A program made the position numbers and the translations under genes. The notes beneath the pieces are model-generated. The model searched no databases, had not been told where the DNA came from, and worked only from the letters and a program-made list of their open reading frames with translations. From Singulisphaera sp. GP187 (lineage in GTDB: Bacteria; Planctomycetota; UBA1135; UBA2386), in the NCBI GenBank assembly GCA_945871815.1, contig CAMBXM010000022.1, positions 1-34,826 on the forward strand: 34,826 bases of DNA, read 5' to 3'. Position 1 is the first letter of the stretch. Every line of letters starts with the position of its first letter. Positions 1 through 34,826 of the stretch are shown here, piece by piece.

Positions 1-756
1 GTGTTCTGCGCCTCGGGCATGTTCGGCGTTGTGCGCAACCTGACAGCCGGTGAGATCGTCGAGCAGGTGCTGCATGCGCGCGATCGGTTGCCTGAAGGAC
101 GGACGATCACCAACTTGGTCGTCATGGGTATGGGCGAACCGATGCTCAACCTTTCAGCACTGCTGCCAGCGCTGCGTCGACTGCACGACAAGGATGGAAT
201 CGACATGGGCGCCCGCCGCATCACGGTGAGCACTTCAGGCTACCCGCGGCAAATGGCCGAGTTTGCCGAAGCTGATCCGTCGTGGAACCTCGCAGTGTCG
301 CTGCACGCTGGCGACGACACGCTACGCAAGCAACTGGTCCCCACCGCCAAGCACCCGGTACGCGAGATCGTCGCGGCGGCGACCTCTTACTTCGCGCAGA
401 AGGGCCGCGAAGTCACGTTCGAGGTCGTGCTGTTAGCGCAGGTCAACGACCGCCCACAAGACGCACAGGCGCTCGTCGATGCGCTTGGTCGAGTGCCTTG
501 CACGGTGAATCTGATCCCCTGGAATCCAGTGGAGGAGCTCGCCTCGACGGGCCTGCGTCGCCCCCAAACGGCGTCGGTTGATGGATTCGCCGAAAGCCTG
601 AGACGCGGCGGCCTGAAGGTCACCGTGCGTCGACAACGCGGGGCCGACCGCTCGGCTGCTTGCGGCCAGCTTCGAGTTCGCGACGTGAAGGTCCACGAAC
701 ACACGCCGCGTCCATCGGCACCGTCGAGCCCGACCAAGTGCCAGGGCCCCGAGTAA
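1..756 (+). CDS. rlmN: RlmN-family 23S rRNA adenine C2-methyltransferase, 5' end outside window
   Basis: Radical-SAM enzyme that methylates C2 of A2503 in 23S rRNA (and of A37 in some tRNAs). The window opens inside the gene: the third residue is the last cysteine of the CxxxCxxC cluster motif, followed by the family block FCASGMFGVVRNLTAGEI. Also visible are the SAM-contact motif MGMGEPMLN (near 43-51), ITVSTSG, the NLAVSLHA block and the C-terminal SAACGQLR block, whose Cys (residue 221 of the visible part) corresponds to the methyl-carrying Cys355 of E. coli RlmN. The other catalytic Cys and the accessory N-terminal domain lie upstream of base 1. Cfr-like relatives share these motifs, so RlmN versus Cfr cannot be fully separated without the N-terminus; RlmN is the default. 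The gene converges on the HEAT/PDZ gene. Confidence 0.9.
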   Translation: MFCASGMFGVVRNLTAGEIVEQVLHARDRLPEGRTITNLVVMGMGEPMLNLSALLPALRRLHDKDGIDMGARRITVSTSGYPRQMAEFAEADPSWNLAVSLHAGDDTLRKQLVPTAKHPVREIVAAATSYFAQKGREVTFEVVLLAQVNDRPQDAQALVDALGRVPCTVNLIPWNPVEELASTGLRRPQTASVDGFAESLRRGGLKVTVRRQRGADRSAACGQLRVRDVKVHEHTPRPSAPSSPTKCQGPE

Positions 757-776
757 CGCAGAAGACGCCTATCGCA

Positions 777-801
777 GGGTGCCCCACTGAATGGGGAACC
801 C
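777..801. terminator. Hairpin between convergent genes, no T-run
   Basis: GGGT and CCCCA (777-786, one mismatch position between them) pair with TGGGG and ACCC (792-801) around a 5-nt loop CTGAA. It sits in the 63-nt gap between the stop codons of rlmN and the minus-strand HEAT/PDZ gene, where one hairpin could serve both. Neither side has a T-run, so termination activity is inferred from position and symmetry. Confidence 0.45.
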
Positions 802-819
802 GCAGATGCTGAACTGGCG

Positions 820-2103
820 TCAGCGCCCCTTCCTGTCGCCGCTGCTGCTCCCAGACTCGCTCGCATCCGAAGCGTCGCGCGGCTGCAACGGCGTCGCTTC
901 GGCAGCCTTCGCCGCCGGCTTCTTGCCGCGCAGCACGACTTCCTTGCCTCGGCGCATGACCGTCACGGCCACGTCGTCTCCAGCCTCGATCTTGCCCAGC
1001 GCCTCCTGAACGTGCTGAGTGGACGCGATCGCCTGCTCCTCGATGCGCGTGACGATGTCCCCGGCGCGGATCTCAAGTTCACTTGCCAGCGAGCCGGCTT
1101 CTACCTGCTCGACCAGCAACCCACCGTCGATGCCGAGGTGCTCCAGGAGCTCCGGCGCAATCTCCCGGCGAACGACCACGCCCAGGCGCTTGCCGACGGG
1201 CGGCGCACTGGCGACATCGGGCAACGCGAGGTCCGAGAGCGGCACCGTCAGTGCACCCCAGTTCCGGGGGCCCAGCCCGCGCACCCGCGGCAAGTTCGGA
1301 GCGAGCGGTTGCATGCCTTGGGGCATCGTGAAGCGAAAATGCCCCCCGAGGCCGCCACCGAGCCCTCGACCTTCCATCACTCCCGGATACTGCTTGTGGA
1401 ACGTCTCGAGATCCGGCGCCTCGTAGACCTTTGACTCTTCCTCGCCCTTCTCGTTCTTGGTCTTGACGTCGACGCGCACGCCGTCAGGCCCCATCTGCAT
1501 CGACATGCTCTGGCCGCTGCCCTGAATCGACTGCAGTTGGCTCTTCCTCGCCTCCATCTGCTCTTCAAGGTCGGAGAAGACGTCGTCGCGGAAGAAGTGC
1601 GCCCGCGGGATGTCGACACCGAAATCGCGTTCAAGACGGAGGAACAACTCGTCGAAGCGATGCTGCAAGTCCTCGGGAAGAGCTGGAGATCTACGGCGGA
1701 CGTCGCGGCGTAGCGGTGCGCCAGGAACTGCGGGGGCATCTGGGTCTACCGCGGGAGCCTCTCGGTCCGGGCTGCGGCGCAATAACTCACCCTGTCCACC
1801 ACCTTCGATTTGCCGCACCAGCCGGCGCGAGCGCCACTGCACTTCTGGGTCGCTGTCACCGCTAGCGGCCGCCTTGAGCTCGGGAAGAGCCGCCTCGCCC
1901 AGTTCCCTTAGCGCCTTCTCCGCTGCTGTTCGGGCGCGGAACGTGTCATTGCCCAGATCACGGATCAGGGCCTTGGCGCGGATGCCCGGTTGCGCTTCTA
2001 CCGCGGCGGAAGGCTCCGGAGCTTGGGCAAACACGGGCAAGGCCAATGTCAGACTGCAGAGGGCAAGCCCAATTCGGGCCGCGTTGCAGAAGTAAGGCGA
2101 CAT
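820..2103 (-). CDS. Secreted HEAT-repeat / PDZ-domain protein
   Basis: Predicted exported 427-residue protein. The ATG at 2103 is preferred because GGAG lies 6 nt upstream and the protein then opens with a Sec-type signal peptide (hydrophobic GLALCSLTLALPVFAQ, cleavage probably after FAQ). Residues about 40-90 form a HEAT-like helical unit (AAEKALRELGEAALPELK, then SDPEVQWRSRRL). A charged middle region follows, then a PDZ domain at about 302-392 (LGVVVRRE, DGGLLVEQVEAGS, IRAGDIVTRI). The tail after 395 is Ala/Ser-rich and of low complexity. There is no protease domain, so PDZ probably serves peptide or protein binding. It is the last gene of an ECF sigma - anti-sigma - PDZ operon, 100 nt after the anti-sigma gene, suggesting a role in envelope sensing. 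The exact function is unknown. Confidence 0.8.
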   Translation of the reverse strand: MSPYFCNAARIGLALCSLTLALPVFAQAPEPSAAVEAQPGIRAKALIRDLGNDTFRARTAAEKALRELGEAALPELKAAASGDSDPEVQWRSRRLVRQIEGGGQGELLRRSPDREAPAVDPDAPAVPGAPLRRDVRRRSPALPEDLQHRFDELFLRLERDFGVDIPRAHFFRDDVFSDLEEQMEARKSQLQSIQGSGQSMSMQMGPDGVRVDVKTKNEKGEEESKVYEAPDLETFHKQYPGVMEGRGLGGGLGGHFRFTMPQGMQPLAPNLPRVRGLGPRNWGALTVPLSDLALPDVASAPPVGKRLGVVVRREIAPELLEHLGIDGGLLVEQVEAGSLASELEIRAGDIVTRIEEQAIASTQHVQEALGKIEAGDDVAVTVMRRGKEVVLRGKKPAAKAAEATPLQPRDASDASESGSSSGDRKGR

Positions 2104-2109
2104 GAAGTT

Positions 2110-2113
2110 CTCC
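2110..2113 (-). promoter_or_regulatory. Ribosome binding site of the HEAT/PDZ gene
   Basis: GGAG on the minus strand, 6 nt before the ATG at 2103. It decides the start: the reading frame is open for 63 more codons upstream, but that stretch has no signal peptide at its front and no comparable Shine-Dalgarno. Confidence 0.6.
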
Positions 2114-2203
2114 GTGTAGGTGAAAACCGCGGGACCGGCCACCGACGAAAACTCGCGCCAGAATACTCCCATCGTCAGCGCCGAGGCACCCGCGCCATGC
2201 AAG

Positions 2204-2830
2204 TCAGCGAGCTTCGGTCCCGACCCAAGATGCGGGCTTTGGCCGCACCGGCGGCATCGATTCGTCGAGCAGCAACGGCACCGACTCGTCATCCAAGGTG
2301 CGCAGCGACAATCGCCCCATCAAACCTTGCGCGAACGAAGCTGCCGCCGCGTCGCCACCGGTGGAGGCCGACAACCATCGCTCTTGCCCGAGCGGCTGCA
2401 AGAACCTCGACCCCAGGTCGCCGCCACCGCGAGCCTCGATGGGAGCCCGCTCAAACAAGCCAGCCGCAGGCAGCGCGCCGAAGTAGCCCCCGAGCAGCAT
2501 TGCGCAGGCCGCAGCAGCCAACGCTCGGCGGCGCAACGGTGAACGCCAGAACGACCTCCTAACAGGTACCGCCGGAACGGCTGCGATCGCAGCGAGGATC
2601 TGGCCATGCCAAGCGCTGAACTGCACGTCATCGACCAGCTCCTTGGCAACCGCGCGAGCATGACTCTGCAGCGCCCGACGAGACTGAAGCAGTCCACTCG
2701 CTTGCTGGCGGCACGCCGAGCAATCCCGCAGATGGGCTCGCACCGAGGCCGCCTTGGCAGCCCCGAGATCGCCGCCGATGAACAACGGGAGCATGCCGAG
2801 CACATGGTCGCAGGAGCGTGCAGAACTCAC
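2204..2830 (-). CDS. Anti-sigma factor, zinc-finger (ZAS) type, single membrane span
   Basis: 208-residue putative anti-sigma factor that would hold the ECF sigma factor encoded directly upstream. The N-terminal part has the zinc-binding pattern H33-x3-C37-x2-C40 (HLRDCSAC) of zf-HC2/ZAS anti-sigma domains, with another Cys at residue 7. A basic stretch RRR (100-102) leads into one membrane helix at about 103-123, leaving roughly 85 residues outside the cytoplasm. The GTG start at 2830 overlaps the sigma stop codon as GTGA, and GGGAGGAG lies 6 nt upstream, which together argue for translational coupling and equal dosage of the pair. In-frame sequence upstream of the GTG lies inside the sigma gene and is not taken as coding. 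The signal sensed is unknown. Confidence 0.8.
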   Translation of the reverse strand: MSSARSCDHVLGMLPLFIGGDLGAAKAASVRAHLRDCSACRQQASGLLQSRRALQSHARAVAKELVDDVQFSAWHGQILAAIAAVPAVPVRRSFWRSPLRRRALAAAACAMLLGGYFGALPAAGLFERAPIEARGGGDLGSRFLQPLGQERWLSASTGGDAAAASFAQGLMGRLSLRTLDDESVPLLLDESMPPVRPKPASWVGTEAR

Positions 2831-3474
2831 GACGTGCTCCTCCCAGCGATGCGCTCCCAGCGCTCCTTGAACAACTGGCGCGCGCGATGGACACGCCAAC
2901 GCGCGGTCGCGTGCGTGATGCGGAGGATGGGCGCGATCTCGCGGCACGACAGGCCGTGAATGTCGCGCAGCACGAGTACGGCCTTGAACTTCGCGTCGAG
3001 CAGTTCAAGCACTTGCCAGACCTGCTGGTTCTGCTCGGCGAGTTCGACGGCAACCGTGCCTTCCGAAGCCTCGCGCTCGTCGGGCAGCAGCGCCCCGATC
3101 TCATCGAGACTCGCGGCGGTCGTTCCCTTGAGCTTGCGAAGCTGGTCGATCGCGAGGTTCATGACGATGCGATAGAACCAAGTGTAGAAGCTGCGCGCGG
3201 GATCGTACTTGGGCAGCGAGCGGTGGAGGCGGACGAAGGCCTCCTGCGTGACATCGCGGGCGTCTTCGACGCGGCCGACGACATGGAAGGCAATCCAGAA
3301 GGCGCGCTTTTGGTAGCGCGCTACCAGTGCCGCGAATGCATCCTCGTCGCCCTCCAGCGCCGTCCGAACCAACACGCCATCGCCGACCGCGCCGGAAGCA
3401 GCCAACTCCTCAACATGCGACGCCAGACCACGCGGCAGGCGACCTGGTTCGGGCTGGGAGGAGGGTTGGACCAT
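2827..3474 (-). CDS. ECF-type RNA polymerase sigma factor
   Basis: 215-residue group IV sigma-70 factor. Region 2 runs over about residues 45-115 (ALVARYQKRAFWIAFHVVG, RDVTQEAFVRLHRSL, WFYRIVMNLAIDQLRK). Region 4 covers about 150-210, with the helix-turn-helix in HGLSCREIAPILRITHATAR followed by VHRARQLFKE. There is no region 1.1 or 3, as expected for an ECF factor. Gene order sigma - anti-sigma - secreted PDZ protein is the classical layout of a cell-envelope stress switch. No convincing Shine-Dalgarno precedes the ATG; a TAGGCT -10 candidate lies about 33 nt upstream inside an inverted repeat. The target regulon is not visible beyond likely self-regulation. Confidence 0.9.
   Translation of the reverse strand: MVQPSSQPEPGRLPRGLASHVEELAASGAVGDGVLVRTALEGDEDAFAALVARYQKRAFWIAFHVVGRVEDARDVTQEAFVRLHRSLPKYDPARSFYTWFYRIVMNLAIDQLRKLKGTTAASLDEIGALLPDEREASEGTVAVELAEQNQQVWQVLELLDAKFKAVLVLRDIHGLSCREIAPILRITHATARWRVHRARQLFKERWERIAGRSTS
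2837..2844 (-). promoter_or_regulatory. Strong Shine-Dalgarno for the anti-sigma gene
   Basis: GGGAGGAG on the minus strand, ending 6 nt before the GTG at 2830 and lying inside the sigma-factor coding region. It fixes the GTG as the start and supports coupled translation. Confidence 0.7.
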
Positions 3475-3506
3475 TGGGGAATGGGCGAAAGGAACCGGGA
3501 GCGGAC

Positions 3507-3512
3507 AGCCTA
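3507..3512 (-). promoter_or_regulatory. Candidate -10 element of the sigma operon, inside an inverted repeat
   Basis: TAGGCT on the minus strand, 32 nt before the sigma ATG. The 11-mer CGGACAGCCTA (plus strand 3502-3512) recurs exactly at the accA promoter (4625-4635). The site also lies within CAGCCT-AGC-AGGCTG (3506-3520), a 6-bp inverted repeat that could be an operator. No clear -35 is seen. Confidence 0.4.
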
Positions 3513-3637
3513 GCAGGCTGGAGACACCACGCGGAGGGGCACTCTACGAAGCCCGCACGCCCAGTGTTGGCACCGGGTTCGCACTGGCGGTTCTTTTTCT
3601 GGGCAGCGTCGTCGGCATCGGCTCTTCGCCAGCCACC

Positions 3638-4621
3638 TCAGGCCCCGAGCGGCACGCCCATTCCGCGGAACTTCACGTAGCGCTGCTCGAGCAATTGCTC
3701 TACCGGCACCTGCCCCAACTCCGTCAACCACTCGACGATCTGCGCCTTCACTCGATCGACCGTACCGCGCGCGTCGCGGTGCGCACCGCCGAGCGGCTCG
3801 TCAATCACCTTGTCGATCAGGCCGAGGCGCAACAGGTCCTTGCCTGTGAGCTTCAGGGCCTCGGCAGCCTCAGGCGCCTTGTCGCCGTTCTTCCACAAGA
3901 TGGCGGCACAGCCTTCCGGCGAGATCACCGAGTAGTAGGCATTCTCCAGCACGCCAATGCGGTCGCCGACGCCAATGCCGAGAGCGCCGCCCGAGCCGCC
4001 TTCGCCGATCACGATGCACACGATCGGGACCTTGATCTCGAACATCTCCATGATGTTGCGCGCGATCGCCGCGGCCTGGCCACGTTCCTCGGCGCCGATG
4101 CCCGGATAGGCGCCCGGCGTGTTGATGAAGGTCACGATCGGCAGCTTCAACTTCTCGGCGAGCCGCATCTTCTGCAGTGCTTTGCGGTAGCCCTCGGGGT
4201 GGGCACAGCCAAAATTGCAGGCGAGGCGGTCCTTGACCGTCTTGCCCTTCCGGTGTCCCACTAGCAAGAAGCGCTGGCTGCCCATGGTCGCGAGCCCCGT
4301 CAGTATCGCGCGGTCGTCACCGAACACCCGATCGCCGTGCAACTCGACGAAGTCGTCGAGCATCATCTGCACATAGTCAGAGGTCAGGGGCCGCTCAGCG
4401 TGGCGTGCGACATTGACGCGTTCCCAGGGTGACAACTGCGAGTAGACCTCCGCAGTCTGGCGCCTCAGCCGGTCCTCCAGGCTGGTGATCTCCTCGGCGA
4501 GTTCGAGATGCGTGCCGCTCGCGAGCGACCGCAACTCCTTGATCTTCTGCTCCAACTCGAGCAATGGGCGCTCGAAGGCCAGAGCATCGGGAACGGGCGA
4601 CCGTGGTGCAGCTTCAGACAT
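3638..4621 (-). CDS. accA: Acetyl-CoA carboxylase carboxyltransferase subunit alpha
   Basis: AccA (327 residues, normal length) forms the carboxyltransferase with AccD and transfers CO2 from carboxybiotin-BCCP to acetyl-CoA, the first step of fatty-acid synthesis, in the cytoplasm. The N-terminal helical segment (LELEQKIKELRSLASG), SPWERVNVARHAERP, LHGDRVFGDDRAI, GAYPGIGAEERGQ (near 170-182) and GEGGSGGALGIGVGD (near 205-219) are all present, as is the C-terminal VDRVKAQIVEWL region. No accD is adjacent, so the partner lies elsewhere. The start at 4621 is fixed by homology length; there is no Shine-Dalgarno, but TAGGCT lies 8 nt upstream, predicting a leaderless transcript. The gene is divergent from purL, with near mirror-image -10 elements. 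Confidence 0.95.
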   Translation of the reverse strand: MSEAAPRSPVPDALAFERPLLELEQKIKELRSLASGTHLELAEEITSLEDRLRRQTAEVYSQLSPWERVNVARHAERPLTSDYVQMMLDDFVELHGDRVFGDDRAILTGLATMGSQRFLLVGHRKGKTVKDRLACNFGCAHPEGYRKALQKMRLAEKLKLPIVTFINTPGAYPGIGAEERGQAAAIARNIMEMFEIKVPIVCIVIGEGGSGGALGIGVGDRIGVLENAYYSVISPEGCAAILWKNGDKAPEAAEALKLTGKDLLRLGLIDKVIDEPLGGAHRDARGTVDRVKAQIVEWLTELGQVPVEQLLEQRYVKFRGMGVPLGA

Positions 4622-4629
4622 CGCCGGAC

Positions 4630-4635
4630 AGCCTA
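4630..4635 (-). promoter_or_regulatory. Leaderless-type -10 element of accA
   Basis: TAGGCT on the minus strand followed by 8 nt and then the accA ATG, so transcription would begin at or within about 2 nt of the start codon. The wider GGTAGGCT mirrors GGTAGGAT of the divergent purL promoter. Confidence 0.55.
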
Positions 4636-4674
4636 CCGCCAGGGCCACGTCGGCTGCCAGCCTCCACCACCTGG

Positions 4675-4680
4675 TAGGAT
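4675..4680 (+). promoter_or_regulatory. Candidate -10 element of purLQ
   Basis: TAGGAT (in GGTAGGAT) in the 129-nt gap between accA and purL. It would give a leader of about 60 nt, which is C-rich and shows no recognisable purine riboswitch. Its near mirror-image relation to the accA element supports the call; no -35 is evident. Confidence 0.35.
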
Positions 4681-4750
4681 CACCAAGCCACGTCGCAAAC
4701 GGACGCGAGCCCTTGCACCGCCCCCCCGGGACCGGCATCGTCCTCGCCCC

Positions 4751-7654
4751 ATGCAGGCTTGGCGTATCGAGGTCCTGGTTCGCGAGTCGGAGCCCGATCC
4801 CGCAGGTTCGTCCGCGGCAAAGGCCCTGGAACGACAGGGGCTCGCCCCCACATCCGTCCGCAGCCGACGCGGCTTCCTGCTCGGCAGCACTTTGACGGAT
4901 GCGCAGGTCCGCACATTTGCCCGCTCGGTGTTGACGGACCCGGTGCTCGAGACCTTTGTGGTCCATGCACCCGGGGCCTCGAGCCCCATGCCCCTGCCCG
5001 GAGTGCATCGCATCAGCGTGCTCCTGCGCAAAGGCGTCACCGATCCGGTCGCGCAATCCGTGCAGAAGGCACTCGCCGACCTGTCGCTCCCGGTAGTCGA
5101 GGCCGCCACCTACCGCGCCTACGACGTGAAAGGGGTCGATGCGCGCGAGCTCGCGACCGCCGCGCGCCGCGCCCTGGCCAACGCGGTGGTCAACGAAGTG
5201 CTCGCCGACGTCTTGCCCGAATCGTTCGCATACAGCGACAACCAAGCCGACCTCGCACCGCATCCGATCCCGCTGGCGCACCTCGATCGGACTGGTCTTG
5301 AACAGCTCAGCAAGGATGGCGGCCTCGCACTCGACGGTGCCGAGATGCTCGCAGTGCAGGAGCACTACCAGCAACTCGGTCGCGCCCCAAGGCGCATGGA
5401 ACTCGAGACCATCGCGCAGACGTGGTCCGAGCACTGCAAGCACAAGACGCTGACCGGCCGCATTCGCTTCGACGGTCAGATCATCGACAACTTGTTGAAG
5501 TCCACCATCGCGCACGTCACGCACACGCTCGCGCGCGACTTCTGCGTCTCCGTGTTCGTCGACAACGCCGGCATCGTCAAGTTCGACGACGAGGACTCGG
5601 TCTGCATCAAGGTCGAGACCCACAACCGGCCGTCGGCCATCGAACCCTTCGGCGGTGCGGGGACTGGCGTCGGGGGAGTGATCCGCGACGTGCTCGGCAC
5701 GGGCCTCGGCGCGAGACCGATTGCCAGCACCGATGTGTTCTGCCTCGCGCCACCGGACATGCCAAAGGAGCAACTGCCCGCCGGCTGCTTGCACCCTCGC
5801 ACCGTGCTGCAAGGCGTCGTCGCCGGCGTGCGCGACTACGGCAACCCGATGGGCATTCCAACGGTGAACGGCAGCCTGCACTTCGATGCAGACTTCGTCG
5901 GCAACCCGCTCGTCTACGTTGGCAACGTCGGCATCCTCAAGACCGCGCGCGCCCAGAAGAAAGTCCACGCCGGCGACTATGTAGTCGCACTCGGGGGCCG
6001 CACCGGCCGCGACGGCATTCACGGCGCCACGTTCAGTTCGCTCGGGCTGCACACCAAGAGCGAATCGGTGAGCTCGGGAGCAGTTCAGATCGGCGACCCG
6101 ATCGCCGAACGCAAAGTCATGGACGCGGTGCTGGCGCTGGCCGAGCGCGACCTGTTCTCGTCCATTACCGACTGCGGAGCCGGCGGCTTCAGTTCGGCAA
6201 TCGGCGAGATGTCCGAAGGACTCGGCGCCGAGATCGAGCTGCAAGGTGCGCCGCTCAAGTATGAGGGTCTCGCTCCGTGGGAGATCTGGATCAGCGAAGC
6301 CCAAGAACGCATGGTGCTCTCGGTCCCACCGCGCCACCTCGACGCGGTCAAGGCCGTCTGTGCAGAAGAGTGCTGCGAGGTGACCGTACTCGGTCGCTTC
6401 ACCGACACCGGCCAACTTGTCGTCAAGTTCCACGGCCAAGTGCACGCCGACCTCGACCTGCACTTCCTGCACAAGGGTCTCCCCGTTCGCGAGCGGCTCG
6501 CCACCTATGTGCCGAACAAGCTCACCGAGCCAAACCTGCCGGCCGAGACCGACTGCAGCAAAGCGCTGCTCACGGTGCTGTCCGACTACGCGGTCTGCAG
6601 CAAGGAGTGGATCGTGCGCCAGTACGACCACGAAGTGCAGGCGGCGTCAGCCAGCAAACCGCTGTGCGGCCCGCGCGAAGACGGCCCCGCCGATGCCGCG
6701 GTGTTGGCGCCAAAACTCGGCAGCCGCCGCGGCATCGTTCTGGGCAACGGCCTCAACCCGCGCTACAGCAAGATTGACCCGGCGGCTATGGCCGAGTGCG
6801 CACTGGACGAAGCGATGCGCAACATCGTCGCGACCGGCGGCGACCCGGACTACACGGCGGTACTCGACAACTATTGCTGGGGCAACACCAACAACGAACA
6901 ACGCCTGGGCGAGCTGGTCCGCGCCAGCTTTGCGCTGCGCGACTTGGCGCTGCGCTATCGCACGCCGTTCGTGTCCGGCAAGGACTCGTTGCACAACGAG
7001 TTCAAGGCCAGCGACCGAACGATCGTTATCCCCGGCTGCATTTTGGTCACGGCGATGTCGGTGATCGCCGACGTCGCGCGCACGGTCAACTCCGCCCTGT
7101 GCGAGCGCAACTCGCTCCTGGTCCTGGTCGGCGTCACCAAGAACGAACTCGGCGGCTCTACCTACTACAAGACGAAGGGCGTGCTCGGCACCACAGTGCC
7201 GCGCGTCGACGCCGACCTCGGCATCGCCGTGCTCAACGGCGTGTACCGTGCGATCCAAGCCGGCTGCGTGCTCAGTGCACACGATTGCAGCGAAGGCGGC
7301 CTCGCAGTGGCGGCAACCGAGATGGCACTCGGCGGGCGCCTCGGCATTCGCATCGATCTATCGGCCGTGCCGCTCGGCACCGGCCTCAGCGCAGCGTCAC
7401 GTACGGAGGACGTGCTGTTCTCCGAGTCGCAGAGTCGCATCCTGCTGGAGGTCAACAAAGACCGACTGAAGGACCTGCAGGCCAACCTGCGCTCGGCGCC
7501 GCACGCGGTGATCGGCGAGGTCAACGGCGGCGATACGGTGACGTTCGTCCGCGGCGGCAAGGATGTGTGCACTGTGACCCTGGCCGCCGCCGAACGCGCG
7601 TGGAAACGACCTCTCGACCTCGACGGCACGCTGATCCAGGAGGTTGCCCGATGA
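4751..7654 (+). CDS. purL: Phosphoribosylformylglycinamidine synthase, synthetase subunit with PurS-like N-terminus
   Basis: Fourth step of purine synthesis: ATP-dependent amidation of FGAR to FGAM with ammonia supplied by PurQ. At 967 residues it is longer than small PurL (about 740) because of an N-terminal extension that looks like two tandem PurS-like modules (about 1-80 and 85-165), as in the PurS-dimer-like front of large PurL. Catalytic-domain motifs follow: QTWSEHCKHKT (His228), VETHNRPSAIEPFGGAGTG (Arg293 where E. coli has His), GGRTGRDGIHGATFSS, ITDCGAGGFSSAIGEMSEG, DYAVCSKEW, FVSGKDSLHNE and SAHDCSEGGLAVA. There is no glutaminase domain; it is supplied by purQ, which overlaps by ATGA. 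ATG 4751 is chosen because it begins the PurS-like domain; no Shine-Dalgarno is seen. Confidence 0.93.
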   Translation: MQAWRIEVLVRESEPDPAGSSAAKALERQGLAPTSVRSRRGFLLGSTLTDAQVRTFARSVLTDPVLETFVVHAPGASSPMPLPGVHRISVLLRKGVTDPVAQSVQKALADLSLPVVEAATYRAYDVKGVDARELATAARRALANAVVNEVLADVLPESFAYSDNQADLAPHPIPLAHLDRTGLEQLSKDGGLALDGAEMLAVQEHYQQLGRAPRRMELETIAQTWSEHCKHKTLTGRIRFDGQIIDNLLKSTIAHVTHTLARDFCVSVFVDNAGIVKFDDEDSVCIKVETHNRPSAIEPFGGAGTGVGGVIRDVLGTGLGARPIASTDVFCLAPPDMPKEQLPAGCLHPRTVLQGVVAGVRDYGNPMGIPTVNGSLHFDADFVGNPLVYVGNVGILKTARAQKKVHAGDYVVALGGRTGRDGIHGATFSSLGLHTKSESVSSGAVQIGDPIAERKVMDAVLALAERDLFSSITDCGAGGFSSAIGEMSEGLGAEIELQGAPLKYEGLAPWEIWISEAQERMVLSVPPRHLDAVKAVCAEECCEVTVLGRFTDTGQLVVKFHGQVHADLDLHFLHKGLPVRERLATYVPNKLTEPNLPAETDCSKALLTVLSDYAVCSKEWIVRQYDHEVQAASASKPLCGPREDGPADAAVLAPKLGSRRGIVLGNGLNPRYSKIDPAAMAECALDEAMRNIVATGGDPDYTAVLDNYCWGNTNNEQRLGELVRASFALRDLALRYRTPFVSGKDSLHNEFKASDRTIVIPGCILVTAMSVIADVARTVNSALCERNSLLVLVGVTKNELGGSTYYKTKGVLGTTVPRVDADLGIAVLNGVYRAIQAGCVLSAHDCSEGGLAVAATEMALGGRLGIRIDLSAVPLGTGLSAASRTEDVLFSESQSRILLEVNKDRLKDLQANLRSAPHAVIGEVNGGDTVTFVRGGKDVCTVTLAAAERAWKRPLDLDGTLIQEVAR
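7638..7643 (+). promoter_or_regulatory. Shine-Dalgarno of purQ inside purL
   Basis: AGGAGG, 7 nt before the purQ ATG at 7651. With the ATGA stop-start overlap it predicts efficient coupled translation of purL and purQ, and shows that canonical Shine-Dalgarno initiation exists in this genome. Confidence 0.75.
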
Positions 7655-8451
7655 AAGCGCCCCGAGTCCTCGTGCTGCGTGCGCCCGGTATCAACTGCGA
7701 GCGCGAGACGCACTTCGCTTTTCAACGCGCTGGCGGCGCACCGGAGTTCGTGCATGTCACCCAACTCCTGGCGAAGCCCGACAGTCTGTTTGACTACCGG
7801 GTTCTGGCCGTGCCCGGCGGCTTTGCCTACGGCGACGACATCGCATCGGGCCGCGTCTTGGCGCAAGAACTGAAGGCGCGACTGGGCGACCGCGTGCTGC
7901 AGTTCCTCGATCGGGGCGGCCTCGTGCTCGGCATCTGCAACGGCTTCCAGGTGCTCGTGCGCCTCGGCCTCCTGCCCTGCACCCGCGGCAAACTCGAAGA
8001 GGAAGTCACGCTGACGCACAACCTCAGCAACCACTACGAGTGCCGCTGGGTCACGCTGCAGACCCAGAAGAGCCGCTGCGTGTTCCTGCCCGCGGGTCTC
8101 ACGGTGCGCTGGCCTGCCGCACACGGCGAAGGCCGACTGGTGCCCAAGGACGACGGCCTCGCGCGCGTGCTACTGGACGAGGGCTTTGCCGCGCTGCGCT
8201 ACGTCGATGCAAGCGGTGCGCCCGCGCAGCATTACCCGGCAAACCCCAACGGCTCGCCCAACGCGATCGCCGGACTCACCGACCGAACCGGGCGAGTGCT
8301 TGGCATGATGCCGCACCCGGATCGCAGCTTCTTGCCAACACACATGCCGAACTGGCGCGAGACGATGCGCCAGCAAGGGACGATGCCCGAGGATGGCGAC
8401 GGCATGGTCGTGTTCCGCGAGATGGTCAAGGTCGCGCGCGCCGACGGTTGA
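7651..8451 (+). CDS. purQ: Phosphoribosylformylglycinamidine synthase, glutaminase subunit
   Basis: Class I glutamine amidotransferase of 266 residues that hydrolyses glutamine and passes ammonia to PurL. The N-terminal block LRAPGINCERET, the oxyanion region VPGGFAYGDDIASG (54-67) and the nucleophile Cys96 in GICNGFQVL are intact. The second active-site motif reads MMPHPDRSF: His222 is present, but position 224 is Asp where the triad normally has Glu (PHPER). The C-terminus (MPNWRE and the region to 266) resembles the glutaminase end of E. coli PurL more than the shorter B. subtilis PurQ of about 227 residues. Start by ATGA overlap with purL plus a strong Shine-Dalgarno. Confidence 0.93.
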   Translation: MKAPRVLVLRAPGINCERETHFAFQRAGGAPEFVHVTQLLAKPDSLFDYRVLAVPGGFAYGDDIASGRVLAQELKARLGDRVLQFLDRGGLVLGICNGFQVLVRLGLLPCTRGKLEEEVTLTHNLSNHYECRWVTLQTQKSRCVFLPAGLTVRWPAAHGEGRLVPKDDGLARVLLDEGFAALRYVDASGAPAQHYPANPNGSPNAIAGLTDRTGRVLGMMPHPDRSFLPTHMPNWRETMRQQGTMPEDGDGMVVFREMVKVARADG

Positions 8452-8734
8452 CGCAGAACCACGCGGCGGCTCGGACGACCCTCGCGTTTCTGCGCCATCA
8501 TGCGGGACCGGCCGCGTGGTTCGGCGGCATCGGTGCACGCTTCGCCGAAGCGACGACCGCACCCTCGTGGTGCTCGTGCACCAACGCGTGCATGGACTCC
8601 TCGAAGTCGAGTGCTCTGAACTCGACCTCGTGCCGAGCTACAGGCTCGACTTCCTCGCCCTGACTTGGGTCGACACCGTGCTCGTTCTTTCACCGCGGGC
8701 ACACTTGCTCTGAGCCGCCAATGGCCGACACTCC
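8452..8734 (+). other. Intergenic stretch between purQ and the LOG-family gene
   Basis: 283 nt. The first quarter holds the 12-bp inverted repeat described separately. A frame from a GTG at 8516 to the stop ending at 8713 would give 65 residues (with the stretch LVVLVHQRVHGLLEVE) and has mostly G/C third positions in its second half. It has no Shine-Dalgarno, no recognisable domain and crosses the inverted repeat, so I do not call it a gene. No -10 element is obvious before the next gene. Confidence 0.4.
8456..8522 (+). terminator. Long inverted repeat after purQ
   Basis: GAACCACGCGGC (8456-8467) and GCCGCGTGGTTC (8511-8522) are perfect 12-bp inverted arms separated by 43 nt, starting 5 nt after the purQ stop. 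There is no T-run after it. It is a terminator, mRNA 3' stabiliser or structured RNA by inference from position. Confidence 0.5.
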
Positions 8735-9517
8735 ATGACGATGGCGAAGCTGAATGACGGAGCAGACGATTCTGAGTGGGACCGCAACACCCAAGACACG
8801 CACGAGCAGAAGTTCCTCGCCGGTCCTCGCAGCCGGTTGTCCGAGTTGGCGCTCGCACTGCGCATCTTTGGCGAGTGCATCAAGGGCTTCCGCGCCCTGC
8901 ACTTCTTGCCGCCGTGCGTGACGGTCTTCGGCAGTGCACGCTTCCCCGAGCAGAGTGAATGGTACCAGCTCGCGCGCCGCGTGGCGCACGAGCTGTCCAA
9001 GACCGGCTTCACGATCATGACCGGCGGTGGCCCAGGCATCATGGAAGCCGCCAACCGCGGTGCGCGCGAAGCCGGCGGTCTCAGCGTCGGCTGCAACATC
9101 GTCCTCCCGCACGAGCAGGACCCCAATCCCTACATCGATCGCTTCGTCGAGTTCCGCTACTTCTTCGTCCGCAAGGTCATGCTGGTGAAGTACAGCTACG
9201 CCTTCGTGATCCTGCCGGGCGGCTTCGGCACGATGGACGAGATGTTCGAAGTCGCGACGCTGATCCAGACTGGGAAGGTGAAGAACTTCCCGCTCGTGCT
9301 GATGGGCAAGAGCTACTGGGCGCCGCTGGTCGACTTCCTGCGCACGAAAATGGTCTCGGAGCGCACGATCGAAGCCAAAGACCTCGATCGCATCTTGCTG
9401 ACGGACGACGTCGCCGAGGCCGTTGAGCACATTCGCGCGGGCACCGCCACCCACCTGCGCCCAGTGCGCAAGCCCAACGTGCTGCTCGGCGAACGCCGCG
9501 TGCACGTGCGCAAGTGA
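8735..9517 (+). CDS. LOG-family (TIGR00730-type) nucleoside monophosphate phosphoribohydrolase
   Basis: 260-residue Rossmann-fold protein of the LOG / lysine-decarboxylase-like family. It carries both diagnostic motifs: GGGPGIMEAANRGA (near 97-110) and PGGFGTMDE (near 160-168), which form the nucleotide-monophosphate site and catalytic Glu. Family members cleave the N-glycosidic bond of nucleoside 5'-monophosphates (cytokinin riboside monophosphate in plants and some bacteria, purine and pyrimidine NMPs in others). The annotation 'lysine decarboxylase' often attached to this family is historical. About 50 N-terminal residues precede the core; the front is charged (ADDSEWDRNTQDTHEQ). ATG 8735 or the in-frame ATG 8741 could start it; neither has a Shine-Dalgarno. 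Lying between two purine operons, a role in nucleotide salvage is plausible but inferred. Confidence 0.88.
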   Translation: MTMAKLNDGADDSEWDRNTQDTHEQKFLAGPRSRLSELALALRIFGECIKGFRALHFLPPCVTVFGSARFPEQSEWYQLARRVAHELSKTGFTIMTGGGPGIMEAANRGAREAGGLSVGCNIVLPHEQDPNPYIDRFVEFRYFFVRKVMLVKYSYAFVILPGGFGTMDEMFEVATLIQTGKVKNFPLVLMGKSYWAPLVDFLRTKMVSERTIEAKDLDRILLTDDVAEAVEHIRAGTATHLRPVRKPNVLLGERRVHVRK

Positions 9518-9539
9518 AGCCGCACTGGGGTCGTCAGCG

Positions 9540-10937
9540 CTAGTCGCGGAAATCGCTGCTCTTGATCCCATACTTCTGCAGCAGCTTCTGCAGCGCCGAG
9601 CGCGTCATTCCAGCCTCGTCGGAGGCATGCGTGACGTTGCCCTTGTGCTTCTTCATCAGGCCCTCGAGGTAGCTCTGTTCGAGCGCCGCGATCGTGCGTG
9701 CCTTCAGCTCCTGGAAGGTCCCGCCAGCTTCTGCTTCCGCCATCGCCCGCGCCGACAAGCCGCCCGAGATTTCGGCTGGCAAATCCTCGATGCGAAGAAC
9801 CGGTCCCGGCGACAGCGCGCAAGCACGCTCGATCACGTTGCCGAGCTGGCGCACGTTGCCCTGCCACTGGTAGGCGCGCAACAGCGTCAGCACCTCTGGA
9901 TCGATCTGGTCCTTTCCAGAAGCCCGCCCCATTCGCTGCAGGAAGTGCCGCGCGAGCTCTTCGATATCGTCGGGCCGATCGCGCAACGGGGGCACGACAA
10001 GACGCACGACGTCGAGGCGATAGAACAGATCCTGCCGAAAGCGGCCCTCTGCCACCTCGCGCTGGAGGCTGCGATTGGTGGCGGCGACGATGCGAACATC
10101 GACGGCGATCTCCGCTTGTGCCCCGACGCGACGGATGCTGCGCTCTTGGATCGCCCGAAGTAGCTTGCTCTGGAACGGCAGCGGCAATTCGCCGAGCTCG
10201 TCGAGAAACAGCGTCCCGCCGTCGGCGACCTGAAACAGCCCCATTCGCTCGGCAACCGCACCGCTGAAGGCACCCTTCTCGTGGCCGAACAGTTCGCTCT
10301 CGAACAGGTCGGCCGGGATGGTCGTGCAGTCCACCGGCACGAACGGCAGGTCGCTGCGGTGGCTGCGATCGTGCAGATGATGCGCGAGAAGTTCTTTGCC
10401 GGTGCCACTCTCGCCCTCGATGAGTACCGACGCATCGGTCCGAGCCGCGCGTTCGAGCAAGTTCACGAGTTCGCCGAACAGTGTGCTCTTGTAGACGAGA
10501 CGGCGACTTTCGGGGCCACCGCGCAATCGCTGCTTGAGACCCTCGTTCCCCTCCTTCACGCGCCGGTGGGCAACCGCCTTGGCGACGCGGTCCAGGAGGT
10601 CCTTTTCGGCGTAGGGCTTGGTGAGGTAGTCGAACGCACCGGCTTTGATCGCCATCACCGCCGACTGGATGTCGGGGTAGCCGGTGATCAAGACGACCTC
10701 GATATCAGGGTCGCGAGACTTCACCGCCGCGAGCAGTTGTAGACCCGACATCCGAGGCATGCGCACGTCGCTGATCACCAACTCGAACGGTTGCCTCGCG
10801 AGCTCTTCCAACGCGGCCTCCGCGCTCGTTGCAACCGTCGTGGCGTAGCCTTGGCGCGCGACCAAGAAGGCGCACGATTCGGCCATGTCTGGTTCGTCGT
10901 CGACGACCAGGACGCGCGCACGTTCTGTGCCGATCAC
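9540..10937 (-). CDS. NtrC-family sigma-54 response regulator (REC-AAA+-Fis)
   Basis: 465-residue three-domain regulator. The receiver domain (about 8-120) has acidic pocket D13/D14, phospho-acceptor D57 (ISDVRMPRMSG), T85 and K107. The AAA+ domain (about 147-380) has Walker A GESGTGKE (175-182) and Walker B GGTLFLDE (240-247). The sigma-54 contact loop reads GAFSGA (222-227), with Ser replacing the usual Thr of GAFTGA. The C-terminal Fis-type helix-turn-helix lies in GNVTHASDEAGMTRSALQKL. The GTG start at 10937 overlaps the fur stop as GTGA, so this is the third gene of purD - fur - regulator; upstream in-frame sequence lies inside fur. No cognate histidine kinase is in the window. Targets are unknown. 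Confidence 0.92.
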   Translation of the reverse strand: MIGTERARVLVVDDEPDMAESCAFLVARQGYATTVATSAEAALEELARQPFELVISDVRMPRMSGLQLLAAVKSRDPDIEVVLITGYPDIQSAVMAIKAGAFDYLTKPYAEKDLLDRVAKAVAHRRVKEGNEGLKQRLRGGPESRRLVYKSTLFGELVNLLERAARTDASVLIEGESGTGKELLAHHLHDRSHRSDLPFVPVDCTTIPADLFESELFGHEKGAFSGAVAERMGLFQVADGGTLFLDELGELPLPFQSKLLRAIQERSIRRVGAQAEIAVDVRIVAATNRSLQREVAEGRFRQDLFYRLDVVRLVVPPLRDRPDDIEELARHFLQRMGRASGKDQIDPEVLTLLRAYQWQGNVRQLGNVIERACALSPGPVLRIEDLPAEISGGLSARAMAEAEAGGTFQELKARTIAALEQSYLEGLMKKHKGNVTHASDEAGMTRSALQKLLQKYGIKSSDFRD

Positions 10938-11434
10938 CGCCCCACTCGCTTTTGAACGCTGGCCCGACACCGTTTGCACTGGCCGTAGAGGCGCAGACTG
11001 TGGCGCTCGATCAAGAAGCCGTGCTGTCTTGCCGCTGCTTCCTGCCGCTCCTCTATCAGCGGATCGTGAAACTCGACGATCGCTGCGCATGTCGTGCAGA
11101 CCATGTGGTCGTGGTGCTGGTGACCGAGCACGTGTTCGAAGCGGCGGCCGCCGTCGCCAGTGTCAAGGCCTTCGACGAAGCCTGCCGCCTCCAACACCGA
11201 CAGGGTGCGATAGACGGTCGCCCGCGACACTCGGGGATCCTGTTCGTGGCTGCGCGCCAGCAGTTCGTCCGCGGTGAAGTGATCATGCGTGGCGAAGGCC
11301 GCACGCACGATCAGGGCTCGCTGCGGCGTCCAGCGATAGCCCTCTTGCCGGAAGTGATCGGCGACCGTTTGCAGTTCCTGATCGTGGTCCACGCGAGATC
11401 GAGGATAGCCCACGGGAGCGTGCGGCTCACGCAC
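10934..11434 (-). CDS. Fur-family metal/peroxide-responsive repressor
   Basis: 166 residues from the GTG at 11434, which overlaps the purD stop by 8 nt. The winged helix covers about 20-95 (YRWTPQRALIVRAAF, recognition region RVSRATVYRTLSVLEAAG). The dimerisation and metal-binding half has GHQHHDHMVCTTC and QCKRC, giving the two CxxC pairs of a structural zinc site and the His-rich regulatory site. Fur, PerR, Zur and Mur cannot be told apart from this alone. An alternative start is the GTG at 11392 (residue 15): TATCCT lies 9 nt before it, so an internal leaderless promoter could produce a shorter protein that keeps the whole domain. It is co-directional with purD and coupled by GTGA to the sigma-54 regulator. 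No Fur-box palindrome was found. Confidence 0.88.
   Translation of the reverse strand: MREPHAPVGYPRSRVDHDQELQTVADHFRQEGYRWTPQRALIVRAAFATHDHFTADELLARSHEQDPRVSRATVYRTLSVLEAAGFVEGLDTGDGGRRFEHVLGHQHHDHMVCTTCAAIVEFHDPLIEERQEAAARQHGFLIERHSLRLYGQCKRCRASVQKRVGR
11402..11407 (-). promoter_or_regulatory. Possible internal leaderless -10 for fur
   Basis: TATCCT on the minus strand, 9 nt before the in-frame GTG at 11392. The spacing matches the leaderless pattern seen at several genes here, but the site lies within the coding region that starts at 11434, so it may be chance. Confidence 0.25.
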
Positions 11435-12692
11435 GCATGCCGATGTCCTTGCGGAAGTGTATGCCGTCGAACTCGATCAATTGGAGCGCGGCGTAGCAAC
11501 GCGCCCGCGCATCTTCGACGTCCTTGCCCATAGCCGTGACCGCCAACACACGACCGCCGGTCGTGATCACGTCGCCGCCCTTCTTGGCGGTCCCTGAGTG
11601 GAACACCTGAAGGTCCGGCCCGGACGTCACGCGATCGAGGCCGAAGATCGGAACGCCCTTCCTGAATTCGCCTGGGTAGCCACCACTGCACGCCACCACG
11701 CTCACGCAGGGACGCGGGTCCCACTTGGGCGCCTGCTGTTCGTCGAGTCGACCATCCACAGTCGCGAGCAACAGCGGGACAATGTCGCTCGTGAGCCGCA
11801 TCAGCAGCGGCTGGGTCTCCGGATCGCCGAGGCGGCAGTTGTACTCCAGAACCCGAGGCCCTTGCGCGGTGAGCATCAGGCCGGCGTAGAGGAACCCTTG
11901 GTACTTTCGGTTCTCACGGTTCATCGCATGCACCGTTGGAAAGATGATCTGGTTCTCGATCTGCGCCATCGTGCGGGATGGAACCGCCACCGGAGTCACC
12001 GCGCCCATGCCGCCCGTGTTCGGGCCCTTGTCGCCGTCGAACACCGCCTTGTGATCGCGCGCGGGTTCGAACGGGATGATGGTCTGGCCATCGGTCAGTG
12101 TCATCACCGACAACTCTTGACCTTCGAGGAACTCCTCGAACACGATCGTGCTGCCGGCCTCGCCAAAGCGCCGTCGCTCGAGGCAGTCGACTGCCGCAGC
12201 TCGCGCCTCGTCGTTCTTCTTGCAGACGGTCACGCCTTTGCCCGCAGCAAGTCCCGACGCTTTCACGACGATCGGGCCATCCTCCCGCATGTCGAGGAAA
12301 GCCCGGGCACCGTGCACGTCATCGAACGGCCAATACTGCGGACCCGGGATGCGATGACGGCGACAGAGTTCGCGCGCGTACAGCTTGCTGCCCTCGATCT
12401 CCGCCGCGGCCTTGCTGGGACCAAAGCACTTCACCGAGACCTTCTTGAGTTCATCGACAAGCCCGAGGCACAGCGGCGCCTCGGGACCGACAACGACGAG
12501 GTCGATCTTGTTCTCGACGGCGAAGTTGCGCAGGCCCTTCACGTCCTCGGCGTCGAGGTCGACGTTTTCGGCCACGAGCGCTGTCCCGGCGTTGCCGGGC
12601 GCGCAATAGACCCTCGCCACAAGAGGTGACTGGCTGATCTTCCAGCACAAGGCATGTTCGCGGCCACCGCCGCCGACGACGAGGACTTTCAC
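11427..12692 (-). CDS. purD: Phosphoribosylamine-glycine ligase (GAR synthetase)
   Basis: 421-residue ATP-grasp enzyme that ligates glycine to 5-phosphoribosylamine to make GAR, the second step of purine synthesis. Its length is normal. Visible blocks are VLVVGGGGREHALCWKI at the N-terminus, VGPEAPLCLGLVDEL, FGPSKAAAEIEGSK, the ATP-grasp segment VVKASGLAAGKGVTV, EEFLEGQELSVMTL, GPNTGGMGAVTPV, and FLYAGLMLTAQGPRVLEYN followed by RLGDPETQ. The GTG at 12692 gives the family N-terminus; the frame stays open upstream, but that part has no homology signal. TACCTT lies 21 nt before the GTG as a possible -10. It is the first gene of an operon with fur and an NtrC-type regulator; purLQ is elsewhere in the window. 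Confidence 0.95.
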   Translation of the reverse strand: MKVLVVGGGGREHALCWKISQSPLVARVYCAPGNAGTALVAENVDLDAEDVKGLRNFAVENKIDLVVVGPEAPLCLGLVDELKKVSVKCFGPSKAAAEIEGSKLYARELCRRHRIPGPQYWPFDDVHGARAFLDMREDGPIVVKASGLAAGKGVTVCKKNDEARAAAVDCLERRRFGEAGSTIVFEEFLEGQELSVMTLTDGQTIIPFEPARDHKAVFDGDKGPNTGGMGAVTPVAVPSRTMAQIENQIIFPTVHAMNRENRKYQGFLYAGLMLTAQGPRVLEYNCRLGDPETQPLLMRLTSDIVPLLLATVDGRLDEQQAPKWDPRPCVSVVACSGGYPGEFRKGVPIFGLDRVTSGPDLQVFHSGTAKKGGDVITTGGRVLAVTAMGKDVEDARARCYAALQLIEFDGIHFRKDIGMRA

Positions 12693-12913
12693 GCTCGGGC
12701 TCTCGATGGGGTCAAGGTACGTTCTCGCATCCCGGCGCACACGAGCGTGCAGCGGGGGCGACACCATAGCGACCGAAACCAAAAGGGCGAAGCGCTAGGA
12801 CCAGCAATCCCGCGCCGCCTGAAAACCTGCCGCTTGGCACGACTGCACCGATGGCACCGCGGCCAGGAACCGCCCTCCCGCCTGACGGCGCCGTGTGTCG
12901 AAAAGCGATCCGC

Positions 12914-15067
12914 ATGACCTTCTCAGGCGACCTTTCTGGCATCGGCCTCGGCGATGTCTTCCAGAACCTCGCGGGCAACCGGGCAACCGGCACCTTGCAC
13001 GTGCGGTGGGACAAAGGCGAACGCCACGTGCGCGTCGTTGAGGGCCAGATCGCCGGCTGGGCCCCGGGACCAGGTCGCGAGTTGCCGCTGTTTGATCACG
13101 TCGTCGAGCGCGGCTATGCCGATCCGGCCGCCGTTGCGCAACTGCAGAACAGTGCACGGAAGCGGCGCAAGCGGGCGGCCCGATTGCTCCGCGACGAGAA
13201 GATCTGCGACGCCGACTCTCTCTACAACGCGTTCCGCGAGATCACGGCGGAGGGTGTCTACGAGTTGCTGACGCTTACGACTGCGACCTTCGCCTTCAGC
13301 GAAGGAGAACCGCCGCCGGATGTGTTCGACGCTGACCTGCTCGCCGCGGACGTCCGCCTCGCCGTCGGCCCGGTGCTGCTCGAAGGCGCCCGGCGCGGCG
13401 ACGACTACAAGCGCGTGCGCATGGTCGTCGGTAGCGACCAGGACCTGTTCGTCGCCGACGCCCAGGCCGCAGAACGCGCACCGGACGAGCTGACCGCTGC
13501 GGTCGCGGCGCTGCTCGACGGGCGCACCGATGTCGCCGGCATCGCGCGCGCAGTCCAACGGAGCCGGTTCGAAGTCAGCTGTTCGCTGCTCACCTTGGTT
13601 CAGCAGGGTCTGGCTCGGCCGTCGACGGGCGAGGAGATCGCAGCGCTGGCCGAGCAAGCGCTGTCGACCGAGGACCGCGAGGAAGCGATCCGATTGCTCG
13701 GACAGGCACTCGTCCGATTGCCGCGCGAGGCCATGCTGCGCCGCCGTCTCGCCGAGACCCTCGCCGCCGCCGGGCGCAAGCGCGAAGCTGCCGGCGAAAT
13801 GGCCGTACTGGCGTTCCAGGCCACCGAAGAGGAGCGCTACGACGACGCCATGTCCCACTACGAGCGCTCCATCGCGCTCGACCCGGCGGACGTCTTGCTC
13901 CACCAGCGTCGCTGCGAGGTGCTGAAGCGCCTTGGCGACAAGCAGGCACTTCGCGACGGGCTCCTGCTTTGGGCCCAGCGCCTCGAGAACCTGGGGCTCG
14001 CCGACCGTGCCTGCGAGGTGCTCTCAGCACATGTCGATGCCGGGCCTCTGCGCAACGACCAGCAACTGTTGCTGCGCACGGCGGAACTCAGCAAGGTCAA
14101 CGGCAACCTGCCCGGCGCCGCCGCACGCTACGTGCAGATCGTCGATCTCTTCGGCGGCAACGACACGAATCTCGAGATCCGCTGCCTGCGCGCTGCACTC
14201 TCCGCTCAACCCGATGACCCGGCGATCCAGAAGCGCCTATCCGACATCGAGACCGGCCGCGCCGCCCGCCGTCGGCGTCGTCACCGCTTGATGCTGAGCC
14301 TCGGCTCGGCCGCCGCTGTGGTGATCATGATCGTCGTCGCCGCAGCTCAGGAGATGTCCACCAGTCGCCGCCTCGCCGCAATCCTGCGCGATCGGCCGGC
14401 GGACGCACTCGGCACCTCAACGCTGCCGGCACTGCGAGAACTCGCAAACGAGCACTCGTGGGTTCCGAGCTGCCAACTCGCGGGGGCGATCGAGGCCGAA
14501 GAAGCGATGCGCATGCTGCGCGCAGCCGAGACCCTTCGCCTGCAGATGCGCGTGCACGACGCCCAGCAGGCCCTCGCGACCGCGCGCGAGTCGCTGCCGA
14601 CGAAGTCGCAACAGCAGGCCGACGATCTGGTGGCACAGCTGCACACCGAGTCGCCGATGTTCACCTGGCTGCAGCGCGTCGAACGCCGCGGCCGCGACGA
14701 CGGCGAGGCCTGCGAAGCGCTCGCGCGCGCGACCGATCCGCAGTATCTCGCGTTCCACAACGACCTATTGCCGCATGCGAGTTGCGATGCCACGCGCGAA
14801 GTGATGCTGCGCGCGCTGCAAGTACTGGACGATCCGAGCTGCGCCGATCCGGTGGCACGCGCCTATCTAGTCACTCGCGATCGGGCCGTCGAACGCATGT
14901 GCGAGGGACTGATCGACAGCGCGGCGCGCAAGGAGCCCGAGCGCACGCGCGAGACGCTGGCGACGCTGCTGGAGGATGCCCGCGAACACCCCGAGCGCCG
15001 TGCGCGCGCCGTGCGCCTACTCGAGATCCTCACGGCCCACGCGGCGGCGCCAGCCGGCGGACGCTGA
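12914..15067 (+). CDS. DUF4388 (PATAN-like) / TPR protein with one membrane span
   Basis: 717-residue protein. The N-terminus (about 1-100) matches DUF4388, which occurs in bacterial signalling and motility regulators: FSGDLSGIGLGDVFQNLA, ATGTLHVRW, RHVRVVEGQIAGWAPG. A middle part of about 130-260 is helical, and about 270-440 looks like tetratricopeptide-type helices (ALVRLPREAMLRRRLAETLA, YDDAMSHYERSIALDPADVL). A basic stretch RRRRHR precedes a membrane helix at about 458-480 (LGSAAAVVIMIVVAAAQ), followed by about 235 helical residues probably outside the cytoplasm. This suggests a membrane scaffold or signal-transfer protein; the function is not known. The ATG at 12914 starts exactly at the domain; no Shine-Dalgarno or -10 is obvious. 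It converges on dnaJ. Confidence 0.75.
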   Translation: MTFSGDLSGIGLGDVFQNLAGNRATGTLHVRWDKGERHVRVVEGQIAGWAPGPGRELPLFDHVVERGYADPAAVAQLQNSARKRRKRAARLLRDEKICDADSLYNAFREITAEGVYELLTLTTATFAFSEGEPPPDVFDADLLAADVRLAVGPVLLEGARRGDDYKRVRMVVGSDQDLFVADAQAAERAPDELTAAVAALLDGRTDVAGIARAVQRSRFEVSCSLLTLVQQGLARPSTGEEIAALAEQALSTEDREEAIRLLGQALVRLPREAMLRRRLAETLAAAGRKREAAGEMAVLAFQATEEERYDDAMSHYERSIALDPADVLLHQRRCEVLKRLGDKQALRDGLLLWAQRLENLGLADRACEVLSAHVDAGPLRNDQQLLLRTAELSKVNGNLPGAAARYVQIVDLFGGNDTNLEIRCLRAALSAQPDDPAIQKRLSDIETGRAARRRRRHRLMLSLGSAAAVVIMIVVAAAQEMSTSRRLAAILRDRPADALGTSTLPALRELANEHSWVPSCQLAGAIEAEEAMRMLRAAETLRLQMRVHDAQQALATARESLPTKSQQQADDLVAQLHTESPMFTWLQRVERRGRDDGEACEALARATDPQYLAFHNDLLPHASCDATREVMLRALQVLDDPSCADPVARAYLVTRDRAVERMCEGLIDSAARKEPERTRETLATLLEDAREHPERRARAVRLLEILTAHAAAPAGGR

Positions 15068-15098
15068 GTCGAAGCTCGCCGTTCCTGCGCAGACTCAG
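15064..15098. terminator. Inverted repeat spanning both convergent stop codons
   Basis: CTGAGTC (15064-15070) and GACTCAG (15092-15098) are perfect 7-bp inverted arms, 21 nt apart. Each arm contains a stop codon: TGA of the DUF4388 gene and TCA (minus-strand TGA) of dnaJ. It could act as a shared 3'-end hairpin; there is no T-run. Confidence 0.35.
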
Positions 15099-16144
15099 GG
15101 CTCGCGCACGCCACCGCGAACGGGCCCTGCCGTGCGACCGAGCTCCCGCAGCATCGTCTGCTGCGCTTCATCGAGAGTGTCGGGCAGACCGAAGCGAACT
15201 ACGACGATCAGGTCGCCGCGCTCGCCAGACGGGCGCACGAGACCCTGGCCGCGCAAGCGCAACCGCGCCCCGGCCCTCGTGCCCGCCGGGATGCGCACAG
15301 TGGCAGTGCCGTTCGGCACGCGCACCGAGGCCTTGGTCCCGTCGAGCGCTTCCCACGGTGCGATGACGAGATCGGCTTCCACGTCCTCGCCACGAAGCCG
15401 ATGCACGTCGTCGGCCACGAGGTGGAGCTGGAGCAGCAGATCGCCGGCGGCGCCCGCTCCGGGCTGGCCGAGCCCGCGGAGGCGCAACACTTGCCCATCA
15501 CGGACCTCGACGGGGATGGACAATTCGATCGAGCGCGTCGCCCTGGTGCTGCCAAGGCCGCCGCAGACTGGGCAGGTGCCCATGTCGGCGTGACCTTCGC
15601 CCTCGCAGGCTTCGCACGGTTGGCTCACTTGGAGATCAAAGGTCCGCTTGCCGCCGCGCAACGCTTCACCCACCGACAACTCGAGAGCGGCCTCGACGTC
15701 CTGGCCGCGCGACGGCTGTGGCCGTGCGCGCTGCGTCCGAGAACCCCGGCCGCCGCCGGCGAACATGTCACCGAACATCTGCCCGAAGAAGTCCGAAAAG
15801 CCGCCGCCGCCACTTTGACCGCCACCGCCGACCCCGCCGCCGAACATGCGAGCGAAGTCCTCCTGGCTCATCGTCCGCCCGCCGCCGCCGGGGGGTGCCT
15901 GAAAGTCCTGCCCCTGCCGCCAGTGCTCACCGAGCTGGTCGAAGCGCTTGCGCTTCTCCGGGTCGCTGAGCACCTCGTGCGCTTCGGCGATCTGCTTGAA
16001 CTTGGTCTCGACCTCGGCGCGTCGGTGCGGCGGATGCCGGTCGGGATGCCACTCCTTGGCCAGCTTGCGATAGGTGCGCTTGATGTCATCGGGCGACGCA
16101 TTTCGCGCCACGCCGAGCGTCTGATAATAGTCTTGGAACTTCAC
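15095..16144 (-). CDS. dnaJ: DnaJ/Hsp40 co-chaperone with reduced zinc finger
   Basis: 349-residue type of J-protein. The J domain (1-70) has HPD at 33-35 in KEWHPDRH. A long Gly/Phe-rich segment (about 80-135) is followed by a C-terminal substrate-binding region. Only two CxxCxGxG motifs are present (CEACEGEG and CPVCGGLG, ten or so residues apart), instead of the four in canonical DnaJ, so one zinc site at most would form. It is therefore intermediate between DnaJ and CbpA. The GTG at 16144 overlaps the upstream methyltransferase stop as GTGA. No dnaK or grpE is adjacent, so this may be a secondary J-protein rather than the housekeeping one; the gene symbol is used in the family sense. Confidence 0.85.
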   Translation of the reverse strand: MKFQDYYQTLGVARNASPDDIKRTYRKLAKEWHPDRHPPHRRAEVETKFKQIAEAHEVLSDPEKRKRFDQLGEHWRQGQDFQAPPGGGGRTMSQEDFARMFGGGVGGGGQSGGGGFSDFFGQMFGDMFAGGGRGSRTQRARPQPSRGQDVEAALELSVGEALRGGKRTFDLQVSQPCEACEGEGHADMGTCPVCGGLGSTRATRSIELSIPVEVRDGQVLRLRGLGQPGAGAAGDLLLQLHLVADDVHRLRGEDVEADLVIAPWEALDGTKASVRVPNGTATVRIPAGTRAGARLRLRGQGLVRPSGERGDLIVVVRFGLPDTLDEAQQTMLRELGRTAGPVRGGVREP

Positions 16145-16983
16145 GGCTTCTGATAGACCCCGACGATGCAGTGCTCCGGATAGGGCATGCCGAAGAACCG
16201 ACAAGCGGCGCGCAGCTTCAGCTCGAGTTCCGACAGGCTGCGGAAGCGAGCAAAGGTCCGGCAGTCATCGAGACGCTCGAACGCGACTTCCTGCATGCCG
16301 ACACCGAGGAACAACCGACGCAGACGATCGCGGGTGTTCATCTTGAAACACGTTGGGAACGTGTCCTTCTTGTCGGTGCGCCACAGCCAGTGCTTGATCA
16401 CGTGGCGTAGACTCATGGGCGCAAGCCGGGTCAGTAGCGGCATCGGGGCGTAGGCAAACACCGTGTAGATGACGCCCATGCCGCCGGAGGCGAGCGCCCG
16501 CTCGACGCCGCGGACGCACGCTTGCGGATCCGCGATGTGCTCGGCGACCATGCGCAACGTGACGAGGTCGAAGCCCTGCTTGCCGTCCCAATCGTCGATG
16601 CCACCGGCGACCTTCTCGTGGACGTAGGGGTTCTCCTGCAACGTCGGATCCGGATCGAGCCCGGTGAGCCGCGCCGCGCGCGCGGCCAGGATCTGCGCCA
16701 AGGGCCGGTTGCTCGGGCAGAGTTCGCGTCCACAACCGATGTCGAGCCAGCGCGTCCCGCGCACGACCAGCAGCGACAGCAAGGACTCGTACCAGTCGTC
16801 CGGATTGTCGTAGCCGTAGGAGCGGCGCAGGCGCGGCCCCCAACCGAGCTGGTCCTCGGGCCCATACTTGAGCCGGAAGATCTGCGCCAGAGTCGCAGCG
16901 TCGGGCAGCCGGAGCAACGTGCCGGGGGCGCCGATCCCAGCGCTGCCGTTGGCGACGCCCGCCGTGCGCTGCTCGCCGCTCAT
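16141..16983 (-). CDS. Class I SAM-dependent methyltransferase
   Basis: 280-residue protein with Methyltransf_11/23-type core. Motif I is RWLDIGCGRE (L80-D81-I82-G83-C84-G85), an acidic residue after the second strand appears in LTGLDPDPTL, and FDLVTLRMVAEHIADP is the motif-II region. About 75 N-terminal residues (AQIFRLKYGPEDQLGWGPRL, SYGYDNPDDWYE) precede the fold, and the C-terminal third is a helical cap with TDKKDTFPTCFKMNTRDRL. The substrate cannot be told; the general layout resembles methyltransferases found in polysaccharide or lipid modification. It is the first gene of a two-gene unit with the J-protein (GTGA overlap). No Shine-Dalgarno; TACCGC lies 11 nt before the ATG as a weak -10 candidate. 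Confidence 0.8.
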   Translation of the reverse strand: MSGEQRTAGVANGSAGIGAPGTLLRLPDAATLAQIFRLKYGPEDQLGWGPRLRRSYGYDNPDDWYESLLSLLVVRGTRWLDIGCGRELCPSNRPLAQILAARAARLTGLDPDPTLQENPYVHEKVAGGIDDWDGKQGFDLVTLRMVAEHIADPQACVRGVERALASGGMGVIYTVFAYAPMPLLTRLAPMSLRHVIKHWLWRTDKKDTFPTCFKMNTRDRLRRLFLGVGMQEVAFERLDDCRTFARFRSLSELELKLRAACRFFGMPYPEHCIVGVYQKP

Positions 16984-17157
16984 GCGCGCACACCGCGGTA
17001 GACGCGGGCCTCTGGGTGACAGCAGCAAGGGACGCAGCGGACGGAACTCGACATCGCGGCACGCTCTTGTAGCGGCTTTGGGCCATGGCGCCACATCCGG
17101 TTGCGGCGCCGGGCAGCCCTTCCCTCGGACCGCTGGATCCGCGACCATCCCGCCCCG

Positions 17158-17676
17158 ATGAACGAGCGCAAACGCATCGCCCTGATTTCGACCGGTGGCA
17201 CCATCGAGAAGACCTACGACGAGCTGGCCGGCGTCATGCAGAACCGGGCCAGCGTGCTCGATGTGGTGTTGGCGACGCTGCAACTCGACGGCGTCGAGAT
17301 CGTGCGGCTGCCGCTGTTGAACAAAGACAGCCTCGAGATGACGCCGCAGGACCACACGTTGATCGCGCGCACCGCCGGGGCAATGGCCGAAACCCACGAC
17401 GGCGTGGTCATCGTGCATGGCACCGACCGACTGGCGCAGACGGGCGAACGCATCTACGAGCTGGTGGCCGACCTGCGGGTTCCTGTGGTCCTGACCGGAG
17501 CGATGCGCCCGTACGTGATGCGCAACACCGACGCGTCGCAGAACTTGACGGAGGCCCTGCTCGCCGTCCAGATCGTGCCCGCCGGGGTCTATGTCGCCAT
17601 GCACAACAAGGTGCTCCGCTTCCCCGGCGTGGTGAAGGACCGGGACCGCGGCACCTTCGTCAAGCCATCCGTCTGA
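17158..17676 (+). CDS. Short asparaginase-domain protein (N-terminal domain only)
   Basis: 172 residues, about half of an L-asparaginase. It carries the whole N-terminal catalytic fold: nucleophile Thr15 in ISTGGTIEKTY, the Thr89-Asp90 pair in VHGTDRLAQT, LTGAMRP, and Lys160 in GVVKDRDRGTF at the place of the catalytic Lys162 of E. coli AnsB. The C-terminal domain, which in AnsB supplies residues across the dimer interface, is absent; the gene ends cleanly with TFVKPSV and no continuation is found downstream in other frames, so this is a short-form protein rather than a frameshift. Such stand-alone domains are known in bacteria; substrate (asparagine or other amides) is unproven. The start is chosen by homology; there is no Shine-Dalgarno. 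Confidence 0.82.
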   Translation: MNERKRIALISTGGTIEKTYDELAGVMQNRASVLDVVLATLQLDGVEIVRLPLLNKDSLEMTPQDHTLIARTAGAMAETHDGVVIVHGTDRLAQTGERIYELVADLRVPVVLTGAMRPYVMRNTDASQNLTEALLAVQIVPAGVYVAMHNKVLRFPGVVKDRDRGTFVKPSV

Positions 17677-17690
17677 CCGCACCGGCCACT

Positions 17691-17716
17691 GCCGCGATCG
17701 CCCTTGGCATCGCGGC
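17691..17716 (+). terminator. Hairpin after the asparaginase-domain gene, no T-run
   Basis: GCCGCGAT (17691-17698) pairs perfectly with ATCGCGGC (17709-17716). The 10-nt loop CGCCCTTGGC can pair further (GCC with GGC). It begins 15 nt after the stop codon. No T-run follows. Confidence 0.5.
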
Positions 17717-17778
17717 GAGCGCATCCGTGCCGGCGGGTCCCACGAAGGCGCCAGTTCCCCGCCCCGTCGATGCCGCGG

Positions 17779-17784
17779 TAGACT
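17779..17784 (+). promoter_or_regulatory. Candidate -10 of the DNRLRE gene
   Basis: TAGACT in GCGGTAGACTGCGG, 27 nt before the ATG. It would give a leader of about 20 nt without a good Shine-Dalgarno. Confidence 0.35.
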
Positions 17785-17811
17785 GCGGCGCCGCATCCCC
17801 GCAAGAGTCCC

Positions 17812-18882
17812 ATGTCGCATTTCCTCCTGGCGCTGCCCCTGTTCTCCATTCTGGCAGCGTCCCTGTGCGCCCAGCGCGTCACCGTCACCCTGCCATGCAG
17901 CGAGGACGCGACGCTGTACCAAGACGCCAGCGGTCAGTTGACCAACGATGGCGGCGCGAACATCTTCATCGGCAAGACCGCCTTCAACGACATCCGCCGC
18001 TCCTTGCTGAAGTTTGACCTCAGCGCCATCCCGGCCAACGCCCTGGTGGTCGAGGCCCGCATGCAGGTATCGGTGCTGCAGTCGGTGTTGATCGATCTGG
18101 CGCCGACCTCGCTGCATCGTGTCACTGCGAGCTGGACCGAAGGCACGACCAACGCCGGCAGCCCTGGTGGCCAAGGCACGCAGGCCACCACCGGCGACAC
18201 GACTTGGATCTACCGCGAGTACACCTCCGTGCGTTGGGCGACGCCCGGCGGCGACTTCGACGCGACGCCACTTGCGACCGCTGGCATCAGTTTCAACGGC
18301 ACATTCTCGATCGGCCCGAGCGCGGCGATGAATGCCAATGTGCAGGATTGGCTCGCGGGAGCGCCAAACCATGGCTGGCTGCTCCGCACCGACGAGCTAA
18401 CGATCCAGGATGCACGCCGCCTCGGCAGTCGTCAGAACAGCAACGCGAGCCTGCGACCACGACTGGTCGTCGTCTATGTGCCGGCAGCGGGCAAAGACGA
18501 CAAGGGCACTGGCTGCGTCGGCTCGACCGGCCTGCCCCTGCGGCAGACGATCGCCGGCACGCCGTTGCGAGGCACCACCTGCACGCTGAATGTGACCCAA
18601 GGGCCGGCACTGCAGCCGACGCTCACCATGATCGACTACCGGCTCGCGACGGCCACGGTGCCGCTCGTTCCGGGCTGCAGTTACGAACTCGAAGGGCCGC
18701 CGTTCGACAACTTCGGCATCCGAACCCTCGACGCCAACGGGGCCACCTCGTACTCGCTGCCGATCCCCAACGTGCCCTACTTGCTGGGTTTCAGCTTGGC
18801 GTTCCAGAGCGCGGCCCTCGATCCCAGCTTCCCACCCAATCAGCTCGTCGCCTCGAACGGTTCGCTCATGGTCATCGGCTGA
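17812..18882 (+). CDS. Secreted DNRLRE-domain protein with planctomycete-type C-terminal domain
   Basis: 356-residue exported protein. The signal peptide is FLLALPLFSILAASLCAQ (cleavage near 20). Residues about 25-220 match the DNRLRE/CBM96-like beta domain: CSEDATLYQDASG, NDGGANIFIGKT, RRSLLKFDLSAIP, then NASLRPRLVVVYV. After a short linker, residues about 230-356 form a separate domain ending SYSLPIPNVPYLLGFSLAFQ and NQLVASNGSLMVIG. I recognise this type of ending as recurring at the C-termini of large exported proteins in some planctomycetes, where it may act in anchoring or sorting; that role is inference. DNRLRE domains commonly accompany carbohydrate-active surface proteins. The protein is probably surface or periplasmic; no enzymatic domain is visible. 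Confidence 0.75.
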   Translation: MSHFLLALPLFSILAASLCAQRVTVTLPCSEDATLYQDASGQLTNDGGANIFIGKTAFNDIRRSLLKFDLSAIPANALVVEARMQVSVLQSVLIDLAPTSLHRVTASWTEGTTNAGSPGGQGTQATTGDTTWIYREYTSVRWATPGGDFDATPLATAGISFNGTFSIGPSAAMNANVQDWLAGAPNHGWLLRTDELTIQDARRLGSRQNSNASLRPRLVVVYVPAAGKDDKGTGCVGSTGLPLRQTIAGTPLRGTTCTLNVTQGPALQPTLTMIDYRLATATVPLVPGCSYELEGPPFDNFGIRTLDANGATSYSLPIPNVPYLLGFSLAFQSAALDPSFPPNQLVASNGSLMVIG

Positions 18883-18884
18883 GC

Positions 18885-18915
18885 CTTTGGCGCCGCTCGC
18901 GGAGTGGCGCCGAAG
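18885..18915 (+). terminator. Hairpin after the DNRLRE gene, no T-run
   Basis: CTTTGGCGCC (18885-18894) pairs with GGCGCCGAAG (18906-18915) over 10 positions with one G-T wobble, with an 11-nt loop. It starts 2 nt after the stop codon and is followed only by TTCGGG. Confidence 0.55.
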
Positions 18916-19019
18916 TTCGGGACCCTGTGGCCAAGGGCTGCGCGTCGTGCGCCGCGAGCCGCGACGCCTCGCGCGTCCAGCGCCGGCGACATCGGTGGCC
19001 AACTTCGCAGTCACCCCAC

Positions 19020-19025
19020 TAGCAT
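19020..19025 (+). promoter_or_regulatory. Leaderless-type -10 element of the enolase-superfamily operon
   Basis: TAGCAT followed by 7 nt (CCGCCGG) and then the ATG at 19033, so the predicted transcript starts at or within a nucleotide or two of the start codon. No Shine-Dalgarno and no clear -35. Confidence 0.55.
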
Positions 19026-19032
19026 CCGCCGG

Positions 19033-20445
19033 ATGCAGATCCGCACGGTCACAGCGGCCTTCGCCGAGATCGCCTGCACGGCGCGAACTCCGTTCCGCTT
19101 TGGCACCACGACCGTCGAAGGTGCACCTCTCCTGCACCTTCGTGTGCGGGTCGAATCCGTCGATGGCCGCAGCGCCGTCGGCGCGGCCGCGGATCTGCTG
19201 GTGCCGAAGTGGTTCCACAAAGACCCCGCGCGGACGGCACTGCAGGACCAGGCCGCACTGCGCGGCAGCGCCGAGGACGCCGCGCGACGCTGCCTTGCGG
19301 AGACGCGCCCTCGCAGCGTTTTTGACTGCTCCTTGGGGATGCACCGAGACCTCGTCCTCGCTCACGCGCCTGCCGCCACCAACCTTCTGGAGCGCGCCTT
19401 CGGGCCTTCCTTGGTCGAACGCGCCCTGATTGACGCCACCTGCCGTCTGGCCAAGAAGAGCTTCTGGTCCGCTCTGCAGAGCGACCTCTTTGGCATCCGC
19501 CTTGACACACTGCTGCCGGGCCTCGGTGAAATCGACGCCCGCGACCTGCTTCCGGCCCGTCCACAGAACTCGATCCTGCTGCGCCACACCGTCGGCATGC
19601 TCGATCCCCTGCGCCAGGTCGATGCTGGCACCGACGACGACGAGCCGTGCTCGGTCGAGGGCTACCTGCGCCGCCACCGCCCACGATGGCTCAAGGTCAA
19701 GGTCGGCCAAGGCCTCGAGGCCGACTGCGAACGACTGCTCGCGTTGGCATCGCTGTGTCGAACACTCGACGTCGATCCGGGCATCACTCTCGACGGCAAC
19801 GAGCAATTCGCCTCGATGGAAGATGTGGTCCGCCTGCTCGAAACCGTTGCCCGCGACCGCCTCGGCGCGCAACTGCTCGGTCGACTCGCGCACATCGAGC
19901 AGCCGCTGTCCCGGGCACTTACCTTCGATGCAGCCGCCAACCGCGCCATCGACCGCGTCCGCGCGTTCGCACCGCTCGTGCTGGACGAGGCCGATGTGCT
20001 GCCGACGTCCTTCGCCGATGCACTGCAGCTCGGCTACCGCGGCTGCTCGATCAAGAACTGCAAGGGAGTGTTCCGCGGTCTGGCCAACCAAGCACTCGCG
20101 CGCGCTCACGGCGACTCGGCCTTCGTCTGCGGCGAGGATCTGACCAACCTGCCGCTGCTGTCGCTACAACAGGACCTCGCAACCATGACGACGCTCGGCC
20201 TCGCGCACGTCGAGCGCAACGGACACCACTATTTCCGCGGCCTCGACCACCTACCGCGCGAGGTCGCGACCGCGGCGCTCGCGGCGCATCCGGATCTCTA
20301 CGCCTCGCGCCCCGACGGCAGCATCGCCTTGCGAATCGATGATGGCCAACTGCAGTGCGCCTCGTTGCTCGGCATTGGCTACGGCTGCGACCAAGAGCCG
20401 TTTGGCGAACTGATGCGCACGCTGCCATGGCAACCGTTGGACTGA
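19033..20445 (+). CDS. Enolase-superfamily enzyme (mandelate racemase / muconate lactonising-like)
   Basis: 470 residues, longer than typical MR/MLE enzymes (350-400). The barrel residues are complete: KVK motif (Lys221, Lys223), metal ligands Asp254 (LDGNEQF), Glu289 (HIEQPL) and Asp318 (LDEADV), and a second-side Lys341 in SIKNCKG. Spacing fits the MLE-type arrangement with acid/base lysines on both faces, so the enzyme should abstract a proton alpha to a carboxylate (dehydration, epimerisation or cycloisomerisation). The N-terminal capping part carries an insertion (about 75-200) that I cannot assign. It is the first gene of an operon with an OYE-type oxidoreductase (26-nt gap) and an NRAMP-related transporter. 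Substrate unknown. ATG 19033 is supported by the leaderless -10. Confidence 0.8.
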   Translation: MQIRTVTAAFAEIACTARTPFRFGTTTVEGAPLLHLRVRVESVDGRSAVGAAADLLVPKWFHKDPARTALQDQAALRGSAEDAARRCLAETRPRSVFDCSLGMHRDLVLAHAPAATNLLERAFGPSLVERALIDATCRLAKKSFWSALQSDLFGIRLDTLLPGLGEIDARDLLPARPQNSILLRHTVGMLDPLRQVDAGTDDDEPCSVEGYLRRHRPRWLKVKVGQGLEADCERLLALASLCRTLDVDPGITLDGNEQFASMEDVVRLLETVARDRLGAQLLGRLAHIEQPLSRALTFDAAANRAIDRVRAFAPLVLDEADVLPTSFADALQLGYRGCSIKNCKGVFRGLANQALARAHGDSAFVCGEDLTNLPLLSLQQDLATMTTLGLAHVERNGHHYFRGLDHLPREVATAALAAHPDLYASRPDGSIALRIDDGQLQCASLLGIGYGCDQEPFGELMRTLPWQPLD

Positions 20446-20471
20446 CTGCGGGCCACGGTCATGATGACCGC

Positions 20472-21911
20472 ATGCGCTTTCCGCCTCCGGGTCACTTCCG
20501 CACCGCAGCGACGTTCCGCGCCCACTTGCGCGAACTCGGCGTCGACTTCGACTGCGACGACAGCACGGTCGCGCATGGGGCACTCGCGCAGCCGATTCGC
20601 GTGGCGGGCAAGACGCTCGACAACCGCTTCTGCGCCCACCCCATGGAGGGCTGGGACGGCACCGAAGGCGGCTCGCCGACCGCGCACACACAGCGGCGAT
20701 GGCGCCACTTCGGCCGCAGCGGTGCCGCGCTGGTCTGGGGCGGCGAGGCCTTCGCCGTGCAGCAGGACGGCCGTGCGAACAAGAATCAGCTCTGCCTGCA
20801 CCGCGACAGCGAACGCGACCTCAGCCTGCTGCTGACGGAACTTCGCGCCGGCCGCCGCGAGATCTCGGCCAGCGACGACGGCGTGCTGATCGGTTTGCAG
20901 CTCACGCATTCGGGTCGCTTCGCGCGACCTCTAGGGCCCTTTGCGCCCAAGATCACGCAGCACCATCCGCTGCTGGCGAAGAAGTACGCCTTGCCCGCCA
21001 CCACGCCGCTGCTGACCGACACGGAGCTCGAAGCGATCGGCGAACAGTTCGTGCGAGCCGCCGTCACCGCCGAACGCGCGGGCTTCGACTTCGTCGACGT
21101 GAAGTGCTGCCACGGCTATCTGCTGCACGAATTGCTCGCCAGCAAGACCCGCAACGGGACCTATGGCGGCCCGGCGCTGGCGTCGCGCATGCGACTGTTC
21201 GAACGCATCGTGGCCGGCATCCGCACAGCCTGCCCGAACTTGCATATCGGCGTGCGGTTGTCGGCAGCCGACGTCGCACCGTACGGCAAGGATGAGAGCA
21301 CCGGACGCGGCACCGCGTTGACAGACCAGGGCATCGACCTCGCCAACCACCACTTCAACTTCTTGCCCGACGCGACGGCCTCGACCCTCGATCTCGACGA
21401 GGCCACTGCGTTCCTGCAGCGGTGCACGGAGCTGTCGATCGAGCTCTGCAACGTGACGCTGGGTTCTCCGTACTGGAACCCGCACCTGCAGCGGCCGGCG
21501 GCGTATCCGCCAAGCGACGGCTACTTGCCGCCGCTCGACCCGCTGCACTGCGTCGCCACGCATTTGCGGGTAACGCGGCAACTGACGCAGTCGGTGAAGG
21601 GCATGGCCTTTGTCGGCACGGGCTACACCTATCTGCAAGAGTGGCTGCCGCACGTAGCGCAGCGTGCCGTTGCGAACGGTGAGGTCACCTTCGTCGGCAT
21701 CGGCCGCATGTTGCTCAGCTACCCCGAGCTGCCAGCCGACGTCATCGCCGGTCGAGCGCTGCAGCAAAAGCGCCTCTGCCGCACCTTTTCCGACTGCACG
21801 ACCGCACCGCGCAATGGCATGGTGTCGGGCTGCTTTCCGCTCGATCCGTACTACAGGGCGCTGCCGGAAGCAGACCACCTGAAGCAACGGAAGAGGGACC
21901 AAGGCACGTGA
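20472..21911 (+). CDS. OYE-family NADH:flavin oxidoreductase
   Basis: 479-residue FMN-dependent oxidoreductase of the old yellow enzyme family. Core motifs include FCAHPMEGWDGTEGGSP, LQLTHSGRFARP, the active-site/FMN region VKCCHGYLLHELLASKTRNG with TYGG, and the phosphate-binding end VGIGRMLLSYPELPAD. The C-terminal tail has three cysteines in LCRTFSDCTTAPRNGMVSGC, a spacing unlike the CxxC-x3-C iron-sulfur motif of 2,4-dienoyl-CoA reductases, and there is no second Rossmann domain, so electrons probably come directly from NAD(P)H. It would reduce activated C=C bonds or a similar substrate. The stop overlaps the GTG of the transporter gene. The ATG at 20472 is chosen because upstream in-frame sequence lies within the enolase-like gene. 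Confidence 0.85.
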   Translation: MRFPPPGHFRTAATFRAHLRELGVDFDCDDSTVAHGALAQPIRVAGKTLDNRFCAHPMEGWDGTEGGSPTAHTQRRWRHFGRSGAALVWGGEAFAVQQDGRANKNQLCLHRDSERDLSLLLTELRAGRREISASDDGVLIGLQLTHSGRFARPLGPFAPKITQHHPLLAKKYALPATTPLLTDTELEAIGEQFVRAAVTAERAGFDFVDVKCCHGYLLHELLASKTRNGTYGGPALASRMRLFERIVAGIRTACPNLHIGVRLSAADVAPYGKDESTGRGTALTDQGIDLANHHFNFLPDATASTLDLDEATAFLQRCTELSIELCNVTLGSPYWNPHLQRPAAYPPSDGYLPPLDPLHCVATHLRVTRQLTQSVKGMAFVGTGYTYLQEWLPHVAQRAVANGEVTFVGIGRMLLSYPELPADVIAGRALQQKRLCRTFSDCTTAPRNGMVSGCFPLDPYYRALPEADHLKQRKRDQGT

Positions 21912-23296
21912 ACGACGTGCCACACGATGCCGGTCTCGACGACCTGCAACGCGGCTTGCGCATGTCGGCGCCGCCGGATCCGAGCCACATCGCGCGCGAA
22001 TCGCGATGGCTCGACGAGCTCGATCGCCAACCCCTCCACCGCCGTCTGCGCGGCTGGCTGTCGCTGTCGGGTCCAGGCTATCTGCAGAGCGCGCTGACCC
22101 TCGGTGCCGGCACAGCGACGACCGCGCTGTTCAGCGGCGCCGTGTTCGGCTACGCGCTGCTCTGGGTCGCACCGGTCGCCATGGCGCTCGGCGTTGCGAT
22201 GCTCAGTGCCATCGCGCACCAGACCCTGAGCACAGGCATGCGACCGTTGCCGGCGATGAGCCGCTTCGCCGGCGCGCCCTTCGCCGGCGCGTGGGCAGCG
22301 AGCTCGCTGCTGGCGTCGATCGTGTGGCACGTGCCGCAGTACAACCTCGCCGCCAACTCGGTCGTCGATCTGTGCGCCGTGGCGGGGCTCGCCGGCGTGC
22401 CAGCGATCGCCGCGAGTCCGTTGCTCTTGGCGGCGGCCATCTGGCTCTCGTGGAGCTATGGTGCGTCGCCACGACTCGTGCGTCGATACGAACAGTTCTG
22501 CAAGTGGCTGATCTGGGCCACGGTCCTGTGCCTGTTGTGGGTCGTGATCCACACGCACACCGATTGGCGGGCACTGTTCGCAGGCTTCGTGCCGTCGCTG
22601 CCGGCGGACCGCGGTGAGCACTCTGCCATCGAGATGGTGACCAGCGGCCTTGCTGCCGCCGTCGGCGTCAACATGGTGTTCCTCTATCCCTACTCGCTGC
22701 TGGCGCGCGGTTGGGGTCGTAGCCATCGTGGGCTCGCCAAGTGCGACCTCGTCTGCGGCATGCTGCTGCCGTACGCCCTGGCGACCAGCTTGATGACCGT
22801 CGCCGCTGCCAACACGCTGCACGGGGAGGAGGTGGTGGCCAAGGGCGCCGCGATCCAGCAGATGGGCATGGTGCTCGGCTCCGTGCTCGGCCAAACCGCG
22901 GGCCGCGTCGTGTTTGACCTCGGCATGCTGGCGATGGCGTTCTCGACGATCTCGCTGCACATGCTGGTCTGCGGCTTCGTGGCGATGGAGTGGTTCCAGT
23001 GCCCGGTCGGCAGCCGGGCCTACCGTGCGTTCACGTTGTTGCCGGCGCCAGCGGCCTTGGCGCCCGCGGTATTCCCTTCGGTGCCGGTGTGGCTCGCAGT
23101 GCCGACGAACATCGCCTGCGGCCTCTTGCTTCCGGTGACCTACGTCGGGTTCTTCGTGTTGCAGCGCAGCCGTGCCTATCTCGGGGTCGACCGCCTGCAG
23201 GGTCTGCGGGCGTTCTGCTGGCTCGTCGTCATGGGACTCGCGATCGCAGTGCCGATCGTGTCGATCGGTTACTACGCCATCGCGCGCTGGCTCTGA
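21908..23296 (+). CDS. NRAMP-related membrane transporter lacking the metal-binding motifs
   Basis: 462-residue polytopic membrane protein, about 11 predicted helices after a hydrophilic N-terminus of about 50 residues. The fold matches NRAMP: TM1 SGPGYLQSALTLGAGTAT, then FGYALLWVAPVAMALG and AIAHQTLSTGMRPLP. The TM1 DPGN that binds Mn/Fe reads GAGT, and the TM6 MPH-type segment reads GVNMVFLYPYSLL, so the canonical ligands Asp, Asn, Met and His are missing. It therefore probably does not carry divalent transition metals in the usual way. Translation is coupled by GTGA to the OYE gene (purine-rich GGAAGAGGGA upstream). The operon context suggests import of the substrate of the two enzymes or a cofactor metal; this is inference. 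Confidence 0.8.
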   Translation: MNDVPHDAGLDDLQRGLRMSAPPDPSHIARESRWLDELDRQPLHRRLRGWLSLSGPGYLQSALTLGAGTATTALFSGAVFGYALLWVAPVAMALGVAMLSAIAHQTLSTGMRPLPAMSRFAGAPFAGAWAASSLLASIVWHVPQYNLAANSVVDLCAVAGLAGVPAIAASPLLLAAAIWLSWSYGASPRLVRRYEQFCKWLIWATVLCLLWVVIHTHTDWRALFAGFVPSLPADRGEHSAIEMVTSGLAAAVGVNMVFLYPYSLLARGWGRSHRGLAKCDLVCGMLLPYALATSLMTVAAANTLHGEEVVAKGAAIQQMGMVLGSVLGQTAGRVVFDLGMLAMAFSTISLHMLVCGFVAMEWFQCPVGSRAYRAFTLLPAPAALAPAVFPSVPVWLAVPTNIACGLLLPVTYVGFFVLQRSRAYLGVDRLQGLRAFCWLVVMGLAIAVPIVSIGYYAIARWL

Positions 23297-23309
23297 CGAA
23301 GCGGCGCCC

Positions 23310-23798
23310 TCACCACGGCCGTTTGCCGGCCGTGGTGCGATGCGTCGACCCAGTGATCCACCACTCCCCTGAGCGGCGCGCCCATTTCGCCACGACCTCG
23401 ATGGCCCACACGACGACTTCGCCGCTGCCCTCCTGGTCGTAGAGCACGAGCGGAAACGTCGTCTCGGCGGCGGCCCCTGGATCCGTCATCGCGATGGCAA
23501 AGCGATCCCAGTCGATCTCGGTCCGATGGCGGAACGCGCCGTCCTGCGTGCGTCGATTCTGGAACGCGTAGAGCAGCGCGCCGCGCAGCATGCCGCGGTC
23601 GAAGTTGCCGCTGACGTCGCGATAGTCCTCGGCAAAGTGACGCAAGACCGAGAACGCCGCCGCGGCGTCGAACGCGGCCACCTCTTCGGCCAAGGCGGCA
23701 CGGATACGCTCGTCATCGCTGCGCAACGACAGCCACAGTTCGCGGCCGCCGAGCCAGACGGCGAGTGCGGCGGCCACGAGCAAGAGAGCTCGCTTCAT
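23310..23798 (-). CDS. Small membrane-anchored or exported protein of unknown function
   Basis: 162 residues. An N-terminal hydrophobic segment after two basic residues ([18 protein letters not shown]) is a signal anchor or signal peptide. The rest has alpha-then-beta character ([26 protein letters not shown], then [35 protein letters not shown]), which vaguely resembles an NTF2/SnoaL-like fold, but no family motif is certain. The ATG overlaps the fumarase stop as ATGA, so the two are translationally coupled. High-GC codon use matches the neighbours. Function not assigned. Confidence 0.7.
23311..23337. terminator. Perfect 10-bp hairpin at a convergent gene end
   Basis: CACCACGGCC (23311-23320) and GGCCGTGGTG (23328-23337), loop GTTTGCC. 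It starts 14 nt after the transporter stop and overlaps the last codons of the minus-strand small gene, so it can work as an RNA hairpin for both transcripts. There is no T-run on either side. Confidence 0.55.
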
Positions 23799-25396
23799 GC
23801 GAAGAAGTCGTGACCCTTGTCATCGACCACCAGAAACGCGGGGAAGTCCTTCACTTCGATCTTCCAGACCGACTCCATACCGAGGTCTTCGAAGTCGATC
23901 ACTTCGATCTTGGTGATGCTGTCCTGAGCCAGAATCGCCGCCGGCCCGCCGATCGAACCGAGGTAGAAGCCGCCGTGCTTCTTGCAGGCGTCGGTGACTG
24001 CCTTGCTGCGGTTGCCCTTGGCCAAGGTCACGTAGCTGCCGCCCGCCGCCATGAACTGCTCGACGTAGCCGTCCATGCGACCGGCTGTCGTCGGTCCAAA
24101 CGAACCGGACGCCATCCCCGTCGGCGTCTTCGATGGGCCAGCGTAGTAGACCAGATGGTCCTTGAAGTACTGCGGCAACGGCTGCCCCCGGTCGAGCATG
24201 TCCTTGAGCCGGGCGTGCGCGATGTCGCGCGCGACGACCATCGGGCCGGTCAGTGCAAAGCGCGTCTTGATCGGGTGCTTCGAAATCGCAGCTCGAAGCT
24301 CGGTCATGGGCCGCGACAAGTCGAGCGCCACCACGTTGCCAGCAACCTCGTTCTCGCTTGGGTCCGGCAGGAAGCGCGCGGGGTTGGTCTCCAACTGCTC
24401 CACGAACACGCCGTCCTTGGTGATCTTGCCCTTGGCTTGGCGGTCCGCAGAACACGACACCCCGATACCGATCGGGCAGCTCGCACCATGGCGCGGCAAG
24501 CGGATCACACGCACGTCGTGACAGAAGTACTTGCCACCGAACTGCGCGCCGATGCCGTTCTTGCGCGTAATGGCCAGGACCTGCTGTTCGAGTTCCAAGT
24601 CGCGAAACGCGCGGCCCCTGGCATTGCCGCTGGTCGGCAGTGTGTCGAGGTAGCGAGCGCTCGCGAGCTTGACGACCTTCATCGTGAACTCGGCCGACAT
24701 GCCGCCGATGACGATCGCGAGATGGTACGGCGGGCACGCCGCGGTGCCGAGCTTCCGCGTCTCCTTGTCGATCCACTCCAGCAAGGACGTTGGGTTGAGG
24801 CGCGCCTTGGTCTCCTGATAGAGGAACGACTTGTTGGCCGAACCGCCGCCCTTGGTCAGGAACAAGAACTGGTACTCCTCGCCACCAGTCGCATAGAGCT
24901 CGATCTGCGCCGGCAGGTTGTCGCCGGTGTTGACCTCCTTGTACATGTCGAGCGGCGCCATCTGCGAGTAGCGCAAATTGGTCTCTGTGAACGTGCGGTA
25001 CACACCGCGGCTCAGCGCCACTTCGTCATCGCCTTCCGTCCACACGTACTGCCCCTTCTTGCCGATCACGATCGCGGTACCGGTGTCCTGGCATCCAGGC
25101 AGCACCATGCCGGCGGCGACGTTGGCGTTCTTCAGCAGTTGCAGCGCAACGAAGCGATCGTTTGCCGAGGCCTCACCATCGTCCAGGATGTTGCGTAGCT
25201 GCTGCAGGTGGCCCGGTCGCAACAGGTGGCTGATGTCGCGCATTGCCGCGAACGTCAGTTGCTCCAGCGCTACGTCCGCGATCCGCAGAATCGTGCGGCC
25301 TGCCACGCTCTCGGTCCGCACGTGCTCGCTCGTGAGCAAGCGATAGGGCGTCGCATCGGGACCGAGTTCGAACAGCTGTTGAAACTGGAAGGGCAT
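23795..25396 (-). CDS. Class I (iron-sulfur) fumarate hydratase
   Basis: 533-residue oxygen-sensitive hydratase with the alpha and beta parts fused, as in E. coli FumA/FumB; it interconverts fumarate and malate in the TCA cycle. The three [4Fe-4S] ligands are visible at the expected spacing: Cys102 (GCQDTGTA), Cys221 (AACPPYH) and Cys307 (ASCPIGIG), close to C105, C224 and C318 of FumA. The beta domain has [20 protein letters not shown] and [15 protein letters not shown]. Related L-tartrate dehydratase or mesaconase activity cannot be excluded. The gene follows the Omp85-like gene after a hairpin and has its own -10-like TATACG 8 nt before the ATG. The start by family length is clear. Confidence 0.92.
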
Positions 25397-25404
25397 GCCC
25401 CGTT

Positions 25405-25410
25405 CGTATA
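25405..25410 (-). promoter_or_regulatory. Leaderless-type -10 element of fumarase
   Basis: TATACG on the minus strand followed by 8 nt and the ATG at 25396. The last base is G rather than T, so the match is weaker than at accA, but the spacing is the same and no Shine-Dalgarno is present. Confidence 0.4.
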
Positions 25411-25429
25411 GCCGCGAGCGCGGTCAGAA

Positions 25430-25444
25430 GCATCGGGCCGATGC
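25430..25444 (-). terminator. Small hairpin between the Omp85-like gene and fumarase
   Basis: GCATCG and CGATGC, perfect 6-bp arms with a 3-nt loop, 15 nt after the Omp85-like stop and upstream of the fumarase -10. On the minus strand it is followed by TTCT. It probably separates the two transcription units. Confidence 0.4.
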
Positions 25445-25459
25445 ACTACCAATCTCTGG

Positions 25460-27190
25460 TCAACGGCCTTGCGAGGGCCGCGATGCGCCGCCGAAGGTGA
25501 AGGCCTGCCCTACCGTGACCGCGAGATTCCAGCCATCCATGTTGCCGTCAACGTCATCGAGCGGCCGCGCCAGATCGATGCGCAGAACCGGTGCGCCGAG
25601 CAAGGGGGCGGAGCCCACGCGCACACCGCCGCCGGCACCGACAAACGGCCGTCCGAGCGCTTCGCTTCTGCCCATCCAACCGACGTCGGTGAAGGCGCAC
25701 AGGCCTAGCCGGAAGACCCAGATCTCGAGGCCCGTGTCCCAGCGCTCTTCCAGGTTGGCGAGCAGTCGGTGCGTCCCGGACAACAGCCTCGCGTCGTAGC
25801 CGCGCAGGCCGTTGTCGGCGCCCAGAGTGAGCTCGGCCGTCAGATCTTGCTCCTCGTCGACCGCGTCAAAGCGCAACTGCCCAGCGAGTGCATGGTGCTT
25901 GGCCACAGCCGAGAGCCACTGCGTCCTTGCACTGACGTTGAAACCGACGGCAGCGCCATTGGCAAAGCGGATCGTGCCGTCGGTACTGAGTCCGAGGAGC
26001 GTGGCTGCCCACGGCTCGAACACGGTGCCCGCATGCAGCTGCAGTTCGGGCTGGAGCTCGGTGCCCCGACCTGCCTCGTCGCGCAGACTGCCGCCGAGGG
26101 TCACTTCCAGCTGCGTGGCGAGCGCGATGTCCTGCACGAAGCCCAACGTGTCGAAAGCGGAAGCCTCGCGAAAGGCCGAGATCCACTGACCGCGGAAGGT
26201 ACCGCCCGCGAACAACCGTACGGTGTCGCCGGGGACCCGCAGCTCGGGGGCAAGAGCGCCCGTGGCTTCCCCGTACTCCAGCTGCTCGATGCGGGCCGTA
26301 CCGCCGAACCCCGATCGGTCGTAGCGCGGCCCGTCGGCCCACAGCAGACTCGAGTCGAGCGCGAGGCGACGGTACGGAACCGAGCCCTCCTCTTCGCCGA
26401 GGCGGAAGTAGTCGGCCGCCAGTTCGTCGTGCGCCAGTGCAAGGCGCCAGCTCTGCGGGTCCTTCAGGTGCTTCCACGGCCGTTCGACTTCGAGTCCAAG
26501 ACCGTCGCCCTCGTCGGTTCGCGACAGCCGCACATTGCCCCGGATCCAGGTGTCGAATAGGTGCAGGTCCGAGTAGCTCACGGCACCGCGGAACTCGCCA
26601 TCGCTGCTGTCGCGGAAGGTGCCGGCCACACGGTCACCCTGGCCCCTTAGGTTGCTCTCGCCCGCGGCCACGTTGAAGCCACTGACCCCACCGACGTAGC
26701 TTGCGCCGCCACCCAGGATGAGCGTCAAGCGGTCGCGCGTGACGATCACGAGATCGACCTCGAGGGGCACGTTGGTCCGCACCAACTGGACCCGCACCTC
26801 AGCGAAGATGCCCAGGGCTCGAAGATTGCGCTCCAGCTCCTCCGCTTGGCTCACGTCAATCCATTGGCCCGGCTGGACGAAGACTTCGCGCAGCACGACG
26901 TCGCGGTCGGTGGTGACGTGCACCGCATTCACGAGCCTTGGTAGAACGCGACCGCTGCGCTCGGCATCGTGGAACACCTCGTCGGTCGAAACGCGGATCG
27001 CTCGCAGACGGCCGGCGACCCGATCGCTCTGGGGAAGGGGATCGCGCGACGGCGCCGCAGGCACAGCGGACTGCGGCGGCGATGCCGGCGTCGGCACCTG
27101 GGCGGGCAGCGCACAAGCGCAGGACCACGACAACCACGCCACGACGCCCCAGGCGACGACGATCTGCTGCAACGCACGCAAGCCCTGCAT
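25460..27190 (-). CDS. Omp85/BamA-like outer-membrane protein with POTRA region
   Basis: 576-residue exported protein. The signal peptide spans about 1-31 (hydrophobic VVAWGVVAWLSWSCACALPAQ), then a Pro/Ala-rich linker. Residues about 60-155 form a POTRA-like region (VNAVHVTTDRDVVLREVF, SQAEELERNLRALGIFAEV, PLEVDLVIVTRD). The rest is a beta-barrel with alternating aromatic strands and the Omp85-type segment GADNGLRGYDARLLSGTHRL near the C-terminal quarter. With one or two POTRA units it is shorter than BamA (about 800) and nearer to TamA, TpsB or accessory Omp85 proteins. Its presence indicates an outer membrane. The ATG at 27190 is preceded at 9 nt by TAAGGT, a leaderless-type -10. It is divergent from the DUF993 operon. 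Confidence 0.82.
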   Translation of the reverse strand: MQGLRALQQIVVAWGVVAWLSWSCACALPAQVPTPASPPQSAVPAAPSRDPLPQSDRVAGRLRAIRVSTDEVFHDAERSGRVLPRLVNAVHVTTDRDVVLREVFVQPGQWIDVSQAEELERNLRALGIFAEVRVQLVRTNVPLEVDLVIVTRDRLTLILGGGASYVGGVSGFNVAAGESNLRGQGDRVAGTFRDSSDGEFRGAVSYSDLHLFDTWIRGNVRLSRTDEGDGLGLEVERPWKHLKDPQSWRLALAHDELAADYFRLGEEEGSVPYRRLALDSSLLWADGPRYDRSGFGGTARIEQLEYGEATGALAPELRVPGDTVRLFAGGTFRGQWISAFREASAFDTLGFVQDIALATQLEVTLGGSLRDEAGRGTELQPELQLHAGTVFEPWAATLLGLSTDGTIRFANGAAVGFNVSARTQWLSAVAKHHALAGQLRFDAVDEEQDLTAELTLGADNGLRGYDARLLSGTHRLLANLEERWDTGLEIWVFRLGLCAFTDVGWMGRSEALGRPFVGAGGGVRVGSAPLLGAPVLRIDLARPLDDVDGNMDGWNLAVTVGQAFTFGGASRPSQGR

Positions 27191-27199
27191 TTCACCGGC

Positions 27200-27205
27200 A
27201 CCTTA
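27200..27205 (-). promoter_or_regulatory. Leaderless-type -10 element of the Omp85-like gene
   Basis: TAAGGT on the minus strand followed by 9 nt (GCCGGTGAA) and the ATG at 27190. It faces away from the DUF993 promoter across a 101-nt divergent gap. Confidence 0.5.
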
Positions 27206-27277
27206 CTCGAACTGCCACGAGACCGCTGACGAAGCCTGCGACCAGGACTGTGCCTCGCGCCCACCGGCAAGGACCCG

Positions 27278-27283
27278 TAGGCT
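27278..27283 (+). promoter_or_regulatory. Leaderless-type -10 element of the DUF993 operon
   Basis: TAGGCT followed by 8 nt (CCACGCGG) and the ATG at 27292; the same hexamer and spacing as at accA. No -35 or Shine-Dalgarno is visible. Confidence 0.55.
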
Positions 27284-27291
27284 CCACGCGG

Positions 27292-28455
27292 ATGCCAGAG
27301 CGGACCGCAGCAATCACACCCACGCGACTGTGCTTCGCCGCCGCCCATGTGGTCTTGCACGAGGGTTACCGCGACCTGGGCCACCGCCTCGACCAGCCGT
27401 CGAGCTCTGCTGCGATCCGCGCCCACCTCGACTGGGATGCGACGATGCGCTTGCGATCCTGGCTGTCGAGCCATGGCTTTGGCATCGCCGAGGCCATGGA
27501 CACCGCCCAGCGGTTCGTTCTTGGCTGGGAGTCGGCACAGGAGTTGATTGCGCGCACGGGTGCGTTGCACCTGCCGCACGGCTTCTGCGCCGGTGCTGGC
27601 ACGGACCACCTCGGAAGCGTGAACTCGCCGCAAGACCTCATCGACGGCGTCGCTCACCAGTGCGCGCAGATCGCGGAGCACGACGGCATCCCGGTGATCC
27701 TGCCGATGTCGTTCCTGGCCCGCACCAACGCCAGTGCCAACGACTACGTCGCGGTCTACCGCGGCATCCTCGAGCGCACTGCGGGCCCTTTGTTCTTGCA
27801 CTGGCTCGGCCCGATGTTCTTGCCGGAGCTCGATGGCTACTTCCCGGGCGACTCGTTGCCGCGGATTCTCGCCCTCGACCGCCAGAAGGTGCGCGGCATC
27901 AAGATCTCGATGCTCGATGCGAAGCTCGAAGTCCGCCTGCGCCGGGAACTCCTGCCGCACGACCAGATCGTGCTCACGGGCGATGACTTCCACTTCAGCC
28001 GCCTGATTCTGGGCGGCGACCCTGAACGCGAACCGCTGCCTGTGGCCGCACGCGTCGAACGCTATACCACCATCGGCGCCCACCGCGTCGCGCTCGGCGA
28101 CTTCAGCCACGCACTGCTTGGCGTGCTGGACGCAATCGCCGAACCCGCCGGACGCGCGCTGCAGGCCCTTTCGCGCGGCGACAGCGCGCGCTTTGCCGAC
28201 CTGATGGGCCCATGCGAACAGCTCTCTCGCCACGTGTTCTGCGCGCCGACGCAGCACTACAAGGCCGGGCTGGCATTCTTGAACTATCTGGCGGGGCGCC
28301 AACCGAACCCGATGCTGATCCGGCGCGAAGACCTCGCGCGCGACGCCGATCATTATCGCCGCGCCGCCGAACTCGCAGTCCGGTGTGGAGCGCTCGCCGA
28401 CACACCCGAGGTCACGGCCCGCCTGCAGAACTTCTTGGCGGAGCCCCGCGCATGA
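27292..28455 (+). CDS. DUF993 protein, DapA-like TIM-barrel aldolase candidate
   Basis: 387 residues. Family blocks of DUF993 are clear: RLCFAAAHVV, LDWDATMRLRSWLSSHGFGI then AEAMDTAQR, CGAGTD-type segment CAGAGTDHLG, VILPMSFLARTNASANDY, LHWLGPMF, VRGIKISMLDAKLEVRLR, LTGDDFHF, ALGDFSHALLGVLDAI and SRHVFCAPTQHYKAGLAFL. The family is thought to be related to dihydrodipicolinate synthase / N-acetylneuraminate lyase barrels; Lys204 in GIKIS stands where the Schiff-base lysine of class I aldolases lies, so a retro-aldol reaction on a 2-keto acid is a reasonable guess, not shown. It heads a tightly coupled operon (ATGA overlap) with a 2-hydroxyacid dehydrogenase and a glycerate kinase. ATG 27292 is supported by TAGGCT at leaderless spacing. 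Confidence 0.8.
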   Translation: MPERTAAITPTRLCFAAAHVVLHEGYRDLGHRLDQPSSSAAIRAHLDWDATMRLRSWLSSHGFGIAEAMDTAQRFVLGWESAQELIARTGALHLPHGFCAGAGTDHLGSVNSPQDLIDGVAHQCAQIAEHDGIPVILPMSFLARTNASANDYVAVYRGILERTAGPLFLHWLGPMFLPELDGYFPGDSLPRILALDRQKVRGIKISMLDAKLEVRLRRELLPHDQIVLTGDDFHFSRLILGGDPEREPLPVAARVERYTTIGAHRVALGDFSHALLGVLDAIAEPAGRALQALSRGDSARFADLMGPCEQLSRHVFCAPTQHYKAGLAFLNYLAGRQPNPMLIRREDLARDADHYRRAAELAVRCGALADTPEVTARLQNFLAEPRA

Positions 28456-29426
28456 AGCCTCGTGTGTTCGTCACTCGCAAGGTCTACCCACAGGCGGTCG
28501 CGATTCTGCAAGAGGACTTCATCGTCGACTACCGCGACACCTACGAAGTCGCGGACCCTGACACCTTGAAGCGCAAGTTGCTGCTCGCAGACGGCATCGT
28601 CTGCCAACTGACCGACAGCATCACGGCAGAGCTCTTGGCCTTGGCCCCAAAGCTCAAGGTCGTGAGCCAAGTGGCGGTCGGCTACGACAACATCGACGTC
28701 GATGCAGCCACGGCCCGCGGCATCGTCGTCACCAACACTCCCGGCGTGCTGACCGAGTCCACCGCCGACCTGACGCTCGCGCTCATCCTGTCGGTGGCGC
28801 GCCGCGTGCCCGAAGCGGAACGGTATCTCCGCTGTGGTTCGTGGAAGCGATGGGACATCGACTTGCTCGCCGGCATCGACCTGAACGGCAAGACCCTCGG
28901 CATCGTCGGCATGGGCCGCATCGGCCAGGCGGTGGCGCGCCGCGCCCAGGGCTTCTCGATGCGCATTCTCTACAGCGCGCCAACACCGTTGCCCCCGGCG
29001 CTCGGAGACGAACTGCGGGCGCAGCACGTGCCGCTGCGCATGCTGCTCCAACAGAGTGACTTCGTGACCCTGCACGTGCCATATCGCGAGAGCACGCACC
29101 ATCTGATCGGCGTCGACGAATTGGCGGTGATGAAGCGCGGCGCGTTCTTGATCAACACGTCACGCGGCTCGATCGTGCACGAGGCGGCCTTGGTCGCAGC
29201 CCTCGAAGAGAAAATGCTCTCCGGTGCCGGCCTCGATGTGTTCGAGCACGAACCCAAGGTCCACCAGGGCCTACTCGCGCTCGACAACGTCGTACTGCTG
29301 CCGCACATCGGCTCGGCCACCATCGCAACGCGCACGCGGATGTGCACACTCGCCGCCGAGAACTGCGCCGCGGTGCTCAAGGGAGAGCGCCCGAAGAACC
29401 CAGTCAACCCGGGCGTGTTACGGTGA
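28452..29426 (+). CDS. D-2-hydroxyacid dehydrogenase, glyoxylate/hydroxypyruvate reductase type
   Basis: 324-residue NAD(P)-dependent dehydrogenase. The coenzyme motif is LGIVGMGRIGQAVARRAQGF. Catalytic residues are in their usual places: Arg in INTSRGSIVHEAAL (about 238), Glu in GLDVFEHEP and His in LLPHIGSATIATR (about 285). N-terminal blocks QVAVGYDNIDVDAATARGI and NTPGVLTESTADLTLALIL match glyoxylate/hydroxypyruvate reductase (GyaR/GhrB-like) better than phosphoglycerate dehydrogenase, and no ACT domain follows. In this operon, between an aldolase candidate and a glycerate 2-kinase, reduction of hydroxypyruvate to D-glycerate is the best inference; glyoxylate to glycolate is an alternative. 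It overlaps both neighbours by 4 nt; GGAG lies about 11 nt before the ATG. Confidence 0.88.
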   Translation: MKPRVFVTRKVYPQAVAILQEDFIVDYRDTYEVADPDTLKRKLLLADGIVCQLTDSITAELLALAPKLKVVSQVAVGYDNIDVDAATARGIVVTNTPGVLTESTADLTLALILSVARRVPEAERYLRCGSWKRWDIDLLAGIDLNGKTLGIVGMGRIGQAVARRAQGFSMRILYSAPTPLPPALGDELRAQHVPLRMLLQQSDFVTLHVPYRESTHHLIGVDELAVMKRGAFLINTSRGSIVHEAALVAALEEKMLSGAGLDVFEHEPKVHQGLLALDNVVLLPHIGSATIATRTRMCTLAAENCAAVLKGERPKNPVNPGVLR

Positions 29427-30727
29427 AAGACCGCCTGCGCGCGAACTTCGCCGCCGTACTGCGCGAACTCGACCCGACGCCGGCGGTCCGAACGGCACTG
29501 CAGTCGCGCCACGCCGAGCTGGTCACCGTCCGCGATGTGTTGGTGCTGGCTCTCGGCAAGGCTGCACGGCCGATGGCAACAGCGGCCGCAGCCGAGCTGC
29601 GGGCGATCGCGCCAAAGGCCACAGTCCGCGGCCTCGTCGTGGTGCCGGAGCCGGATGACCGCGCCCTACCGCCATTCGAAGTCCTTGCTGGTGGGCACCC
29701 ATTGCCGACCGCCGGCAGCTTCGCAGCCGCGCGCCGCGCACTCCAACTCTGCCATGAAGCGTCGTCGCAGACGTTCGTGCTGTTCCTGATCTCTGGCGGC
29801 GCGTCGTCGCTGTGCGAGTTGCCGCTCGACGATTCGATTTCGCTCGCATCGTGGCGCGAGTTCTACCGCGCGCTGGTCGGCTCGGGCGCGGGCATCGAGG
29901 CGATCAACACCGTGCGCAAGTTCGTGTCGGCGACCAAGGGCGGCAAGCTCGCAGCGGCGGCGCACCGGGCCCACAGCCAGTGGACACTCGCGATTGGCGA
30001 CGTACCAGGCGACGACCTTTCCGCGCTGGGCTCGGGTCCGTCTCTGGGCTGCGATACCACGCTCGCCGAGTTCAGAGAGGTCCTGCTTCGCCACGATCTG
30101 CTGCAGACGGTGCCCCTGCCCCTTCGCGCGCGTGCGGCGATCGCAGACCTGCCGCCCCTGTTGCAGCGAGATGCACCGTGCATGGCGCATAGCCGCGCAT
30201 TTTCGCTACTCGACAATGACGTCGCCGTGGCCGCGGCACAACTGCAGGCTCTCGGCAACGGCTTTCGCACCGTGGTCGTGCGCGACGCCGACGAACTGCA
30301 GAGCCACGAGGCGGCGGCACATCTGCTCGCCGTGCTGCGCGACGAGGTCGCGCATGCAGCCGGCCCGGTCGCAGTGATCGCCGGCGGTGAGGTGCGTGTC
30401 GCCCTGCCGGCGCAGGTCGGCACTGGCGGCCGCAATCAGCATTTTGCGCTGCAGTGCGCCATCGCGATCGCCGAGGAGCCGATCACGGTGCTCAGCTGCG
30501 GCACCGACGGCATCGACGGCAACTCCACCGCCGCGGGGGCTCTGGTCGACGGCACGACGATCGCGCGCGCGCGAGCACGTGGCCTCGACGTCGACGCGGC
30601 GCTGCGCACCTTCGACGCCTTCCCGCTGCTCCATGCACTCGGCGATACGGTGATCACCGGGCCAACGGGCACCAACGTCCGCGATGTCCGCATCCTGGTT
30701 CACAGCGGCGCAGCCGCGAAGGCCTAG
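29423..30727 (+). CDS. Glycerate 2-kinase (DUF4147/MOFRL family)
   Basis: 434 residues, the usual length for class II glycerate kinases (GckA/TtuD type), which phosphorylate D-glycerate to 2-phosphoglycerate for entry into lower glycolysis. The N-terminal DUF4147 domain has VLALGKAARPMA, VLAGGHPLPTAGS, LISGGASSLCELP and INTVRKFVSATKGGKLA. The MOFRL domain has VIAGGEVRVALP, GTGGRNQHFALQCAI and SCGTDGIDGNSTAAGALVDG. The GTG start overlaps the dehydrogenase stop as GTGA and has no Shine-Dalgarno, so it depends on coupling. Last gene of the operon; a long hairpin follows 60 nt downstream. Confidence in the activity is high. Confidence 0.92.
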   Translation: MKDRLRANFAAVLRELDPTPAVRTALQSRHAELVTVRDVLVLALGKAARPMATAAAAELRAIAPKATVRGLVVVPEPDDRALPPFEVLAGGHPLPTAGSFAAARRALQLCHEASSQTFVLFLISGGASSLCELPLDDSISLASWREFYRALVGSGAGIEAINTVRKFVSATKGGKLAAAAHRAHSQWTLAIGDVPGDDLSALGSGPSLGCDTTLAEFREVLLRHDLLQTVPLPLRARAAIADLPPLLQRDAPCMAHSRAFSLLDNDVAVAAAQLQALGNGFRTVVVRDADELQSHEAAAHLLAVLRDEVAHAAGPVAVIAGGEVRVALPAQVGTGGRNQHFALQCAIAIAEEPITVLSCGTDGIDGNSTAAGALVDGTTIARARARGLDVDAALRTFDAFPLLHALGDTVITGPTGTNVRDVRILVHSGAAAKA

Positions 30728-30786
30728 CCGCCTGTGGAACAACGGCGCCGTCGCCGCGGGCTCGGGAGCTGGGTTCCGATCAAGCA

Positions 30787-30828
30787 GCGCGAACGGCGTC
30801 GAATCTGCAGTTTCGACGCAGTTCGTGC
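30787..30828 (+). terminator. Long imperfect hairpin after the glycerate kinase gene
   Basis: Core GCGTCGAA (30796-30803) and TTCGACGC (30812-30819), 8-nt loop TCTGCAGT. Across one G/A mismatch it continues with CGAAC and GTTCG and three further pairs including one G-T, giving 16 pairs over 30787-30828. No T-run follows. It lies in the 189-nt gap before the DUF6807 gene and is probably the operon's 3' structure. Confidence 0.5.
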
Positions 30829-30903
30829 GCCGCAGCGATCGGACCAGCTCCCGCGCCAGCAGGCAGGATGCGTTCTGCAACAGACGGGTGGGGCAACCAC
30901 TCG

Positions 30904-30909
30904 TAGCAT
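30904..30909 (+). promoter_or_regulatory. Leaderless-type -10 element of the DUF6807 gene
   Basis: TAGCAT followed by 7 nt (GACGAAC) and the ATG at 30917. The hexamer overlaps another in-frame ATG at 30908; the spacing argues that 30917 is the true start. Confidence 0.5.
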
Positions 30910-30916
30910 GACGAAC

Positions 30917-31840
30917 ATGCCCCGAAGCCAAAACCTCCTTGGCCGCCTGCTCGCCCTGGCCTGGTTGCTTGCATCGTCCTCGTGCATGCTGCCGATGACC
31001 GCTCAGGAGGTCGACTTCGGCGCCTACTACGTGAACGGCGAACTCGCCCTGAGCTACCAGCACGACGCCTTCGATCCGCAACGAGCGCGCGCGACCTGCA
31101 AGGTCTATCACCACGTCCACGCGCCAGACGGACGCCTGTTGACGAAGGGGCTGGGTGGCCAGTTCGAACATCACCGCGGACTGTTCTTCGGCTTCCATCA
31201 AACGCGCGCCGGCGCGCAGCTGCTCGACTTCTGGCACTGTCGCAACGGCGAGAGTCAACGCCATCGAGCCTTCGTCGACGCCAGCGAACATGGCCTCGAC
31301 GCCTCGTGGATCGTCGCCGCCATCGACTGGCTCGACCGTGAAGAGCGCACCGTCGTGCACGAGCATCGCGCCGTTCGCGTGCGCGCCTTCGACGCGGCGA
31401 CGTGGTGCATCGATGTCCACAGCGAACTCAGCGCAACTGCAACCGTGGAACTGGGCGGCGACCCGCAGCACAGCGGTCACCAGTTTCGCGCCCTCGACCG
31501 CTTCGCGCCGAAGGACCAACCCAAGGTCACCTACGTGCGACCAGAGACGGCAATGGCGCAGCCGAACGACATCTGGACCGGATGCGACTGGATCGCGGCG
31601 GTGCTGCCGTTTGCCGACGATGAAGGCGGGCCAGTGACCGTCATTCGCGTGGAAGGCCGCAACAACCCAACCGACGTGTCATGGTCGACACGCGACTACG
31701 GGCGCTTTGGTGCAACGTTCGCCCACACGCTGCAACCGGGTTCCCCGCTGATCGTGCGCTACCACTACATCGTCGCTCTCGGCAGCCTACTCCGCGCGCA
31801 GTGCAGTGCGCTCGCGGCCCGCGGCAAGGCTTCGAACTAA
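30917..31840 (+). CDS. Exported DUF6807 ('PmoA-like') protein
   Basis: 307-residue protein with a signal peptide (LLGRLLALAWLLASSSC, cleavage probably after MTAQ at about 29). The mature part matches DUF6807: DFGAYYVNGELALSYQHD, KVYHHVHAPDGRLLTKG, FEHHRGLFFGF (paired His), HQFRALDRFAPKD, WTGCDWIAAVLPF and FAHTLQPGSPLIVRYHYIVA. These proteins are often labelled 'methane oxygenase PmoA', but that label is misleading: there is no integral-membrane monooxygenase here. They are frequent in Planctomycetota and Verrucomicrobiota near carbohydrate genes; biochemical role unproven. A Cys at about 23 lacks a proper lipobox. The alternative start at 30908 adds three residues. Confidence 0.78.
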   Translation: MPRSQNLLGRLLALAWLLASSSCMLPMTAQEVDFGAYYVNGELALSYQHDAFDPQRARATCKVYHHVHAPDGRLLTKGLGGQFEHHRGLFFGFHQTRAGAQLLDFWHCRNGESQRHRAFVDASEHGLDASWIVAAIDWLDREERTVVHEHRAVRVRAFDAATWCIDVHSELSATATVELGGDPQHSGHQFRALDRFAPKDQPKVTYVRPETAMAQPNDIWTGCDWIAAVLPFADDEGGPVTVIRVEGRNNPTDVSWSTRDYGRFGATFAHTLQPGSPLIVRYHYIVALGSLLRAQCSALAARGKASN

Positions 31841-31909
31841 CCCGGCTGCGCGCCCGGAGTCGTTGCCTCGATGGGCAGCGGTCTCATTCGGCAAACGCAA
31901 ACGGCACCG

Positions 31910-32608
31910 TCAGCGCGAGTCCAGCGCCCGGAGCTGCTGCGCCAGATCGCGCACCTGCCGCTGCAGGTCTTCGACCAGCTCTTCGAGCGCAACGACCCGC
32001 CCAGTGAGGTCCGTGGCCCGAGTGCTGGCGGTTTCGACGCTGAGTTCGGGAGACCCTTCACGCTCACGGATCGACGCACCGCGCTGGGCGATCGCGTTCG
32101 CTGGCGCCGTCGCGTTGGACTGGGAACGATCGCCTAGCAAGTGCTGCCACTTCCGCTCGCGTTCGCGCGGCGCGAGCGGGCTCTGCGCCACCAGCGGCTG
32201 CGGCCGCGTGGCCATCTTCTGCAGCACGGCCTCGATCGCCGGGGCGTCGGCCGCAAAGCCGAGGCGAGCGACTCGCGGCTTCAGTGCGCCAGGCGCCTGC
32301 GGGCCGCGCACGAGCAGTTCGCACAAGACGGCCAACTCGGCCGGCGTGAGTCCCAGACGGTCCACGACCTTGTGTGCGTACTTGGTCGCGCGCCCGCTAC
32401 CGTCGAGCCGCGAGATCCAGCCTTTTTCGAGCAGGGACATCAACGTGCCCGAGACTTCGAAGGCCTGCAACTCCATCACCGGTTCGCGATTGTTGAGCTG
32501 GTTGCAGCCAGCCCGCAGCGCATTCTCGGTCATCGGATACGTGTCGGGAACGGTTGCTTCCTTCTCGAGCAAGACGCCGACGATGCGTTGTTCGGTGCGG
32601 TCCAGCAT
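31910..32608 (-). CDS. YceH-family (DUF480) winged-helix protein
   Basis: 232 residues, close to E. coli YceH (about 215). Hallmarks are LDRTEQRIVGVLLEKEATVP at the start, PMTENALRAGCNQLNNREPV, GWISRLDGSGRATKYAHKV, LTPAELAVLCELLVRGPQ and the second winged helix at 100-150. A C-terminal coiled coil (about 200-230: LTGRVVALEELVEDLQRQVR and following) is rich in Leu/Glu/Gln heptads. Structure-based knowledge of the family points to two winged-helix domains, but the function is not established. It lies 25 nt after xylulokinase on the same strand with a 16-bp palindrome and a TACGAT element between, so it may be expressed on its own. In-frame sequence upstream of the ATG lies inside the kinase gene. 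Confidence 0.85.
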   Translation of the reverse strand: MLDRTEQRIVGVLLEKEATVPDTYPMTENALRAGCNQLNNREPVMELQAFEVSGTLMSLLEKGWISRLDGSGRATKYAHKVVDRLGLTPAELAVLCELLVRGPQAPGALKPRVARLGFAADAPAIEAVLQKMATRPQPLVAQSPLAPRERERKWQHLLGDRSQSNATAPANAIAQRGASIREREGSPELSVETASTRATDLTGRVVALEELVEDLQRQVRDLAQQLRALDSR

Positions 32609-32614
32609 CGCCGC

Positions 32615-32620
32615 ATCGTA
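32615..32620 (-). promoter_or_regulatory. Possible leaderless -10 element of yceH
   Basis: TACGAT on the minus strand, 6 nt before the ATG, slightly closer than at other genes. It overlaps the edge of the 16-bp palindrome, so any protein bound there would also cover the -10. Confidence 0.3.
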
Positions 32621-32632
32621 GTCGCGACTACG
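32617..32632. repeat. Perfect 16-bp palindrome between xylulokinase and yceH
   Basis: CGTAGTCGCGACTACG is its own reverse complement. It starts 1 nt after the xylulokinase stop. As RNA it would form a 6-bp stem with a CGCG loop (3'-end hairpin); as DNA it could be an operator overlapping the yceH -10. The sequence does not decide between these. Confidence 0.5.
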
Positions 32633-32633
32633 C

Positions 32634-34124
32634 TCAGTCGAGAAGGCGCACGCCGTGGTGCCGCAGCAGTTCCCGCGCAAAGCGCGCCCGCAAGGCGCGG
32701 CTGGCGGCGAGGTCGCGCGACGGCCGCACGAGTTCGCCCGTGGTGCGCACGAACGGCGCCGCGACTTCTGCGCACGACGCCCGTTCGCCGGCCAGTCGCC
32801 GCACGGTCCAGAGCGCCTGGATTGCCGCACCGAGCGCTGCGGCCTCGGGCTCTTCGACCACCGCCACCGGGACCTCCAGCAGGTCCGCCAGGATCTGCCG
32901 CCACAACACGTTGGACGCGGCACCGCCGCAGAGCCGTAGTTCGCGCAACGGCACGCCGAGCTGTTGTAAGCGGCGCGCACCGTGCGCGAGATTGCAGGAC
33001 GTGCCCTCGAGCGCCGCGCGGTAGACGTGCCCCGGCGTCAGATTGTCGGAGCGCATCGCCAACAGTGTGCCGTTCGCGTCCGGCAGATCTGGCACCCGTT
33101 CCCCGTTCAAGAAGGGCAGCCAAGTGAGGCCGTCGCTGCCGATCGGCACCGCGCTCGCGCGCTGCGTCAATTCCGCGTGCGTCAGTCCGGTCAATCGGCA
33201 AACGGACTCGGTGACGCCGGTGAGGTTCATCACGCACAGCAAAGGCAGGTAGGCACCGTCGCTGCTGCAGAATGGCGCGATCAAGCCACCCGGGTCGACC
33301 ACCGGCGAGTCGGAACGTGCAAACACGGTGCCCGAGGTGCCAAGGCTGACGACGGCAACGCCGTTCGCCGCAGCGCCACTACCGATGGCCGCCATCATGT
33401 TGTCGCCACCGCCATGGCTCACGGGCACACCTTCCGGAAGGCCCAGCAACAGCGCGCCGGCCGAAGACAACCGGCCCGCCGGCGCACCTGGCCGCACGAG
33501 TGGCGGCAGCATCGCTGCGAGCCGCGGATCGATCGCACGCATCGCGAGTGCGTCGAAGCCGCGCGCAACGGGATCGAAGAAGCCAGTACCCGAGGCGTCG
33601 CCGCACTCCATCGTGGCCGTGCCGCACAGCCGCAGATTGACGAAGTCGTGCGGCAGCAACACGGTGCGCACGCGCGCCCAGTTCTGCGGCTCGTGGGCGC
33701 GCAACCACACGAGTTTGCTCGCCGTGAACCCAGTCGGCACCAAGCGACCGAGTTGCTGCGACAGTGCCCGTGCCTCGGTCGCAGTGCTGGTGTCGCACCA
33801 TAGTTTGGCAGCCCGCACGACCTGCGCATGTTCGTCGAGCACAACGCAACCGTGCTGCTGGCCAGAAACGCCAATGCCCTGGATGCGCGACGCATCGACG
33901 CCTTGCAGCACCTGCCGCGCCGTCGCCTGGACCGCGGCGATCCAAGTGTCGGGGTGCTGCTCCTGGTGGCCCGGCGGCAAGCCCGGGAGCAAGTCGTAGG
34001 CACACTGCGCCCGTGCCACCACCGTGCCGGTGCTGGCGTCCAGCACCACGGCCTTGGTCGACTGGGTGCCGACGTCGAAGCCGAGATAGAGGGCCGCCTC
34101 GATTCGCACTGCCGACGACTTCAT
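32634..34124 (-). CDS. xylB: FGGY-family sugar kinase, xylulokinase
   Basis: 496 residues, normal for xylulokinase, which phosphorylates D-xylulose to xylulose 5-phosphate. N-terminal FGGY domain: LGFDVGTQSTKAVVLD (ATP phosphate loop), GVSGQQHGCVVLD, AAKLWCDTST, and LPHDFVNLRLCG. C-terminal domain: HGGGDNMMAAIGSG with the catalytic-type Asp, SLGTSGTVFA, WLPFLNGERVPDLP and LRLCGGAASNVLWRQILAD. The GQQHG version of the sugar-binding motif is of a kind seen in some xylulokinases; related ribulokinase or other pentulose kinase activity remains possible. No xylA or transporter is adjacent. The ATG at 34124 has TATGCC 8 nt upstream and no Shine-Dalgarno. Confidence 0.85.
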   Translation of the reverse strand: MKSSAVRIEAALYLGFDVGTQSTKAVVLDASTGTVVARAQCAYDLLPGLPPGHQEQHPDTWIAAVQATARQVLQGVDASRIQGIGVSGQQHGCVVLDEHAQVVRAAKLWCDTSTATEARALSQQLGRLVPTGFTASKLVWLRAHEPQNWARVRTVLLPHDFVNLRLCGTATMECGDASGTGFFDPVARGFDALAMRAIDPRLAAMLPPLVRPGAPAGRLSSAGALLLGLPEGVPVSHGGGDNMMAAIGSGAAANGVAVVSLGTSGTVFARSDSPVVDPGGLIAPFCSSDGAYLPLLCVMNLTGVTESVCRLTGLTHAELTQRASAVPIGSDGLTWLPFLNGERVPDLPDANGTLLAMRSDNLTPGHVYRAALEGTSCNLAHGARRLQQLGVPLRELRLCGGAASNVLWRQILADLLEVPVAVVEEPEAAALGAAIQALWTVRRLAGERASCAEVAAPFVRTTGELVRPSRDLAASRALRARFARELLRHHGVRLLD

Positions 34125-34132
34125 GGTCGAAA

Positions 34133-34138
34133 GGCATA
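34133..34138 (-). promoter_or_regulatory. Leaderless-type -10 element of xylulokinase
   Basis: TATGCC on the minus strand followed by 8 nt (TTTCGACC) and the ATG at 34124. The last position is C (the next base is T), so the match is partial, but the spacing equals that of accA and DUF993. Confidence 0.4.
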
Positions 34139-34183
34139 GCGAACCCAGACGGGAGGCCCCAGCGCAAAGCGGCGAGGGCGCGG

Positions 34184-34189
34184 CATACT
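34184..34189 (+). promoter_or_regulatory. Weak -10 candidate of the last gene
   Basis: CATACT, 6 nt before the ATG at 34196, in the 71-nt divergent gap with xylulokinase. The first base departs from TAnnnT. Confidence 0.25.
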
Positions 34190-34195
34190 GGTGCG

Positions 34196-34826
34196 ATGCC
34201 AGTAGCCGCCACGACGGGACCCTTGGGGGCCTCCTCTCGCCGCCGACGAAAGCACCTCGCGATGGCCGCGGCGCTCTTGCTCGTTGCCCTCTGGCTGTTG
34301 ACCGGCGACGCAGCCGAGGAGCCCGAGGTCGCAGACAGCATGACCGCCCCACCACTGGTCACAGAACCAGAGGCGGTGTCCTGGTCGCATGCGCCACCGG
34401 TCGACGAGGCTCGCACCGGCATGTCCACGAACGACGACCGCGCAACGGCCACGCGCACCGCCGCCGACCTCCGGCTGCCGTGTGCCTTTGAACTGCGCGT
34501 ATTGGTCGTCGACCCGCTTGGGTTGCCCGTGCCGGAGGCGCGCGTGTTCGTAGCGCCACCCTGCTGCGCGCTCGCGCTCTGGCCCGACGCCACCGACGCG
34601 CGCGGCATGGTCACGATTGCGGTGCACGGCCGCGAAGCGCAACTCGAAGTGTGGTTTGCCGTACTGGCCTATGGCGTTGCTGAGCCACTGCGCAACGCGA
34701 GGCTCGACGCCAGCAGCCCGCGGACCTGCACCGTGGTAGCGCGCGGGCAAGAACACCACCCCGAGGCGCTGCTGGACCTGATCGATGCCGAACATGGCGA
34801 CCTCGAAACCGCGGTCGCGCGCGCCG
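34196..34826 (+). CDS. Membrane-anchored protein with carboxypeptidase-regulatory-like domain, 3' end outside window
   Basis: An open frame runs from the ATG at 34196 to the window edge without a stop (210 codons visible). A basic N-terminus (SRRRRKHL) precedes a hydrophobic helix at about 23-36 (MAAALLLVALWLLTG), a signal anchor or uncleaved signal. After a variable Pro/Thr/Ala-rich stretch (about 40-95), residues about 100-165 resemble a CarboxypepD_reg-like beta-sandwich: FELRVLVVDPLGLPVPEARV, then DATDARGMVTIAV. Such domains recur in tandem in large planctomycete surface proteins. Codon use matches the neighbours. The rest of the protein and its function are out of view. Confidence 0.7.
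   Translation, partial: MPVAATTGPLGASSRRRRKHLAMAAALLLVALWLLTGDAAEEPEVADSMTAPPLVTEPEAVSWSHAPPVDEARTGMSTNDDRATATRTAADLRLPCAFELRVLVVDPLGLPVPEARVFVAPPCCALALWPDATDARGMVTIAVHGREAQLEVWFAVLAYGVAEPLRNARLDASSPRTCTVVARGQEHHPEALLDLIDAEHGDLETAVARA

Follow-up and report, generated by a model that had tools for sequence, protein, structure and literature searches.

A DUF993 protein with a putative Schiff-base lysine, joined once in Planctomycetota to an older dehydrogenase–glycerate kinase pair

Introduction

In Singulisphaera sp. GP187 (phylum Planctomycetota), a DUF993 gene is followed directly by genes for a D-2-hydroxyacid dehydrogenase and a class II glycerate kinase (positions 27292–30727 of contig CAMBXM010000022.1; the window analyzed here is the 34,826-nucleotide stretch that contains them). 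Do these three genes form a complete catabolic pathway, and what reaction could DUF993 contribute to it? The DUF993 family is widespread, and a structure has been solved without an assigned function. A literature search found no functional paper on DUF993, PF06187, the PDB entry 4dnh or SMc04130, and SMc04132 appears in the literature only as an entry in a proteomics table (PMC12542648).

Results

Organization of the locus

The DUF993 gene (27292–28455, plus strand, ATG start, 387 aa) encodes a predicted class I aldolase or lyase of the NAL/DHDPS superfamily, and its sole Pfam match is PF06187 (E = 2.6e-86). The dehydrogenase gene (28452–29426, plus strand, 324 aa) and the glycerate kinase gene (29423–30727, plus strand, GTG start) lie downstream. 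Direct reading of the sequence confirmed that the three genes are linked by an ATGA overlap at 28452–28455 and a GTGA overlap at 29423–29426. The single promoter that a sequence-only reading had also assigned to them was not recovered in a sigma-70 consensus scan of 27100–31000, and a promoter of another type is possible. The dehydrogenase contains both of its Pfam domains (2-Hacid_dh_C, E = 5.7e-58) and an Arg-Glu-His triad read as SRGS, FEHEP and PHIGSA. The kinase contains the DUF4147 and MOFRL domains that define class II glycerate kinases, and no second MOFRL gene was found in this genome.

Roughly 100 bp separate the DUF993 start from a divergent minus-strand gene (25460–27190) that reads as a POTRA/BamA-like outer-membrane gene and has no Pfam match; the search for homologues found one only in the same genus. 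This gene separates DUF993 from a class I fumarate hydratase gene (23795–25396, minus strand).

Fold and active site of DUF993

The predicted structure (model pLDDT 93) is a (beta/alpha)8 barrel that is nearest to NanA and DapA among known folds. In the Foldseek ranking, 4dnh came first (E = 2.9e-27), followed by NanA and DapA structures (E ~2e-8 to 2e-7). Both the DapA-like barrel and the Schiff-base position of Lys204 had been proposed from the sequence, and both are supported. Lys204 is invariant among all 33 homologues compared, lies within strand 200–206, which is barrel strand 6, and aligns with the DapA-type Schiff-base lysine (hhalign E = 2.8e-5). This alignment was obtained with a small DHDPS profile in place of one DapA sequence; a single DapA sequence gave no significant hhalign match. 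By its modelled structure, with a class I aldolase fold and the lysine on strand 6, DUF993 belongs to the NAL/DHDPS superfamily.

An invariant His170 is found on strand 5 where the superfamily has its catalytic tyrosine. DUF993 also lacks GxxGE, the motif that binds the carboxylate of a 2-keto acid, and has AEAMDTAQR at that place. Further invariant acidic or histidine residues are H19, E67, D70, D105, D231 and D232. A GxxGE-type pyruvate aldolase was rejected on the missing motif, and its loss, together with that of the tyrosine, weakens the earlier proposal of a 2-keto acid substrate. From the position of the lysine we infer a Schiff-base, lysine-dependent aldolase chemistry.

Usual partners of DUF993

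Upstream in the window are three plus-strand genes that are the ancestral neighbors of DUF993 in this phylum. The first gene of the ancestral operon encodes an enolase-superfamily enzyme (ENO; 18904–20445, probable start near 19033). It is followed by a divergent old-yellow-enzyme relative (OYE; 20355–21911, probable start near 20472), which matches PF00724 in part, and by a third gene encoding an Nramp-fold transporter (NRAMP; 21908–23296). Among 61 relatives, the co-occurrence of DUF993 and OYE is significant (p = 1.8e-8). OYE and NRAMP are found near DUF993 in ~50 of 67 loci from Planctomycetota and Acidobacteriota, and ENO in 25 of the 67; ENO is also found upstream of DUF993 in Bradyrhizobium, Tardiphaga and Chelatococcus.

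The fold matches of ENO are to MLE, OSBS and MR enzymes, and its active site is MLE-like, with K233/K235 (KxK), metal ligands D266, E301 and E331, and K353 on strand 6, all invariant in 25 homologues. In NRAMP, the DPGN and MPH metal motifs are replaced by GGGT-type and YPY sequences in 40 of 40 homologues, on which ground a standard metal transporter role was rejected. The gene belongs to a lineage of Nramp-like proteins that probably do not carry metals.

Origin of the DUF993–dehydrogenase–kinase arrangement

Ten relatives without DUF993 already have the dehydrogenase–kinase pair as a conserved unit, often with a fumarase gene running divergently next to it. The three-gene arrangement is therefore derived: the pair is older and independent, and DUF993 is a later arrival. 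In the Planctomycetota tree, DUF993 was joined to the pair once, in one clade of six (support 97) that spans four of the family's genera (g1, g10, g17 and g18), one of them with an insertion. The junction between DUF993 and the dehydrogenase varies across this clade, from the ATGA overlap in the window and in relative L122, to gaps of 4 bp in L120 and ~47 bp in L119, to a 1.6-kb stretch holding an opposite-strand gene in L118, where the linkage is broken. A single joining, broken in L118, may indicate that the linkage arose by chance. Horizontal transfer of the whole operon as a module was rejected, because the pair occurs without DUF993.

The earlier proposal that the trio is a conserved catabolic unit is not supported, as neither co-occurrence nor retained linkage was found across relatives. 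The kinase is present in 32 of 34 family genomes with or without DUF993, and its presence shows no association with that of DUF993 among 61 relatives in the order (Fisher p = 0.6). Eight genomes of this order that carry DUF993 but lie outside the family have no kinase of either type. The earlier proposal had named missing linkage to glycerate genes in related genomes as its refutation; such linkage is indeed missing in most relatives, with a dehydrogenase in only 5 and a kinase in only 2 of the 67 DUF993 loci, but it is present in the nearest clade, and linkage to a glycerate kinase recurs in other phyla. In 56 other genomes, a MOFRL gene lies within 10 kb of DUF993 in only 2 of 61 loci, compared with ~1 in 150 listed places for a DHDPS control. 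This 10-kb test is too weak alone, and it is the plasmid neighborhoods and the tree that carry the argument. The lack of association in the order, the DUF993 genomes without a kinase, and the sparse MOFRL linkage all count against the reading preferred below.

Glycerate kinases beside DUF993 in other phyla

Annotated neighborhoods, drawn from a non-random plasmid sample, place a glycerate kinase adjoining DUF993, or no more than ~2.5 kb away, in Glaciihabitans, a Nocardioidaceae MAG, Octadecabacter, Paracoccus, Peteryoungia and Roseibium. These kinases belong to two unrelated families, GlxK and the MOFRL type, and the tree requires at least four changes to account for the linkage. This supports the view that glycerate genes were recruited independently beside DUF993, and the occurrence of two unrelated kinase families in its operons outside the phylum keeps glycerate plausible as an end product. 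In those phyla DUF993 is accompanied by a Gfo/Idh/MocA dehydrogenase and an IolI-like isomerase; in Ornithinibacillus, a 2-hydroxyacid dehydrogenase comes after the isomerase gene. No DUF993 relatives were found in viral contigs.

Discussion

It is very doubtful that the trio alone is a complete pathway, in which DUF993 would split a 2-keto sugar acid into hydroxypyruvate (or tartronate semialdehyde) and an aldehyde. The operon structure, the GyaR-like dehydrogenase, the glycerate kinase and Lys204 all fit such a scheme, which was said to need no further enzyme. However, it leaves out the conserved ENO, OYE and NRAMP partners, includes no enzyme to handle the aldehyde, requires a protein without GxxGE to act on a keto acid, and relies on a pair that exists without DUF993. 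A better case, though still an improbable one, can be made for the lysine serving another Schiff-base reaction, such as dehydration, decarboxylation, ring opening or isomerization, with no aldol cleavage. The superfamily contains dehydratases as well as aldolases, and the exchange of Tyr for His170 and of GxxGE for EAMDTAQR, along with the set of invariant acidic and histidine residues, would be consistent with altered chemistry; the recurrence of glycerate kinases suggests instead the release of a three-carbon fragment.

A more serious possibility, although we would not favor it, is that ENO, OYE, NRAMP and DUF993 constitute the real pathway, that a neutral rearrangement between the fumarase side and a housekeeping dehydrogenase–kinase pair created the junction, and that the product is unrelated to glycerate here. 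The pair and the fumarase were already neighbors without DUF993, the kinase is nearly universal in the family, and the linkage has a single origin with junctions ranging from an overlap to an insertion. Against a neutral junction, the window and L122 have either retained or regained the translational overlap, and kinases were recruited independently in other phyla.

The reading we prefer, in which we place about as much belief as doubt, is that DUF993 is a Schiff-base C–C lyase of an undescribed catabolic pathway that feeds glycerate in some lineages. DUF993 would be a class I lysine-dependent lyase with a re-made active site, cleaving a C–C bond in the breakdown of a polyhydroxylated sugar-like or cyclitol-like compound. 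One product would be, or readily become, a three-carbon compound that is eventually converted to glycerate. In the clade of the window, a single rearrangement would have set DUF993 ahead of the pre-existing pair, so that hydroxypyruvate or tartronate semialdehyde could be reduced by the dehydrogenase and then phosphorylated to 2-phosphoglycerate.

A broader and somewhat more tentative proposal is that DUF993 is the key enzyme of such a pathway in Planctomycetota, Acidobacteriota, Actinomycetota, Bacillota and Pseudomonadota. It would be a class I aldolase whose active site is of a new type, with His for Tyr and no GxxGE; kinases recruited on separate occasions would trap its C3 product as glycerate, and in Planctomycetota it could be fed by an Nramp-fold transporter turned from metal to an organic substrate. 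In place of one local operon, the survey gives ENO-OYE-NRAMP-DUF993 and Gfo-DUF993-isomerase as two conserved gene sets, together with a recurrent recruitment of glycerate kinases, and it points the substrate search to sugar or cyclitol ketones and C3 products.

Comparison with known systems

DUF993 shares with the NAL/DHDPS enzymes (PF00701; NanA, DapA) the (beta/alpha)8 barrel, the strand-6 lysine, and a TGDD/GLDD motif on strand 7. Unlike NanA and DapA, it does not match the PF00701 model, has the strand-5 and GxxGE replacements described above, and is larger, with C-terminal helices and ~80 additional residues. The PDB entry 4dnh is SMc04132 of Sinorhizobium meliloti, which its depositors labelled uncharacterized; this member of the DUF993 family aligns over the full length (profile E = 6.3e-156) and is the top fold match. 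By gene number, the neighbors of SMc04132 are an oxidoreductase (SMc04133) and an isomerase (SMc04130) rather than the dehydrogenase and kinase of the window.

The dehydrogenase most resembles GyaR-type glyoxylate/hydroxypyruvate reductases, with an archaeal GyaR as its best solved match (2dbq, E = 1.3e-87) and GyaR as its best NCBIfam match. Its score is below the NCBIfam equivalog cut-off (369 versus 455 bits), and the family match therefore does not fix its substrate. The kinase resembles class II glycerate 2-kinases (GckA/MOFRL; 2b8n and 1x3l, E ~1e-52 to 1e-55) in both domains; it also scores under the NCBIfam equivalog cut-offs, and its product may be the 2- or the 3-phosphate. The Gfo/Idh/MocA-DUF993-isomerase operons of Streptomyces and Pseudomonadota, for which the literature search found no functional assignment, resemble the window in that DUF993 belongs to a catabolic operon that also includes transporters, but differ in their redox and isomerase partners, their LacI or TetR regulators, and their CoA-linked genes.

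Organization and origin of the three-gene set

The DUF993 gene (27292–28455), a D-2-hydroxyacid dehydrogenase gene (28452–29426) and a class II glycerate kinase gene (29423–30727) lie on the forward strand and overlap as the sequence-only reading had described, at ATGA (28452–28455) and GTGA (29423–29426). Pfam assigns their products to DUF993, to 2-Hacid_dh plus 2-Hacid_dh_C, and to DUF4147 plus MOFRL, respectively. A sigma-70 consensus scan of 27100–31000 gave no match that would support a single promoter for the three. A DUF6807 (PmoA-like) gene follows at 30734–31840, and in L207, a locus of the same genus, it directly adjoins the kinase gene.

Comparison with related genomes does not support the proposal that these genes form a conserved catabolic unit. 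In regions around the MOFRL kinase of 20 genomes of the family, dehydrogenase and kinase are adjacent in 14, ten of them without DUF993, and a divergent fumarase is close by in 7. The kinase is present in 32/34 family genomes, and its presence is unrelated to that of DUF993 (p = 1.0 within the family and 0.6 overall, counting genomes as independent and ignoring kinship). Both glycerate kinase families, MOFRL and the unrelated GlxK, are absent from all 8 genomes that carry DUF993 elsewhere in the order. The dehydrogenase-linked proteins group together as a single clade (SH-aLRT 97) of the DUF993 tree, nested in the diversity of the phylum. DUF993 and dehydrogenase genes overlap in the window and in L122, and are separated by 4 bp in L120 and by about 47 bp in L119. 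In L118, one member of the linked clade, an opposite-strand, serine-hydrolase-like gene (beta-lactamase-like by reading; L118 positions 701–2500) is inserted between the two. The occurrence of the pair without DUF993, the single linked clade and the varied junctions thus show that the trio arose when two older sets of genes were joined in this lineage. As a pair, dehydrogenase and kinase look like housekeeping genes of the family, and are ordinary in that sense.

Conserved partners of DUF993

DUF993 is found in 62/154 genomes of the class. Among 67 non-identical Planctomycetota/Acidobacteriota loci, an old-yellow-enzyme relative (OYE) lies within 8 kb of DUF993 in at least 50, an Nramp-like gene in at least 49, an enolase-superfamily gene (ENO) in at least 25, a 2-hydroxyacid dehydrogenase in at least 5 and a glycerate kinase in at least 2, all lower bounds because several loci are limited by contig ends. 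OYE orthologues and DUF993 occur together in 19 genomes, singly in 4 and 4, and are both missing from 34 (p = 1.8e-8, kinship again ignored). ENO (18904–20445), OYE (20355–21911) and the Nramp-like gene (21908–23296) are also present in the window; between them and DUF993 lie a fumarase gene and an outer-membrane gene, both encoded on the opposite strand. OYE–DUF993 spacing is similar in G001, a same-genus MAG. The outer-membrane gene (25460–27190) has no Pfam match and, among the loci compared, has homologues in the same genus only. ENO-OYE-Nramp(-DUF993) is an operon conserved across the class.

ENO carries MLE-type residues (KxK at 233/235, D266, E301, E331, K353), and its fold neighbours are MLE, OSBS and MR. 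An ENO gene is likewise found ahead of DUF993 in Bradyrhizobium and Chelatococcus, so the ENO–DUF993 link crosses phyla. Of the partners in other phyla, the Gfo/Idh/MocA dehydrogenase (Gfo) has the structure 3oqb as its nearest match, with sugar and inositol dehydrogenases next in rank, and the isomerase is nearest to SMc04130 (3ju2), 3qc0 and 7vpf, with IolI far behind. Together, these partners suggest that the DUF993 substrate may be a sugar or cyclitol ketone. In the Nramp-like protein, the metal-binding motifs DPGN and MPH are replaced by a conserved GGGT-type motif and YPY in 40/40 homologues; it is a probable non-metal Nramp-fold transporter in a catabolic operon.

DUF993 operons in other phyla

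The anticipated DUF993–glycerate linkage does appear in other phyla, in both plasmid records and genomes. A glycerate kinase lies directly upstream of DUF993 in Octadecabacter, next to or near it in a Nocardioidaceae MAG, and more distantly in Erwinia, Janthinobacterium and Rhizobium anhuiense; the order is Gfo-DUF993-isomerase-kinase in Paracoccus and Glaciihabitans and DUF993-LacI-kinase in Peteryoungia and Roseibium. Both families, GlxK and MOFRL, are represented among these kinases, and linkage changes at least 4 times on the tree outside the phylum and 6 times overall. In Ornithinibacillus, the isomerase gene is followed by one for a 2-hydroxyacid dehydrogenase. In the actinomycetotal DUF993 operons L064 and L174, a GlxK-type kinase gene lies directly 3′ of the isomerase gene. 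MOFRL occurs within 10 kb of DUF993 in just 2/61 loci from 56 further genomes, which counts against a glycerate link; the idea is retained because glycerate kinases recur in DUF993 operons of other phyla.

Pseudomonadota DUF993 clusters also hold CoA-transferase, enoyl-CoA hydratase, acyl-CoA dehydrogenase, SDR and aldehyde dehydrogenase genes, as well as sugar ABC transporters. This gene content points to a second fragment that would be processed as a CoA ester. In L180, L181, L183, L175 and L177, a Dabb protein and GMC oxidoreductases are encoded beside the CoA-linked and sugar ABC transporter genes; these clusters suggest an undescribed catabolic island for a sugar derivative, often on plasmids.

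Fold and predicted active site of DUF993

No functional assignment of DUF993 appears in the literature searched, beyond which further papers may exist. The interest of the family lies in its aldolase-like character, its conserved pathway partners and its recurrent acquisition of a glycerate kinase. DUF993 does not belong to PF00701. In G089 and G090, of the same order, L168 and L169 encode a very divergent DUF993 branch (82–98 bits), with no OYE, Nramp, kinase or dehydrogenase nearby, that possibly has a different function.

The AlphaFold2 model (pLDDT 93, pTM 0.92, with 33 homologues) has barrel strands at 14–17, 64–67, 98–102, 133–136, 167–172, 200–206, 226–229 and 273–276. Its top PDB match is 4dnh, a DUF993 family member from Sinorhizobium meliloti, with N-acetylneuraminate lyase and DapA ranking next. 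In line with the sequence-only reading, K204 falls on strand 6, the position of the Schiff-base lysine in NanA and DapA; this placement is based on strand order and on a profile alignment that matches K204 to that lysine (E = 2.8e-5) rather than on a measured superposition. K204 is invariant in 33/33 homologues. DUF993 may therefore work like a member of the NanA/DapA superfamily. However, DUF993 departs from NanA and DapA at two of their hallmarks: an invariant histidine (H170) stands in for the strand-5 tyrosine, and AEAMDTAQR for GxxGE; consequently, DUF993 need not bind a 2-keto acid.
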